Shown here: in pieces, positions 1-64,000 of the stretch
How positions within the stretch are numbered: position 1 is the first letter of the stretch
Layout: each line of letters starts with the position of its first letter
Notes under the pieces: generated by a model
Seen by the model: only the letters and a program-made list of their open reading frames with translations
Told to the model about the DNA's origin: nothing
Database searches by the model: none
Source: Polynucleobacter sp. MWH-UH2A
GTDB lineage: Bacteria; Pseudomonadota; Gammaproteobacteria; Burkholderiales; Burkholderiaceae
DNA: 64,000 nucleotides
Reading direction: 5' to 3'
Assembly: GCF_018687195.1 (NCBI RefSeq)
Contig: NZ_CP061321.1
Coordinates: forward strand, 124,001 to 188,000
Made by a program: the position numbers and the translations under genes

Positions 1-300
1 TAAGCCAATCGTGATCATGAAAACTGGTTTGCGCCCGATGCGGTCACCTAAAGAGCCAAATAGAGCCGAGCCTAGTGGCCTGACCACCATGCCAACACCA
101 AAAGTTGCTAAGCTAGCCAGAAGGCCTGTATTTGGATCGCTTGATGGAAAAAATAATGGTCCAAAAATGACTGCTAAGCTGGCAAATGTAAGAAAGTCAT
201 ACCACTCCAAAAAGGTGCCAAAGCATGTTGCGATTGCCACCTTTCTATATGAAGATTTTTGCTTAACCTCGTTGCCTGCTGACTTTTCTAGCTTGGTCAA
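1..300 (-). CDS. MFS transporter, N-terminal part (runs off the window edge)
   Basis: Reading the minus strand from a TTG at 298-300 gives about 100 residues of a major facilitator. A short charged N-terminus is followed by a first membrane segment with the motif GTFLEWYDF, then GVGMVVRPLGS and the loop motif GSLGDRIGRKP. The EWYDF and GDRIGRK motifs are typical of the metabolite:H+ symporter group (ProP/ShiA-like), so a proton-coupled uptake carrier for a small organic solute is likely; the substrate cannot be told. The start is uncertain: another in-frame TTG lies at 325-327 inside the rmuC end. It directly follows rmuC and may be translationally coupled to it. The C-terminal part lies outside the window. 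Confidence 0.8.
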   Translation of the reverse strand, partial: MTKLEKSAGNEVKQKSSYRKVAIATCFGTFLEWYDFLTFASLAVIFGPLFFPSSDPNTGLLASLATFGVGMVVRPLGSALFGSLGDRIGRKPVFMITIGL

Positions 301-301
301 T

Positions 302-1576
302 TTATTCGGAGTCTGACGAGGATTCAATTAATGGGGTAGATAAGTTCTTTGCAGGTTTTACGCCGAGCTCACGCACTCTCTCTGCGGAGCGTATTAGATT
401 ACCCTTACCAGTTTTAAGTTTATTGAAGGCATCGTGATAACTGGTTTGCGCTTGATCGAGTCGTTGACCTAATTTTTCAAGGTCATCCACAAACCCTACA
501 AATTTGTCATAGAGATTGCCGCATTGTTTAGCAATCTCTAGAGCGTTACGATTTTGGTGATCTTGCCTCCAAAGGTGGGCGACAGTGCGAAGGGTTGCCA
601 TTAACGTACTTGGGCATACCAGCACAATATTCTTTGCTAGAGCCTCTTGGTAGAGATTTGGAGCTGTCTTTAGGGCAAGCAAGAAAGCAGGCTCAATGGG
701 AACAAACATTAATACAAAGTCTACAGAGCTAACCCCATATAGTGAGCTGTAGTTCTTGTCTGATAGCCCTTGAATATGTTGACGCAAAGATTGAATATGA
801 GCAACTAGTTCGCGCTCTGCAGTATTGGCATCTGTAGTTTCAGCATGTTTTGCATAGGCCGTAATAGAGACTTTGCTATCTACCACAAGACTTCTTCCCT
901 CTGGTAGCTTAATTACTACGTCGGGCTGAAGGCGTGATCCATCGCTTTGGGTATGACTATCCTGAACAACGTACTCTTCACCTTTACGTAGACCTGATGA
1001 TTCAAGAATGGACTCGAGGACAAGCTCGCCCCAATTGCCTTGAACTTTGGAGTCACCCTTTAGAGCCTGAGTTAAGGAGCGAGTTTCATCGGACATCTTT
1101 AAGTTGAGATTGGCTAGGCGTTCAATTTCACTTTTGAGAGCATGTCGCTCACGCGCTTCATTGCCATAGGTATTACTGACCTGCTCTTTGAATTCTGTGA
1201 GCTTGGTCTGTAAGGGCTTTAACAGTGCATCAAGACTGGCAGCATTCTGTTCGGTAAAACGCTTTGATTTGTCCTCGAGGATTTCATTAGCGAGGTTTTT
1301 GAATTGATTGCTAAGCGCTTCTTTAGCTTCATTTAAGGCCTCAATTCGATTTAGGCCTTGTTTGCGTTCAGACTCTAGTTCGGCCTCTAGGCGAATTGCA
1401 TTTTGCAATGCTTGGTCGCGCTCGGCTCTTAGAGTATCGGCCAACGATATCTCACCTTGCTCCTGAAGCTCAAAGCGTTTCAAATTCGATCGAAGGTTAA
1501 AAACATAAACCAAAAGGCCTGCGCACAATCCTAGTGGCAGGCCAAATAGTAAAAGGGAGGCTAAATCAAAGGTCAC
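302..1576 (-). CDS. rmuC: DNA recombination protein RmuC homolog
   Basis: The 424-residue product has one N-terminal membrane segment (about residues 5-27), a long charged coiled coil (about 30-170), and the conserved RmuC core containing GNWGELVLE and VVDSKVS. That core is related to restriction-endonuclease-like folds. The family is linked to limiting inversion at short inverted repeats and to DNA end processing; the exact biochemistry is not settled. The gene is last or near last in the hemA-prfA-prmC-grxD run, 20 bases after grxD, and its stop overlaps the likely start region of the MFS gene. Length is within the family range. Confidence 0.92.
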   Translation of the reverse strand: MTFDLASLLLFGLPLGLCAGLLVYVFNLRSNLKRFELQEQGEISLADTLRAERDQALQNAIRLEAELESERKQGLNRIEALNEAKEALSNQFKNLANEILEDKSKRFTEQNAASLDALLKPLQTKLTEFKEQVSNTYGNEARERHALKSEIERLANLNLKMSDETRSLTQALKGDSKVQGNWGELVLESILESSGLRKGEEYVVQDSHTQSDGSRLQPDVVIKLPEGRSLVVDSKVSITAYAKHAETTDANTAERELVAHIQSLRQHIQGLSDKNYSSLYGVSSVDFVLMFVPIEPAFLLALKTAPNLYQEALAKNIVLVCPSTLMATLRTVAHLWRQDHQNRNALEIAKQCGNLYDKFVGFVDDLEKLGQRLDQAQTSYHDAFNKLKTGKGNLIRSAERVRELGVKPAKNLSTPLIESSSDSE

Positions 1577-1596
1577 GTACTAAATGCAAAGGCTGA

Positions 1597-1905
1597 TTAG
1601 GCTTTTACGAGTTTTTGTAATTCGCCAGACTGATACATCTCGGTCATGATATCGGAGCCGCCAATGAATTCACCATTGATGTAGAGCTGAGGAATCGTTG
1701 GCCAATTTGTAAATTCTTTAATGCCCTGACGAATCGCTGGATCTTCTAAAACATTCACGGTATGTAGCTTTTCAACACCGCTAGCACGAAGAATATTGAC
1801 AGCATTTCCAGAGAAACCACATTGTGGAAATTGCGCAGTACCTTTCATGAACAGCACAACTGGGTGGCTGGTAATGATTTCTTTAATTTGATTTTGGGCA
1901 TCCAT
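1597..1905 (-). CDS. grxD: Monothiol glutaredoxin, Grx4/GrxD type
   Basis: The 102-residue protein carries the monothiol active-site motif CGFS at residues 29-32, preceded by the KGT-x-P-x-CGFS context of the Grx4 class. The [16 protein letters not shown] stretch supplies the cis-proline and glutathione-binding loops. Grx4 proteins bind a bridging [2Fe-2S] cluster with glutathione and deliver or sense iron-sulfur clusters in the cytoplasm. It lies 95 bases downstream of prmC and 20 bases upstream of rmuC on the same strand. Length is typical and the single active cysteine fits the family. Confidence 0.95.
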
Positions 1906-2000
1906 AATTTTTCCTAAAATGCGTTAATACTGTAAAAAATGATTTATCAGTTTGGTGACCCTAATTTTAAGACTTAATCCAAAAAAAGACAGTCGCTGAT

Positions 2001-2852
2001 TTACTTCCTGGCTGAAACAACCCTCGGGTGATAAGCTAAATCTCGATGGACTTGAATATCGACTAATCCTGCTGTCTTCATTAGGCCAACTACCGCATCA
2101 GACTGATCAAATCCATGCTCTACGGCAATAAGACCCCCTGGCTTGAGATGCATGGGGCATCCTATGATGATTGCCTCAAGACAGCTCAGTCCAGTGGAGT
2201 GGTCTGTTAGGGCATCAATTGGTTCAAAACGCAAATCTCCTTGATTGAGGTGTGGATCTTGATTTGCGATGTATGGTGGGTTGCTCAATATGACATCAAA
2301 CATTACGTCTTCTTTGAGGGCTTCGTACCAACTGCCCTGAGCAAATTCAATGCGTGTTTCAAGCCCTAAGAATTTAGCATTTAATTTAGCGATTGAAAGC
2401 GCTTCAGTGGATTGGTCTGTGGCAATGACTTGAGTATGAGATGCCTCGTTAGCAATAGATAGTGCAATAGCGCCCGATCCTGTGCCTAAATCTAAAATGT
2501 TTGGATGCTTTACTTTGCCCTCAAGTCGTTTGATTTCTTGAAGGGCTATATCAACGAGTAGTTCCGTTTCTGGGCGTGGAATCAAAACACCGGGCGCTAC
2601 TTGAAGCTCAATATTGTGAAATCCTCGCTTGCCAATAAGGTAGGCAACTGGCTCACCATTTAGCCTCCTAGATTCAAGTGATTGCCATTCCTCTAAAGCT
2701 AGTCCATCAAGCTCCATTTCATCACGAGAAACAAGCGTTGAGCGAGGTAGCTGGTAGTGCTTATTCAGCACGTATGCCATCAAAATATAGGCTTCATTGC
2801 GAGGGAGTGAAGTGCTGCCCAATAAGGATCGCAGACTCAAGTCCTTATTCAT
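2001..2852 (-). CDS. prmC: Release factor glutamine methyltransferase PrmC (HemK)
   Basis: The enzyme N5-methylates the glutamine of the GGQ motif in release factors RF1 and RF2 using S-adenosylmethionine. In 283 residues it shows an N-terminal helical substrate-recognition domain, the SAM-binding loop DLGTGSGAIA (121-130) and the catalytic NPPY motif (191-194) that holds the glutamine amide. It follows prfA, the gene of its substrate RF1, by 18 bases, so co-expression of enzyme and substrate is expected. The prfA-prmC pairing is also known in Escherichia coli. Confidence 0.96.
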   Translation of the reverse strand: MNKDLSLRSLLGSTSLPRNEAYILMAYVLNKHYQLPRSTLVSRDEMELDGLALEEWQSLESRRLNGEPVAYLIGKRGFHNIELQVAPGVLIPRPETELLVDIALQEIKRLEGKVKHPNILDLGTGSGAIALSIANEASHTQVIATDQSTEALSIAKLNAKFLGLETRIEFAQGSWYEALKEDVMFDVILSNPPYIANQDPHLNQGDLRFEPIDALTDHSTGLSCLEAIIIGCPMHLKPGGLIAVEHGFDQSDAVVGLMKTAGLVDIQVHRDLAYHPRVVSARK

Positions 2853-2870
2853 AATGGACGCAATGAAAAT

Positions 2871-3950
2871 TTAATTATCGCCAAGCGCCGCAAGCAACTC
2901 AGCCTGATGCTCAGATGCAAGTGCATTACATAAATCATCAATGTCACCATCCATCATGGCATCGATCTTATAGAGTGTGAGATTGATTCGGTGATCAGTG
3001 ATGCGGCCTTGTGGAAAATTGTAAGTGCGGATGCGATCGCTACGATCTCCAGAGCCAATCAGTGATTTTCGGGTTTGCGCTTCCAGTTGATGTTTCTCAC
3101 GTTCGCGAGCATCCATGATTCTTGAAACGAGTACTTTCATTGCTTGTTCACGATTGCGATGTTGACTGCGATCATCTTGGCATTCCACCACGGTGCCTGT
3201 TGGTAAGTGGGTAATACGAACCGCTGAATCTGTTTTATTAATATGCTGCCCACCAGCACCAGAGGCTCGGAAGGTATCGATACGTAATTCAGCGGGATTG
3301 ATTTTGACTGCTTCTAGTTCATCCGCTTCCGGCATGACGGCAACTGTGCAGGCCGATGTATGAATGCGTCCTTGAGTTTCTGTCTGGGGAACACGTTGTA
3401 CGCGATGACCGCCTGATTCAAATTTGAGACGCGAATAAACTGATTGACCAACTAAACGGAGAACAACTTCTTTATAGCCACCCAGATCTGACTCTGTAGC
3501 ACTGACCATTTCTACTTTCCAGCCTTGTCGTTCTGCAAAGCGGGTATACATGCGTAACAAATCTGCTGCAAAAAGGGCGCTTTCATCTCCACCAGTGCCC
3601 GCCCGAATTTCCAAGAAAACATTGCGTTCGTCATTTTCATCTTTGGGCAATAGCAGTTTCTGCAGGCTAAGCTCCAGCTCCTCCATTGTGGTTTGAGCTT
3701 GCTTTTGTTCCTCATCGGCAAAGTCTTTCATTTCCGGGTCTTTGCGCATTTCCTCAGCTGCTTGAGCATCGGCCTCAGCTTGTTTGTAAAGGCCAAACTG
3801 CTCAACCACAGTTGCTATATCTGAATGTTCACGCGTGAGTTTGCGATAGGCATCCATATCCTTGGTTGCCTCTTCGGAGGTTAAAAGAGAGTTGAGTTCG
3901 GCTAAGCGCGTGTCTAGATGTTCCAGCTTAGCCCGCATGCTGGGCTTCAT
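2871..3950 (-). CDS. prfA: Peptide chain release factor 1
   Basis: RF1 recognises UAA and UAG stop codons and triggers peptidyl-tRNA hydrolysis. The 359-residue product carries the GGQ catalytic motif (233-235), the RF1 stop-codon recognition region with tripeptide P-Q-T (188-190) followed by [15 protein letters not shown], and the [18 protein letters not shown] block. Length matches RF1. Its ATG follows directly on the hemA stop (TAGATG), which suggests translational coupling in a hemA-prfA-prmC operon. Confidence 0.97.
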
Positions 3951-5267
3951 CTAATGGTCTTCAGGTTTGGTATGAGAGGCGAATAGTTTGGGTAATAACT
4001 TAATCAAGGCGTCGCGCTCAGCGCCATTGGAGTGTTGTAATGCATGCAGTGAGCCATGCAAGAATTTATTAGTAAGTCCTTGTGCCATAGCGTTTAACAC
4101 TTCTTGTGGATCATCGCCACGCATTAAGCGCTTCATAGCGCGCTCAAGTTCAAGCTGTCTTAAGCGTTCGCCTTGTTGTTGAATATCTTGAATGAGAGGA
4201 ACCGCATTGCGTCCCTGCATCCAATGCATAAAATTGCCGACGCGATCTTCGATGATTGCTTCAGCTTGACTGACAGCAGCTTGCCGTAAATTAGCGCCCG
4301 TTTGAATCATGACGCCAAGGTCATCAACGGTATAGAGATATACATCATCGAGCCTGGAGATTTCAGGCTCAAAATCACGAGGCACTGCCAAATCGATCAT
4401 CACCATCGGTTTATGGCGGCGTTGTTTTAGGGCGCTTTCCACCATACCCAAGCCGATAATAGGTAATGAAGATGCGGTACTGGAAACAATAATGTCGAAC
4501 TCATGCAGGCGACCAGGTAGCTCGGATAGCTTGAACGACTCTGCCTCTACATCTTGCGCGGCAATGGAGTCGGCAAGTTCCTGACCACGCTCAATTGTGC
4601 GATTAGCTATTGCGACATTTTTAGGTTTACGTGCCACAAAGTGTGTTGCGCATAAAGAGATCATTTCACCTGCGCCAATAAACAGAATTTTTTGATCGGA
4701 AATCTTTTCAAAAATTCTCTCGGATAAGCGAACAGCAGCAGCTGCCATAGAAATCGAGTGGGCACCAATTTCTGTGGAGCCACGTACCTCTTTAGCAACT
4801 GCGAATGTTTTCTGAAACAGCTGATTTAAGTAAGTTCCTAATACGCCCGCATCATTTGCGGTGCGCACAGCATCTTTCATTTGACCAAGAATTTGGGTCT
4901 CACCAATCACCATCGAATCTAATCCGCAGGCCACTCTAAATGCGTGACGAACAGCGTCAGATTGCGGTAAGGAATAAATGTGGGGCTGAAGGCTGCTTGG
5001 GGCGAGTTGCTGAGTTTTTGCAAGCCAATCAAAAGTGGCCTCATGTAGAACATCGGCGGCGCTTGCATCATTGGCTGCGCAATAGACTTCTGTACGGTTG
5101 CAGGTAGACAAAATGGTTGCTTCAGGCAAGCCAGATTGATTCGCCCCCAGCAAATGCTGGCGAAGATCATGCAACGCATCTTGAAGAAATTCAGGATCAA
5201 AGGCGACCTTTTCCCGAATGGCGACCGGCGCTGTGTGATGATTGATGCCGAGTGTCAACAACTTCAT
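3951..5267 (-). CDS. hemA: Glutamyl-tRNA reductase
   Basis: This enzyme reduces glutamyl-tRNA(Glu) with NADPH to glutamate-1-semialdehyde, the first committed step of the C5 route to haem. I choose the ATG at 5265-5267 (438 residues) because the family begins [21 protein letters not shown] longer open frame reaches 5396, but those extra 43 residues show no family character and run across the divergent gene. The catalytic cysteine is Cys56 in STCNRTE. The NADPH domain has IGAGEM near the middle, and the C-terminus is the helical dimerisation domain. Confidence 0.96.
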
Positions 5268-5320
5268 AATGGTGATTATAGATTTGATGGCCTCAATCAG
5301 GGGTGCAAAAGGGGGTAAAA

Positions 5321-5587
5321 ATGGGTTTTTTGGCTTTTCTGCTGATCGGGGGTGCCGTAGGTGCCGCAGCCTGGATTTTGTATCCAGGAAGCTCAAAAAA
5401 TCGCTCTAAGACTGCAAATTTGCGCAATCTAATGGTTGCCAGTCTTCTTGGCTTTGTGGCGGCTCTAGCAAGCTCTTATTTGGGGCAATACAGCCATTTT
5501 TTTCAGTCTGGCCAAATGCTGGAGTGGGCTAGTGCCATTTTGGCATCATGTGCGATTGGCTGCTTGTACACATCCCTAGCCAAATAA
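5321..5587 (+). CDS. Small membrane protein, GlsB/YeaQ/YmgE-like
   Basis: An 88-residue hydrophobic protein with three predicted membrane segments (about 2-20, 35-55 and 66-84). The first is a glycine- and alanine-rich stretch, [13 protein letters not shown], resembling the GlsB/YeaQ/YmgE family. The start at ATG 5321 is favoured over an upstream in-frame start at 5303 because GGGGGT stands 5 bases ahead of it. It is divergent from hemA with about 50 bases between starts, and its end overlaps the ung stop by 12 bases. The family's role is unknown, loosely linked to stress. The family assignment is tentative. Confidence 0.65.
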
Positions 5588-6367
5588 ATTGGCTTGAGCA
5601 TTGCTTTCTTTGTTGGCGGAAGTTTTTACCCATTGAATGGGACCTAAGTGATGAGCTATTAACCACTCGTTGGTTTTTGAGAAGTGTCTACAACTTTCCT
5701 GATCACCGGGCGCTAAGAAAGGTGTGCTGGTTTTATAAACACCTAAACCAGAAGGGTGTGACGATTGCAAAATGAATTGATCATTATTTTGCGAAATCAA
5801 AGCTAGCTTAGATTGGGCATGTCCACCCCATAGCATCCAAACCAAATGCGACTTTTGAGTTGAGAGTGCGGTTATCAATCGATCAACTAGACTCTTCCAG
5901 CCCAAGTTGGTATGACTTCCAGCCTCACCTAACTTGGCGCTGAGAGCAGTATTGAGTAACAAAACACCTTGCTTTGCCCAGTGATTTAGGTCGCCATTGG
6001 ATAGCGCGCCAAACCCTTCAATGCTGAGAGCTTTGCTGATATTGCGTAATGAGCTAGGGAACTCTCGTGAGTTTGTTGGGATGTTATTTGGGATTGAAAA
6101 TGCTAAGCCTTGTGCAAGACCGGGTGAGTGATATGGGTCTTGACCAAGTATCACCACCTTCACTGCATCAACCGGAGTTAATTTAAGTGCTTTGAAGAAG
6201 TTTTGTGGTTCAGGCCGAATGAATTCTGAGTTGGTATTGAGTTCATTTTGAATATTGCCCTCAAGCACCTTCCAGTCAGGGGTGTCGAAATAGTCACCCA
6301 ATAAGTGGCGCCAGTCTTGAGGAATGAGCTCCCTAGAGAAAGCAAACATCTTCTGATTATTTGGCAA
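5576..6367 (-). CDS. ung: Uracil-DNA glycosylase
   Basis: The enzyme removes uracil from DNA to begin base-excision repair. The 263-residue product has the family-1 motif GQDPYH (75-80) with catalytic Asp77, the FSIPNN region and the C-terminal HPSGLG minor-groove loop. Length is slightly above the usual 225-230 residues because of extra N-terminal sequence and a short C-terminal tail. Its start overlaps the end of the M61 peptidase gene by 11 bases, so the two are probably co-translated. The end is convergent with the small membrane gene. Confidence 0.96.
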   Translation of the reverse strand: MPNNQKMFAFSRELIPQDWRHLLGDYFDTPDWKVLEGNIQNELNTNSEFIRPEPQNFFKALKLTPVDAVKVVILGQDPYHSPGLAQGLAFSIPNNIPTNSREFPSSLRNISKALSIEGFGALSNGDLNHWAKQGVLLLNTALSAKLGEAGSHTNLGWKSLVDRLITALSTQKSHLVWMLWGGHAQSKLALISQNNDQFILQSSHPSGLGVYKTSTPFLAPGDQESCRHFSKTNEWLIAHHLGPIQWVKTSANKESNAQANLFG

Positions 6368-8135
6368 CAGGGATTAAGTCGTATTGCATTGGTAGCTGCG
6401 ATGGCTGCAATACTAAGATGCGTTCATGCTCAAGATCATCTCGATAAAAACAAACGGAGATATGTTGATGTTCTGTCAGGCCATTAAGTACTTTATCCCA
6501 GCGGCTAGCGGTGATGCGCTGACCATTGATGCTTGCTAATAAATCACCAGGCGCCAAGCCTGCCGTTTGAGCAGCGCCACCATCTAGAACATGGGTAACT
6601 TTGAGCCAACCGTTGGCATCGGTATGACGCAATCCCAGTTGTAGTTTGATCTTCTCTAATTTTGTCTGAACTTTTGAGGTCACAGACACGACTTTTGATG
6701 AAAGCCACTTCTGCAGAGGAATGTCTTCGATGCCATAAACATAGCGAGACTTAAAGTCGCCCCAGATTTTTTGGAATCCATCACCGAGCAACTCTTGAAT
6801 TAAATCATCTAAACCGTTTTCAGCAATCCCATCCAAGGTTACCCCATGTTTTTGCCAAATCAAACGCATTAAATCATCTAGGGATTTTTTATTTTTAGAG
6901 AACGCGCGGATTTGTAAATCCAGTCCAAGAGCTAGTAATGCCCCTTTGCCGTAATAGCTCACAACAGTGTTCGGAGTGTTTTCATCGGCTTGATAGTATT
7001 TTGTCCAGGCGTCAAACGAGCTGTCCGCCAGGCTTTGTTTGAGTCTTCCAGGCCCGCGTAAAACCCCATTCCAATTATCAGCAACTAATTTGAGGTATTG
7101 ATCTAGAGTAATTCGCTTGCTTCTGAAGAGTTGGAGGTCATCGTAGTAGCTGGTGAAGCCCTCAAAAAGCCAAAGTAATTGAGTGTGGTTTCTATTTTGT
7201 AAATCGTAGGGCTGGAAAGCTTTTGGTTGAATCCGTTTTACTAACCATGCATGGAAATATTCATGGCTACACAGACCCAGAAATTCTCGATAAGTCGATT
7301 CATCAAGTGGAATCTGTTTTTGTGGAATCTGCTCTCTGCGGCAGAGCAAGGCTGTGCTGTTTTGATGCTCAAGTCCACCATAACCATTCAGCACAGCATT
7401 CACCAAAAAGAGATAGTTGGTAAATGGCGCCTTTTTTGTTTTGGGTTCAAATAAATTAATCGTAGATGTGCAAATAGCTTGTAAATCATTAGCAAGACGA
7501 GCAGCATCAATGGGGTGCAAGCAGCCTTGTATAGCCATACTATGTGGGACGTTATTGGAGTGCCAGTTGACCACCTGAAACTCGCCGAGAGCTACTGGAT
7601 GATCGATGAGATCATCATAATTCTTGGCCAAGTAAAAGCCAAAGCCGCGATCATCGGTCTTGGCCTTTCGCAAGCCCGTTTGTACTACCCAGTTTTCGGT
7701 AGATACATTCTCAGAATGAACTATGGCAAGTGAACAGGGAATATTCTCTTGCCCGCTAACTGCTAGACATAGGCTGGTAGGGTTGAAGAATCCCCGTTCA
7801 GTGTCCAAATAGGCTGCCCGCACTGAGTTATCAAATGCGTATACCGTTGTGACGATATCAACAGGTTCATTGATGCCCGTCGGCAATCTCCATTGATTGT
7901 TATCAATGCACTCGAGAGTAAGTTTCTTTTTGCTTGAGGCGCCAGAGACTTCAATACTTTCAACATGCTTAGAAAAATCCCGAATTAAATAACTACCAGG
8001 AATCCATGCCGCCATTTGGACAACTTGTCCGATCGGGTCGGGGTTGGCAATATGGAGCTTTACTTTGAAGCGATGGCCGTGCAAGTCTGCAGGCCATACG
8101 GTGTATTGAATTGCTGGCAGATCAGTGTTATGCAT
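6357..8135 (-). CDS. M61-family metallopeptidase with PDZ domain
   Basis: The 592-residue protein has an N-terminal beta-rich M61 domain, a catalytic zinc motif HEYFH (291-295, HExxH type) followed by a gluzincin-like core, and a C-terminal PDZ domain (about 490-575, with GLAPGDLLASINGQ). The family includes glycyl aminopeptidases. No signal peptide is evident, so a cytoplasmic aminopeptidase is likely. It lies 18 bases after dsbC and overlaps ung. The substrate is unknown. Confidence 0.9.
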   Translation of the reverse strand: MHNTDLPAIQYTVWPADLHGHRFKVKLHIANPDPIGQVVQMAAWIPGSYLIRDFSKHVESIEVSGASSKKKLTLECIDNNQWRLPTGINEPVDIVTTVYAFDNSVRAAYLDTERGFFNPTSLCLAVSGQENIPCSLAIVHSENVSTENWVVQTGLRKAKTDDRGFGFYLAKNYDDLIDHPVALGEFQVVNWHSNNVPHSMAIQGCLHPIDAARLANDLQAICTSTINLFEPKTKKAPFTNYLFLVNAVLNGYGGLEHQNSTALLCRREQIPQKQIPLDESTYREFLGLCSHEYFHAWLVKRIQPKAFQPYDLQNRNHTQLLWLFEGFTSYYDDLQLFRSKRITLDQYLKLVADNWNGVLRGPGRLKQSLADSSFDAWTKYYQADENTPNTVVSYYGKGALLALGLDLQIRAFSKNKKSLDDLMRLIWQKHGVTLDGIAENGLDDLIQELLGDGFQKIWGDFKSRYVYGIEDIPLQKWLSSKVVSVTSKVQTKLEKIKLQLGLRHTDANGWLKVTHVLDGGAAQTAGLAPGDLLASINGQRITASRWDKVLNGLTEHQHISVCFYRDDLEHERILVLQPSQLPMQYDLIPVAK

Positions 8136-8153
8136 TGATTTCTTTTTAATCTT

Positions 8154-8912
8154 CTATTTCAGTGAATTAAATTTCTTCTCAATATCGCTGACTTGAACCG
8201 CGCCAGGAAAGCGACTGCCATCGGTAAAGAAAAGTGTCGGGGTGCCAGTGATACCGTACGCTTTTGCAAAGGCTAAATTTTTATCTAGTGGATTGCTACA
8301 GTCAGTTTTCCCTGTTGGCGCAACTCCATTTACCATCCAATCAATGTAACTCTTGTTGGGATCAGCGCTACACCATATTTGCTTTGATTTTTGGACAGAG
8401 TCCGCAGACAAAATGGGAATGAGATAGGTATAGATGGTGACATTATCTAGTTGCTGCAAAGACTTTTCCAGTCTCTTACAGTAGCCGCAGTTAGGATCTG
8501 AAAAAATAGCCAATTGGCGCTGACCATTCCCGCGAACTGTTTTAAATGCATTGGCTTGATTTAAATCACTCCATTTGATGCGATTAAGGTCGGCTTGCCT
8601 TTGCTCTGTAATATTTTTGCCGGAGGCGAGTTCAATGATTTCACCCTGAATTAAATATTTACCATAAGTATCAGTGTAGAAAATTTCATTACCAACTAAA
8701 ACTTCATACAGGCCAGATACAGGGGCGGCTGTAACGCTGCGTACTTTTGCATTACTACCTAGCTTTTTCTGAATCTCAGTCTTAATTTGCTGCTCTGTTT
8801 GCGCAAATGCAGATTCTGAAGGGGCAAGACTTAGGCATAGCAATCCTGCTGTCAGTGCAATGGTGGACAACAAAGTAGACAATAAGTAGGATGGTAATTT
8901 AGTCAAAATCAA
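8154..8912 (-). CDS. dsbC: Periplasmic thiol:disulfide isomerase DsbC
   Basis: The 252-residue protein has a signal peptide (hydrophobic core about residues 8-30, likely cleavage after AFA at about 37), a DsbC N-terminal dimerisation domain, and a thioredoxin fold with the active site CGYC (142-145) and the cis-proline loop GTPTLFF. DsbC shuffles wrong disulfides in the periplasm and is kept reduced by DsbD, which is not in this window. Its ATG lies inside the end of the upstream monooxygenase gene (14-base overlap), suggesting translational coupling. Confidence 0.92.
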   Translation of the reverse strand: MILTKLPSYLLSTLLSTIALTAGLLCLSLAPSESAFAQTEQQIKTEIQKKLGSNAKVRSVTAAPVSGLYEVLVGNEIFYTDTYGKYLIQGEIIELASGKNITEQRQADLNRIKWSDLNQANAFKTVRGNGQRQLAIFSDPNCGYCKRLEKSLQQLDNVTIYTYLIPILSADSVQKSKQIWCSADPNKSYIDWMVNGVAPTGKTDCSNPLDKNLAFAKAYGITGTPTLFFTDGSRFPGAVQVSDIEKKFNSLK

Positions 8913-10173
8913 TTTCTCCTAGAGCGCGCTCGATTAGTCGCTGTTTGACGAAGTGGCTCTTGTTAACTAAACCAAGACCCCAATTACGCAATTTTTTTTC
9001 TGTAGTACTGGCGCCAGAAAATAGTTTCTTCAATTTGTCCGTAACCCATAAAAGAGCGCTGGTATCACCCTGTCGTTGACGTTCATAACGACGCAACAAG
9101 GTCAAATCATTTAATTGACGGAAGGGCTCACGTTTACTAATAATATTTAGCAAGACGGAAACATCTCTTAAGCCAAGGTTGAGGCCTTGGCCCGCTAGAG
9201 GGTGCATCACATGTGCGGCATCTCCGATGAGCGCCACTTTAGGATTGTCTTCTGGGCCAATAAAGCGTGAGGCGCGGATCTTGCGTAATGGAAATGCAGC
9301 GGGAACAGAGTTTAGAGTTAGCTCACCCAATTGTTTTTCAATGACGCCATTTGCGACAGATGAGAAACGTTCTTGCCATTGGGATTGGTCAAGCTTTAAG
9401 AGTTCTGCAGCATGTTCTGGAGAGGTTGACCACACCATCGACACCTGTTTTTCTGGCAAAGGCAACATCGCCACAATATCGCCACCAGGCAGAAACCATT
9501 GGAAGGCTGTTTCAAGATGAGGGTAAGTGCAAACCCAATTTGCAACTACAGCACTTTGTGAATAACTTTCTTCGCTAGCGTCAACGCCAATCGCTGAACG
9601 AATGGGGGAGTTTGCACCATCCGCTGCAATGACAAGTTGCGCATGAATGAATTCTCCATTCTTTAGATGCAAGGTGCTGCCTTGCGAATCCACCTCAATT
9701 GTTTCTACGGAATCGGCAATGCGCTCCAGCTTATTCTGAAAACGCGATGCTTGATCAAGCGTATGTTCAATTAAATTCGATTCGCCAATCCAGGCGAGTT
9801 GTGAGGTACCAGCTTCAAAAGCAGAGAGATGGAGTTGATCGTTTCTTTCGCCACGATCGCCATAAATGCGCATGTCTCGCACAACCTGCATGCGACTGTG
9901 GTCTAGGGCGTCCCATATTTGGAGGCGAGCCAGCAATTTTTGGGTGCTTGGTGAAAAAGCATAGATTCTCTGACCCCAATGGCTACCTTGAGGAGCAGGG
10001 GTTGGACTACCTAAATCAGGGGCAATTTCTACGGTAGTCAGTCCAAGCTGAGCTAAGCCCAGGGCACAAGCCTTGCCAGCTATACCCCCGCCCACTACAG
10101 CAACCTCAACGGAGCGTATTTGCGAGGAATTTACCTGTTTTTTAGGCGAATGATGTTGGTGCGCTTCTGACAT
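8899..10173 (-). CDS. UbiH/VisC-type FAD-dependent monooxygenase
   Basis: The 424-residue flavoprotein has the N-terminal Rossmann motif GGGIAGKACALGLAQLG, a DG motif in VIAADGANSPIR, and the second FAD motif GDAAHVMHPLAGQGLNLG. These define the UbiH/UbiF/UbiI/UbiL family of aerobic ring hydroxylases in ubiquinone synthesis. Which ring position it hydroxylates cannot be told from sequence alone. A coq7-type hydroxylase is also present in the window (25342-25971). The gene runs into dsbC with a 14-base overlap and is divergent from ychF, with only about 40 bases between starts. Confidence 0.88.
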   Translation of the reverse strand: MSEAHQHHSPKKQVNSSQIRSVEVAVVGGGIAGKACALGLAQLGLTTVEIAPDLGSPTPAPQGSHWGQRIYAFSPSTQKLLARLQIWDALDHSRMQVVRDMRIYGDRGERNDQLHLSAFEAGTSQLAWIGESNLIEHTLDQASRFQNKLERIADSVETIEVDSQGSTLHLKNGEFIHAQLVIAADGANSPIRSAIGVDASEESYSQSAVVANWVCTYPHLETAFQWFLPGGDIVAMLPLPEKQVSMVWSTSPEHAAELLKLDQSQWQERFSSVANGVIEKQLGELTLNSVPAAFPLRKIRASRFIGPEDNPKVALIGDAAHVMHPLAGQGLNLGLRDVSVLLNIISKREPFRQLNDLTLLRRYERQRQGDTSALLWVTDKLKKLFSGASTTEKKLRNWGLGLVNKSHFVKQRLIERALGEIDFD

Positions 10174-10176
10174 ACC

Positions 10177-10207
10177 TTGATGATATCGAAACCAGCCCTA
10201 TTACAAT
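10177..10207 (+). promoter_or_regulatory. Candidate promoter for ychF giving a leaderless mRNA
   Basis: A -35-like TTGATG (10177-10182) and a -10-like TACAAT (10202-10207) stand 19 bases apart; an alternative -10, TATTAC (10199-10204), gives a 16-base spacer. The -10 ends only 6 bases before the ychF ATG at 10214. Transcription would therefore begin at or next to the start codon, and no Shine-Dalgarno sequence is present. Inferred from sequence only. Confidence 0.4.
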
Positions 10208-10213
10208 GTGGGT

Positions 10214-11308
10214 ATGTCTTTGAAATGTGGCATCGTCGGCCTGCCTAACGTCGGCAAATCTACCCTCTTTAATGCGCTTACCAAGGCTGGAATCGCTGCA
10301 GAAAATTACCCTTTTTGCACAATTGAGCCTAACGTTGGCGTAGTTGAGGTTCCTGACCCCCGTTTAGCTGCTTTGGCTGAGATCGTGAAGCCTGAGCGCA
10401 TCCTGCCAGCCGCAGTGGAATTTGTGGATATTGCGGGCTTGGTGGCTGGCGCCTCTAAGGGTGAGGGCCTTGGTAACCAGTTCTTAGCCAATATTCGGGA
10501 AACAGACGCTATTACCCATGTAGTGCGTTGTTTCGAAGATCCCAATGTAATTCACGTTGCGGGCAAGATCGATCCGATAGCAGATATTGGTGTCATTGAT
10601 ACCGAGTTAGCACTCTCAGATCTAGCCACAGTTGAAAAAACGCTTGCTCGTTCCAGCAAGGCCGCAAAGTCTGGTAACGATAAAGAAGCAGCTGCTTTAG
10701 TTGCAGTCCTCACCAAAGTGCAGACTCATTTGGATTCTGCACAACCCGTGCGCAGTTTAAGTTTGACGGATGAAGAAAAGATTTTGATTAAGCCTTTGTG
10801 TTTAATCACCGCAAAACCTGCGATGTATGTCGCTAACGTAAAAGAAGATGGTTTTGAAAACAATCCACATCTTGAAGCGGTGAAGCAACATGCCGCTAAG
10901 GAAAAAGCCCCAGTAGTTGCAGTGTGCGCGGCGATTGAAGCTGAGATTGCGGATTTAGATGATGCAGATAAATCAGCATTTTTGGCTGATTTAGGTATGG
11001 ATGAGCCAGGCTTAGACCGCGTCATTCGTGCTGGTTATGCCCTCTTGGGATTGCATACCTACTTTACTGCTGGCGTTAAAGAGGTGCGCGCTTGGACCAT
11101 TCATCAGGGTGATACTGCACCAAAGGCGGCAGGAGTAATTCATACTGATTTTGAGCGTGGCTTCATTCGTGCACAAACGATTTCCTACGATGACTTTATT
11201 CAATTCAAAGGTGAGTCAGGCGCCAAAGAAGCTGGAAAAATGCGTGCTGAAGGAAAAGAATATGTTGTCAAAGATGGTGATGTACTGAACTTCTTATTCA
11301 ACGTTTAA
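10214..11308 (+). CDS. ychF: Redox-regulated P-loop ATPase YchF (OLA1 family)
   Basis: YchF is a ribosome-associated Obg-like NTPase that prefers ATP and restrains stress responses. The product has the P-loop GLPNVGKST, the G2/G3 region with [20 protein letters not shown], and the C-terminal TGS-like domain ending in [12 protein letters not shown]. From the ATG at 10214 it is 364 residues, matching the family length; an in-frame GTG at 10208 is two codons earlier. It is a single-gene unit followed by a strong terminator. Confidence 0.95.
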
Positions 11309-11341
11309 GTGCTAATCTGATAAGACACTAGAGGTGTAAAC

Positions 11342-11375
11342 AAAAAGCCCTGCCAAAATTGACAGGGCTTTTTTA
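11342..11375 (+). terminator. Rho-independent terminator after ychF
   Basis: The stem AAAAAGCCCTG pairs with CAGGGCTTTTT across a 10-base loop and ends in a run of T. The A-run on the 5' side means it could also stop transcription arriving on the minus strand. Confidence 0.9.
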
Positions 11376-11398
11376 TTGGTAGCGCTTAACTAGACTCA

Positions 11399-11749
11399 TT
11401 AGACAGATTTCAGTGCCTTCTCTAAGCATTTGGAGATGTCCTCATATCGCTTAAGGGCTGCTTTAGTGGGCAACACTTCTTTCTTGCGGCCGTCATCATT
11501 GGAAGCCATCTTGATATAGCCCATCGCCGTCAGATTTTTGAGGCGTCCATGCAAAGTGGCTTGAGACCCGAGTTCGGATAGCGAAATAAGATCGCCCACT
11601 AAGATGGCTTGTTTTGCATGCGCTGCGGTGACAATGCGGTCAAGCAAACTTTTCTCAATTGCATCCAACTTCTTCCCAGGGTTAATTCGATCAAGCGTAT
11701 CGATCAAATTTAAAAAACGAAGATAGGCGGATGGCTTTTCTGTTGACAT
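11399..11749 (-). CDS. MarR-like winged-helix transcriptional regulator
   Basis: The 116-residue protein has an N-terminal helix, then a winged-helix region (about residues 30-95). In it SLSELGSQATLHGRLKNLTAMGYI looks like helix-turn-helix and recognition helix, followed by a basic wing (NDDGRKKEVLPT) and a C-terminal helix. This pattern fits a short MarR-type regulator, but no specific subfamily is recognised. It is divergent from an unknown membrane protein gene starting about 100 bases away, which is the obvious candidate target. An inverted repeat lies just upstream of its start. Confidence 0.7.
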   Translation of the reverse strand: MSTEKPSAYLRFLNLIDTLDRINPGKKLDAIEKSLLDRIVTAAHAKQAILVGDLISLSELGSQATLHGRLKNLTAMGYIKMASNDDGRKKEVLPTKAALKRYEDISKCLEKALKSV

Positions 11750-11755
11750 AGGTTA

Positions 11756-11792
11756 AATGATAAAAATTAATAGCTATGAGGCTAATATCATT
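11756..11792. promoter_or_regulatory. Inverted repeat in the divergent MarR-like/membrane gene region
   Basis: AATGATA (11756-11762) and TATCATT (11786-11792) form a perfect 7-base inverted repeat 23 bases apart in an AT-rich spacer, just upstream of the regulator start. It is a candidate operator for autoregulation. The arms are short and could occur by chance in AT-rich DNA. Confidence 0.25.
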
Positions 11793-11849
11793 CTATTCCT
11801 GATTTGCAGTTGTTGCTATTGACTTTGGTCACAACAATCATCAACACTG

Positions 11850-12446
11850 ATGCCAATGCCAAACTTTTTATCAATTCTTACGCATTTCACTACGCTTATG
11901 CGTACAGGCTTTGTGAATGCAATCATCAGCACCTTTGCATACACACTCCTTTTTTACGTCAATAGCTGGATCACTAGCGAGTTGGTATTCGGTCTAGGAG
12001 TAAATTGGATTTACTTGCCCGCAGGCCTGCGATTATTTTTAACCTTGATTTTTGGTTTGCCAGGAGCCATCGGAATTGCTATCGCTTCAACATTAATAAG
12101 TTATTTTGGCGAGCTGTCATCGGACCTCACAATTTGTATTGGTACGGGGCTCATTTCTGGCTTTGCCCCTTATCTCGCGAGGATATTTGTTTTTAGTAAT
12201 GTGAGCTTAGATCCAGATTTAAGCAATATGAATCTGCAAAAATTATTACTTTGTATTTTGATCTACGCATTGATGAGTGCTGGATTGCATCAGTATTGGT
12301 ATGCCACAGTTGGCCTCCAAAATACCGGAAGCGTGAATCATTTCGCAGTGATGGCTATCGGCGATATATTGGGATCAGTCTTGCTGATTGCAGTGATTAA
12401 ATCCTGCTTGGATTTAATAAAGCGCCTTAGAAGAACAGCTCATTAA
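11850..12446 (+). CDS. Polytopic membrane protein of unknown function (MASE1-like appearance)
   Basis: I do not recognise a named family. The 198-residue product is mostly hydrophobic, with about five membrane segments (roughly 18-40, 45-65, 66-88, 130-148 and 165-188). The segment containing [21 protein letters not shown] resembles the W-P-aromatic-A-G pattern at the start of MASE1 sensory membrane domains, but no output domain follows. The start may be ATG 11850 or 11856; neither has a clear ribosome site. Its end overlaps trpC (convergent) by 20 bases. Its partner is probably the divergent MarR-like regulator. Confidence 0.6.
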
Positions 12447-13230
12447 GTGCTTTGCCTGGATCAGCACTTCGCATGAAAGCTTCACCAACTAAAAAAGCAT
12501 TCACTTGATTGCTGCGCATCAATTGCACATCGTCGCGGCTCAAAATCCCAGATTCGGTAACCAAAATTTTGTTCTTGGGCACTGAAGGCAGTAGCGATAA
12601 GGTGGTTTGGAGTGTAACCTCAAATGTTTTGAGGTTACGATTATTAATGCCCAGCAATGGTGTTTTTAATTCAAGCGCTTGTTCGAGTTCAGCGGCATCG
12701 TGAACCTCTACTAGCACATCTAAGCCGTTTTCATGTGCACAAGCTTCTAGCTCTTTCATTTGATTGAGTTCAAGACAGGCGACGATGAGTAGAATCGCAT
12801 CTGCACCAATCGCGCGTGCTTCATAAATTTGATAGGGATCTATGGTGAAGTCTTTGCGCAGAACTGGAATGCTGCAAGCGTTGCGGGCTTCTTGAAGGTA
12901 GAGGTTGTTTCCTTGGAAGTAGTCCACGTCTGTCAATACCGATAAGCAAGCTGCCCCGTGCTTTTCATAAGATTTAGCAATCTCAGCGGGAATGAAGTGT
13001 TCGCGTAGGATGCCTTTGCTTGGACTCGTTTTTTTGATCTCTGTAATGACACCCGCACTGCCGGCAGCAATTTTTTGCTCAATGGCGTGAATGAAACCCC
13101 GTGGCTTTAGTTGTGAATCTTGATTGTTGGCATGAGCCTTTTCACGTTGATTTGCAAGTGAGATTTGCTTTACGTTATGAGCAACTTCAATTTTCTTGGT
13201 TGCAACTATTTTATCGAGGATATCGCTCAT
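12427..13230 (-). CDS. trpC: Indole-3-glycerol phosphate synthase
   Basis: It converts carboxyphenylamino-deoxyribulose phosphate to indole-3-glycerol phosphate in tryptophan synthesis. The 267-residue TIM barrel shows [13 protein letters not shown], the catalytic lysine region [19 protein letters not shown] and VTESGI. It is monofunctional (no TrpF fusion). It is the last gene of the trpEGDC run, 9 bases after trpD, and overlaps the convergent membrane-protein gene by 20 bases. Confidence 0.97.
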
Positions 13231-13239
13231 GAAGCTGTA

Positions 13240-14265
13240 TTAATTGGATTTAGTGGCTGCAATAAATGCATCTAATTTTTGACGTGCGGCACCAGTAGTA
13301 ATAGCTGCTCTAGCTTTAGCTACCCCGCTGGCAATATCAGCTGCTATACCAGCAACATAAAGTGTGGCGCCAGCATTTAAACAAACAATATCGCTTGCTG
13401 GACCTGGTTTGTTATCAATCACATCAAGCACAATTTTCTTAGACTCTTCAGCATTGGCTACCTTAAAACTGTTCGTAGGTGCTGTGTTTAAACCAAAATC
13501 CTTTGGATGGATTTCATATTCGCACACGACGCCATCTTTGAGTTCGCCAACTAATGTAGGACCTTCGAGTGAGATTTCATCTAAGCCATCCCGTCCGTAT
13601 ACAACCAAAGCATGTTCCATGCCTAGTGCTTGAAGCACTCTTGCTTGAATACCAACAAGATCTGGGTGAAATACGCCCATCAAAATACGCTTAGCATCAG
13701 CTGGATTGGTTAATGGCCCCAAAATATTGAAAATGGTGCGTACACCTAATTGCTTACGAATGGGCACAACATTCTTCATGGCGGGGTGGTGGTTGGGGGC
13801 GAACATAAAGCCAGCTCCAACTGTAGAGATGCATTTGGCCACTTGGTCTGCGGATAGTCCCAAATTGACCCCTAATGCCTCTAAAACATCAGCGCTACCC
13901 GATTTGCTGCTGACGCTGCGATTACCATGTTTGGCAATCTTTGCGCCCGCTGCCGCAGCTACAAACATAGCTGCTGTAGAAATATTGAAGGTGTGTGCGC
14001 CGTCACCACCAGTACCAACGACATCAACCAAATGAGAGCGATCATCTACATTCACTGCCGTTGCAAACTCACGCATGACCTGTGCAGCCGCGGCAATTTC
14101 CCCAACAGTTTCTTTTTTGGTGCGTAAGGCAACTAGTAGGCCGGCAACCAATTCAGGGGCCATTTCACCGCTCATGATGAGGCGCATCATATCGGTCATC
14201 TCATCATGAAACAGTTCACGATGTTCGATGCAACGTTGCAGGGCTTCTTGTGGAGTAATTGGCAT
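13240..14265 (-). CDS. trpD: Anthranilate phosphoribosyltransferase
   Basis: It transfers phosphoribose from PRPP to anthranilate. The 341-residue protein carries the glycine-rich PRPP loop [14 protein letters not shown] and [21 protein letters not shown], both family hallmarks. Length is typical for a monofunctional TrpD. It sits between trpG (31-base gap) and trpC (9-base gap). Confidence 0.97.
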
Positions 14266-14296
14266 GAGGCTTATTTGGTTTATTTAAATTTGGTAA

Positions 14297-14863
14297 TTAC
14301 ATTTGTAAAAAATTCTTGAGCAAAGCATGCCCGTGCTCGGAAAGAATAGACTCTGGATGAAACTGGACGCCTTCAACAGCCATCTCACGATGTCTTACGC
14401 CCATAATCTCACCATCTGAAGAGGTGGCAGTTACTTCTAGGCATGCTGGTAACGAACTTTTTTCAATCGCAAGCGAGTGATAGCGGGTCACCTTAAATGG
14501 GTTGGGTAGATTTTGAAAAACGCCAACACCAGTGTGATGAATATCATCCGTTTTGCCGTGCATTACTTTCTGGGCACGAATGATTTTTCCGCCAAAGGCT
14601 TCACCAATGGCTTGATGACCAAGGCAAACGCCGAGAATCGGCAGCTTCCCTGCAAATTGCTGAATGGTCTCTACAGAAATGCCGGCCTCAGTAGGGCTGC
14701 AGGGTCCGGGAGAAATACAAATGCGTGCTGGATTGAGTTTGGCGATATCAGCAACTGCAATCTCATCATTACGAAAGACTTTGACTTCTTCACCTAACTC
14801 TGCAAAGTACTGCACAAGGTTGTAGGTGAATGAATCGTAGTTATCAATCATTAGGAGCATCAA
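14297..14863 (-). CDS. trpG: Anthranilate synthase glutamine amidotransferase component
   Basis: This class-I glutaminase supplies ammonia to TrpE. It has the nucleophile motif [15 protein letters not shown] and the His-Glu pair in GVQFHPES, in 188 residues. The exact start is ambiguous among closely spaced ATGs at 14863, 14860 and 14851; the family usually begins [14 protein letters not shown] (14860). It overlaps the end of trpE by about 20 bases, so the two subunits are probably translationally coupled. In some bacteria this subunit also serves folate synthesis as PabA. Confidence 0.95.
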
Positions 14864-16349
14864 GTCCTCCTTGAACTAAATCAGCTGCTGTAAGTACTGC
14901 ACGAGCCTTTGCTTCCGTTTCTTTCCATTCGGCAGTGGGGTCTGAATCTGCAACAACTCCAGCGCCAGCTTGGGAGTGCAGTACGCCATCCCGAATCACA
15001 CCAGTGCGAATTGCAATCGCAACATCCATATCACCAGAAAAGGAAAGGTAGCCTACTGCGCCACCATAAACACCGCGTTTCACAATTTCCATTTCATCAA
15101 TGATTTCCATCGCGCGAATCTTTGGGGCGCCAGATAGAGTGCCCGCTGGGAAAGTTGCTCTCAACACATCCATATTGCTCATATTGTCTAGAAGATCACC
15201 TTCAACAGAGCTCACAATATGTTGAACATGAGAATACTTTTCAATGGACATTGAATCGGTTACTTTGACAGAGCCAGTTTTTGCAATTCGCCCAACATCA
15301 TTGCGCGCAAGATCGATCAACATGACATGCTCAGCAATTTCTTTAGGATCTGCCAATAGTTCCTTAGCGAGTCTTTCGTCTTCCTCTAGATTTGCGCCAC
15401 GAGGACGAGTGCCAGCAAGCGGACGAATAGTGACGATCTTTTCTGCCGCACGTTTTTCTTGGCGAACCAGAATCTCAGGAGAGGAGCCCACAATCTGGAG
15501 ATCGCCAAAGTCATAAAAATACATATAAGGCGAAGGATTGAGTGAGCGTAAGGCTCTGTACAGAGATAGTGGTGAGTCTGTAAATGGCTTGCTGATGCGT
15601 TGGCCGATAACAACCTGCATGCAGTCGCCGGCCAAAATATATTCTTTGGTTTTGTGAACTGCCCCTTCAAAATCTGCCGCTTTAAATTTTCGGATGAGCT
15701 CAGTTTTTGTACTGGCCAATGCAGGTGGCATGCTCACTGGTTTGCTGAGGCATGCGAGTAATTCCTTAAGACGTGTCTGTGCTTTTTCGTAGCCATCGGC
15801 CATATCAGGATTGGCATAAACAATGAAGTAAATCTTGCCAGCCACGTTATCAATAACGGCCAACTCTTCAGTCAACATGAGTTGTATATCGGGCACACCA
15901 AGCTCATCGGGTAAATTGTGTTTAGCCAAGCGTGACTCGATATAACGAACGGTATCGTAGCCAAAATATCCTGCTAATCCTCCACAGAAACGGGGCAGCC
16001 CTTCTTGTACTGCAACCTTGAATCGCTTGAAATAGGTGTCTACAAAATCTAGTGGGTTATCTGTATTCGTTTCAACTACCTTACAGTCTGTTACTACCTC
16101 ATTTACTGGTTTTAACGGTGTGCCAACAGTGCGAATAATCGTCTTCGCAGGTAGACCAATAAAGGAAAAGCGACCAAAGCGTTCGCCTCCTAAAACCGAC
16201 TCAAGAAGGTAAGTATTTTTACTGCCAAAAGCTTGGCTGAGTTTGACGTAGAGCGATAGCGGTGTTTCTAAATCGGCTAGCACCTCTTTGACAAGGGGAA
16301 TTCGATTGAAGCCCTGCTTTGCTAGGGCATTAAATTCTTCGCGCTGCAT
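14844..16349 (-). CDS. trpE: Anthranilate synthase component I
   Basis: It converts chorismate and ammonia to anthranilate. The 501-residue product has the chorismate-binding core with [31 protein letters not shown] and the C-terminal [12 protein letters not shown]. The N-terminal [18 protein letters not shown] resembles the tryptophan feedback site. It starts within the rpe stop (TAATG), so it is directly coupled to rpe. I saw no leader peptide or attenuator ahead of it, because rpe occupies that place. Confidence 0.96.
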
Positions 16350-17074
16350 TAGGCTTTTCCTGACTTTCCTAATTCAGCACGCATTTCTTTGATGACTTGC
16401 TCGTAGTTATCTTTGCCAAATATTGCTGATCCCGCTACAAATGTGTCGGCGCCTGCTTGAGCAACTTGTGCAATGTTGTCAACTTTGATGCCGCCATCTA
16501 CTTCAAGACGGATCTTGCGACCGGTCTCTGCTTCATGGCGATCGAGACGGGCGCGTACTTGAGTGATTTTTTGCAGAGTGCTTGGGATAAAGGATTGACC
16601 ACCAAATCCAGGGTTCACTGACATCAGCAGTACCAAATCTAATAATTCAAGTGTGTGATCTAAGTGGTCAAGTGGTGTAGCTGGATTTAACACTAGACCA
16701 GCTTGACAGCCTTGATCGCGAATCAAATTTAAGGTGCGATTCGCATGTGGACTTGCTTCTGGATGAAAGCTAATCAAATTTGCACCAGCTTTAGCAAAGT
16801 CCGGAATGATGTGATCTACTGGCTCAACCATGAGATGAACGTCGATCATTGCTGGTAAACCAGCTTTCTTGGCATAAGGACGAATAGCCTCACAAACCAA
16901 GGGGCCAATGGTGAGGTTGGGAACGTAGTGGTTATCCATCACATCAAAGTGAATCCAGTCAGCGCCCGCCACTAAAACATCTTGGACTTCCTTGCCAAGG
17001 CAGGCAAAGTCAGCCGACAAAATGGACGGGGCAATGACAAATTGCGGATTTGGTGATGTTTTTTCGCTTTCCAT
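16349..17074 (-). CDS. rpe: Ribulose-phosphate 3-epimerase
   Basis: The enzyme interconverts ribulose-5-phosphate and xylulose-5-phosphate in the pentose phosphate pathway. The 241-residue TIM barrel shows [13 protein letters not shown], the metal ligands in [17 protein letters not shown] and DVHLMVEP, and VDGGIKVDN. It heads the rpe-trpEGDC run. In many Burkholderiales a phosphoglycolate phosphatase gene (gph) separates rpe from trpE; here it is absent and rpe and trpE share one base. Divergent apaG begins about 50 bases away. Confidence 0.96.
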
Positions 17075-17123
17075 CCCTAGATTCTAGCTTGCAGTTGGCC
17101 TTAGGATGGAGCAGAATTCCAGC

Positions 17124-17498
17124 ATGAATCCTCATGAAATCAGCATTACGGTCAAGACGCAGTACCTTCCAGACCAATCTGACCCAGATAACCGCCAATT
17201 TGCCTTCGCCTATACGATCACCATCCGTAATACGGGGTCGGCTAGTATTCAGCTCATAGCCCGCCATTGGTTCATTACAGACGGGGATAACGATGTTCAG
17301 GAAGTAAAAGGCCTAGGAGTCGTGGGACAACAGCCTTTATTGCGCTCAGGGGAGCATTTTGAGTACACCAGTTGGGCTACCCTCCCAACTCCTGCAGGAA
17401 CTATGCGTGGCGAGTATTTTTGCGTTACGGAGGATGCTCAGTTTTTTCAGGCGCCTATCCCGGAGTTTGCCCTAGTCATGCCCCGCACCTTGCATTAA
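17124..17498 (+). CDS. apaG: ApaG (Co2+/Mg2+ efflux-associated) protein
   Basis: ApaG is a small immunoglobulin-like beta-sandwich protein of unclear biochemical role, historically tied to cobalt and magnesium tolerance. From the ATG at 17124 the product is 124 residues, close to the usual 125, with FAYTITIRNTGSASIQL, ARHWFITD and the conserved G-x-G-x-x-G-x-x-P block (GLGVVGQQP). A start six codons earlier (17106) is also open. It is divergent from rpe and is followed by repeated heptamers at 17504-17540. Confidence 0.93.
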   Translation: MNPHEISITVKTQYLPDQSDPDNRQFAFAYTITIRNTGSASIQLIARHWFITDGDNDVQEVKGLGVVGQQPLLRSGEHFEYTSWATLPTPAGTMRGEYFCVTEDAQFFQAPIPEFALVMPRTLH

Positions 17499-17503
17499 GT
17501 TGC

Positions 17504-17540
17504 CTTACTGTTTGCTGAGCAGTAAGCAGTAAGACTTACT
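17504..17540. repeat. Cluster of CTTACTG / CAGTAAG heptamers, possible bidirectional stop
   Basis: CTTACTG (17504-17510), CAGTAAG (17520-17526), CAGTAAG again (17527-17533) and CTTACT (17535-17540) lie between the apaG stop and the end of the antisense small ORF. They can form hairpins on either strand. A short T-run follows on the plus strand at 17551-17556. The position between two convergent reading frames fits a bidirectional terminator, but no classical T-tract follows directly. Confidence 0.45.
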
Positions 17541-17547
17541 AACTAAA

Positions 17548-17661
17548 TTATTTTTTGCCTTTACCGGTCCATAAGACAATAAACAACAACAACCCTAATG
17601 CAATAGCGCCTTCAATAACAAACAGTAGCATTGGGTATTCATCAAGTAAATTGGCAATCAT
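17548..17661 (-). CDS. Predicted 37-residue single-span membrane microprotein
   Basis: The minus strand encodes ATG to TAA, 37 codons plus stop. The product starts MIANLLDEYP, has one strongly hydrophobic span (about residues 11-31, including GAIALGLLLFIVLW) and ends with a basic tail TGKGKK, the pattern of an inner-membrane microprotein with its C-terminus inside. The ORF fills nearly all the space between apaG and mltA. Its ATG overlaps the mltA ATG as CATG, so the two genes start head to head. No Shine-Dalgarno is visible for either. It is not a frame-shadow of a larger gene, since nothing else codes here. I know no family for it; reality is inferred from composition and placement. Confidence 0.5.
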   Translation of the reverse strand: MIANLLDEYPMLLFVIEGAIALGLLLFIVLWTGKGKK

Positions 17662-18799
17662 GATTTTTAAATATAAATGGCTTCAAGCAAGTGTAGTCGC
17701 AATTTCCATGATTGCTTTACTAACTGCATGTTCAACTCCACCGACACGCGGAACAGGATATCGAGCCAGTGGCTCAGGAACAGCCCCTTCAACATACAGT
17801 TCATCCATTGCAAACTTTAGCGCTGTGTCATGGCAGGTAATTCCAGGGTGGCAGGAAGATGAGTTAGTGCAAGCTTGGCCAGCATGGCTAAAGAGTTGTG
17901 AGGGTTTGCTAAAACGCAATTCACGCAATGGCGAAGTCAATTGGCGACAAGTGTGCGCTCAAGCTTCTAATGTCTCGAGCCGAGATACTCAAGGCATTCG
18001 CAGATATTTTGAAAACAATTTTCAAGCATATGAAGTGCGTAATAACTCTGGAACTGATTCGGGTTTGATCACTGGTTATTACGAACCAGTGATCAATGGT
18101 TCTCAAACAAGGACCAGTACTTTCAGTGTGCCGCTCTATGCTTATCCTGCTGCTTGGAAAAAATCCAAACCAAATTCAGCGCCTACTCGCGCTGAATTAA
18201 TCAGTTCGGGAATGCTAAAAGGTTCTGAAATTGCTTGGGTTCAAGATCCTGTTGCTGCAGCCTTTATGCAAATCCAAGGATCTGGAAAAATTCGTCTTGA
18301 AGACGGTCGCGTGATGCGTTTAGGTTTTGCGGGAACGAATGATCAGCCGTTTAAATCTTTTGCGCAGTGGTTGCTAGACCGAAAAGAAATCACGCGCAGC
18401 GAAGCAACCATGCAGGGGATTTCACAGTGGGCTAAACGCAATCCAGATCGTGTGAATGAGATGCTCAATGCCAATCCCCGCTTTGTTTTCTTTAAAGAAT
18501 TACCCGGCAATGTAGATGCCGATTTGGGCCCCACTGGTGCATTAGGCGTGCCATTAACGGGTGAGCGAAGTATTGCTATTGATTTGCAAGCGATGCCGCT
18601 GGGCGCGCCTGTATTTTTAGCGACGACTAGACCTTTAAGCAATCAACCTCTGCAAAAGCTGGTTTTTGCGCAAGATACTGGCAAAGCCATTGTCGGTGGA
18701 GTGCGAGCCGATTACTATTGGGGATCGGGTGATGTCGCTGGTGAGGCGGCTGGACGCATGAAGCAGAATGGCAGGATGTGGCTGTTGTTACCTCGTTAA
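17660..18799 (+). CDS. mltA: Membrane-bound lytic murein transglycosylase A
   Basis: MltA cleaves peptidoglycan glycan strands to 1,6-anhydromuramyl products at the outer membrane. I choose the ATG at 17660 because it puts a lipoprotein signal at the N-terminus, with a lipobox LTAC about residue 24. A longer frame from 17555 would bury that signal. The mature protein has the MltA domain (GLITGYYEPVINGSQ, IQGSGKIRLEDG) and the C-terminal 3D domain with the catalytic aspartates (AQDTGKAIVGGVRADYYWG). Length about 379 residues. It starts head to head with the 37-codon minus-strand ORF. Confidence 0.93.
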   Translation: MIFKYKWLQASVVAISMIALLTACSTPPTRGTGYRASGSGTAPSTYSSSIANFSAVSWQVIPGWQEDELVQAWPAWLKSCEGLLKRNSRNGEVNWRQVCAQASNVSSRDTQGIRRYFENNFQAYEVRNNSGTDSGLITGYYEPVINGSQTRTSTFSVPLYAYPAAWKKSKPNSAPTRAELISSGMLKGSEIAWVQDPVAAAFMQIQGSGKIRLEDGRVMRLGFAGTNDQPFKSFAQWLLDRKEITRSEATMQGISQWAKRNPDRVNEMLNANPRFVFFKELPGNVDADLGPTGALGVPLTGERSIAIDLQAMPLGAPVFLATTRPLSNQPLQKLVFAQDTGKAIVGGVRADYYWGSGDVAGEAAGRMKQNGRMWLLLPR

Positions 18800-18842
18800 T
18801 ACAGCAATCCAAAAAAGATAAACATCAAGTAGAGAGAAAGCA

Positions 18843-19619
18843 ATGAGCTATCAAACAATTTTGACTGAAGTGGAAGATAAAGTTGCCACCATTACATTGA
18901 ATCGTCCAGAAGTATTAAATGCGCTGAATGATCAATTAATGGATGAGCTGGGCGAAGCCTTGCTTAAGTTTGATGCGGACGACAATATTGGCTGCATCAT
19001 TGTCACCGGCAGTGAAAAGGCATTTGCTGCTGGCGCAGATATTGCTTCAATGGCAAAGCGTAGCTTGCAAGATGTCTATCGCCATAATTTTATTTCTCGC
19101 AATTGGGAGCATATGCAAAAAGTGCGTAAGCCCGTTATTGCGGCAGTATCTGGGTATGCCTTGGGCGGTGGGTGCGAATTAGCAATGATGTGCGACATGA
19201 TTATGGCTGCTGATAATGCGAAATTTGCACAACCTGAAATTAAGCTGGGCATCATTCCTGGGGCTGGCGGAACACAACGTCTTCCCCGTGCCGTATCAAA
19301 ATCAAAGGCCATGGATTTAGCTTTAACAGGTCGAATGATGGATGCTGCTGAAGCCGAACGCGCTGGTCTGGTATCGCGCATATTCCCAAAAGCCGATTTA
19401 TTAAAAGAAGTTAAAGCGATTGCTAAAGATATCGCTGATATGCCTTTGCTAACAACGATGATGGTGAAAGAGGCGGTGAATACAGCCTACGAGACAACTC
19501 TGTCGCAAGGTATTCATTTTGAGCGTCGCTTGTTCCATGCATGCTTTGGAACTAACGATCAAAAAGAAGGCATGGCTGCCTTTATGGAAAAACGCCCCGC
19601 TAAATTTACGAATTCTTAG
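18843..19619 (+). CDS. Enoyl-CoA hydratase (crotonase family)
   Basis: The 258-residue crotonase-fold protein has the oxyanion-hole segments AFAAGADIASM and AVSGYALGGGCELAMMCD and the catalytic glutamate region EIKLGIIPGAGGTQRLPR. Both glutamates expected for hydration of 2-enoyl-CoA (GGGCE and PEIKLG) appear present, so fatty acid or phenylacetate-type beta-oxidation hydratase activity is likely (PaaF/EchA-like). An AGAGAGAAAG-like ribosome site precedes the start. It follows mltA by about 40 bases and is convergent with an M20 amidohydrolase gene. Confidence 0.92.
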   Translation: MSYQTILTEVEDKVATITLNRPEVLNALNDQLMDELGEALLKFDADDNIGCIIVTGSEKAFAAGADIASMAKRSLQDVYRHNFISRNWEHMQKVRKPVIAAVSGYALGGGCELAMMCDMIMAADNAKFAQPEIKLGIIPGAGGTQRLPRAVSKSKAMDLALTGRMMDAAEAERAGLVSRIFPKADLLKEVKAIAKDIADMPLLTTMMVKEAVNTAYETTLSQGIHFERRLFHACFGTNDQKEGMAAFMEKRPAKFTNS

Positions 19620-19629
19620 TTTTTACAGC

Positions 19630-20826
19630 TTAATTCTTCTCTAAAAAGCGTTGAGCTAATTTGACCCAGTAGTTCACACCTACTGGGATCAATGCATCAT
19701 TAAAGTCATAGGATGGGTTATGAAGATGACATGGACCCATGCCATGACCTGTTGAGCGATGATCGCCATCACCATTGCCTAAAAAGACATAGCAACCGGG
19801 TTTCTCTAACAACATAAAGGCAAAGTCTTCGGCACCCATAGTTGGGTCAATAGAAGTATTAACACGCTGTTTGCCTACTAACTCACTCATCACTTGGCTT
19901 GCAAACTCCACTTCATTTGCATGATTGATCAAAGGTGGATAGTTTCTAGAAAAGGTAATTTCAGCTTGACAGTCAAATGCGCTAGCCACGTTATGGGCAA
20001 CCTCTCTTAAGCGTTGCTCAATTAGATCAAGCACCTCAAGGGTAAATGTACGCACGGTGCCGCCAATAAATGCGCTGTCCGGAATGACGTTACTAGTTTC
20101 ACCTGCATGGAATTGCGTTACTGATAGTACTGCAGCATCTACAGGACGCTTATTGCGAGTAATAATGCTTTGCAAAGCTAACACCACTTGCGCGCCAGCT
20201 AGCACTGGATCAGCGCTGTTGTGTGGAAGGGCGGCATGACCGCCTCTGCCGGTGACAGTAATCTCAAACGCATTGCTGGAGGCCATCATTGGTCCTGGTG
20301 TCACACCAAAATCACCTTCAGCCAAGCCAGGCCAGTTATGTAATCCAAAAACAGCATCACAAGGAAATTGCTCAAATAAACCGTCTTTGATCATTTCGCG
20401 AGCGCCAGCACCACCTTCTTCAGCCGGCTGAAAAATAAAAATAACGCTACCTTTGAAATCTCGATGATTTGATAAATATTGCGCAGCTCCTAAGAGCATG
20501 GCAGTGTGCCCATCATGACCACAGGCGTGCATCTTTCCAGGATTACGTGAAGTATGCGCAAAATTATTGTGCTCTTGTAAGGGTAGAGCATCCATGTCAG
20601 CGCGCAAACCAATCATCTTGCCGGAACCTAAGTCTCCATCGAGTCGCCCAACGACGCCCGTTTTACCCATTCCCCGAAATACGCTGATGCCCCAACTGGA
20701 GAGCGCTTCCGCAACGAGATCAGCGGTGCGATTTTCTTCAAAGCGCAACTCAGGGTGCGCATGAATGTTGCGCCGAATTTCTTGTATCTCTGGCGCGGAT
20801 TCAATTATTTCTGGAAGTAAATGCAT
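19630..20826 (-). CDS. M20-family amidohydrolase (hippurate/N-acyl amino acid hydrolase type)
   Basis: The 398-residue metallohydrolase has HACGHDGHTAMLLGAA (metal ligands), PAEEGGAGAREM with the catalytic glutamate, and GRGGHAALPH of the dimerisation domain. These mark the HipO/IAA-amino acid hydrolase branch of M20, which frees amino acids from N-acyl conjugates. The true substrate is not clear. It lies 67 bases downstream of bioD on the same strand and may share its transcript. Confidence 0.9.
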   Translation of the reverse strand: MHLLPEIIESAPEIQEIRRNIHAHPELRFEENRTADLVAEALSSWGISVFRGMGKTGVVGRLDGDLGSGKMIGLRADMDALPLQEHNNFAHTSRNPGKMHACGHDGHTAMLLGAAQYLSNHRDFKGSVIFIFQPAEEGGAGAREMIKDGLFEQFPCDAVFGLHNWPGLAEGDFGVTPGPMMASSNAFEITVTGRGGHAALPHNSADPVLAGAQVVLALQSIITRNKRPVDAAVLSVTQFHAGETSNVIPDSAFIGGTVRTFTLEVLDLIEQRLREVAHNVASAFDCQAEITFSRNYPPLINHANEVEFASQVMSELVGKQRVNTSIDPTMGAEDFAFMLLEKPGCYVFLGNGDGDHRSTGHGMGPCHLHNPSYDFNDALIPVGVNYWVKLAQRFLEKN

Positions 20827-20893
20827 TGCTTCATCTTATCCGAAACTGAAATAGAGTGCACCTCAAACGACTGTATATATGAATATTTTTAGT

Positions 20894-21616
20894 TTATTCA
20901 GCTGGTAATTGAATATGTTGCGCAGCAAACTTTAACGCTTCAGGAGAATAAGGTTGATGGTTTAATTTTTGAATGCTCAATGGAAGCGCGGGTATTAGTC
21001 CTAAAAATGGCGCATCTATTCGCTCTTGAAGCGTTTTGATGTTTTCACTCAATAAACTCATTTCTTTATTTAAGGTGTTTGCAATCCATCCGGCAATAAC
21101 AAGCTTGCGCGCGCGGATTGTCTCAGTGGTAAGTAGCGCATGATTGATGCAGCCCAATTTCATGCCCACAACCAAGATAACTGGCAACTGAATTTGCTGA
21201 GCAAAATCGCCTAAGTCCTTTTGATCATTTATTGGAACAAGAAAACCGCCTGCCCCCTCGACAACAACGGAGCCACTTTTCTTTTGCAGATCTTTATATG
21301 TCTTCAGTATGGTCTCGAGCTCAAGGCGAATGCCTTTCGCTTTTGCAACCAAATGTGGCGCTGCTGGAGTATCTAAGACATAAGGACAGAGACTGAGTTG
21401 ATCTGACTCCAGGTTTGAGGCAATTCGCAATGTTTCGAGATCTTCATTTAAATGCTGACCCGTGGATGCTGGATAGGTTCCAGCGACTACAGGCTTGAAT
21501 CCAACGGTTTGTTTACCCAATTCACGTAGCTTGAGAATCAAAGCGCCGCTTACCAAAGTTTTTCCAACTTCAGTATCGGTGCCAGTAATAAAAAAACCAG
21601 AAGATGTGTTCATCAA
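20894..21616 (-). CDS. bioD: Dethiobiotin synthetase
   Basis: BioD closes the ureido ring of dethiobiotin from diaminopelargonate, CO2 and ATP. In 240 residues it has the P-loop GTDTEVGKTLVSG, the lysine loop GFKPVVAG and VVEGAGGFLVPI. Its ATG overlaps the bioF stop (ATGA), so translation is coupled. It is the third gene of the bioAFD operon. Confidence 0.96.
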   Translation of the reverse strand: MMNTSSGFFITGTDTEVGKTLVSGALILKLRELGKQTVGFKPVVAGTYPASTGQHLNEDLETLRIASNLESDQLSLCPYVLDTPAAPHLVAKAKGIRLELETILKTYKDLQKKSGSVVVEGAGGFLVPINDQKDLGDFAQQIQLPVILVVGMKLGCINHALLTTETIRARKLVIAGWIANTLNKEMSLLSENIKTLQERIDAPFLGLIPALPLSIQKLNHQPYSPEALKFAAQHIQLPAE

Positions 21617-22857
21617 TGAGCCTTTTCAATGACTTGTTGCTCAATGGATTGCAGTGTGCTCATGAGTGCGCGCAGATCTTCTTCGCTATGGTTTGCTGAG
21701 AAAGTAATGCGCAAGCGTGAGCTACCAATCGGAACGGTAGGTGGCCTGATGGCTGGAATCCAATAGCCTGCTTCATCTAATAACTTTGCGGCCATTAAAG
21801 CGTTGGCATTGCTGCCCAAAATGATTGGCTGAATTGGTGTGCAAGAAAGCACTTTCTCCCAGCTAGAGAACTTCATTTCTGATTGCCAAACACTGATCAA
21901 TTGGTTTAAGTGGTGTCGACGTTTAGCGCCCTCTTCGGACTCAATGATTTTTAAGCTTTGCAGCAAAGCATGCGCAATTGCCGGTGGGGTGGCCGTGCTA
22001 TAGATATATGGGCGACCCTTCTGGATCAACCATTCGATAAAAGTATTTTCTGCGCAGATGAATGCGCCACTGACCCCAGCTGCTTTACCTAAAGTTCCAA
22101 TATAGATAATCCGGTCGGAGCAAATTTGCTCTTGCTCTAAAACCCCGTGACCTTGCTTGCCTAAAACCCCAAAGCCATGAGCATCATCTACCAGTAGAAG
22201 TGCGTCACATTGCTCAGTAATAGCCAATAATTTTTTTATGGGTGCAAGATCTCCATCCATACTGAAAACAGCATCCGTCACAATGAGTTTGAGTGCTTTG
22301 GTGTCTTTTTGTAGATCCTTAAGTAAGAGATCAGGTTGGGTGTGATCGAAGAGTGTGACGCTGGCATTAGTCTGGGCGCTTGCTAAACGAACGCCATCAA
22401 TTAATGAAGCATGATTGAGCTTGGCAGAATAAATACTGACATCGCCTCGCGGAGCAAGCCTTGCTAGCCCAGTAATGGCAGTGAGGTTGGCAAGATATCC
22501 AGTACTAAAAAATAATGCGCGAGCATTGGTAAGATGCTCAGCCTGAAATCCCGCCAACTGTTTTTCTAATAAGTCATGGGCAACACTATGGCCGCTAATT
22601 AAATGGGATGCGCCACTACCAACGCCATATTTGCGAGCACCATCTGCAAGAGCTTCGGTGATTGCCGGGTGATTGGCTAGGCCCAGGTAATCATTGCTAC
22701 AAAAAGCTTTTAGTTCACGATCGCCAACGAATGCTTTGGTATCGCAAGGAGTTTCGGTAACGCGTAATTGACGCTTGAGTAATTGCAAATCCAAGTCCGC
22801 GATTTGTTCCTCGGCTAGCGTTAATGCCTTAAATGATGAGATTGGCGACTGACTCAT
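21613..22857 (-). CDS. bioF: 8-amino-7-oxononanoate synthase
   Basis: BioF condenses pimeloyl-CoA or pimeloyl-ACP with alanine using PLP. The 414-residue aminotransferase-fold enzyme shows FCSNDYLGLANHP, GSGASHLISGHS, VDDAHGFGVLG and the PLP lysine in GTLGKAAGVSGA. It overlaps bioA and bioD by 4 bases each, a tight translationally coupled trio. Confidence 0.96.
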   Translation of the reverse strand: MSQSPISSFKALTLAEEQIADLDLQLLKRQLRVTETPCDTKAFVGDRELKAFCSNDYLGLANHPAITEALADGARKYGVGSGASHLISGHSVAHDLLEKQLAGFQAEHLTNARALFFSTGYLANLTAITGLARLAPRGDVSIYSAKLNHASLIDGVRLASAQTNASVTLFDHTQPDLLLKDLQKDTKALKLIVTDAVFSMDGDLAPIKKLLAITEQCDALLLVDDAHGFGVLGKQGHGVLEQEQICSDRIIYIGTLGKAAGVSGAFICAENTFIEWLIQKGRPYIYSTATPPAIAHALLQSLKIIESEEGAKRRHHLNQLISVWQSEMKFSSWEKVLSCTPIQPIILGSNANALMAAKLLDEAGYWIPAIRPPTVPIGSSRLRITFSANHSEEDLRALMSTLQSIEQQVIEKAH

Positions 22858-24200
22858 GCAAGCACCTTATCTAAAGCCTTTTTCACCGATTGCCCCATGG
22901 CATGAGTCTCTTCTGGGGAAAGAATGTAGGGCGGCATGACATAAATCGTATTTGCAATGGGTCGAATGAGGATGCCTTCAGACAAACTTTGCGCAAACAA
23001 TTCTCGGGGGAAAGCGTTCGGGTTTTTCAATGACGATAATTTGATATCAAATGCCAATATCATCCCTTGCTGGCGCCAGTGCTCAATGCGTGAGTCAGTC
23101 TTTGCCCACTCAAAAGCTGTTGCTAGTGCTTGAGAACGAATTTTATTTTTCTCAAGCACAGTCTCTGATTTAAATATTTCTAAGCAGGCTAGAGCAGCTG
23201 CGCAAGCAAGAGGATTTCCAGTGTACGAATGCGAGTGCAGGAAGCCATGTCGAGTTTGATCTTGATAAAACGCTTGGTAAATTTCGTCTGTTGTCATGCA
23301 CAGTGAAAGTGGGAGATATCCGCCACTGATTCCTTTGGAAAGCGTCAGAAAATCAGGCCAAATCTCAGCATGTTCACAAGCAAAGAATCTACCGCTACGC
23401 CCGCATCCTACGGCGATTTCATCGGCAATCATATGTACTTCATATTGATCGCATAAGTCTCTCACTAGACGTAAATATTTCGGTGAATGCATCGCCATCT
23501 GACCTGCGCATTGAACTAGTGGCTCAACGATGATTGCAGCAATATTTTCATGTTCTTTAGCAAACAACTCTTTTAGTTTTTGTGCGGCATCATTTGCAAC
23601 ATCTTCAGCGCTCACCCCATTTTTTGCCTTACGTGCGTCAGGTGATGGCGCGGTATAAACATTTTGCAAAAGTGATCCATAGGCCTCACGAAAAATAGCA
23701 ACATCAGTTACTGCTAATGCGCCAAGTGTCTCTCCGTGATAACCATTTTCAAGACAAACAAATTTTTTCTTGTTTGGTTTCTTATTGTTTTGCCAATAGT
23801 GATGACTCATCTTGAGTGCAATCTCAACAGCAGATGCGCCATCCGATGCATAAAAGACATGGCCTAAGTGATGATTGGTGAGGGCGGATAATTTTTCAGA
23901 AAGCTCGACGACAGGTTGGTGTGTGAAACCAGCAAGCATTACATGCTCAATTTTTTCGAGTTGCGCATAAATTGCTTGGTTGATGCGAGGGTTGGAGTGC
24001 CCAAATAGGTTGGTCCACCAAGAGCTGATGCAATCCAGAAGTGCATTTCCCTGTTCGTCATAAAGCCAAGCCCCTTTCCCTTTGGCGATCGCAATTAGGG
24101 GAAAGGATTCATGGTGCTTCATTTGGGTGCAGGGGTGCCATACGGCTGCCAGGCTGCGATCAATCAGGGTGGATTGATTTAGATCAGAAATAACCTTCAT
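22854..24200 (-). CDS. bioA: Adenosylmethionine-8-amino-7-oxononanoate aminotransferase
   Basis: BioA transfers the amino group of SAM to KAPA to make diaminopelargonate. Motifs include the substrate region VWHPCTQMKHHE, WWTNLFGHSNPRIN, IADEIAVGCGRSG and the PLP lysine in LSKGISGGYLPL. I choose the ATG at 24198-24200 (448 residues); a GTG at 24269 would add 23 residues of low-complexity basic sequence and reach almost to bioB. It is divergent from bioB with 89 bases between, an arrangement like the bio operon of Escherichia coli. Confidence 0.95.
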   Translation of the reverse strand: MKVISDLNQSTLIDRSLAAVWHPCTQMKHHESFPLIAIAKGKGAWLYDEQGNALLDCISSWWTNLFGHSNPRINQAIYAQLEKIEHVMLAGFTHQPVVELSEKLSALTNHHLGHVFYASDGASAVEIALKMSHHYWQNNKKPNKKKFVCLENGYHGETLGALAVTDVAIFREAYGSLLQNVYTAPSPDARKAKNGVSAEDVANDAAQKLKELFAKEHENIAAIIVEPLVQCAGQMAMHSPKYLRLVRDLCDQYEVHMIADEIAVGCGRSGRFFACEHAEIWPDFLTLSKGISGGYLPLSLCMTTDEIYQAFYQDQTRHGFLHSHSYTGNPLACAAALACLEIFKSETVLEKNKIRSQALATAFEWAKTDSRIEHWRQQGMILAFDIKLSSLKNPNAFPRELFAQSLSEGILIRPIANTIYVMPPYILSPEETHAMGQSVKKALDKVLA

Positions 24201-24289
24201 ATTCGATATTTGACCACTAGTTTTTCCTAATCCCGGCTTCCATCTGTTATGTTTATGCCTGAGATTCACCTACTTTCTGGAATTTACCC

Positions 24290-25327
24290 ATGCTGGACGC
24301 GCAAACTGTTGAAAAACCCCTCACTCAGATCAAATCCAAGGCGGATTTGCGAAAGGAGCTTGATGTAGCAGGTGAGTGGACACTAACTCAGGTGGAGTCC
24401 TTGTTTGCCCTGCCTTTCAACGAGTTAATGCTTAAAGCCCAGGAGACCCATAAGGCCTACTTTCCTGAGGGTGATGTGGAATTAGCTACTTTGTTGTCAA
24501 TTAAGACGGGTGGCTGCCCTGAAGACTGTGGATATTGCCCCCAAGCTGCTCGCTATGACACCGACGTCAAAGCCGAAAAGTTAATGGGTTTAGAGGAAGT
24601 TTTAGAGGCAGCTAAAGCAGCTAAAGCGGCTGGTTCAAATCGCTTTTGTATGGGTGCGGCGTGGCGCGAGCCTAAAGACCGCGATATTGAAAAAGTGACC
24701 GCGATGATTAAAGGTGTCAAAGCATTGGGACTTGAGACTTGCGCCACTTTAGGAATGTTAGAAGCTGATCAAGCACAAGCATTATCAGAAGCAGGCCTTG
24801 ATTTTTACAATCACAACCTCGATACAAGTGAAGATTTTTATCGTTCTGTCATTTCTACACGTGGATATCAAGATCGTTTAGATACGATTTCAAATGTGCG
24901 TTCAGCTGGTATGTCAGTATGTTGTGGTGGCATCGTTGGCATGGGTGAATCACGCGAACAACGCGCTGCATTTTTGACACGCTTAGCGAATTTAAGTCCA
25001 TATCCAGAATCCGTTCCAATCAATCATTTGGTGCCTGTTGCAGGCACTCCATTAGCAGATCAAAAACCGTTGGATCCATTGGAATTTGTGAGAACGATTG
25101 CGGTTGCGCGCATCACAATGCCTAAGGCACGCGTGCGTTTATCAGCAGGTCGCCAAGAGCTCGGTAGGGCTGTTCAGGCGATGTGTTTTTTGGCTGGGGC
25201 GAACTCTATTTTTTATGGTGAGCAACTACTCACTACCGGTAATCCCGAGGCGGAACAAGACCGCGCGCTCTTGGCTGAGCTGGGTTTGAAGACAAAGCAA
25301 AGCTGCAAAGCAGAGGTTTTGGTCTAG
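24290..25327 (+). CDS. bioB: Biotin synthase
   Basis: This radical-SAM enzyme inserts sulfur into dethiobiotin. The 345-residue protein has the CxxxCxxC cluster motif at Cys76, Cys80 and Cys83 ([12 protein letters not shown]). Downstream are the cysteine in [16 protein letters not shown] (the Asn/Asp substrate ligands) and the arginine in RVRLSAGR for the auxiliary [2Fe-2S] cluster. It is divergent from bioAFD and completes the late biotin pathway in this window; bioC and bioH are not here. Confidence 0.97.
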
Positions 25328-25341
25328 TTATTTTTCTGCCA

Positions 25342-25971
25342 ATGTCGCCCATCGATCGTCTGATTATTGAATTTGATACCGCCTTGCGGTCCGTTGTTGG
25401 CGGTGCAAATGCTGGTCGATCAACACCAGATTCTCAATCAACTACAAAACATCCTCTTGATGCTGCTGAGCGTAAGCATGCTGCTGGATTAATGCGCGTA
25501 AATCACGTTGGTGAAGTTTGCGCACAAGCGCTTTATCAATCGCAAAAATTAGTTGCACGCGATCCTCAAATCAGAGAAATGCTAGAGCATTCTGCACAAG
25601 AAGAAATGGATCATTTAGCGTGGTGTGAAACGCGTCTTAAAGAATTAGATTCACATACAAGTTATCTCAATCCATTTTGGTATGCAGGATCTTTTGCAAT
25701 AGGCTTGTTAGCTGGTTTAGCTGGTGATAAATGGAGTTTAGGATTTGTTGCTGAAACAGAAAAACAAGTCGAAGCACATCTTGAAAATCATCTTGAAAAA
25801 TTACCTGCAAAGGATCAGCGCTCGCGAGCAATTGTTGATCAGATGCGCATCGATGAGATTGAGCATGGACAGGCTGCCTTGCATGCTGGCGGAGCAACTC
25901 TTCCTGAACCCATTCAGAAAATGATGCAAACAGTCTCCAAGGTGATGACCACCACTGCCTACAAAATCTGA
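25342..25971 (+). CDS. coq7: Coq7-type ubiquinone biosynthesis di-iron hydroxylase
   Basis: Coq7/CAT5 proteins hydroxylate C6 of the demethoxy-ubiquinone ring. The 209-residue protein has the two repeated di-iron motifs: NHVGEVCAQ with EEMDHLAW, and [10 protein letters not shown] with [11 protein letters not shown] hydrophobic region ([12 protein letters not shown]) may touch the membrane. It follows bioB by 14 bases and may share its transcript. It would act with the UbiH-type flavoprotein at 8899-10173 in the same pathway. Confidence 0.93.
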
Positions 25972-26203
25972 TTTGCTTTTTAATTGGATTTAATTTTTAG
26001 AATTTTTTTTGATTAATTTATTTAATACTGGACATAAATACAGTAATTTTTAGATTATTAGGCCTTATAGCTAAGATTACGTCTTAAGTATATTTTCTAA
26101 GCCATTGTTTCAAGTAGCTATTTTATTGTCATCATTTTATCAACATACGACGCTAAGTGTTTGTAAACATTAGAGAAATTCCTAAAAAAATACCCAAAAA
26201 CAC

Positions 26204-26232
26204 TTGACCCTATTATGGCGATCCTCTAAAGT
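26204..26232 (+). promoter_or_regulatory. Predicted sigma70-type promoter for the dcw cluster
   Basis: TTGACC (26204-26209) and TAAAGT (26227-26232) are spaced by 17 bases. The -10 overlaps the first MraZ repeat, so MraZ binding would block RNA polymerase. Matches the known role of the mraZ promoter in other proteobacteria; here it is inferred from sequence. Confidence 0.55.
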
Positions 26233-26255
26233 GGGAGGAAGTGTGAAAAAGTGGG
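26231..26255 (+). promoter_or_regulatory. MraZ operator: three repeats at 10-base spacing
   Basis: GTGGG at 26231, GTGTG at 26241 and GTGGG at 26251 lie exactly 10 bases apart, directly before the mraZ ATG at 26260. MraZ is known to bind tandem TGGG-type repeats separated by 5 bases upstream of its own gene. The middle copy has one substitution. This supports negative autoregulation of the cluster. Confidence 0.8.
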
Positions 26256-26259
26256 GTAA

Positions 26260-26691
26260 ATGGTGTTTCAAGGTGCGTCAGCTCTCAATTTGGATGCAAA
26301 AGGCCGGATGTCGATCCCGGCAAAGCATCGTGACGCCCTTTTAGTACAAGGCGAGGGGCGCGTTACGCTCACCAAACACCCCGATGGCTGTTTGCTGCTT
26401 TTTCCAAGACCAGAATGGGAAAGTTTCCGATCTAGAGTTGCTCAACTTCCGATGGATGCGCATTGGTGGCGTCGTATTTTCTTAGGCAATGCTGCAGAGA
26501 TTGATCTTGATAGTGCCGGTCGAGTTTTGGTGAGTCCAGAGTTACGTGCTGCAGCGGGAATTGAAAAAGAAGTGATCCTGCTCGGCATGGGTAGTCACTT
26601 GGAGTTATGGGATGCAGCAACCTATGCTGCAAAAGAACAGGCGGCGATTGCACAAGGCATGCCTGAAGCACTCAAGCAATTTAATTTTTGA
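26260..26691 (+). CDS. mraZ: Transcriptional regulator MraZ
   Basis: MraZ is a ring-forming AbrB-fold regulator that represses the division and wall cluster. The 143-residue protein has two SpoVT/AbrB-like halves, the first starting [22 protein letters not shown] and the second with [18 protein letters not shown]; each carries the DxxGR motif of DNA contact. It is the first gene of the dcw cluster and is preceded by its operator. Length is typical. Confidence 0.97.
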
Positions 26692-26703
26692 TGACGGGGT
26701 GCT

Positions 26704-27654
26704 ATGAACATAACTCATCGCCCAGTGTTACTGGCCGAGGCGGTGACGGCGCTGATCAATGGCCCGCTCATTCAAAATCAAAACCCAACAAAAAATATTT
26801 TAGTGATCGACGGTACCTTTGGTCGCGGTGGTCACACGCAAGCACTGTTAAAGGAATTGCCAAGCTCAGCGCGCATGATTTCCTTCGACAAAGATTTGGA
26901 TGCAATAGCAGTGGCGAAGAAGATCAACGATCCTCGTTTGACAATCATTCACGACAGCTTTGCACAGATGGATCAGTATGCGCAAGCAGAGTCAGTCGAT
27001 GGCATTTTGTTGGATCTCGGTATCAGTTCTCCACAAGTGGACGAAGCACATCGCGGTTTCTCATTTCGTCGAGAAGGCCCGCTCGATATGCGCATGAATA
27101 CCAATCAAGGTATGACTGCATCAGAGTGGTTAGAGCAAGCTCCACAAGAGGAAATCACGCACGTGATTAAAACTTACGGGGAAGAGCGTTTCGCATTTCA
27201 AATCGCCAAAGCTATCGTAGCTAAGCGAGAGCAGGGATTGTCTCCAAAAACCACTACACAGTTAGCAAACTTGGTTGCAAGCGTTGTTCGCACACGCGAA
27301 GCGGGGCAAGATCCTGCGACAAGAACTTTTCAGGCATTGCGTATTTTTATTAATCGCGAGCTAGAAGATTTAGAGCTAGGTCTTAAAGCGGCATTAAATT
27401 TATTAAAGCCGGGAGCGCGGCTAGCTGTTATCAGCTTTCATTCTTTAGAAGATCGCATTGTTAAGCAGTTTTTACAGTCCCACTCCACAGTTGAAGTGCC
27501 ACGTGGTTTACCGGTGCGAGAAAAAGACTTGCCACAAAGTGCATTAGAAATTATTGGGCGAGTTAAGCCAAGTGATGCCGAGGTTGCTGAGAATCCTCGT
27601 GCGCGTTCAGCGATCATGCGTGTAGCTGAAAAACGCATGGGAGCGGTCGCATGA
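26704..27654 (+). CDS. rsmH: 16S rRNA m4C1402 methyltransferase
   Basis: RsmH (MraW) N4-methylates C1402 of 16S rRNA at the decoding centre. The 316-residue protein begins with [13 protein letters not shown], has the SAM motif [15 protein letters not shown], and the conserved blocks [32 protein letters not shown] and [12 protein letters not shown]. It follows mraZ by 12 bases and overlaps ftsL (ATGA). An overlapping frame at 26688-27170 is a shadow. Confidence 0.97.
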
Positions 27655-27917
27655 ATCGCGCTACTCTGACATTGCTAGCTTTGTTATTAATCTGCGCTTT
27701 ATCTCTAGTGGCTGCTCAACAGCGTGCGCGTAAGCTTTTTGTGGCTTTAGAGCGTGCACAAATTGAAGAGCGTAAATTGAGTCAAGAATGGTTGCGCTTG
27801 GAATATGAACAGCGCAATCTTTCTAAGTCTGCACGTATTCGTGATGTGGCTCGCAACCAATTGCATATGGTTCCCATTACTCCTGATCGTACTTTGTACT
27901 TAAAGGAGGCTAAATGA
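27651..27917 (+). CDS. ftsL: Cell division protein FtsL
   Basis: A short bitopic protein of 88 residues with an N-terminal membrane span (about 4-22, [18 protein letters not shown]) followed by a leucine-zipper-like coiled coil and a short periplasmic end. FtsL joins FtsB and FtsQ to activate FtsW-FtsI septal synthesis. Sequence conservation in this family is low, so the call leans on topology, size and position between rsmH and ftsI, where it overlaps both by 4 bases. Confidence 0.9.
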
Positions 27918-29686
27918 GGCCGGTTGGGTTTTCTACAACGCCAAATCTCGTTTTGCGCTTGCCAATGTGGCGCTCAAGACTCATGCTATTTCTTTTGTTT
28001 CTTGTTTTCATGATGCTTCTGTTAAGAGCATTTTGGATTCAAGGCCCAGGGAATGCATTTTATGAAGCTAAAGGCGTACGTGGTACGCAACGTGAGTTGG
28101 AGTTGCCCGCGAGTCGCGGAAAAATTTTGGATCGCAATGGCCAAGTAATTGCTACTAGTCTCGAGGCCAAATCCATCATTGCCTACAACGATACTGTTCC
28201 TGAGGATTTACCTTTCGATAAGCTTCAGAAGCTTGCTAGCTTATTGCAATTAAGTAAAACAGACTTACGCAAAAAATTAAAAGAAGATCGTAAGCAAGTC
28301 TTCCTTAAGCGTCAGGTAGATCCTGCCGTAGCGCAACAAATTATGCAACTGGAAATTCCGGGAATTGGTTTAAATAACGAATACAAACGTTTCTATCCCG
28401 AGGGCGAGGCAATGGCCCATGTGGTTGGCTTTACAAATGTCAACGATAAGGGGCAGGAAGGTATGGAGCTTTCCAGAGAAAAAGATCTGGCTGCTCATCC
28501 CGGTCAAAGGCGTGTAGTGGTTGATCGGCTGGGGCGCGTAGTTGAAGATATTGCAATTGAGCAACTACCCCAAAATGGTAAAGATTTGCAACTGTCGATT
28601 GATAGCAAAATTCAGTTCTTGGCATACAACGCTGTGAAGAATGCAGTTGAGCAACATCATGCAAAAGCAGGCGGAGCTGTAGTTTTAGATGCGCAAACAG
28701 GGGAAATATTAGCGTTAGCAAATTATCCAAGCTATAACCCCAACGATCGCCGAAATTTAAGTGGAGAGCAATTACGTAATCGGGTCTTAACTGATACGTT
28801 TGAGCCCGGTTCCACAATAAAACCACTGACTATTGCCATCGCATTAGAAAAGGGTGCGGTCAATCCCAATACTAATATGGTTATTGGTGCTAAGTATCTG
28901 GTAGGTCCAAAGCCAATTACTGACACTCACCCGTACGCAAATTTAACGGTTGCTGAGGTTATCCAAAAATCAAGCAATATCGGCACAGCCAAAATTGCCA
29001 TGAATAACCTTTCTTCAGAAGAGATGTGGGATTTTTATACTGCAGTTGGTTTAGGGCAGTCTCCGAAAATTGGTTTCCCGGGTGCGGTTGCTGGAACTGT
29101 GCATCCTTACGCAAAATGGACGCCAACCGATCAAGCGCGTATTGCATTTGGTTATGGCATCTCTGGATCTTTATTTCAGGTGGCGCGTGCCTATACAGTT
29201 TTTGCTCGTAATGGTGAGTTAGTCCCATTAACAATTGAACGTAGTCCAGATAACAAGCCCGGCACTCGGGTGTTATCGGCGAAGACGGCAATTGAGATGC
29301 GAGAAATGCTGGAGACTGTTACAGAGTCAGGTGGTACTGCTGTTAAAGCTCAGACAGAAGGTTATCGAGTTGGTGGCAAAACAGGAACGGCGCACAAATT
29401 GGTGGGCAAAGGTTACGGTAATAAATACCGCGCCTACTTTGCAGGCATTGCGCCTATAAGCGCCCCACGAATTGTGGTTGCCGTCATGATTGATGAGCCA
29501 ACGGGTGGCAGTCATTATGGTGGAGATGTGGCTGCGCCAGTGTTCTCAACCATTGTTGGCGAAACTCTAAGAACATTAAATGTTCCTCCAGATAACAAAG
29601 TGAAGCAAATGGCGCTTGATGATAAGAGCCCCACAGAAGTTCGTCCTGCAAATGTGCAGACTCAACACGCGGTCTTGAAACGATGA
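27914..29686 (+). CDS. ftsI: Septal peptidoglycan transpeptidase FtsI (PBP3)
   Basis: FtsI crosslinks septal peptidoglycan. The 590-residue protein has one N-terminal membrane span (about 22-42), a PBP dimerisation domain (from the R-G-x-I-L-D-R-N motif, SRGKILDRNG) and the transpeptidase domain. The serine acyl site is in FEPGSTIKP, the second motif is SSN, and the third is KTGTAHK. It overlaps ftsL and murE by 4 bases each. Confidence 0.96.
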   Translation: MRPVGFSTTPNLVLRLPMWRSRLMLFLLFLVFMMLLLRAFWIQGPGNAFYEAKGVRGTQRELELPASRGKILDRNGQVIATSLEAKSIIAYNDTVPEDLPFDKLQKLASLLQLSKTDLRKKLKEDRKQVFLKRQVDPAVAQQIMQLEIPGIGLNNEYKRFYPEGEAMAHVVGFTNVNDKGQEGMELSREKDLAAHPGQRRVVVDRLGRVVEDIAIEQLPQNGKDLQLSIDSKIQFLAYNAVKNAVEQHHAKAGGAVVLDAQTGEILALANYPSYNPNDRRNLSGEQLRNRVLTDTFEPGSTIKPLTIAIALEKGAVNPNTNMVIGAKYLVGPKPITDTHPYANLTVAEVIQKSSNIGTAKIAMNNLSSEEMWDFYTAVGLGQSPKIGFPGAVAGTVHPYAKWTPTDQARIAFGYGISGSLFQVARAYTVFARNGELVPLTIERSPDNKPGTRVLSAKTAIEMREMLETVTESGGTAVKAQTEGYRVGGKTGTAHKLVGKGYGNKYRAYFAGIAPISAPRIVVAVMIDEPTGGSHYGGDVAAPVFSTIVGETLRTLNVPPDNKVKQMALDDKSPTEVRPANVQTQHAVLKR

Positions 29687-31242
29687 GGACCATGTTGAAT
29701 ATAAACCCCGATCATTTGATTGAGTATCTACATTCCCTGGCAAACTCTTTTGCAAAGGTGAGTGCAGACAGTCGTCAAATTCATACTGGCGATATCTTTT
29801 TTGCTTATCCAGTAGGCCATGGAAATGCATTGCGAGATGGTCGACAATTTATTGATGCAGCACTTGACAATGGTGCTGCATGTGTTGTGTTTGATCCTGT
29901 AGATGCATCAAATCGTTACGCTCGGTATATAGAACATCCGCAATGCCTTGCAGTTGAAAACCTGGCGGCACTTGCTGGGAAGTTTTGCTCAGATTGGTAT
30001 GACAATCCAAGCAAACAATTGCGCATGATTGGGGTTACCGGAACGAATGGCAAAACCAGCGTAACGCAATGGCTTGCAAAGGCTTTGGACGCGCCGAGTT
30101 ACCGCACAGCGGTGCTAGGAACTCTGGGGACAGGCTTTCCTGGCGCCTTAGAGAAAACAGGATATACAACTCCAGACGCTCCAAAATTGCAGACGCAATT
30201 AAAAGAATTATTGGACGCAGGTGCAAAGCAAGTGGCGATGGAGGTATCGTCCCATGCCTTAGATCAGGATCGTATCGCAGGCACTACATTTGATTGCGCA
30301 GTATTTACCAATTTGACGCAAGATCATTTGGATTATCACGGCAGTATGGCTGATTATGCGCAAGCAAAAGCAAAGTTGTTTGCTCAGCAAGGTTTACAGC
30401 ATGCAGTGATTAATTTGGATGATGCCTTCGGCCGTGAATTAGCCATGAATTTGTTAGCCAAAGATGCGTTGAAAGTATGGGCTTATGCGCTAAATAAAAC
30501 TGCTTATCAAGGATTTGAAAAGTTTGGAGATCGATTACAGAGAATTCATGCACAAAATAGTTCTTTAGGTCATTTGGGTTATGACTCTACATTTGTCTTG
30601 GACGGGGTTGGTCAAGTAGACGTGCATGTTCCATTGCTTGGAGAGTTCAACTTAAGCAACGCACTCGCAGTTTGGACAACATTACTTACGCAAGACTTCA
30701 GAATTGACGCAGCAGGTGAGCGCATAAGTCAATTGCAGCCTGTAATTGGGCGAATGGAACTTATTTCATTTAGTAAACATACGAAAGCTGATGGTCTATT
30801 GGCGGTTGTAGATTACGCACATACTCCTGATGCTCTCCAAAAGACTTTGACGACATTACGACCTATCGCCGAACAGCGTGGTGGAAAAATTTGGTGTGTA
30901 TTTGGATGCGGTGGAGATCGGGATATTGGCAAGCGCTCTCAAATGGGTGCAATTGCCCAGCAGTTTGCCGATCAAATTGTCATCACCAGCGATAACCCAA
31001 GATCTGAAGACCCTTTGAAGATCATTCAAATGATTCGCCAAGGAATTAAATCTCCTAGCGTGAATGTGCAAGAGATCCCTGATCGCGCAGCTGCCATCAT
31101 GGCAGCAATTCGTCATGCCGATATTCGCGACATTGTGTTGGTTGCTGGCAAAGGCCATGAAACTACTCAGGAAATTGGTGATAAGCGTTTTGATTTTTCT
31201 GATCAGGAACACATTCGGCTTGCAGCGGGGGGTCTGGTCTGA
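29683..31242 (+). CDS. murE: UDP-MurNAc-tripeptide synthetase (meso-DAP adding)
   Basis: MurE adds meso-diaminopimelate to UDP-MurNAc-L-Ala-D-Glu. The 519-residue ligase has the ATP loop GVTGTNGKTSVTQWL, the carbamylated-lysine region and the DAP-specificity tetrapeptide DNPR in ITSDNPRSEDPLKI. DNPR rather than a lysine-type motif indicates DAP peptidoglycan, as expected for a Gram-negative. It overlaps ftsI; murF starts on the last base of its stop. Confidence 0.96.
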   Translation: MRTMLNINPDHLIEYLHSLANSFAKVSADSRQIHTGDIFFAYPVGHGNALRDGRQFIDAALDNGAACVVFDPVDASNRYARYIEHPQCLAVENLAALAGKFCSDWYDNPSKQLRMIGVTGTNGKTSVTQWLAKALDAPSYRTAVLGTLGTGFPGALEKTGYTTPDAPKLQTQLKELLDAGAKQVAMEVSSHALDQDRIAGTTFDCAVFTNLTQDHLDYHGSMADYAQAKAKLFAQQGLQHAVINLDDAFGRELAMNLLAKDALKVWAYALNKTAYQGFEKFGDRLQRIHAQNSSLGHLGYDSTFVLDGVGQVDVHVPLLGEFNLSNALAVWTTLLTQDFRIDAAGERISQLQPVIGRMELISFSKHTKADGLLAVVDYAHTPDALQKTLTTLRPIAEQRGGKIWCVFGCGGDRDIGKRSQMGAIAQQFADQIVITSDNPRSEDPLKIIQMIRQGIKSPSVNVQEIPDRAAAIMAAIRHADIRDIVLVAGKGHETTQEIGDKRFDFSDQEHIRLAAGGLV

Positions 31243-32684
31243 TGGCTGCAATGACCACTCTTGCTCAGGTGCACGCGATGCTCCCTGGCAGTCACTTGCT
31301 AAATATTTCTGCAAAAGAAGCAGAAATATTAATGCTGTCTAGAGTGGGAACGGATAGTCGACAAATCGATTCTGGCGAGTTATTTATTGCCCTAACGGGT
31401 GAGCGCTTTGATGCGCACGATTTCTTGGTTGATGTTGCTAAGTCAGGCGCAGGCGCTGCACTTGTAAGTGATGCTAAAAAATGTCCGGCAACTCTACCGG
31501 CTGTATGCGTGCCTGATACCCGCATAGGACTCGGTGAGTTAGCAAAAGCATGGCGCGCAAGCCATGCTATCCCATTAGCCTTAGTAACTGGCAGCAATGG
31601 GAAGACCACCGTTAAAGAAATGATCGCTTCAATATTTAAGGCATCAGCTGGTGAGTCGCATACCTTGGTGACAAAAGGCAATCTCAATAATGAGATTGGT
31701 TTGCCTCTGACCTTATTAAAGCTTCGCTCTACAGATAAGTTGGCGGTGGTTGAGCTGGGCATGAATCATCCAGGCGAGACTGCTCAGCTAGCCTCAATAG
31801 CGCAGGCGAATATTGCTGTAATTAATAACGCGCAACGAGAGCACCAAGAGTTTATGGAGACCGTTGCCGCAGTTGCAGAAGAGCATGCAGATGTTATTCG
31901 AGCATTACCAAAAAATGGAATCGCGGTATTTCCGGCTGATTCGGAATTTTCGAGTGTTTGGCAAGCTGCCGCAGCGGGCCGCAAGGTGATTGATTTTGCG
32001 TTGACGTCCAACGAGTCAAACTCAGGCTTGGCATTGAGTGGCAATCAACTGGGTAATGGCCGATTGCAGATTAATGTTGGCGCACAATCAATCGAAGTTC
32101 AATTAAATACGCTTGGCGCTCACAACCTGCGTAATGCATTAGCAGCAAGCGCTGTGGCATTAGCAGCAGAAATCTCTCTTGAAAAAATTAAGCAAGGACT
32201 TGAAGCATTTGCACCAGTCAATGGTCGCATGCAGATTAAATTTTCTGACTCGAAGTACACATTGATTGACGATAGTTACAACGCTAATCCAGATTCGGTC
32301 AGGGCCGCAATTGATGCATTAAAGCAGTCGGGTGGTAAAGCATGGCTTGTTTTAGGTGATATGGGTGAAGTGGGCAATCAAGGCCCTGAATTTCACCGAG
32401 AAGTTGGTGCTTATGCCGCGGAACAAGGAATTACCAAGTTGTTTGCCTTAGGTGAGCAGTGCGTATCTGCTGTAAATGGTTTTGACTCAACAAAAACGGC
32501 TGCAGGTTCAAGTGCTAGCCATTTCACAAGCGTTGAGAATTTGATTGCGAAGCTGAATGAAGAATTACGTTCGCATTTGGCTGACGGTAATCAGCATTTA
32601 AATATTTTGGTTAAAGGTTCACGATTTATGCGCATGGAGCGTGTAGTGCAAGCCTTATTAGAGGAGGCTAAAACATGCTCTTAA
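31242..32684 (+). CDS. murF: UDP-MurNAc-pentapeptide synthetase
   Basis: MurF adds D-alanyl-D-alanine to the UDP-MurNAc-tripeptide. The 480-residue Mur ligase shows the P-loop [27 protein letters not shown], the H-E motif [24 protein letters not shown] and GDMGEVG. Its end overlaps mraY by 10 bases. Confidence 0.96.
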
Positions 32685-33844
32685 TGTTGGCGCAGTGGTT
32701 ACAAGAGGACTTTGGATTTTTCCGCGTCTTCAACTACATTACCTTTAGAGCTGTCATGGCTACCGTGACAGCTTTATTGATTGGCTTGGCTGCTGGACCT
32801 TGGGTAATTCGTAAGTTAGCTGAACTCAAAATGGGGCAAGCGGTACGCACCGATGGACCTCAAACGCACTTAATTAAATCTGGCACACCCACTATGGGCG
32901 GCGTGTTAATTCTGATCGGCATATTTGTTTCCTGCATGCTTTGGGCGGACTTAAGTAATCGTTTTATTTGGATTGTGATGATTGTGACTTTTGGTTTCGG
33001 CGCAATAGGCTGGGTAGACGACTACCGAAAAGTAGCGCGTAAAGATCCCAAAGGTATGGCCTCTCGTGAGAAATTCTTTTGGCAAACCTTGATTGGCTTA
33101 TTTGCCGCTATTTATCTGGCGTTTTCAGTATCCGAGGTAAACAACCTCAAGGTATTGCAATTGTTTTATGAATGGCTCAAGAGTGGTTTTGCTTTGGATT
33201 TACCGGCAAAGACCAATTTACTAATCCCATTTATGAAAGAGGTCAGTTATCCACTGGGAATGATGGGCTTCATTATTTTGAGCTACTTGGTGATTGTGGG
33301 TAGTAGCAATGCAGTCAACTTAACGGATGGTCTAGATGGATTGGTGATTATGCCGGTGATATTGGTTGGCGCGGCGCTAGGTGCTTTTGCATATGTGATG
33401 GGTAATGCCATTTATGCGAAATATCTTCTATTTCCTTACATTCCCGGCGCCGGTGAGCTCATGATCTTCTGCGGAGCTATGGGTGGCGCTGGCCTTGCTT
33501 TTCTTTGGTACAACACGCACCCAGCCCAAGTATTTATGGGCGATGTGGGTGCCTTAGCTTTAGGTGGTGCGCTCGGAACGATCGCAGTGATTGTTCGCCA
33601 AGAGATTGTTTTGTTCGTGATGGGCGGAATTTTTGTAGCGGAAACACTTTCAGTAATGCTGCAAGTGTTTTGGTTCAAGCTCACTAAAAAGCATTTTGGT
33701 GAAGGGCGCCGTATTTTCCGCATGGCTCCTTTGCACCATCACTTTGAATTGGGTGGATGGAAAGAAACGCAAGTAGTTGTGCGCTTTTGGATCATTACGA
33801 TTCTGTTGGTGCTAATTGGTTTATCCAGTTTGAAATTACGGTGA
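32675..33844 (+). CDS. mraY: Phospho-MurNAc-pentapeptide translocase
   Basis: MraY transfers phospho-MurNAc-pentapeptide to undecaprenyl phosphate to make lipid I in the inner membrane. The 389-residue polytopic protein (about ten spans) has DDYRKV, the NLTDGLDGL motif with catalytic aspartates, and [16 protein letters not shown] strong AGAGGAGG ribosome site (about 32661-32668) lies within murF, 7 bases before the chosen ATG; another ATG is three codons later. Confidence 0.97.
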
Positions 33845-33857
33845 GCCATATCAATAT

Positions 33858-35477
33858 ATGTTGAATTTAGTTAACGTCTTCGCAAATCCCGCTGCAGTAG
33901 CAGATTCAGGCTACGAGGCGCCACATCGCTTTCTGATTTTGGGATTGGGCGAGTCTGGCGTGGCGATGGCGAAATGGTGTTTGCGAAACGGTGCATTTGT
34001 AAGGCTTGCAGATACCCGCGAACGCACGAATTTGTCAGAGCATCAATTGGCTTGGCTTGCAGAGCTAGAGTTCGCAGGTTTGAAAGAGGCTTGCTTTGGC
34101 CCATTGGGCGATGACTTACTCAATGACATTGACGTTATTGGCATTAGTCCTGGTCTTTCTCCACTACAAGAGCCAACAGAATCATTTTTAGTAAAAGCTC
34201 GTAAGGTTAGGGTTGATGTTTGGAGTGAAATTGAATTTTTTGCTCGTGCAATTTCTGCAATGGAACATATTGCGCTTGAAAAACAGTCTAGTTATGCAAC
34301 ATCAGTGCTTGCTATTACTGGCACAAATGGTAAGACCACAACAACTGCTTTGACGGGTCAGTTATGCGAGCGCGCTGGTAAGAAAGTAGCCGTTGCTGGA
34401 AATATCAGCCCAGCAGCGCTTGATAAGTTAATGGCTTGCTTGGATGCTGCTGATCAAATTGAAGATATGCCTGATGTTTGGGTGTTAGAGCTTTCTAGTT
34501 TCCAGTTGGTTTACACCGATTCGCTTAATGCGACAGCCGCCACCGTTTTAAATATCACTCAAGACCATTTAGATTGGCATGGAGATATGTCTTCTTATGC
34601 GCAAGCTAAAGGCAAGATATTCGGTAGTAATACGATTTGTGTTTTAAATCGAGATGATTCCCTAGTAATGAACCTTCTCACTGATGAGCAAAAATCAGAG
34701 AGAGCTATCGTGACCTTTGGTTCCAATAGTCCCGATGAGCAGGGTGCTTTCGGCATTGAGCATGATTTACGTGCTGGTGGAATTGATTGGTTGGTTTGGG
34801 CTGAGGTAGATGAGGATATTGAGCCACAGCCAAAACGTCGCCGTAAGTCTACTGTCGTTGAAGAAGAACCCTTACGTATGAAGCGTTTGATTCCGGCAGA
34901 TGCATTGCGTATACGTGGTCGCCACAATGCGTTAAATGCTTTGGCTGCGCTTGCCTTGGCGCGCGCAGCCAATTTGCCCTTAAATGTTTTGTTGCATGGT
35001 TTACGTGATTACCATGGTGAACCTCACCGTGTTCAAAGTATTGCAGTAGTAAACGACGTCGAATATGTTGATGACAGCAAGGGAACAAATGTTGGCGCAA
35101 CAGTAGCTGCTCTGAATGGCTTGGGTAGCAATGAGGCTGGCAAGCGAATCTGGTTAATTGCTGGAGGTGATGGCAAGGGGCAGGACTTTAGCCCTCTACG
35201 CGAACCAGCACTCCGATTTGTTAAAGGGGTTTTCCTGATTGGCAATGATGGTGAAAAAATTGCCCAAGCAATTGGTAGTGATGTTCCTTGCGTTATCAGT
35301 GGAAATTTATCTACTGCTGTAAGTGCTGCTGCAGCTCAAGCCGTATCTGGTGATTTAGTGCTTCTTTCTCCAGCATGTGCAAGCTTCGATCAGTTCCGAG
35401 ATTATGTTGAGCGCGCTCAGGTTTTTGTCTCGGAAGTAGAAGAGCTGGGAATGCGTTTTGAAGGAGCTCAGGCATGA
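33858..35477 (+). CDS. murD: UDP-MurNAc-L-Ala:D-Glu ligase, with a charged insert
   Basis: MurD adds D-glutamate to UDP-MurNAc-L-alanine. It has GLGESGVAMAKW in the UDP-binding domain, the ATP loop ITGTNGKTTTT (about residue 154) and SNPANQ-type region HRVQ / DDSKGTNVGATV / SPACASFDQF. At 539 residues it is about 100 longer than the Escherichia coli enzyme. Extra length sits partly before the P-loop and partly in a charged stretch around residues 310-345 (QPKRRRKSTVVEEE). Longer MurD proteins are usual in Burkholderiales. It overlaps ftsW by 4 bases. Confidence 0.94.
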   Translation: MLNLVNVFANPAAVADSGYEAPHRFLILGLGESGVAMAKWCLRNGAFVRLADTRERTNLSEHQLAWLAELEFAGLKEACFGPLGDDLLNDIDVIGISPGLSPLQEPTESFLVKARKVRVDVWSEIEFFARAISAMEHIALEKQSSYATSVLAITGTNGKTTTTALTGQLCERAGKKVAVAGNISPAALDKLMACLDAADQIEDMPDVWVLELSSFQLVYTDSLNATAATVLNITQDHLDWHGDMSSYAQAKGKIFGSNTICVLNRDDSLVMNLLTDEQKSERAIVTFGSNSPDEQGAFGIEHDLRAGGIDWLVWAEVDEDIEPQPKRRRKSTVVEEEPLRMKRLIPADALRIRGRHNALNALAALALARAANLPLNVLLHGLRDYHGEPHRVQSIAVVNDVEYVDDSKGTNVGATVAALNGLGSNEAGKRIWLIAGGDGKGQDFSPLREPALRFVKGVFLIGNDGEKIAQAIGSDVPCVISGNLSTAVSAAAAQAVSGDLVLLSPACASFDQFRDYVERAQVFVSEVEELGMRFEGAQA

Positions 35478-36745
35478 GCTTAAAAGAAAAATTATTTCCT
35501 CAAAACCGCCTTGGTTTGGATCGCTTCTGGAATTTTTCTAGAGGTGGTATTGATAATTTCCGTACAGGTTTGCGTGATGCGGTTTCTGGAGTTGAGCAAA
35601 CACGTTCACGCATGATGGAATACGACCAATTGCTGGTTTGGGCTGTTTTATCGCTCATGCTGATTGGCCTAGTCATGGTTTATTCAGCTTCGATTACCTT
35701 GGCTGACGGGCCTAAGTATGCGAACTACAGTAGTAACTTCTTTCTAATTCGTCACTTGATTTCTCTGGCAATTGCAATTGGGGTCGGTATTTGGGCATTC
35801 AAGATTCCCAGTAAAGTATGGGATCGTTATTCCCCAGTCATTTTTGGTTTTACAGTGATCTTGCTGATTGCTGTGTTGATTCCGGGTATCGGTAAAGGCG
35901 TTAATGGGGCTAAGCGCTGGATCCCATTAGGTGTAATGAATTTTCAGCCTTCAGAGTTAATGAAATTCGCTGCGGTTATTTTTGCCGCAAGCTACACAGT
36001 GCAACGTCAAGAATATCTACATTCCTTTTCGAAAGGAATGTTGCCTATGGGTATTGCTGTTGCCCTTGTTGGTGGCCTCTTGATGAAAGAGCCGGACATG
36101 GGTGCTTTTGTAGTAGTAGCGTTGATTGCATTTGGTATTTTGTTCTTGGGTGGAATCAATGCCAAATTATTTGGTGGCTTGATTGTGGTTGGTTTGCTTA
36201 GTGGGGCTGCCATGATTGCGCTCTCGCCATTTAGACGTGGTCGTATGCTGGCCTTTATGGACCCTTGGCAGGTGGATAACGCTGCAAACAAGGGCTACCA
36301 GTTAACACACTCGTTAATGGCATTCGGGAGAGGTGAATGGTTTGGGACCGGGCTGGGCGGTAGCGTTGAAAAGCTGCATTACTTACCTGAAGCGCATACC
36401 GACTTCATCATGGCCGTAATTGGTGAAGAACTGGGTTTTGTTGGCGTCGTTGTCATGATCTTCTTGTTTTATTGGATTGTGCGCCGTGCTTTCATGATTG
36501 GCCGTACCGCTTTGCAATTGGATCGAAGTTTTGCAGGCTTAGCCGCTAAGGGTGTAGCTATTTGGGTTGGTTGGCAAGCATTTATCAATATGGGCGTGAA
36601 CTTAGGTTTACTGCCAACAAAAGGTCTGACATTGCCATTGGTAAGTTATGGTGGCTCCGGCATTTTGATGAATGCAGTTGCAATAGCAATGCTATTGCGT
36701 ATTGATTATGAGAATCGCATTTTGATGCGCGGAGGGAAACTGTGA
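35474..36745 (+). CDS. ftsW: Septal SEDS glycosyltransferase FtsW
   Basis: FtsW polymerises lipid II at the septum together with FtsI. The 423-residue polytopic protein has about ten membrane spans and the SEDS signatures: VYSASI near the first span, FQPSELMKFAAV, KEPDMGAFVV, and the C-terminal GLTLPLVSYGGSGIL. About 50 cytoplasmic N-terminal residues precede the first span. It overlaps murD and murG by 4 bases. Confidence 0.96.
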   Translation: MSLKEKLFPQNRLGLDRFWNFSRGGIDNFRTGLRDAVSGVEQTRSRMMEYDQLLVWAVLSLMLIGLVMVYSASITLADGPKYANYSSNFFLIRHLISLAIAIGVGIWAFKIPSKVWDRYSPVIFGFTVILLIAVLIPGIGKGVNGAKRWIPLGVMNFQPSELMKFAAVIFAASYTVQRQEYLHSFSKGMLPMGIAVALVGGLLMKEPDMGAFVVVALIAFGILFLGGINAKLFGGLIVVGLLSGAAMIALSPFRRGRMLAFMDPWQVDNAANKGYQLTHSLMAFGRGEWFGTGLGGSVEKLHYLPEAHTDFIMAVIGEELGFVGVVVMIFLFYWIVRRAFMIGRTALQLDRSFAGLAAKGVAIWVGWQAFINMGVNLGLLPTKGLTLPLVSYGGSGILMNAVAIAMLLRIDYENRILMRGGKL

Positions 36746-37815
36746 CAAGACCCTCAATATTAGTGATGGCTGGTGGTACTGGTGGGCATATCTTCCCAGG
36801 ATTGGCTGTCGCCGAGTATTTGCGGATTTGTGGTTGGAATGTTTCATGGCTAGGTAATCAAAAAGGCATGGAATATCGCTTGGTTCAGTCTTGCGATTTT
36901 CCTTTTGAAGCAGTGGAGTTTGGTGGTTTGCGTGGTAAGGGCTTAAAAGCCAAGTTGATGCTTCCAATCAATTTGGCGCGCGCCTGTTATCAAAGTTGGA
37001 ACATTATGCGTCGTCTCAAACCCAGTGTTGTATTGGGTATGGGCGGATACATTACATTCCCGGGCGGTCTAGTGAGTAAGCTTTTGAAGCGCCCATTGGT
37101 GTTACATGAATCCAATTCTGTAGCGGGTAGTGCAAATCGTGCGTTAGCCAAAGTTGCCATGCGCACCCTAACTGGTTTTCCGAATACGATGGACAAAGCA
37201 GAGTGGGTTGGCAATCCTATTCGGCAAGAGTTTGACAATATGCCGGCACCTGCTTTGCGCTATGAACAGCGTCAAGGCCCGCTTTCAATCTTGGTTGTTG
37301 GCGGCAGTCTAGGTGCTGCTGCACTCAATAAAAATATTCCTGCTGCATTAGCTTTGATTTCCAAAGAGACTCGCCCTAAGGTGATTCATCAGGCGGGCGA
37401 TAAACATCTGGCGGATTTGCAGGCCCGATATGCAGAGTGCGGGGTTGAGGCAGACATTCGTCCCTTTATCGACGATATGCCAAATGCCTATGCTCAGGCT
37501 GATTTGGTTATTTGTCGCTCTGGTGCAATGACCGTCTCTGAATTAGCAGCTTGTGGCGTGGCTTCTTGTTTGATTCCATTTCCGCATGCAATTGATGATC
37601 ATCAAACTGCAAACGCACGTTTTTTATCAGACGCCAATGCAGCTGTTCTATTGCCACAAAAACAATTAAACCCTCAGGATCTAGCTGCAATGATTCAAAG
37701 CTTTCAACGTGAGGATCTCAAGCAGATGGCGGTTCGCGCTCATGCTTTGGCTAAGCCACATGCAACTCAGCGTGTTGCTGAAGTGTGCGCTGATTGTGCG
37801 GGAGTAGGTATATGA
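36742..37815 (+). CDS. murG: Lipid II synthase MurG (GlcNAc transferase)
   Basis: MurG adds GlcNAc to lipid I at the cytoplasmic face. The start is GTG at 36742, overlapping the ftsW stop, and gives the diagnostic N-terminus with [15 protein letters not shown]. Also seen are [23 protein letters not shown] and the nucleotide-binding [15 protein letters not shown]. 357 residues is typical. Its stop overlaps the murC start. Confidence 0.97.
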
Positions 37816-39248
37816 AACACATCGTTCAGCAAATTCACTTTATCGGAATTGGTGGTGCCGGCATGAGTGGCATCGCTGAGGTGCTACTCAATCTTGGATA
37901 TCAAGTCTCAGGCTCTGATTTAGCAGAAAGCGCAACGACAAAACGTTTGAGAGAGTTAGGCGCAGTTATTCAGATTGGCCATGATCCAAAGAATGTAGGC
38001 ACTGCGGAGGCGGTTGTCATTTCAACTGCAGTAGCAGGCAATAACCCAGAAGTATTGGCTGCGAGAGCCGCCAAGATTCCGGTGATTCAACGTGCTGTGA
38101 TGTTGGGCGAGCTAATGCGCTTAAAACAAGGTATTGCGATCGCTGGCACTCACGGAAAAACGACCACCACGAGCTTAGTTGCTTCTGTATTAGCAGAAGG
38201 TGGTTTGGACCCCACATTTGTGATTGGCGGAAAATTAAATTCTGCTGGAGCAAATGCGCGTTTGGGTCAAGGCGACTTTATTGTGGTTGAGGCCGATGAA
38301 TCAGATGCATCTTTCTTGCAACTATTCCCAGCTATGGAAGTAGTAACCAATATCGATGCTGATCATATGGATACCTACCAGCACGATATGGCGAGGTTGA
38401 AACAAGCTTTTGTGCAGTTTATTCAGCGGATGCCATTCTATGGTGTAGCTGTTTTGTGCATTGATGATGCGAGTGTGCGCGACATCATCCCGTTTGTTTC
38501 GCAACCCGTATTACGCTATGGTTTATCTGAAGATGCTGACATTCGTGCAAGCAATGTTCGTGCTGATGACACTCGAATGCACTTCACAGTAGAGCGCCGT
38601 ACTGTCCGCCGTCATGGTAACAAGCCAGGACCACTCAATGTAACCTTGAATCTCCCGGGATTGCATAACGTTCGCAATGCTTTGGCTGCAATTGGTATTG
38701 CAACCGAGTTAGGTGTTGGCGATGAAGCTATTACAAAAGCCTTATCTGAGTTCGGTGGCGTTGGTCGTCGATTCCAAAGACATGGTGATGTTTCCTTAGT
38801 GTCCGGCGGTAGCTTCACATTGATTGATGATTACGGCCATCACCCAGTAGAAATGGCTGCAACATTGGCTGCGGCACGTGGAGCATACCCAAATCGCCGA
38901 TTGGTATTGGCGTTTCAGCCACATCGATTTACTAGAACGCGCGACTGCTTTGGTGAGTTTGTTCAGGTGCTCAAAAATTTTGATGCTTTGGTATTGACTG
39001 AGGTATATCCCGCTGGCGAAGCAAAAATTCCGGGCGCAGATGGCAAGAGTTTGATGAAAGCCGCCCTGGCTGAAGATAAAGCTACCAAATCTCTTCTGCA
39101 ATCTGGTGCAGTGGTGTTTGCATCCAGCGTTACCGAGATGCCAGAAAAACTGAATCAGATATTAAAAGATGGAGATGTATTGATTACGATGGGCGCTGGT
39201 TCAATATCAGCCTTGCCACACACCTTAGTGGAGGCAAAGCATGTCTAA
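37812..39248 (+). CDS. murC: UDP-MurNAc:L-alanine ligase
   Basis: MurC adds the first amino acid of the stem peptide. The ATG at 37812 overlaps the murG stop (ATGA) and gives the family N-terminus [20 protein letters not shown]; an open frame six codons longer is not needed. Also present are [23 protein letters not shown], the [10 protein letters not shown] motif and FQPHRFTRT. 478 residues. It overlaps ddl by 8 bases. Confidence 0.97.
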
Positions 39249-40251
39249 GAGCAGTCTTGGTTTGTGGGGCGATCGCGTAAAGGCGGAAATTGCCAATCTC
39301 GATGTCAAGTCTCTTGGTCGGGTCGGGGTTTTGCTTGGTGGTCGCTCAGGTGAGCGCGAAATTTCTCTGATGTCGGGTAATGGGGTATTGCAAGCCCTTA
39401 TCTCTAAAGGCGTTAATGCTTATGCATTCGATACCGGATTGCGTAATCCCACTGAATTAGCAAACGAGAAATTTGATCGGATCTTTATTTCTTTGCATGG
39501 TCGTTACGGTGAAGACGGCACGATCCAGGGCTTATTGGAATTGCTTGAACTGCCGTATACCGGTAGTGGAGTGTTAGCCTCTGCCTTAGCAATCGACAAG
39601 ATAGCCACTAAGCAGATCTGGATTAGTAATGGCTTATCTACGCCAGAGTTCGAAGAATTAACTGCTAATAGCGACTGGAATGCAGTTGCAAAGCATCTGG
39701 GCTTGCCTTTAATCGTGAAGCCTGCTCACGAGGGGTCTTCCCTAGGTCTATCTAAAGTGAAGTCAGCGGAAGAGCTTCCTGCCGCTTATGCATTGGCTGC
39801 GAGTTTAGATACCAAAGTGGTTGCCGAGACTTGCATTGTCGGTGATGAGCTCACTTGTCCATTAGTTGGCCAAGGTGATAGCGCGGAAGCATTGCCAGTC
39901 ATCAAGATTATTCCACCGCAAGCCAATTACGACTTTCATAACAAGTATTTTTCCGATGAGACCCAATACTTGTGCCCAACAGGACTTCCGGCTGACGTGA
40001 ATGAAAGCGTTCAAGAGCTTGCTCTTGCTGCATACAAGGCTTTGGGATGTCGTACTTGGGGTCGAGCTGACGTGATGTTGGATCAAAAAACTGGCAAACC
40101 TTATTTGCTAGAAATGAATACCTCTCCAGGTATGACCTCACATTCTTTAGTGCCAATGGCTGCAAAGGCTGCAGGCGTTGAGTATGCCGATTTAGTGCTG
40201 TGGTTACTGCTTCAGACAATGAAGCAAAAGAGGTTTCTATCGCATGAGTAA
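39241..40251 (+). CDS. ddl: D-alanine:D-alanine ligase
   Basis: This ATP-grasp enzyme makes the D-Ala-D-Ala dipeptide used by MurF. In 336 residues it has [47 protein letters not shown] and the metal-binding [20 protein letters not shown]. It starts within the end of murC and overlaps ftsQ by 8 bases. Confidence 0.97.
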
Positions 40252-41098
40252 TTTCATGGATCGGTTCGGCGAAATTTTCGCCATGTTGATGTCTCCGATC
40301 TGGAATCATCCAGATCGGATGAGGAGGCTGAGCCGTTTCTTTATGAAGTGCTTTTTAGTAATGATGGTGATTGCTTTGTTGGTGTGGTTGGGTCAGCGTC
40401 CTGTATTTACTTTAAGGCGGATTCAGATTGAGCCAGTAACTGGCCAATCTTTAAAGCATATCAATAAGTCTATGGTGAAACGTCAAGTTGCCGAAACTGT
40501 GCAAGGCAATTTCTTTAGTGTTCGTTTGGAAGATGTGAAGCGTGGGTTTGAGAGCATGCCTTGGGTACGTCATGCCAATGTTCGTCGAGTATGGCCAAAC
40601 GGATTAATTGTGAGCATTGAAGAGCAGCAAGCTTTTGGTACATGGGGTGGCCCTGAAAGTAGCATTCTGATCAATAAGTATGGTGAGTTATTTGCAGGTC
40701 GGGTTTCAGAGGTTGCTGATGGGGCGCGGCTAATTGATTTTCATGGGCCAGAAGATGCTGGCAAAGAAGTGACGAGTTTATATGAGAGGGCGAATAACTG
40801 GTTTAAGCCTTGGGGTGCTGAAGTAGTGAGTTTGGCATTAACCGAGCGTTATGCCTGGCACATCAAACTCTCGAACGGTATGAAAGTTGAATTTGGTCGT
40901 GATGAAGAAAGCTCAGATAAAAATCTAACGGAAGAACGCGTCTCTCGTTTGCTCAAATATTGGCCACAAGTGCAGGAAAAGTGGGTAAATCGAATTGATG
41001 CGGTGGATTTGCGTTACGCAAATGGTTTTGCAGTTCACCTTGCCTCTGTAAGTTTGAAAAAGAACGATGTTGATGCGAAGAAAAGTGAGCTGAAGTAA
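40244..41098 (+). CDS. ftsQ: Cell division protein FtsQ
   Basis: FtsQ is a bitopic scaffold linking early and late divisome proteins. The 284-residue protein has a cytoplasmic N-terminus, one membrane span (about 36-54), a POTRA domain starting [13 protein letters not shown], and the beta domain with [23 protein letters not shown] and AFGTWG. It lies between ddl and ftsA as in most proteobacteria. Confidence 0.95.
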
Positions 41099-41129
41099 TG
41101 GGGGCAATGAAGGTAATGAAGGATTTGGA

Positions 41130-42359
41130 ATGAGTAAAGACAATCGCGATTTATTGGTTGGTTTAGATATTGGAACCTCTAAGGTGGTTGCCTTGGTTGC
41201 TGAATTAGCGCCTGATGGTCAATTTAACGTTGTAGGTGTTGGTCAAACAGCTTCAAAAGGGTTGAAGAAGGGTGTTGTTGTCAATATTGAAGCAACTGTC
41301 CAGTCTATTCAGAAGGCTTTAGAAGAGGCGGAGATCATGGCTGATCGCCAGATCGTGCAAGTCTTTACAGGAATTGCTGGTAATCACATTGTGAGCTTTA
41401 ACTCTAGCGGCATGGTTGCTATTCGCGATAAAGAGGTTAGCGCGGGCGATGTGGAGCGTGTGCTTGAAACTGCTAAAGCAATCAATATTCCAACGGATCA
41501 ACAGATTCTGCATATTCTTGTTCAAGAATTCATTATTGATGGCCAAGAAGATGTTCGCGAGCCAATTGGTATGAGTGGTTTACGACTCGAAGTGAAGGTG
41601 CATATTGTTACTGGTGCAGTAAGTGCTGCTCAAAATATTGTGAAGTGCGTACGCCGTTGTGGATTAGAGGTAAACGATCTAATTCTGCAACCCTTAGCAT
41701 CAAGTCTAGCCGTGCTGACTGAAGATGAAAAAGAGCTTGGCGCTGTATTGGTTGATATCGGTGGGGGCACAACGGATATTGCGATTTATTGCCAAGGATC
41801 GATTCGCCACACGGCAGTAATCCCCATTGCAGGTGATCAGATCACTAATGACATTGCAATGGCATTACGTACTCCAACCATTGATGCTGAAGATTTAAAA
41901 ATCGCGCATGGCATTGCCCGTCAAGAGATGGCTGATCCAGCGGCGATGATCGATGTGCCAGGCGTAGGTGATCGTGATCCTCGCCCAATGTCCAAACAAG
42001 CTTTGGCGGCAGTCATTGAGCCCCGCGTGGAAGAGTTATTTACTTTGGTAAGAGGTGTTGTGCGTGACTCTGGGTATGAAGATATGGTTTCTTCAGGAAT
42101 CGTGCTTACCGGTGGCACAGCGTTAATGCCGGGCATGGTTGAGTTAGCTGAGCAGGTGTTCTTAAGACCTGCCCGCATCGGCACGCCTGAATACCGTGGT
42201 CATTTACATGAAGTCTTACGTAGCCCACGTTTTGCTACAAGCATCGGTTTGTTGATGGAAGGCCAAGCTCAAGTATTGCGTGGCCGTCGGGTATCTCAAT
42301 CAGGCGCGTTGCAAGGAGTGATCGCGCGCATGAAGGAATGGTTTGCAGGAAATTTTTAA
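41130..42359 (+). CDS. ftsA: Cell division protein FtsA
   Basis: FtsA is an actin-like ATPase that tethers FtsZ to the membrane. The 409-residue protein has VGLDIGTSKVVALVAE, the 1C domain, DIGGGTTDIAIY and VLTGGTALMPGM. The C-terminal amphipathic membrane-targeting helix is probably ARMKEWFAGNF at the very end. A 31-base gap separates it from ftsQ. Confidence 0.97.
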   Translation: MSKDNRDLLVGLDIGTSKVVALVAELAPDGQFNVVGVGQTASKGLKKGVVVNIEATVQSIQKALEEAEIMADRQIVQVFTGIAGNHIVSFNSSGMVAIRDKEVSAGDVERVLETAKAINIPTDQQILHILVQEFIIDGQEDVREPIGMSGLRLEVKVHIVTGAVSAAQNIVKCVRRCGLEVNDLILQPLASSLAVLTEDEKELGAVLVDIGGGTTDIAIYCQGSIRHTAVIPIAGDQITNDIAMALRTPTIDAEDLKIAHGIARQEMADPAAMIDVPGVGDRDPRPMSKQALAAVIEPRVEELFTLVRGVVRDSGYEDMVSSGIVLTGGTALMPGMVELAEQVFLRPARIGTPEYRGHLHEVLRSPRFATSIGLLMEGQAQVLRGRRVSQSGALQGVIARMKEWFAGNF

Positions 42360-42399
42360 GTTGTTTTTCGTCGTCGTCAATGTAGTACGTTTTTTACCT

Positions 42400-42406
42400 A
42401 GGAGGG
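42400..42406 (+). promoter_or_regulatory. Strong Shine-Dalgarno before ftsZ
   Basis: TAGGAGGG (about 42399-42406) is a near-perfect anti-16S match placed a few bases before the ftsZ ATG. Most genes of the cluster lack such a strong site, in keeping with the high FtsZ amount needed. Confidence 0.8.
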
Positions 42407-42409
42407 TAT

Positions 42410-43753
42410 ATGGAATTTGAAATGTTAGATCAAGAAGTTGCTGGCAAAACCATTATTAAAGTGGTTGGCGTTGGCGGGGCTGGTGGTAATGCAGTCCAAC
42501 ACATGATCCGTCGCGGAGTTAACGGCGTAGAGTTCATTTGCATGAACACCGATGCTGGCGCTTTACAGCGTTCAGAGGCATCTGTGAATTTGCAACTGGG
42601 CTCTAGCGGATTAGGCGCTGGCGCAAAACCAGAAATTGGCGCTGCTTCCGCTGAAGAAGCCCGTGCTCGTATTGCAGATGTATTGCAAGGCGCACACATG
42701 GTATTCATTACTGCCGGCATGGGTGGTGGTACAGGTACTGGCGCCGCTCCTATCGTTGCTCAAGTGGCAAAAGAGATGGGCATTTTGACTGTTGGCGTAA
42801 TTAGTAAGCCATTTGATTTTGAGGGTGTAAAGCGTTTGAAAGTTGCAGAAAACGGCGCTACCGAACTCGAGTCTTATGTGGATTCATTAATTGTTGTGCT
42901 CAATGAAAAACTATTTGAAGTAATGGGTGAAGATGCTGAGTTTGATAAGGCCTTCGCTTGTGCTGACGATGTTTTGCATAACGCGGTTTCTGGTATTGCT
43001 GAAATCATCAACGTTCAAGGTTTAATTAACGTGGACTTTGAAGATGTGAAGACTGTCATGGGCGAGCAAGGCAAGGCTATGATGGGAACTGCAACAGTTT
43101 CTGGTATGGATCGTGCCCGTTTAGCTGCCGAGGCTGCGGTTGCTTCACCATTGCTAGAAGGTGTGGATTTGTCTGGCGCGCGTGGCGTATTGGTAAATAT
43201 TACTGCCAGCCGTTCATTGAAGTTGTCTGAAACTCGTGAAGTCATGGCTGCGATTCGTGGTTATGCCGCTGATGATGCAACCGTGATCTTCGGAACGGTA
43301 TATGACGATAGCCTCGGCGATGCTTTGCGTGTAACTGTAGTTGCAACAGGTTTAAATAATCCACAAGCTCGTCAAAGCAATCAGCCAGAAGTAGTTTGGA
43401 GACAAGCAACTGGTACGCACGATGCGATTCCAACTATGGCAGACCTCAATAGTTTTGCGCCTGCAAGTGCTTCCGCTGCAATGAGCAAAGTCAGCTTAGA
43501 TTCTGCGCTAAGTACTAGCGCTGGAATGGCGATGACGGGTTCTGCTGGTGCTCCAGCAATGGCGTCACAGCCAACAACGAGTAGTGCGGTTGATTACAGT
43601 CAATACGATTTGCCACGGGTTTTTCGTAGCTCTCGTGAAGCGACTCCTGCGCCGACATTAGGTGCAGACAGTTCTCCGCAAGCGAAGACCTTATTGGACA
43701 AGGGGGCTGATTACTATGAAATCCCTGCGTTTTTGCGTAAGCAAGCAGATTAA
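42410..43753 (+). CDS. ftsZ: Cell division GTPase FtsZ
   Basis: FtsZ is the tubulin-like GTPase that forms the division ring. The 447-residue protein has [15 protein letters not shown], the tubulin signature [12 protein letters not shown] and the T7 loop [12 protein letters not shown] long low-complexity Ala/Ser/Thr linker (about 325-430) leads to the C-terminal peptide [11 protein letters not shown] that binds FtsA, ZapD and others. ZapD is encoded at 54020-54772. The linker is longer than in Escherichia coli FtsZ. Confidence 0.98.
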
Positions 43754-43768
43754 TTGACTGCTCAATAC

Positions 43769-43856
43769 AATAGGTAATTGCAAGATGCCAGCGCAGCGCC
43801 CCTCCGGACGACGAATCCTGCGCTTGCGTTGGCACGCTGACTAACAATTACTTATT
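43769..43856 (+). other. Two-tier inverted repeat between ftsZ and the peroxiredoxin gene
   Basis: Outer arms AATAGGTAATTG (43769-43780) and CAATTACTTATT (43845-43856) pair over 12 positions with one G-U. Inner arms TGCCAGCGCA (43786-43795) and TGCGTTGGCA (43825-43834) pair over 10 with one G-U, and GCGC/GCGC can extend the inner stem. The outer stem ends next to GGAG, the ribosome site of the peroxiredoxin gene. It could be an mRNA leader structure, a processing site or a leaky terminator; there is no T-run. Confidence 0.7.
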
Positions 43857-43865
43857 GGAGACACC

Positions 43866-44366
43866 ATGATTGCTATTGGACAAAAATTACCAAATGCCAC
43901 TCTTTATGAGTTTTTTAATGAAGAAACTGAGGGTTGCGCATTAGGACCTAATGCATTTGAAGTTGAAAAAATTGCCGCCGGCAAAAAGATTGTGATTTTT
44001 GGATTGCCTGGCGCTTTTACGCCAACATGCTCCGCTAAACATGTTCCAGGATATGTTGAGAATTACGATGCTATTAAGGCTAAAGGCGCAGATGAAATTT
44101 GGTGTGTTTCCGTAAATGATCCTTTCGTAATGGGCGCATGGGGGCGTGACCAAAAGGTAGGCAAGAAAGTTCGTATGCTAGGTGATGGTAGTGCCGAGTT
44201 CACCAAAAAATTAGGCTTGGAGCTGGATTTAACAGCTCGTGGCTTGGGTGTTCGATCAGATCGTTATGCCATGATTATTGAAGATGGCGTAGTGAAATCT
44301 TTAGATCGTGAAGCGCCTGGAAAATTTGAAGTAAGTGATGCGGCTTCTATCTTGAAGAAGCTGTAA
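43866..44366 (+). CDS. Peroxiredoxin, Prx5 type
   Basis: A thiol peroxidase of 166 residues with the peroxidatic Cys55 in [19 protein letters not shown], the Prx5/hybrid-type motif. [15 protein letters not shown] follows. It reduces hydrogen peroxide or organic peroxides using glutathione/glutaredoxin or thioredoxin. It is placed between ftsZ and lpxC inside the cell wall cluster, downstream of a conspicuous hairpin region, with GGAG five bases before the ATG. Confidence 0.94.
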
Positions 44367-44403
44367 TTTTTTATCAATACCCCTTGAATTTAGAAAAACG
44401 ATC

Positions 44404-45318
44404 ATGATGAAGCAAAGAACCATAGCCTCTCCGGTGAAAACCGTGGGAATTGGTTTGCACTCTGGTCGCAAGGTGACGATTGTGATTAAGCCGGCGCCAG
44501 TGAATTCAGGGGTTCAATTTGTTCGGGTCGATACTGAACAACAATCTCTTGTGCCTGCAACAGCTTTAGCGGTCTGCGATACGCGTTTAGCATCCGTCAT
44601 TCAAAAGGATGGCGTTCGAGTGTCAACGGTTGAGCACCTGCTTTCAGCTTGTGCAGGTTTGGGTTTAGATAATTTGATTATCGAACTTGATGGTGAAGAA
44701 GTCCCCATCATGGACGGTAGTGCCGCTTCTTTCCTGTTCTTAATTGAGTCCGCAGGAATTGCAGAGCAAGATGCTCCACGACAGTTTGTGGTGATTAAGA
44801 AACCCGTTGAGGTTCGTGATGGTGATAAGCTTGCACGCCTTGAGCCTTTCTTTGGTTTCAAGTTAGATTTCACGATTGATTTCAAACACCCTGCGGTAGA
44901 TAAGACCGGTCAGAGATTTGTAGTGGACTTTGCAGAACACGCTTATCGTAGTGAAATTGGTCGTGCTCGTACATTTGGATTTGCGCACGAAGTGGAAGCA
45001 CTCAGAGAGATGGGCTTGGCTCGCGGTGGCAGTTTAGATAATGCGATCGTGCTTGATGAGCATCGTATTTTGAATAATGAAGAGCTTCGCTACGAAGATG
45101 AGTTTGTGCGCCATAAAATTTTGGACGCGATTGGTGATTTGTACTTGGTTGGCCACCCTATTGTGGGTGCTTACGTTGCTGAAAAGTCAGGACATGCATT
45201 GAATAACGCATTGTTGCGTAAGCTCTTGGAAGACCCAAGTTCTTACGAAATTAGTACTTTTGCCGAAAATAAAGCGCCTGCGGCATATTCCCAGGAAAAC
45301 CAGCCGCTCTTTTTCTGA
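44404..45318 (+). CDS. lpxC: UDP-3-O-acyl-N-acetylglucosamine deacetylase
   Basis: LpxC is the zinc deacetylase that commits to lipid A synthesis. The 304-residue protein begins [19 protein letters not shown], has the zinc ligand and active-site segments [17 protein letters not shown] and [17 protein letters not shown], and [10 protein letters not shown]. Two adjacent ATGs (44404 and 44407) could start it. It ends the plus-strand wall cluster and is convergent with the DUF721 gene. Confidence 0.97.
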
Positions 45319-45330
45319 AGGTATTTTTCT

Positions 45331-45834
45331 TTATTTCGGTTTATGCCGAAGTAGTCTTTCTACTGTCTTACGCAATTCTGAATCTGGTGCAAGTTTTTGC
45401 AGCAGATCTTCCCAGGATTTTTTGGCAATCTCATTAAAGCCTCGTGCTGCTCTTAGATGTGGGGCGTTTTCTCGAGGTTTTACTTCCCACTGAGCTGATG
45501 CGGGTTTTATTTTGACCTGAATTGCTGTGCATCGGGTACCTAATTTCTGTAACTCATTGATTAGGCTAGGTAAATTCTGCTGCAAGCGATTCGCAATGCT
45601 AGCGCTACTCACCAGCAAAAAAAGCGCATTGTCTTTGCTTGAGCTCCATCCTGGTTCAATTTTGGAGCTGAGGTGCTCAAGTTCTAACTTTGCCAATGCT
45701 TGCTCAAGGGTGAGTTTGAGCTTCACAAGACCTTCAGTTTTAGCCAGAATCCCGCCTAAACCATTGGATTCACGTAGGTAATCCACCCATTCATGGGCAG
45801 TCTGCTTACGGGAAGGTTTACGAGCAAAGTTCAT
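45331..45834 (-). CDS. DUF721 family protein (DciA-like)
   Basis: The 167-residue protein matches the general layout of the DUF721/DciA group: a basic N-terminus, and a central KH-like segment (about 45-125) with DNALFLLVSSASIANRLQQ and LINELQKLG. A lysine/arginine-rich C-terminal end follows. DciA proteins load or assist the replicative helicase in bacteria lacking DnaC; whether this short branch does so is unknown. It sits between lpxC (convergent) and secA (divergent), a position common in betaproteobacteria. Confidence 0.7.
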   Translation of the reverse strand: MNFARKPSRKQTAHEWVDYLRESNGLGGILAKTEGLVKLKLTLEQALAKLELEHLSSKIEPGWSSSKDNALFLLVSSASIANRLQQNLPSLINELQKLGTRCTAIQVKIKPASAQWEVKPRENAPHLRAARGFNEIAKKSWEDLLQKLAPDSELRKTVERLLRHKPK

Positions 45835-45887
45835 AAAAAATGGGGTTCGGATGATAAACTCAAGGTCTTCATTTTCTTCAATATCCC

Positions 45888-48653
45888 ATGGTAATCGGTC
45901 TTCTTAAAACCCTGGTCGGCAGTCGTAACGACCGCCTATTAAAACAGTATCGCAAAGTCGTTGCCAAAGTAGCCGCTTTTGAGCCTGCCCTTAAGGCTTT
46001 GGACGATGCCGCGCTTGCTGCCAAAACAGATGAATTCAAATCTCGTTTGGCTGCTGGTGAGTCTTTGGATGACATTGCGCCAGAAGCTTTCGCTGTTGTG
46101 CGTGAAGCTAGCGTACGTGTGATGAAGATGCGCCACTTTGATGCTCAGCTCATGGGTGGTCTTGCGCTTCACCAAGGGAAAATTGCTGAGATGGGTACAG
46201 GCGAAGGAAAAACCTTAACTGCGACTCTTCCTGTTTATTTGAATGCACTTACTGGTAAGGGCGTTCACGTTGTTACTGTGAATGACTACTTGGCGCAACG
46301 TGATGCTGAGTGGATGTCAACCTTGTATAACTTCTTGGGAATGAAGGTTGGTGTGAATCTATCGCAAATGGATCACAAGACCAAGCAAGAAGCATATGCT
46401 GCTGATATCACTTACGGCACGAATAATGAATTTGGTTTTGATTATTTGCGCGATAACATGGTGCAAGACCCGGGTCAGCGCGTTCAACGTGGCTTAGCGT
46501 ACGCAATTGTGGACGAAGTTGACTCTATCTTGATTGACGAAGCGCGTACCCCATTGATTATTTCTGGTCAGGCGGATGATCACACTGACCTCTATATCAA
46601 GATTAATAAACTGCCTTCTTATTTAGAGCGCCAGATTGGTGAAGAAAAGGCAGATGGCACTGGCGTTGAGAAGCCGGGCGATTATTGGGTGGATGAGAAA
46701 TCTCAGCAGGTTTATTTGACTGAGCAGGGTCACGACAAAGCTGAGCAAGTGTTGGCACAAATTGGTGCTTTGAATGATGGCGATTCTTTATACGCACCTC
46801 AGAACATTACTTTGATGCACCACGTTTATGCGGCATTGCGTGCGCATACTTTATATAACCGTGATCAACATTATGTTGTGCAAAATAATGAAGTCATCAT
46901 TGTTGATGAGTTCACTGGCCGTCTAATGCAGGGTCGTCGTTGGTCAGACGGTTTGCATCAAGCGGTAGAGGCGAAAGAAGGCGTGCCGATTCAGAATGAG
47001 AATCAGACGCTAGCCACGATTACTTTCCAAAATTATTTCCGAATGTATGGCAAGTTGGCCGGTATGACCGGTACGGCTGATACTGAAGCTTACGAATTCA
47101 AGGAAATTTATAACCTTGAAACAGTGGTCATTCCTCCCAACCGTATTAGTCAGCGCAAAGATCGCCAAGACCAAATTTACAAATCTTCGCGCGAGCGCTA
47201 TGACGCTGTTATCAAGGACATTGAAGATTGTTATCAGCGTGGTCAGCCAGTATTGGTTGGTACAACCTCAATCGAGAATTCTGAATTAATTGCTGGCTTA
47301 TTGGATAAACGCAAGTTGCCACACCAAGTGCTGAATGCGAAGCAACATGCTCGTGAAGCAGAGATCATTGCGCAAGCAGGTCGTCCAAAGATGATCACGA
47401 TTGCAACCAATATGGCTGGTCGAGGCACTGATATTGTCTTGGGTGGCAATGTTGGCAAGCAATCCGCCCTGATTGAGGCGGATGCTTCCCTGTCTGGTGC
47501 TGAAAAAGCCGCCAAGATCAAGCAATTGCAAGATGAGTGGCAAAGCATTCATGATCAAGTTTTAGCCGCTGGCGGCTTGCATATTATTGGTACTGAGCGC
47601 CATGAGAGCCGCCGTATTGATAATCAGCTTAGAGGCCGTTCAGGACGTCAAGGCGATCCAGGCTCATCGCGTTTCTATCTCTCGCTAGATGATCCATTGC
47701 TCCGTATTTTTGCTGGTGATCGTTTGCGCGCTGTGATGGAGCGTTTGAAGATGCCTGATGGTGAGCCAATTGAAGCGGGTATGGTGACTCGTTCGATTGA
47801 GTCTGCTCAACGTAAGGTTGAAGGCCGTAACTTCGATATACGTAAGCAATTGTTGGAGTATGACGACGTTGCAAATGATCAGCGTAAAGAAACATATCGC
47901 CTTAGAAATGAGGTTCTAGAAAGTGCTGATGTTGGTGAGCTCATCGCTAATTTGCGTGAAGACGTTCTCCGTTCTGTCTGCGCCTACCATGTTCCTTTGG
48001 AATCCATGGAAGAGCAGTGGGATTTACCAGGCTTGGAAAATGTTCTAGCAAGCGAGTGGGGTTTAACGGTCGATCTGCAGAAATGGGTTGAGGGCGCGGA
48101 AAGTGTTGATGATTCTGAAATCGTTGACCGCGTTCTACTGGTAGCAAAAGAATCTTATGACGCAAAAGTCGATCTAGCTGGCCGTGAGTCATTTGCTGGT
48201 TTTGAGCGTTCTGTTCTTCTCTATAGCCTTGATACCCATTGGCGTGAGCATTTAGCAGCCTTAGACCACTTGCGTCAGGGCATTCACTTGCGTGGCTATG
48301 CACAAAAAGATCCAAAGCAAGAATATCGTCGTGAGGCATTCGAACTATACGGCGAACTCTTGAATGTCATCAAGAACGACGTCGTAAAAAGCATCATGAC
48401 CGTGCAAATTCGTAGTGCAAGCGAATTGGATCAAGCATCTGAGTCCATGAATGAGGATTTGGCCAAACTCAAAGATCTTCAATATCAGCATGCGGATGCA
48501 GATATGGAGGTAGCTGGCTCAACGGGCGATCGTGGTGCATTGATTGATATTCAGCCAGCGCCTGTGCGCACCGGACCGAAGATTGGTCGCAATGATCCCT
48601 GTAGCTGTGGCAGCGGTAAAAAATATAAGAACTGCTGCGGCGCCTTAGCTTAA
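45888..48653 (+). CDS. secA: Preprotein translocase ATPase SecA
   Basis: SecA drives Sec-dependent export through SecYEG. The 921-residue protein has Walker [17 protein letters not shown], Walker [16 protein letters not shown], the helicase motifs [17 protein letters not shown] and [20 protein letters not shown], the helical scaffold, and the C-terminal zinc motif [18 protein letters not shown] that binds SecB. Length is typical. A strong terminator follows. Confidence 0.98.
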
Positions 48654-48675
48654 TCAGTTTGTTGCTTATCCATTG

Positions 48676-48702
48676 AAAGGCTCAGATTACTGAGCCTTTT
48701 TT
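48676..48702 (+). terminator. Rho-independent terminator after secA
   Basis: AAAGGCTCAG pairs with CTGAGCCTTT across a 4-base loop and is followed by a T-run. It isolates secA from the downstream oxidoreductase genes. Confidence 0.92.
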
Positions 48703-48814
48703 CTTGGTGAAATCCCTAGTCATTTGATGCGACGATCATCGGCGATATCTGTCATGATTTGTAGGTTCTAAATTGATTTCTAGCTTGTTACATATTCATG
48801 ATTAGGGGGGCACT

Positions 48815-49273
48815 ATGGCCGTAACGTTTACTCTCAATGGCAAAGCAGTTAATTTTGATGGAGATCCTGAAACTCCTATTCTTTGGGTCTTGCGAGATCA
48901 CCTGGATGTCACCAGTCCAAAGTTTGGTTGTGGCGCGGGGCTTTGTGGTGCTTGTACCGTTCATTTAGATGGAGCGGCAATCCGCTCTTGCTCAACTCCT
49001 GTTTCAGTAGCTTCTGGCAAGAAGGTAACCACATTGGAAGGTCTATCTCCAAAAGTAGGCAAAGCGCTTGCGGATGCCTGGACGGAATTTGATGTGCCGC
49101 AATGTGGTTATTGTCAAACTGGGCAGATGATGTCTGCTGCAGATTTATTAGCTAAAAACAAAAAGCCTAACAGTGATGATATTAAGAATGCTATGGCTGG
49201 AAATATTTGTCGCTGCGGAACCTATTCCCGCATTGAGAAGGCAGTCAAACGTGCTGCTGATAAATTGGCTTAA
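48815..49273 (+). CDS. [2Fe-2S] small subunit of a molybdenum hydroxylase (IorA/CoxS type)
   Basis: A 152-residue protein with two iron-sulfur domains. The plant-type ferredoxin part has Cys39, Cys44, Cys47 and Cys59 (GCGAGLCGACTVHLDG), and the helical C-terminal part has CGYCQTGQ and CRCGTYSRI. It passes electrons from the molybdenum subunit encoded 11 bases downstream. The family includes isoquinoline 1-oxidoreductase alpha and related aldehyde oxidases. A strong AGGGGGG-type ribosome site precedes the ATG. The substrate is unknown. Confidence 0.92.
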   Translation: MAVTFTLNGKAVNFDGDPETPILWVLRDHLDVTSPKFGCGAGLCGACTVHLDGAAIRSCSTPVSVASGKKVTTLEGLSPKVGKALADAWTEFDVPQCGYCQTGQMMSAADLLAKNKKPNSDDIKNAMAGNICRCGTYSRIEKAVKRAADKLA

Positions 49274-49284
49274 GGGGCAAGCAT

Positions 49285-51405
49285 ATGAAAAATCATTCAT
49301 TAAAAAATCTTAGCCGTCGCCAATTTCTTCAACAAAGCGCTGCGGTTACCGGGGCATTTGTAGTCGGAATGCATCTTCCTGTTGTCAGTGAGGCTGCCAC
49401 AGCTAGTGCGGCACCTGCTCTGGCAAATGCCTGGATTCAAATTACTCCCAGCAATCAAATTACCTTGATTTGTGCTCGATCAGAAATGGGGCAGGACGTC
49501 TATACATCATTGCCTGCTTTGCTTGCGGAAGAATTAAACCTTCCACTTTCCATGGTTAAAGTAGAAATTGCTGGTGTGGCTCCGGTCTATATCAACGCCA
49601 TGTTGGGTGGCCAAATTACTGGCGGCTCTACTTCAGTTCGCGAGGCATTCGATAAGCTGAGAACTGCCGGTGCGGCAACGCGATCTGTTTTAGTTCAGGC
49701 CGCTGCGCAACGATGGAATGTTGCTGCATCTGAGTGCAAGGCTCTAAATGGCAAGGTGACTCACGCTAGTGGTAAGTCGGCGACGTATGGTGAGTTGGCT
49801 GCAGATGCTGCTAAATTGCCCCTTCCAGAAAAGCCTGCTTTGAAATCTCCAGCCAATTTCATGGTGATCGGAAAAGAGGCCATGCGTCGCTTGGATACGC
49901 CAGCAAAAGTCGCCGGCAAAGCGGTCTATGGTATTGATGTCAAGATTCCAGGAATGGCAATCGCTTCTTTAGCGCAATGTCCTGTAATTGGTGGTACTCC
50001 GAAATCCTATGATGCATCAGCTGCGCTTAAGGTTGCTGGCGTTATTAAAGTCGTGCAAATTTCTGATGGTGTGGCTGTGTTAGCAAAAGACTTTTATGCG
50101 GCGCGCAAAGGCAGAGATGCTCTGAAGATTAACTGGGATGAAGGCTCAAATGCAGGCTTGAGCAATGCAACTGTTCGCAAGTCTCTCGAGGCTGGACTAT
50201 CCCAAAAGGGTGCGGTGATTAAGACGGTTGGCGATGTCAATAAATCTACCTCAGGCGGTAAAGCAGTTAGTGCACAGTATTTCTTGCCATATTTAGCGCA
50301 CTCCACCATGGAGCCAGTTAACTGTTCTGCAGATGTTTCTAATGGAAAGTGCAGAATTATTGGCCCTATTCAGTTTCAGCAGGGCGGTCAAGCTGTTGCT
50401 GCAGCTGCAGCTGGCGTCAAACCAGAAGATGTCACTATTGAAACCACTTTCTTGGGCGGTGGATTTGGTCGCAAGCTAGAACTCGATTTTATTCGCCAGG
50501 CCGCGGAGATCTCAAAGGCAGCAGGCATGCCTGTCAAGATGCTTTGGACAAAAGAGGACGATATTACGCATGACTTCTATCGTCCAATGAGTATTCATCA
50601 GGTTGATGGAATACTTGGATCCAATGGTCAGTTAGAGCTAATGAAGGCGAAGATGGTTTCGCAGTCAGTTACTGCACGGGCATTTCCAGGATTTGTAAAG
50701 GATGGTTTTGATCCCTTCATGGTTGAGGGTTCAAATAATGTGACCTATGACATTCCGAATATGGAAATCACCAACGTCATTACCGATACTGGTGTGCGAG
50801 TAGGCTATTGGCGCTCAGTGAGTAACGCATTGAATGCTTTTGCTATCGAGAGTTTTGTTGATGAGGCTGCAAATGCCGCAGGTAAAGACCCTGTTGCATA
50901 TCGCATGGCTTCATTAAATAAACATCCACGAGCAAAAGTAGTGCTTGAAACTGCAGTGAAGAAATCGGGTTATACCGCTGGTAGCAAACGCTTTGGCGTC
51001 GCCCAAATGGAGTGTTATGACACCTATTCAGCCTGCGTTATTGAATTAGATACTGCGTCGACGGATACCAAAGTGAAGAAAATTACCTTCGTATCTGATT
51101 GCGGACTCGTGGTTCACCCAGACCAAGCAAGAGCCCAGCTGACGGGTGGTGTGATCTACGGACTAGGTGCTGCATTGGGCAACGCGATTACGATTGAAAA
51201 TGGTCGTGTTCAACAGACCAACTTTAATAATTACCCAAGTCTGCGCCAAAACCAGGTTCCGACAATTGAAGTGCATTTAATCCCTAGTCAAGAAAAACCA
51301 GGGGGATTGGGTGAAGTCGGGGTTCCATTAGTTGCTCCTGCTCTGGTGAATGCGATTGCGGCAGCCACAGGTAAGCGTATTCGGGAATTGCCAGTAAAGG
51401 CTTGA
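49285..51405 (+). CDS. Molybdopterin-binding large subunit of a xanthine dehydrogenase-family oxidoreductase (IorB type)
   Basis: The 706-residue protein has an N-terminal twin-arginine signal (SRRQFLQQSAAVTGAFVVG, about residues 10-28), so it is probably exported folded with its partner. It carries molybdopterin-cytosine-dinucleotide contacts such as TFLGGGFGRKLE and the C-terminal catalytic glutamate region GGLGEVGVPLVAPA. It resembles isoquinoline 1-oxidoreductase beta and related periplasmic aldehyde dehydrogenases. No FAD subunit, cytochrome or XdhC-like maturation gene lies beside it. The pair is bounded by terminators and separates secA from argJ, suggesting acquisition. Confidence 0.9.
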   Translation: MKNHSLKNLSRRQFLQQSAAVTGAFVVGMHLPVVSEAATASAAPALANAWIQITPSNQITLICARSEMGQDVYTSLPALLAEELNLPLSMVKVEIAGVAPVYINAMLGGQITGGSTSVREAFDKLRTAGAATRSVLVQAAAQRWNVAASECKALNGKVTHASGKSATYGELAADAAKLPLPEKPALKSPANFMVIGKEAMRRLDTPAKVAGKAVYGIDVKIPGMAIASLAQCPVIGGTPKSYDASAALKVAGVIKVVQISDGVAVLAKDFYAARKGRDALKINWDEGSNAGLSNATVRKSLEAGLSQKGAVIKTVGDVNKSTSGGKAVSAQYFLPYLAHSTMEPVNCSADVSNGKCRIIGPIQFQQGGQAVAAAAAGVKPEDVTIETTFLGGGFGRKLELDFIRQAAEISKAAGMPVKMLWTKEDDITHDFYRPMSIHQVDGILGSNGQLELMKAKMVSQSVTARAFPGFVKDGFDPFMVEGSNNVTYDIPNMEITNVITDTGVRVGYWRSVSNALNAFAIESFVDEAANAAGKDPVAYRMASLNKHPRAKVVLETAVKKSGYTAGSKRFGVAQMECYDTYSACVIELDTASTDTKVKKITFVSDCGLVVHPDQARAQLTGGVIYGLGAALGNAITIENGRVQQTNFNNYPSLRQNQVPTIEVHLIPSQEKPGGLGEVGVPLVAPALVNAIAAATGKRIRELPVKA

Positions 51406-51427
51406 TTTAGGTAATCTGTAGCCAAGC

Positions 51428-51463
51428 AAACAAAGCGCGCCAAATACGGCGCGCTTTGTTTTT
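51428..51463 (+). terminator. Rho-independent terminator after the molybdenum hydroxylase pair
   Basis: AAACAAAGCGCGCC pairs perfectly with GGCGCGCTTTGTTT across a 6-base loop, followed by T. It is the strongest hairpin in the window, ending 26 bases before argJ. Confidence 0.93.
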
Positions 51464-51488
51464 AAGCCTCATCTACAATTAACTGACT

Positions 51489-52724
51489 ATGACCGTTAAT
51501 TTACCTCTCCCTCAAAAAGCTGATCTGAAACCTGTTAAGGGCTTTTCGATGGGCATTGCAGAAGCCGGCATTAAAAAGACTAATCGCAAAGATTTGCTAG
51601 TGATGACACTTACACCTGGATCGCAGGTGGCTGGCGTATTTACCCTAAATCGTTTCTGCGCTGCTCCGGTTCAGGTTTGTCGTGAGCATTTGGCTCAGGA
51701 TGGTACCAAAGGTGAAATAAGGGCTTTGGTTGTAAATACTGGCAATGCTAATGCTGGCACCGGTGAGCAGGGTATGAAGCATGCCCTAGAAACTTGTCAG
51801 GCCCTAGCTAAAGAATTAAAGCTCAACCCCGAACAGATCTTGCCATTTTCAACGGGCGTGATCTTAGAGCCATTGCCAATTCAGAAAATTATTAGCGCGC
51901 TTCCTAAGGCGGTTGCAAATCTTGGTGAGGATCACTGGTTTGATGCTGCTGAAGCCATCATGACAACTGACACACAGCCAAAAGCGAGCTCGGTTACAGT
52001 TCAAACTCCCGCAGGGCCAGTGGTGTTAACGGGCATCTGTAAGGGCGCTGGGATGATCCATCCCAATATGGCAACCATGTTAGGTTTTATTGCAACGGAT
52101 GCGGGGTTTGCTCCAGGGCTACTGACTGAGCTCACTCGTGAGGTGGCAGATCTTTCATTTAACGCCATCACAATTGATGGCGACACATCCACCAATGATT
52201 CTTTCATCATCATGGCGACGGGTCAGTCGTCCGTAAGCATTCAGTCGACAAGCGATCCCAGTTATGCAGTAGTGCGTGAAGCCCTAATTGATCTCGCTAG
52301 AAAATTAGCTCAAATGATTGTGCGTGATGGTGAGGGTGCAACCAAGTTCATGACAATTGAAGTGTTTGGCGGTAAAACTCCAGAAGAGTGTCGCTTGGTT
52401 GCAAAGGCAGTGGCTCATTCGCCTCTGGTCAAAACAGCGTTCTTTGCTAGCGATCCAAACCTAGGGCGGATATTGGCTGCCATTGGATATGCTGGCATTC
52501 AAGACTTGGATGTGAGTCGTGTCCAAATGTGGCTTGGCGATGTTTGGGTGGCTAAAAATGGTGGTCGTAACCCTGATTATCAAGAAGCGAATGGTCAGCG
52601 AGTTATGCAGGCTCCCGAAATTATTGTGAAGATCGATTTGGGGCGTGGCACCGCATCTCAAACAATTTGGACATGTGATTTATCTCATGACTATGTATCC
52701 ATTAACGCGGACTATCGCTCATAA
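51489..52724 (+). CDS. argJ: Ornithine acetyltransferase / N-acetylglutamate synthase
   Basis: ArgJ recycles the acetyl group from N-acetylornithine to glutamate in arginine synthesis, and may also use acetyl-CoA. The 411-residue precursor has the self-cleavage site before the nucleophile Thr196 in [31 protein letters not shown] and [12 protein letters not shown]. Cleavage gives alpha and beta chains. It heads argJ-ATPase-mutT on the plus strand. Confidence 0.97.
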
Positions 52725-52738
52725 GCAAGATAAATCCT

Positions 52739-53596
52739 ATGAATGAAAAATTAGATCGTCTTTTGGGGCACCTAGAGACTTTTTTACCAAAGCCGTTAAC
52801 TGAGGAACAGTGGAAATCTTCTGCTGCTTTTAGATGGCGCCGTCGCGATAGTATTTTTGGCAGCATCGGCTTTCTACAGCCCGTAAAGCATGTTGCTGAT
52901 ATTACATTTGAAGATCTTCAAAATATCGATCGTCAAAGAGATGCGATTCGAGATAACACGAAAAATTTCATACAGAAAAAACCAGCAAATAATATTTTGT
53001 TAACTGGCGCAAGGGGTACCGGAAAATCCTCTCTTATTAAAGCCAGTTTGCATGAGTTTGCGAGCCAGGGCTTGCGTTTAGTGGAGGTAGAGAAAGAGCA
53101 TTTGGCAGACCTCGCGGATATAACCGAGCTTCTGGCAGATCGCCCTGAGTGGTTCATCATTTTCTGTGATGATCTGTCGTTTGAAGATGGTGAGTCAGGC
53201 TATAAAGCCATGAAATCGGCTCTAGATGGCTCTGTTTCAGCTCAAGTCGACAATATTTTGATCTATGCCACTTCAAATCGCCGCCATTTGTTGCCCGAGT
53301 ATATGAAGGACAACGAAGGCTATGTGCATAGTGATGATGGTGAAATCCATCCAGGGGAAGTCGTCGAAGAAAAAATTTCTTTATCAGAGCGATTTGGCTT
53401 ATGGCTTTCTTTCTATCCACCAAAACAAGACGAGTACCTAGCCATCGTTGCGCATTGGTTAGCGCATTTTGGTTTAAGTGCTTCGCAAATTGAAGCGGCT
53501 AGATCTGAAGCGCTTGTTTGGGCTTTAGAGCGTGGCTCACGTTCAGGCCGAGTGGCTTGGCAATTTGCAAAACATTGGGCTGGTTCCCACGCTTAA
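52739..53596 (+). CDS. DUF815-family AAA-type ATPase
   Basis: The 285-residue protein has a Walker A motif GARGTGKSSL (about residue 90), a Walker B-like WFIIFCDDLSFE and the conserved sensor segment ATSNRRHLLPEY. These mark the DUF815 ATPase group, whose role is unknown. It follows argJ by 14 bases and precedes mutT, as is usual in Burkholderiales, so it is probably co-transcribed with both. Confidence 0.9.
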   Translation: MNEKLDRLLGHLETFLPKPLTEEQWKSSAAFRWRRRDSIFGSIGFLQPVKHVADITFEDLQNIDRQRDAIRDNTKNFIQKKPANNILLTGARGTGKSSLIKASLHEFASQGLRLVEVEKEHLADLADITELLADRPEWFIIFCDDLSFEDGESGYKAMKSALDGSVSAQVDNILIYATSNRRHLLPEYMKDNEGYVHSDDGEIHPGEVVEEKISLSERFGLWLSFYPPKQDEYLAIVAHWLAHFGLSASQIEAARSEALVWALERGSRSGRVAWQFAKHWAGSHA

Positions 53597-53606
53597 AGCA
53601 ATTCTT

Positions 53607-54023
53607 TTGAATTCAACCAATCGACCCATTACTGAAGTAGCTGCAGGCATCTTAATAGATGAGTCGGGGCGCTTTCTTTTGGGTCAGCGACCTGAAGGTA
53701 AACCGTATGCTGGCTATTGGGAAGTGCCAGGGGGGAAAATTGAAAAAGGGGAATCCGTTTTTCAAGCTTTAAAGCGAGAGCTTCACGAAGAGTTGGGAAT
53801 TGATATCCAATCTAGTGAAGAGTTAACTGTTCTTGAGCATGATTACCCGCATGCATATGTCCGTTTGCATGTCAGCATTATTCGAAATTGGAGCGGTACC
53901 CCGAAGGGTTGTGAAGGACAGGCCTTATCTTGGGAGGTTTTGGGCGCTGAAAAGCCGAGCGTTGAACCTTTGTTACCGGCCGCTTGGCCAATGTTGGAAA
54001 GGCTAAAAGCCTTATTGGCTTAG
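53607..54023 (+). CDS. mutT: NUDIX hydrolase MutT (8-oxo-dGTP diphosphatase)
   Basis: MutT removes oxidised dGTP. The product has VAAGILIDESGRFLLGQRPEGKPYAGYWE and a complete Nudix box GGKIEKGESVFQALKRELHE plus ELGI. The open frame begins at ATG 53532, but its first 25 codons overlap the ATPase gene out of phase and show no family match. I favour the TTG at 53607 (138 residues, near the 129 of Escherichia coli MutT), though an ATG start at 53532 cannot be excluded. The end overlaps the convergent zapD by 4 bases; no yacG is present between them. Confidence 0.9.
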   Translation: MNSTNRPITEVAAGILIDESGRFLLGQRPEGKPYAGYWEVPGGKIEKGESVFQALKRELHEELGIDIQSSEELTVLEHDYPHAYVRLHVSIIRNWSGTPKGCEGQALSWEVLGAEKPSVEPLLPAAWPMLERLKALLA

Positions 54024-54772
54024 AACTGACAGAGTGTCAGCTTAAAAGGGACATCTTTATTGGCAGGTTGCGCTTTTTTGTCTCGATCAGACTGCATGAA
54101 GCGGATCGACAGTAGATATTTATTGGCGCTAATTTCTGAGAAGAGCGTGTCATCTTCAACGGCAATACGCATGAGTTGATAGACTTTTCCAGAAGGCGCT
54201 TGCTGAAAAGATCCGCTGTGAGCAACAACATCTTTTGCTTCACCTGATTGACGCAGTAAACGCAAAAATAATTGGCATGCATCTTGCCATGGCAATAAAG
54301 GCGCAATGTAACTTTCTAAAAGCTTGCGCCGTTCGGTTGATGGGCTATTTTTCCAAGCGTGATAACTTGGCAAATCAATTGGACTTGTTCCACCGGGAAT
54401 ATTTAGACGAGTGCGTATGCCATTAAGCCATTCACTCTCAGAAATAATTAAATTAGGTCTGCCGGCCGATTGATTAATTTTGGATGCAACCGTATCAATT
54501 TCACTTAAGGTTTGTGATAGGGCTTCTTGATCAACTTTTTGCGAGGTCTTTAATCCACTTAACGCAAATTTCTGACGGTCAAATTCTTTTAAGAGTAGGG
54601 ATTTAATATCACCGCGTGCACCAATATCACCAAGATCAAACAAAATCGCGATGGCATTGTGATGTAATTCAGGATCATCTGAACGCGTGAAATGATTAAA
54701 GCGGGCGAACAAATACTCCAGCCGAAGCATGCTTCGAACTAATTCATTGAAAGGGTATTCGTAGACGATCAC
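54020..54772 (-). CDS. zapD: Cell division protein ZapD
   Basis: ZapD crosslinks FtsZ filaments by binding the FtsZ C-terminal peptide. The 250-residue protein begins with the family N-terminus (VYEYPFNELVRSMLRLEYLF), then a helical domain and a beta domain with SFQQAPSGKVYQLMRI and NKYLLSIRFM. Its target peptide is present in the FtsZ encoded at 42410-43753. It ends the operon corC-pilB-pilC-pilD-coaE-zapD. Confidence 0.95.
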   Translation of the reverse strand: MIVYEYPFNELVRSMLRLEYLFARFNHFTRSDDPELHHNAIAILFDLGDIGARGDIKSLLLKEFDRQKFALSGLKTSQKVDQEALSQTLSEIDTVASKINQSAGRPNLIISESEWLNGIRTRLNIPGGTSPIDLPSYHAWKNSPSTERRKLLESYIAPLLPWQDACQLFLRLLRQSGEAKDVVAHSGSFQQAPSGKVYQLMRIAVEDDTLFSEISANKYLLSIRFMQSDRDKKAQPANKDVPFKLTLCQF

Positions 54773-54798
54773 AAGCCCATATTCTATGACGAACTGCG

Positions 54799-55470
54799 TT
54801 ACCCCTTCTGAATTTGGAGGATTTTTTGGTTTAGCTGATTTACTTCCTCGATGAGCTGATCGAGGCTACCTTGATTTTTGATAACAAAATCGGCATGAGC
54901 CAGGCGTTCCTCTCGAGAGGCTTGGGCTTGGAGAATTTTTTCAACCTCGGCTCTGGGTAAATTGTTGCGCTGCATTACCCTGCTAATTTGGATCTCTACC
55001 GGGCAATCAACCACCACCAATCGGTCAATCATATCCAGCCAAGTACCAGACTCCAGAAGGAGTGGAACGACAAAAACGAGGTAAGGCGCCCCATTTTTAG
55101 CCTGCCGGAAGGCTTGTTCGATGGTCTCTTGGCGTATGAGCGGGTGGGTTATCTCTTCCAATGCCTTCTTTGCTTCTGGCTTATTAAAAACTAGGGTGCG
55201 CATCTTAGCCCGGTCTAGGGCGCCATTGGCATCAATGTAGTCTGGGCCAAAATGCTCGCGGATAGAATTGGTTGCTAAGCCATTTGCTGCGGTAATTTGA
55301 TGGGCAATGACATCAGTATCAATAATTCCTGCGCCTAATTTTCCTAATTGATCACTGACAGCAGTTTTTCCGGAGCCAATACCTCCGGTTAGGCCAATGA
55401 GGGGAATGACTCCCTTAAGCCCATTTAAGTCGGACTGTTTAGAATGAGGGCTTGAAGATGTTGAGGCCAT
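54799..55470 (-). CDS. coaE: Dephospho-CoA kinase
   Basis: CoaE carries out the last step of coenzyme A synthesis. The 223-residue P-loop kinase has GLTGGIGSGKTAVSDQL, IDTDVIAHQ and FVVPLLLESGTW. It has about 22 extra N-terminal residues, and its only usable start is an ATG inside pilD, giving a 46-base overlap in another frame. That indicates coupled translation with pilD. Confidence 0.95.
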   Translation of the reverse strand: MASTSSSPHSKQSDLNGLKGVIPLIGLTGGIGSGKTAVSDQLGKLGAGIIDTDVIAHQITAANGLATNSIREHFGPDYIDANGALDRAKMRTLVFNKPEAKKALEEITHPLIRQETIEQAFRQAKNGAPYLVFVVPLLLESGTWLDMIDRLVVVDCPVEIQISRVMQRNNLPRAEVEKILQAQASREERLAHADFVIKNQGSLDQLIEEVNQLNQKILQIQKG

Positions 55471-55937
55471 AACAACTCAATAATGCCAGCAAAAACAAGA
55501 AAAGGTCCAAAGGGAAACGCAGATTGAACAGTTTGCTTTTGATAACGCAACCATAGGGCCCCTCCAACAAGGCCGCTAATCGAAGCTATGAGAAGAATGC
55601 TGGGCAAGACTTCAATTCCAAGCCATGCCCCGAGGGCTGAAAAGAGCTTTGCGTCCCCTAAGCCAATCCCATGATGCTTCTTGAGTTGAAAGTACGCTTG
55701 GTCAAGGGCCCACAACAGGGTGTAGCCAGCAATTGCACCGAGAAGGCTATTTAGGGGGCTTGCAAACCCCGTGTATAGCAGCGCACCAACCCCATTGAAG
55801 ATTAATCCAATTGCAATCATCGGAATGGTGATGGCATTAGGCAATTGAAAAGAATTTAAATCAATGTAAGCCAGAAAAATAAGTGCAGTGATGAGCACAA
55901 TTTTTAGTATTACTAAGAAAGAAAACGCATCCATCAA
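55425..55937 (-). CDS. pilD: Prepilin peptidase lacking the N-terminal methylase domain (PilD-like)
   Basis: An A24-family aspartic peptidase with catalytic Asp26 (YIDLNSFQLPN) and Asp95 in the GxGD motif (GIGLGDAKLF), both in membrane-embedded context with about five or six spans. At 170 residues it lacks the cytoplasmic four-cysteine N-methyltransferase region of full-length PilD (about 290 residues). It should cut prepilin leaders but methylation is doubtful. It overlaps pilC and coaE. The locus position is the standard PilD position, so this is a reduced form rather than a Flp-type outsider. Confidence 0.88.
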   Translation of the reverse strand: MMDAFSFLVILKIVLITALIFLAYIDLNSFQLPNAITIPMIAIGLIFNGVGALLYTGFASPLNSLLGAIAGYTLLWALDQAYFQLKKHHGIGLGDAKLFSALGAWLGIEVLPSILLIASISGLVGGALWLRYQKQTVQSAFPFGPFLVFAGIIELLWPQHLQALILNSPT

Positions 55938-56986
55938 ACAATTTGACCCAACTGAAATATTGGTAGATACAGAATTATGACAAGACTCGCAATAATGATT
56001 CCAATCAGAATGATTAATAAGGGTTCTAAAGTTTGCCCAAGATTATTTAATTGTTTGCTGAGTTGGTCACTTAGTGTTTTGGCGCGCTTGTTCAACATGT
56101 TCGACAGAAAGCCGCTTTCGCTAGAAATATGAAGTAGTTGAAGGGTTTCAAAATCAAAAAAACGATTTTGGGGATCGGCACGTTTTAAGGCTTCACCTAA
56201 AGGCCAGCCGCGGGTGATGTGTTTGAATACCTCAGCGCTAAGATCGTGGGTAGTCCAGTGATTGGATGAGTGGGCTGTAACTCGTAATGCATCTGGAAGG
56301 GGTAGGCCCGATTCCAGTAGGTGACCTAATGTACGACACCAGTACTGAAGAGCTGAAATCCGAAAAAGCTTTCCGAGTAATGGAATATGAAGTGTCCATT
56401 GATCACATTTCTTTTGTAGATAAGTGTATTTACTCCAACTTAGGAACGTAACGAGCATACATATTACTAGACAAATGCTCATTTCAAGGAAGTGGCTTTG
56501 AATCGCCGAGGAAATCTGGATAAGCGCTCTAGTAGGCGTAGGGAGATCGGCTTGAAAATTATCGAAGACTTCTTTAAAGACAGGTATCACCCATACCATC
56601 ATCACAATTAATAATAAAAAGGAGGTTGCTAGCGTGGTGATTGGATAAGTTAATGCTTGCCTCATCTTCTGCTTAAGTTGAATTTGGGATTCTAGTTGTT
56701 GGGTGATGATTTCAAGTGCTAGTTGCAAGTTGCCTGTCCGCTCGCTAACTCTGACCAGATTAATCAGCTCCATAGAGAACAGGCCGTCTTGAGTTGTTAG
56801 GCTTTGAGAAAAGCTATTTCCTTTTTTGAGTTGGGTTTGAATATTCTTAAGCCATGATTGCCAATTTTTGGGTGCGCTGGACTGAATAAGCTGAATGGCG
56901 TTTAGCAAGGGTAGCCCGGCATTTAGTAGTGTTAGTAGCTGCTCTGAAAATGCCAATTGGTATTGCGCACTCAGTGCCATGAGCAA
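55934..56986 (-). CDS. pilC: Type IV pilus / type II secretion inner-membrane platform protein (PilC/GspF)
   Basis: The 350-residue protein has two repeated GspF domains, with three membrane spans (about 105-130, 155-175 and 320-345). Conserved segments are LLNAGLPLLNAIQLI, SERTGNLQLALEII and ESGLPLPDALRV. It forms the inner-membrane platform on which the assembly ATPase works. It is short relative to typical PilC (about 400) but has both repeats. It overlaps pilB by 16 bases and pilD by 4. Confidence 0.92.
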   Translation of the reverse strand: MLMALSAQYQLAFSEQLLTLLNAGLPLLNAIQLIQSSAPKNWQSWLKNIQTQLKKGNSFSQSLTTQDGLFSMELINLVRVSERTGNLQLALEIITQQLESQIQLKQKMRQALTYPITTLATSFLLLIVMMVWVIPVFKEVFDNFQADLPTPTRALIQISSAIQSHFLEMSICLVICMLVTFLSWSKYTYLQKKCDQWTLHIPLLGKLFRISALQYWCRTLGHLLESGLPLPDALRVTAHSSNHWTTHDLSAEVFKHITRGWPLGEALKRADPQNRFFDFETLQLLHISSESGFLSNMLNKRAKTLSDQLSKQLNNLGQTLEPLLIILIGIIIASLVIILYLPIFQLGQIV

Positions 56987-58065
56987 ACTTCCATGACTAA
57001 AGAAGCTTGGTCTATTAATCCTGAATGAATATGCCGTACCCCAGCTTCGCTCATGCTGAGATATTCCAAATGGGGGTTCAAAACCTGCTTGGTATTTAAA
57101 ACTTCATGAACGCCAATACGACCTAAATAAGTAATTCCTTTGCAGGCGCCGCAAGGATCAATAGATTGATCAGATTCCCTATCAAACTTTTGCTTTCTGC
57201 AATAAGGGCAACATGCTCTAACGAGGCGCTGTGAGCTCACACACAATAAGCAGGATTCGAGCAACTCCTTTTCTACACCAAGACTTTGAAGTCTAGACAA
57301 GGCGCTTCTTGCATCGCGGGTATGTAGGGTGCTGAGAACCAGGTGACCAGTTTGCGCTGCCTGAATGGCTAGAGTTGCAGTGGCGCTATCGCGGATCTCG
57401 CCAATCATGATGACATCGGGATCTTGGCGTAGCAGAGCCTTGATAATGGTCGAAAACTCCAGACCTGCGCGCGGATGGTAGGCCACTTGATTCACACCAG
57501 GTAGGCGAATCTCAATGGGATCTTCAATACTGCATAAGTTGCGGTGCGTTTGGTTTAATTTATTGAGGCAACTATAAAGGGTGCGTGTTTTGCCGCTCCC
57601 AGTAGGGCCCGTTACCAGAATAAGTCCATTCGGCTGAGCAATTGCAGCATGCAAGAGATCCAGTTGCTCGGGTAATAGACCAATTTTTTCAAGATCAAGT
57701 TCGTCAACTCGACTTTGTAATATTCGAATAACGGCTTTCTCACCATAGAGTGTTGGTAGCAAAGAAACGCGACAATCAATCTCGGGATTTGAAAAATTAA
57801 AGCCAATACACAAACGTCCATCCTGCGGAATACGCTTCTCGGCAATATCTAAGCGCGCTAATATTTTGATGCGAGTAATGAGCCGCTCATGAAATTCAAT
57901 CGGATACTCATATTGCGTCCGTAACAATCCATCAACACGAATACGTACGAGGCTACTGGATGGGCGAGCCTCAATATGAATGTCACTCGCCCTGGCATGA
58001 AGGGCGTTTTCTGCTATCTCTTGCCAAGTGCGAATAATGAAGGATTCATCATGAAGACCGATCAA
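56971..58065 (-). CDS. pilB: Short GspE/PilB-type assembly ATPase
   Basis: A 364-residue secretion ATPase with Walker A GPTGSGKT (153-160), Asp-box region RIPQDGR, Walker B DPDVIMIGEIRD, His-box TGHLVLSTLHTRDA, and the C-terminal four-cysteine zinc site CCPYC...CGAC. It begins at the PAS-like domain (ARASDIHIEARPSS) and lacks the N-terminal MshEN/N1 domains of full-length PilB (about 560 residues). The cysteine motif marks it as an extension-type ATPase rather than PilT. Its start overlaps the corC stop (ATGA). Confidence 0.92.
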   Translation of the reverse strand: MIGLHDESFIIRTWQEIAENALHARASDIHIEARPSSSLVRIRVDGLLRTQYEYPIEFHERLITRIKILARLDIAEKRIPQDGRLCIGFNFSNPEIDCRVSLLPTLYGEKAVIRILQSRVDELDLEKIGLLPEQLDLLHAAIAQPNGLILVTGPTGSGKTRTLYSCLNKLNQTHRNLCSIEDPIEIRLPGVNQVAYHPRAGLEFSTIIKALLRQDPDVIMIGEIRDSATATLAIQAAQTGHLVLSTLHTRDARSALSRLQSLGVEKELLESCLLCVSSQRLVRACCPYCRKQKFDRESDQSIDPCGACKGITYLGRIGVHEVLNTKQVLNPHLEYLSMSEAGVRHIHSGLIDQASLVMEVCSWH

Positions 58066-59351
58066 GCTAAATCTTGATCCATATTAGGGCGGTAAAGCTT
58101 GATCGTTTTCACACCCTGATCGTCAAACTGAACAATCTCCATCACGATTCCACTAATTTTGATGCTGACATCATGGTCGGGAATGGCTTCTAGGTTTTCG
58201 AGGATGAGGCCGTTCAAGGTACGTGGACCTTCTAGTGGGAGCTCTAAATTTAATAAGCGATTGAGATCCCGCAATGAGGCGCCACCACTCGCAAGATAGG
58301 TTCCATCTGCCAGCCAATGCGGATCGGTGGAGAGGTCAGAAAAAGAGGTTGTGAATTCACCAATTAATTCTTCAACGATGTCCTCAAATGTCACTAAACC
58401 TAAAACCTCACCATACTCATTAACTACTAAACTGAGACGTTGTTGGTTGTCTTGGAAAAATTGCATTTGCTGCAAGACTGGCGTTCCACTAGGAATGAAG
58501 TAAGGTTCATTGAGTAAGGCACGAAAATCTTCATGCTTTAAATCGGAGTCACCCAATAATGACAGGGCTTTCTTAACGGATAGGATGCCGACGATGCGCT
58601 CAGAATCTCCATCACAAACCGGCAATTTATTGTGATAACAAGTTTCTAATTGTTGAACTACCTCATCAATAGGCCTTGAAAGGTCGAGCACTTCAATTTT
58701 TGACCTCGGTGTCATGACATCATCAACGGTGATGTTCTCCAAATTAAATAAATTCAGCAAAATATTGCGATGATGATTTGACACAAAGCGATTCGATTCC
58801 AGAACGAGACTACGCAATTCCTCTTTGCTCATAGTTCTGCTATCAGAGGATGATTGCAGGCCAGAGACTCTCATCAAGCCAGAAACAAAGTTATTAATTA
58901 GCCACAGTAATGGGGAAAAGAGAAATGTCAGCGGTAGGATTAGCCAGCCTACATTAGCGGCAATCTTTTCTGGAAAAGCGGCACCAATCACTTTTGGCGT
59001 AATTTCGCTGAAAACAATAATGAGTAAAGCAACTACTAGCGTGGCAACAGATAAAACAAGCCCACTCTCACCAAATAGATGTAGAGCAATTCCGGTAACT
59101 AAAATGGGAAGAATGGTATTGATCAAATTGTTCGAGATCAGCAATACCGATAGCAAGGAGTCAATCCGCTTCAGTAGTTCTTCAGCTAAAGCCGCCCCAG
59201 AATTTCCGCTATTGGCCATCGCGCGAAGACGATGGCGATTGGAGGAGAGCATGCTGGTTTCGGCCATCGAAAAAAAGCCAGAAAGCGCAAGTAAAAATAA
59301 GACTAAGGCTGCCTGACTATAGAGGGGCCAATCGTCAAAAAAGTTATCCAT
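58062..59351 (-). CDS. CorC/HlyC-family CBS-domain membrane protein
   Basis: The 429-residue protein has an N-terminal DUF21 (CNNM) membrane domain with three or four spans (about 10-160), a CBS pair (about 205-335), and a CorC_HlyC domain at the C-terminus. The family is linked to magnesium and cobalt transport or resistance. It heads the minus-strand operon that runs into pilB. Divergent ogt begins about 115 bases away. Confidence 0.92.
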   Translation of the reverse strand: MDNFFDDWPLYSQAALVLFLLALSGFFSMAETSMLSSNRHRLRAMANSGNSGAALAEELLKRIDSLLSVLLISNNLINTILPILVTGIALHLFGESGLVLSVATLVVALLIIVFSEITPKVIGAAFPEKIAANVGWLILPLTFLFSPLLWLINNFVSGLMRVSGLQSSSDSRTMSKEELRSLVLESNRFVSNHHRNILLNLFNLENITVDDVMTPRSKIEVLDLSRPIDEVVQQLETCYHNKLPVCDGDSERIVGILSVKKALSLLGDSDLKHEDFRALLNEPYFIPSGTPVLQQMQFFQDNQQRLSLVVNEYGEVLGLVTFEDIVEELIGEFTTSFSDLSTDPHWLADGTYLASGGASLRDLNRLLNLELPLEGPRTLNGLILENLEAIPDHDVSIKISGIVMEIVQFDDQGVKTIKLYRPNMDQDLA

Positions 59352-59467
59352 CTGTTTGCCTATGTAAATACAGGATGATTCAATATAGCAAAGTGGGGTT
59401 TCACAGGCTATAGATCAAATTTAATAAGCCACCATCCCTTTTGCTGAAATTGTGTGAGAATCTTCTT

Positions 59468-59980
59468 ATGCCTCAGACAAAAAACGCCTCAACCCCCAAA
59501 AGCGCAAGTTATTGCGTGATTGAAGCGCCTTTTGGTCGACTGGGTATTGCGACTGAATTGGTTGATGGTAGCTTAATGTTGTCAAAAATTGACTACCTAC
59601 CCGCTACTAAGGCTTTATCACCACCCCAGAATGCCTTGGCTAAGGAAGTGGTTAAGCAATGCAAAGCCTATTTTAAGGATCCCAATTATTCATTTGATCT
59701 TCCCATGAAGCCTTTGGGAACGGCTCACCAACAAAAAGTTTGGCAGAGTATTCGCAAAATTCCACTGGGCGAGGCAAGAACCTATGGCGAGATTGCAGGC
59801 GCAATTAAGAGTGGGCCACGCGCGGTTGGCACGGCATGTGGCGCGAATCCTTTTCCATTGATTACTCCCTGCCATCGAGTGGTGTCTGCTCAGGGTATTG
59901 GGGGGTTTATGAAAGAAAATACCCCAGGCCTTTATCGCCAAATTAAAACTTGGTTGCTAAAGCACGAGGGCGTGCTTTAG
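59468..59980 (+). CDS. ogt: Methylated-DNA--protein-cysteine methyltransferase
   Basis: A suicide repair protein that removes alkyl groups from O6-alkylguanine. It has the acceptor motif PCHRVV in NPFPLITPCHRVVSAQG and the helix-turn-helix segment GEARTYGEIAGAIKSGPRAVG. I choose the ATG at 59468 (170 residues) over a TTG at 59441. It ends convergent with the squalene/phytoene synthase, overlapping by 4 bases. There is no Ada-type domain. Confidence 0.94.
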   Translation: MPQTKNASTPKSASYCVIEAPFGRLGIATELVDGSLMLSKIDYLPATKALSPPQNALAKEVVKQCKAYFKDPNYSFDLPMKPLGTAHQQKVWQSIRKIPLGEARTYGEIAGAIKSGPRAVGTACGANPFPLITPCHRVVSAQGIGGFMKENTPGLYRQIKTWLLKHEGVL

Positions 59981-60975
59981 TTCTTAGCGAATGCTCTAAG
60001 CGCTTTAGATGAGCGACTAAAAAAGATTGTCATCAATAGATCGCTGTGAACGGCGATGCTAGTGAAGCTATAAAAAGTCATCACGGTTCTTCTGGATAGT
60101 TTCACTTCATTCTTATTGCTAAATTCAGTGCGCTGCGCAATCTTGCCGAGTGTCATCACAGCCAGACCAAATGCTAGAAAGCAAAAGCGGCGTATTCCAC
60201 TATCTTGCTTTGGGATCAGCAGAATGTATTGCAAAGAATCTTGCAATTTTTCATAGGCAATCTGTAGAAGATCGGATTGGCTCATGCCGACTGGCTTCCA
60301 AGAGACACCGCGTGCTCTATCTTCCGGAGAATCTTTCAGAATGTTGGTCATTTGTAGCGCTTGGCCAAAAGCGATCGCTAGATTCTCTTTGCCCTGAAAG
60401 CTTTTAGAAAATGTAGTTGAGTGATTGCTGAATACTGTTGTTAAGAGTTCTCCAACAACGCCCGCAACAACATAGCAATATTTCTCGAATTCCTGTAAAT
60501 CTTGAAGTCCAGCCTGTGTCTGTTTGTCATGAAAATAGGACATACCATCCGACATGATGGAGACGCATCGACTGACTGCTGCTTGATCTTCCTTGGAGCA
60601 GGTGTGCAAAATTCTTAAGACGGTAGGCGTATGAGCGATGAGATCTAGCTCATCGAGGTTGCCGTAATCACGCAGCGCCAAAAGACAAGCATCCACAAAA
60701 TCCTGCGCAGGTAATCGCTCTAGTACGCTATCTAAAAATAATTTCGATAGCTCTTGCTTTTTGCTGGCACTTAAATTGGCCGCATCTTCAATGGTATCGA
60801 CGATGCGACACAGCAAGTAAGTGTTACCCACCACCTTTTCGATTGTGGGCGGCAGAAGGGGGATGGTCAGAGCGAAGGTTCTGGATACCGACCGCAAAAT
60901 GGTCTTTTGGTATGCCAGATCCTGGTCTTGGTTGTCTGTAAGGCTTGAGGTGAGGCTTGATTTAGGAGATTGCAC
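59977..60975 (-). CDS. Squalene/phytoene synthase-family enzyme
   Basis: The 332-residue all-helical prenyl-coupling enzyme has SRTFALTIPLLPP, the first metal motif DTIEDA (in YLLCRIVDTIEDA), a second region YVVAGVVGELLT and the second metal motif in NILKDSPEDRARGVSW. The overall pattern is nearer squalene synthase than HpnC/HpnD or phytoene synthase, but product cannot be fixed by eye. No squalene-hopene cyclase, desaturase or hpn gene lies in this window. It is a stand-alone gene, divergent from the symporter. Confidence 0.85.
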   Translation of the reverse strand: MQSPKSSLTSSLTDNQDQDLAYQKTILRSVSRTFALTIPLLPPTIEKVVGNTYLLCRIVDTIEDAANLSASKKQELSKLFLDSVLERLPAQDFVDACLLALRDYGNLDELDLIAHTPTVLRILHTCSKEDQAAVSRCVSIMSDGMSYFHDKQTQAGLQDLQEFEKYCYVVAGVVGELLTTVFSNHSTTFSKSFQGKENLAIAFGQALQMTNILKDSPEDRARGVSWKPVGMSQSDLLQIAYEKLQDSLQYILLIPKQDSGIRRFCFLAFGLAVMTLGKIAQRTEFSNKNEVKLSRRTVMTFYSFTSIAVHSDLLMTIFFSRSSKALRAFAKN

Positions 60976-61037
60976 CTGTTCATTATGTCAGACCAAGTGG
61001 TAGCAAGCCGGCAGTAAATTTGCCCTTTATTTCCTTA

Positions 61038-61064
61038 CTGACAAAAGTGACATAGCCATATAAT
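61038..61064 (+). promoter_or_regulatory. Predicted promoter for the sodium:solute symporter
   Basis: A perfect TATAAT (61059-61064) stands 15 bases after CTGACA (61038-61043), slightly short spacing. The AGGGG ribosome site follows at 61081-61085 before the GTG start at 61095. Confidence 0.5.
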
Positions 61065-61094
61065 TTCATCAAATTCTTTTAGGGGAAATCTGGC

Positions 61095-62516
61095 GTGCTG
61101 ATTTGGTTCGTCATTATTTACTGGGTCGTATCAGTCGGCATTGGTTTGTGGGCTGCTCTACGCGTTAAAAATACAGCTGACTTTGCTGCGGCAGGACATA
61201 GTCTTCCCATGCCGATTGTGACGGCTACCGTCTTTGCTACATGGTTTGGTTCCGAGACCGTCTTAGGTATTCCCGCTACTTTCTTAAAAGAGGGCTTGGG
61301 TGGTGTGGTTTCCGATCCATTTGGATCCTCTCTATGTTTAATTTTAGTTGGCCTCTTTTTTGCCCGTCATTTGTACAACAGACGTATGTTGACGATCGGC
61401 GATTTCTTTCGTGAAAAATATGGCCGTACTGTTGAAGTTCTTGTAACGCTTTGTATTGTTGTCTCGTACTTGGGTTGGGTTGCTGCTCAGATTAAAGCGC
61501 TTGGATTGGTTTTTAGTGTGGTGTCCGAAGGTAGTATTTCTCAAACGGGCGGCATGATGATTGGTGCAGCAAGCGTTTTGATCTATACCTTGTTTGGCGG
61601 TATGTGGTCTGTGGCGATCACCGACTTTATTCAGATGATCATCATTGTGATTGGCATGCTTTACATTGGCGGTGAAATGACGGCCCAAACGGGCGGGATT
61701 AGTGTGGTGATCGAGCATGCCGCTGCAGCTGGGCAATTCAGCAATTTTTGGCCCGATATGAATTTGGCGTCTATTTTGGGATTTGTTGCTGCGCTTTGCA
61801 CCATGATGCTGGGCTCCATTCCTCAGCAGGATGTGTTTCAGCGCATTACCTCAAGCAAGAACGTCACCATTGCCGTTAATGCTGCAATTTTGGGTGGTGT
61901 ACTGTATTTTATTTTTGCGTTTGTACCGATGTACTTGGCATATTCAGCAACATTGATTAGCCCGGATCTAGTGAAGCAATATCTCAATACTGATCCGCAG
62001 ATGATTCTGCCTAAGTTAATTTTGAATCACGTCCCAATCATTGCACAGGTGATGTTCTTCGGTGCATTGCTCTCTGCAATCAAGAGTTGTGCAAGCGCAA
62101 CTCTATTGGCACCTTCGGTAACCTTTGCTGAAAATATTGTTCGAGGCTTTTTCAAGCACTTATCTGATCATGCGCTATTGAAAATTATGCGAATCACAGT
62201 TTTATGTTTCGCAGTGGTGGTGACATTCTTTGCTGTGAATTCAGAACTCTCTATTTTTAAGATGGTAGAGAGTGCTTATAAAGTGACCTTGGTTGCCGCA
62301 TTTGTACCGCTCGCATTTGGCGTTTATTGGCCAAGAGCAAATTCCTTGGGGGGATTGCTGGCGGTCGTTGGTGGCTTAAGCATTTGGGTTAGCTGCGAAA
62401 TTTTGGCGCCTAATTCAATCATGCCTCCTCAATTGGCTGGACTATTGGCCAGTATTGCCGGGATGATTCTGGGCAGTCTTGTGCCAAAAGATGAGCTTAA
62501 AGCGGTGCAAAGCTAG
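61095..62516 (+). CDS. Sodium:solute symporter (SSS family)
   Basis: The 473-residue polytopic protein (about 12-13 spans) has the SSS features GLWAALRVKNTADFAAAGHSLP near the N-terminus, FATWFGSETVLGIPATFLKEG and FGGMWSVAITDFIQ. It probably couples sodium entry to uptake of a small organic solute; the substrate is not readable. The start is GTG with AGGGG 9 bases before it. It is a single gene, divergent from the squalene/phytoene synthase. Confidence 0.93.
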   Translation: MLIWFVIIYWVVSVGIGLWAALRVKNTADFAAAGHSLPMPIVTATVFATWFGSETVLGIPATFLKEGLGGVVSDPFGSSLCLILVGLFFARHLYNRRMLTIGDFFREKYGRTVEVLVTLCIVVSYLGWVAAQIKALGLVFSVVSEGSISQTGGMMIGAASVLIYTLFGGMWSVAITDFIQMIIIVIGMLYIGGEMTAQTGGISVVIEHAAAAGQFSNFWPDMNLASILGFVAALCTMMLGSIPQQDVFQRITSSKNVTIAVNAAILGGVLYFIFAFVPMYLAYSATLISPDLVKQYLNTDPQMILPKLILNHVPIIAQVMFFGALLSAIKSCASATLLAPSVTFAENIVRGFFKHLSDHALLKIMRITVLCFAVVVTFFAVNSELSIFKMVESAYKVTLVAAFVPLAFGVYWPRANSLGGLLAVVGGLSIWVSCEILAPNSIMPPQLAGLLASIAGMILGSLVPKDELKAVQS

Positions 62517-62539
62517 AATTGCCCAAAAAATAGGCAATT
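62517..62539 (+). terminator. Weak hairpin after the symporter gene
   Basis: AATTGCC and GGCAATT pair across a 9-base A-rich loop just after the stop. A short AAATTT follows rather than a clear T-run, so termination may be partial. Confidence 0.4.
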
Positions 62540-62546
62540 AAATTTG

Positions 62547-62574
62547 TTGCACTGCAAAACATACACACTAAAAT
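62547..62574 (+). promoter_or_regulatory. Predicted promoter for the ketopantoate reductase-family gene
   Basis: TTGCAC (62547-62552) and TAAAAT (62569-62574) are spaced by 16 bases, about 40 bases before the ATG, with a GTGGAG ribosome site close to the start. Confidence 0.5.
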
Positions 62575-62612
62575 GAAACTAATTCAAAATTTTTTATTCT
62601 TGTGGAGTTCCT

Positions 62613-63632
62613 ATGAAAATCTGTGTGATCGGTGGAGGTGGCGCCATTGGCGGTTACCTAGCTGTCATGTTGGCGAGAGCAGGCAATGATGTAACGGTTG
62701 TTGCGCGTGGCGCTACTTTAGCCGCCATTAAAGAGCGTGGTCTAGCCTTAATTATGGATGACCAGCCTGAGCCATTAGTAGCGCAGGTAAAGGCAGTTGA
62801 AAAGATTCGGGATGCTGAGACCCCAGACGTTGTCATTTTGGCAGTGAAAGCCCACCAAGTTGAACCCATCATTGATGATCTAGCGGCCATCATGGGTCCA
62901 GAAACAATTTTGATTCCGATGCAAAACGGAATTCCTTGGTGGTATTTCCAAAAGCTTGGCGGCGAGTATCAAGATCATTCTGTTGAGACTGTAGATGCTG
63001 GCGGACTTGCTAAGAAAGCAATTAATCCAAACAACATCATTGGTTGCGTTGTTTATCCAGCTACCTTTACACAGGCTCCTGGCGTGATTCGTCACGTTGA
63101 AGGTAATCGTTTCCCATTGGGCGAGTTGGATGGTAAGACAACCGAGCGCATTCAAAAGATGTCTGAGATGATGAGTGCCGCAGGCTTTAAATCCCCCATT
63201 CTGGACGACATTCGCTCAGAGATTTGGTTGAAGCTGTGGGGCAATATGACTTTCAATCCGATCAGTTCACTCACTCACGGAACGCTTGAGGGCATCTGCC
63301 AATATCCGTTGACCAAAGAGTTGGCGCGCAACATGATGGCTGAAGCGCAAACCATCGCTGAAAAGTTGGGTGTTACTTTCCGGGTGGATATCGAGCGTCG
63401 TATCGCTGGCGCAGAGAAGGTCGGTAAGCATAAAACCTCGATGTTGCAAGATCTAGAGGCAGGTCGTAGCTTAGAGATTGATGCGCTCCTAGGTTCAGTG
63501 ATTGAATTGGGTCGCATAACTCAGACTCCAACACCTTGCTTGAATACAGTCTTTGCTCTAACCAAATATTTAGATGAAAACGTACAAGCATCTAAAGGTA
63601 GCTTAGCTTTGCCTTCAGTATCAGGGTACTAA
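62613..63632 (+). CDS. 2-dehydropantoate 2-reductase family protein
   Basis: The 339-residue NAD(P)-dependent reductase has the Rossmann motif GGGGAIGGYLAVMLARAG, VILAVKAHQ, PMQNGIPWW and the C-terminal helical domain with KLWGNMTFNPISSLTHG and KTSMLQDLEAGRSLEIDAL, which holds the catalytic lysine and substrate region. It could be the pantothenate-pathway enzyme PanE or a paralog acting on another 2-oxo acid. The neighbouring FAH-family gene and symporter hint at small-organic-acid catabolism, so I leave the symbol empty. Confidence 0.9.
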   Translation: MKICVIGGGGAIGGYLAVMLARAGNDVTVVARGATLAAIKERGLALIMDDQPEPLVAQVKAVEKIRDAETPDVVILAVKAHQVEPIIDDLAAIMGPETILIPMQNGIPWWYFQKLGGEYQDHSVETVDAGGLAKKAINPNNIIGCVVYPATFTQAPGVIRHVEGNRFPLGELDGKTTERIQKMSEMMSAAGFKSPILDDIRSEIWLKLWGNMTFNPISSLTHGTLEGICQYPLTKELARNMMAEAQTIAEKLGVTFRVDIERRIAGAEKVGKHKTSMLQDLEAGRSLEIDALLGSVIELGRITQTPTPCLNTVFALTKYLDENVQASKGSLALPSVSGY

Positions 63633-63660
63633 AGGTAATTCAAATCATTTGCGGTAAATA

Positions 63661-63694
63661 AAAAGCCCTTGCCAAAAAGCAAGGGCTTTTGTTT
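63661..63694. terminator. Bidirectional terminator between convergent genes
   Basis: AAAAGCCCTTGC pairs with GCAAGGGCTTTT across a 6-base loop, with A-rich 5' and T-rich 3' flanks. It serves the reductase gene on the plus strand and the FAH-family gene on the minus strand. Confidence 0.9.
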
Positions 63695-63720
63695 TGGATC
63701 GGCGTTTCGTTGATTCGTAT

Positions 63721-64000
63721 TTATTCGAAACGATTATCAAGTCTGCCAACGCCATCAATAATGATGCTGACATTGCTGCCTGGTTTCATAGAACCAACGC
63801 CGACGGAAGTGCCGCAAGCAATGATGTCACCAGCCTCAAGGGGGACATCTTGGGAAATCAGGCTGACTAATTTTGCGGGCGGGAAGATCATGTCTGCAAC
63901 AGGATAGTTTTGACGCTCTTGATCGTTCAAAATCGTTTTGATGGTGAGCTTGCTTGGGTCAACATCGGTGGTGATGTAAGGACCGAATACACCAAAGGTA
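63721..64000 (-). CDS. Fumarylacetoacetate hydrolase-family protein, C-terminal part (runs off the window edge)
   Basis: The minus strand from the window end encodes about 92 residues, starting TFGVFGPYITTDVDPSKL and ending GVGRLDNRFE. The FAH-fold signatures are clear: GPYITT, MIFPPAKLVSLISQ, the substrate loop GDIIACGTSVGVG, MKPGSNVSI and the terminal G-x-G-R-L-x-N. The family covers acylpyruvases, ureidoglycolate lyases and fumarylpyruvate hydrolases. The metal-binding N-terminal half lies outside the window, so substrate cannot be inferred. Confidence 0.9.
   Translation of the reverse strand, partial: TFGVFGPYITTDVDPSKLTIKTILNDQERQNYPVADMIFPPAKLVSLISQDVPLEAGDIIACGTSVGVGSMKPGSNVSIIIDGVGRLDNRFE

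Follow-up and report, generated by a model that had tools for sequence, protein, structure and literature searches.

The 37-codon frame on the minus strand at 17548-17661 is almost certainly a gene, and it encodes a small, predicted membrane protein that we refer to here as the microprotein. The window, the whole stretch of DNA analysed, is 64,000 nucleotides long and comes from Polynucleobacter sp. MWH-UH2A. Our computations showed the frame to be coding, conserved and arranged divergently from mltA, with one-sided conservation along the predicted helix and constrained DNA where the two genes overlap. We consider it reasonably probable that the product is an inner-membrane microprotein docking by one helix face on a larger partner, with its gene interlocked with mltA. 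The features of the locus, in window positions, are as follows.

17548-17661, minus strand: microprotein gene, 37 codons from ATG to TAA (matches across the genus and pN/pS).
17659-17662, both strands: CATG common to the microprotein ATG (17661-17659) and the mltA ATG (17660-17662), read from the sequence.
17660-18799, plus strand: mltA, lipoprotein lytic transglycosylase A (PF03562, 3.6e-47; PF06725, the 3D domain, 1.6e-21).
17127-17498, plus strand: apaG, the convergent neighbour (PF04379, 7e-35).
17566-17631, minus strand: predicted transmembrane helix, residues 11-32 (AlphaFold2, A2 alignment and conservation periodicity).
17611-17613, minus strand: codon of the invariant membrane glutamate E17 (glutamate in 51 of 51 aligned members).
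17551-17565, minus strand: basic tail GKGKK, predicted to be cytoplasmic from K/R counts.
17647-17652, plus strand: TAAATT, a putative -10-like element 7 nt ahead of the mltA ATG and within microprotein codons 4-5 (58 of 67 overlap loci).
17670-17675, minus strand: TATATT, a putative -10-like element 8 nt ahead of the microprotein ATG and within mltA codons (TANNNT in 61% of the 67 overlap loci).

The initial annotation had described a minus-strand frame with one hydrophobic span and a basic tail, flanked by apaG and mltA and overlapping the mltA ATG as CATG. All of this was found at exactly these positions: the frame translates to MIANLLDEYPMLLFVIEGAIALGLLLFIVLWTGKGKK, then TAA, with a single hydrophobic span followed by the GKGKK tail, and the Pfam matches identify both flanking genes. 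The microprotein gene is divergent from mltA and convergent with apaG, with 49 nt separating it from the apaG stop at 17498. For apaG there are in-frame ATGs at 17106 and 17127, and the Pfam query began at 17127. Inspection by eye agreed that neither start in the window has a Shine-Dalgarno sequence; a GGAG or GAGG lies directly upstream in some relatives (L064, L081, L083, L097). The description of the gene as antisense to the mltA leader holds only if mltA is transcribed from farther upstream; in its arrangement the gene is divergent, not nested.

The length of the frame proves nothing by itself, because frames this long are common nearby: 59 of at least 25 amino acids overlap the 5 kb around it (15500-20500). 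The feature above chance is its conservation. Among the genomes of the genus, 177 of 186 gave a match at E 1 or better, as did 142 of the 144 of good completeness, and the nine with no match are each in at least 150 contigs. Conservation of the frame in close relatives had been chosen beforehand as the test that could refute the gene, and these matches bear it out. A chance ORF is ruled out by this conservation. For the selection test we kept 67 of 70 genus loci (66 distinct copies), leaving out an offset frame (L064), a premature stop (L078) and a locus with N upstream (L308). The 70 loci were the best-scoring plus 20 divergent or mid-range picks, and since they are related and not randomly drawn the genus conservation counts are inflated. 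Pooled over the 66 distinct copies, pN/pS was 0.17 in the microprotein frame and 0.98, 2.61, 1.10, 0.39 and 2.77 in the five other frames, and the median pairwise dN/dS was 0.049 (1381 of 2145 pairs with usable divergence). The proposed Ka/Ks comparison of aligned copies therefore came out in favour of the gene, and the claim of a real small protein is strongly supported. The frame at 0.39 continues that of mltA upstream across the microprotein gene, and it is open in 82% of the 66 copies. Synonymous sites are constrained in microprotein codons 3-10. The gene is single-copy in the window's own genome, and it can be lost, since one complete genome of the genus (G051, locus L078) carries a premature TGA at W31, a natural loss.

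The predicted helix at residues 11-32 corresponds, in the A2 alignment, to the segment of shorter orthologs that begins at the start Met and runs to WWT. The Burkholderiaceae form has about ten extra N-terminal residues (MxxLLDEYP) ahead of the start point used in other families. AlphaFold2 placed a helix at residues 11-35 and a short one at 2-8, with a mean pLDDT of 87. Members range from 26 residues (L162) and 27 (MWLILLEAGIALTLLIFLVYWTMRGKK, L081) up to 71 (L079), the starts having been picked by eye in some of them. Besides the invariant E17, A21 and T32 are each present in 50 of the 51 aligned members, and the window copy carries the family signature of E17, A21 at +4 and V29-x-W31-T32 ([VI]-x-W-T), a match that is partly by construction, since the A2 alignment includes the window copy. 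Lysines and arginines lie past the helix (at least two in 51 of 51 members, mean 4.0, with some tails trimmed), and only one in total lies ahead of it over the 51 members. Basic residues predict the cytoplasmic side of a membrane protein, the positive-inside rule, so the predicted topology is N-out, C-in.

The periodicity of conservation along the helix has its maximum at 100 degrees per residue, the value of an alpha-helix (permutation p = 0.009, 51 rows). Without the start Met or over a shorter range the peak lay at 97-99 degrees (p 0.009-0.010). Removing the six rows of the window's family gave p 0.012-0.029, and those six rows alone gave p 0.04-0.06. This helical periodicity points to one constrained helix face, with moderate statistical strength. 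In the mechanism we propose, the helix would cross the inner membrane with its N-terminus in the periplasm and its basic tail in the cytoplasm. The conserved face of E17, A21, L25, I28 and T32, with its buried glutamate, may dock on a larger membrane partner or on itself, and once docked the microprotein would tune or stabilise that partner.

The family spreads, by the profiles, over Burkholderiales sensu lato. At family level the search found the microprotein in 223 of 299 genomes, spread over 11 of 25 genera; across the order profile A1 (16 sequences) matched 154 of 399 genomes, and profile A2 (51 sequences) matched 133 of 240 genomes, belonging to 68 of 117 genera. The carriers that can be named include Polynucleobacter, Cupriavidus, Paraburkholderia, Caballeronia, Collimonas, Herbaspirillum, Massilia, Nitrosomonas and Denitromonas. 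The weak tail of the A2 matches includes lookalikes judged by eye to be FixQ-like (L278, L298-L300). Outside the order there were weak matches only, in 16 of 219 genomes of the class; nine of these are FixQ-like by eye, L196 is doubtful and the others besides L195 are unrelated frames. L099 and L195, both weak matches from family f158 outside the order, may be distant relatives; their loci contain phasin-like reading frames. A diverged form with a longer tail (L290-L293, for example ESGFWIFIVEAAVAGGLFVGLIWWVM in L292) has no mltA in the locus and possibly represents a sister family. Searching the plasmid collection by tblastn with a Burkholderia-type ortholog yielded no match. Two assemblies placed in the genus (L232 from G019, and L361) carry a second-type mltA together with a MWLLFLEAG-type microprotein typical of other families, which is probably binning contamination.

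It is tentatively possible that the microprotein serves a respiratory or transport complex of the inner membrane as an accessory subunit, of the FixQ, CydX or AcrZ kind, and that mltA is merely a neighbour with a shared promoter region. Its size, its one helix with a conserved face and its single copy in the window's genome would suit such a subunit, its VWW end weakly resembles FixQ, and in 11 loci its divergent neighbour is an ABC exporter. However, the 51 members gave no convincing match in Pfam or NCBIfam (best E 0.002), and the window copy does not lie beside oxidase genes; the other neighbourhoods were searched for apaG, rpe, trpE, mltA, an enoyl-CoA hydratase, an amidohydrolase-type gene and the ABC exporter. 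The window protein itself had no match below E 0.1 in Pfam, NCBIfam, PHROGs or the PDB, none of those relatives that were compared with the curated cut-offs reached them, and a profile search of the PDB returned matches at E 3 or worse only. No paper on this gene was found in a literature search that was thin in subscription journals.

The initial annotation had placed the microprotein beside a lytic transglycosylase, and this proved to be a conserved association. We picked 142 loci from the listed profile matches, including two from the family of the window, and counted as confident the 132 with a family E of 1e-6 or better, leaving out ten that were weaker or absent. In 115 of these 132 mltA is in the locus, and in all 115 it is divergent from the microprotein (113 pairs by a distance-rule script, with L249 and L260 read separately). 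The same start-to-start position, occupied mostly by mltA, is seen in the window copy. An apaG gene was found in 80 of the 115 loci and not found in 35, and it is convergent with the microprotein in all 89 confident-copy loci where it was found. Loci found through mltA alone carried the microprotein divergent and adjacent in 47 of 80 cases and elsewhere in the locus in none. It is absent from the other 33, one of which (L381) has just 53 nt upstream. Ranked by similarity to the window MltA, these are the top 80 of at least 587 loci, and at least five of the records seem to be genomes already among the first set. The window MltA is 78-80% identical to MltA of Polynucleobacter records. Named mltA loci with no microprotein include Pandoraea, Dechloromonas, Aquaspirillum, Methylophilus and Gallionella, as well as five records of Halomonadaceae type.

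For seventeen confident copies the locus contains no mltA within a range of 1.5 kb; three of these copies are at contig ends and 14 are not. The divergent neighbour is the ABC exporter in 11 of those 14, identified by PF00664 and PF00005 in L259 and by 61-69% identity to the L259 protein in the other ten. These loci (L132, L151, L157, L158, L160, L163, L244, L259, L261, L268 and L289) make the exporter a second recurrent head-to-head partner. Given the 14 copies with no mltA and the 33 mltA loci with no copy, the tie to MltA is not obligatory. Twenty-seven further mltA loci that lacked a profile match (L212-L230, L233-L239 and L241) contained no family-like divergent small membrane ORF, the sole candidate, in L235, not being family-like; five of these loci come from genomes that hold the microprotein elsewhere, and L218 lacks any sequence upstream. 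L231 holds a weak family-like frame (E 0.02) divergent from mltA.

Whether the microprotein is a dedicated partner or regulator of MltA, controlling its synthesis, export, placement or activity, turns on these counts, and we regard such a role as doubtful. The divergent adjacency in every locus with both genes, including the 35 where apaG was not found, speaks for it, as do the 47 mltA-found loci with a copy and the reduced genomes G188, G190, G192 and G198, which match neither mltA nor the microprotein. Against this, PF03562 was not found in three genomes that keep the microprotein (G491, G534 and G511), which makes a direct action on MltA doubtful, and the exporter takes the place of mltA in 11 loci. 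The mltA loci that lack the microprotein, both the 33 and the 27 described above, count against it too. A helix in the inner membrane would also be apart from MltA, whose expected place is the outer membrane. In two of the three genomes (L148 in G534 and L150 in G491) the microprotein follows another reading frame in the same direction and is convergent with apaG; in L150 that frame is a DsbC-type disulfide isomerase by Pfam.

The reading we prefer, a microprotein docked on a larger membrane partner and interlocked with mltA at the level of the genes, draws its second part from the shared start. In 67 of the 70 genus loci a CATG is present from which the mltA frame runs open (L308, among the 67, is mostly N there), the mltA start in this count being taken from that open frame. 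A lipobox-like motif follows the mltA CATG start in 66 of these 67 overlap loci. Microprotein codon 5 is TTA in 63 of 64 copies with leucine at this position, and codon homozygosity is 0.97 at codon 5 versus 0.20-0.34 at the eight leucine codons from codon 12 on. From this pattern it appears that a short conserved DNA element in the first codons of the microprotein probably overlaps the mltA control. A generic sigma-70 promoter scan of 17000-18500 gave zero sites (shuffles average 2.2), and so the two -10-like elements are proposed from conservation only. The common CATG, together with TAAATT inside the microprotein codons, makes the control regions appear interlocked. Because each -10-like element lies in the first codons of the other gene, transcription of both probably begins on the ATG or no more than a few bases from it, and from the sequence we infer leaderless starts for the microprotein and mltA messages. 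In the genus the two genes would then be fired head-to-head from an interlocked control region, each with its putative -10-like element inside the other gene and each leaderless or nearly so.

The initial annotation suggested that the microprotein might regulate or sense at the envelope; a role in cell-wall or envelope upkeep is a guess. A broader proposal is that a family of inner-membrane microproteins found throughout the lineage, each with an ionisable residue buried in the bilayer, might, through a leaderless interlock with mltA, jointly set cell-wall turnover against the state of the inner membrane; we consider this improbable.

Antisense control of mltA, also raised by the initial annotation, is unsupported as the main role because selection acts on the protein and because an Rfam search of 17000-18300 gave no match up to E 1, that is, no described RNA. 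The putative -10-like element 7 nt ahead of the mltA ATG would leave nearly no leader for antisense pairing. Type I toxins are typically of this length, with a single helix and a charged tail, and the microprotein fits that description, but a small hydrophobic peptide silenced by an antisense RNA is very unlikely here; the gene is near-universal in the genus and under strong purifying selection with an invariant glutamate, and we rejected the toxin on its single copy, its conservation and the same Rfam search to E 1, which returned no described antisense RNA. That the frame encodes no protein, and arises only as a side effect of a regulatory or antisense RNA at mltA or of mltA extending farther upstream, is hardly credible: the constrained synonymous sites and the open upstream mltA frame would agree with it, but the microprotein frame has a pN/pS of 0.17 versus 0.39 in the antisense frame, its homologs are recognisable as protein across families and the lipobox-like motif comes after the CATG. 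An RNA-only element is ruled out by the selection on the protein frame and the empty Rfam result.

What is being overlooked here is probably a real but uncharacterised component of the cell envelope. Being short and with no convincing Pfam or NCBIfam match, the microprotein can easily escape annotation and mutant screens. As Paraburkholderia, Cupriavidus, Herbaspirillum and Nitrosomonas share it, one knockout in a tractable strain would inform on many species. The common CATG of the 67 genus loci also offers a clean natural case of two promoters, which we place there from conservation, and two starts in the same few bases.

We file the family as new but of a known kind, the single-helix bacterial microproteins. 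It resembles FixQ/CcoQ, the small subunit of the cbb3 oxidase (PF05545), in having a single helix that ends in IVWW plus basic residues, and profile A2 weakly picks up FixQ-like frames, all but one labelled by eye; one such peptide matches PF05545 at 1.8e-4, under the cut-off. Among the 51 microprotein members a single one matches PF05545, at E 0.035, and the window protein does not. The FixQ-like fragments lack the helix glutamate, unlike the microprotein, and the neighbours in the window are apaG and mltA instead of a cbb3 oxidase operon, so we ruled out membership on the E of 0.035 in 1 of 51 and the different neighbourhood. Elsewhere in the window's own genome, a separate FixQ-like match lies at C1:1557755-1557817. 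CydX has a single membrane helix, and the microprotein shares its size and its one helix. The two differ in the invariant glutamate about one third into the microprotein helix and in its W-T end; no CydX model matched the window protein or appeared among the families listed for the 51 members, and the window copy is not beside oxidase genes. CydX is a 37-residue subunit of the cytochrome bd oxidase that is difficult to recognise by annotation, according to the accessible part of one report (PMC4325964). TimP and other small toxic membrane peptides are likewise small, membrane-directed and overlooked, as far as the available text of their description goes (PMC7667032), whereas the microprotein is single-copy and strongly conserved, with no described RNA family beside the gene. 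AcrZ, a small protein that the accessible part of its report places docked on the membrane domain of AcrB (PMC7267776), showed no sequence relation to the microprotein in the PDB profile search, but its attachment to a large membrane protein provides the model for how the microprotein may work.
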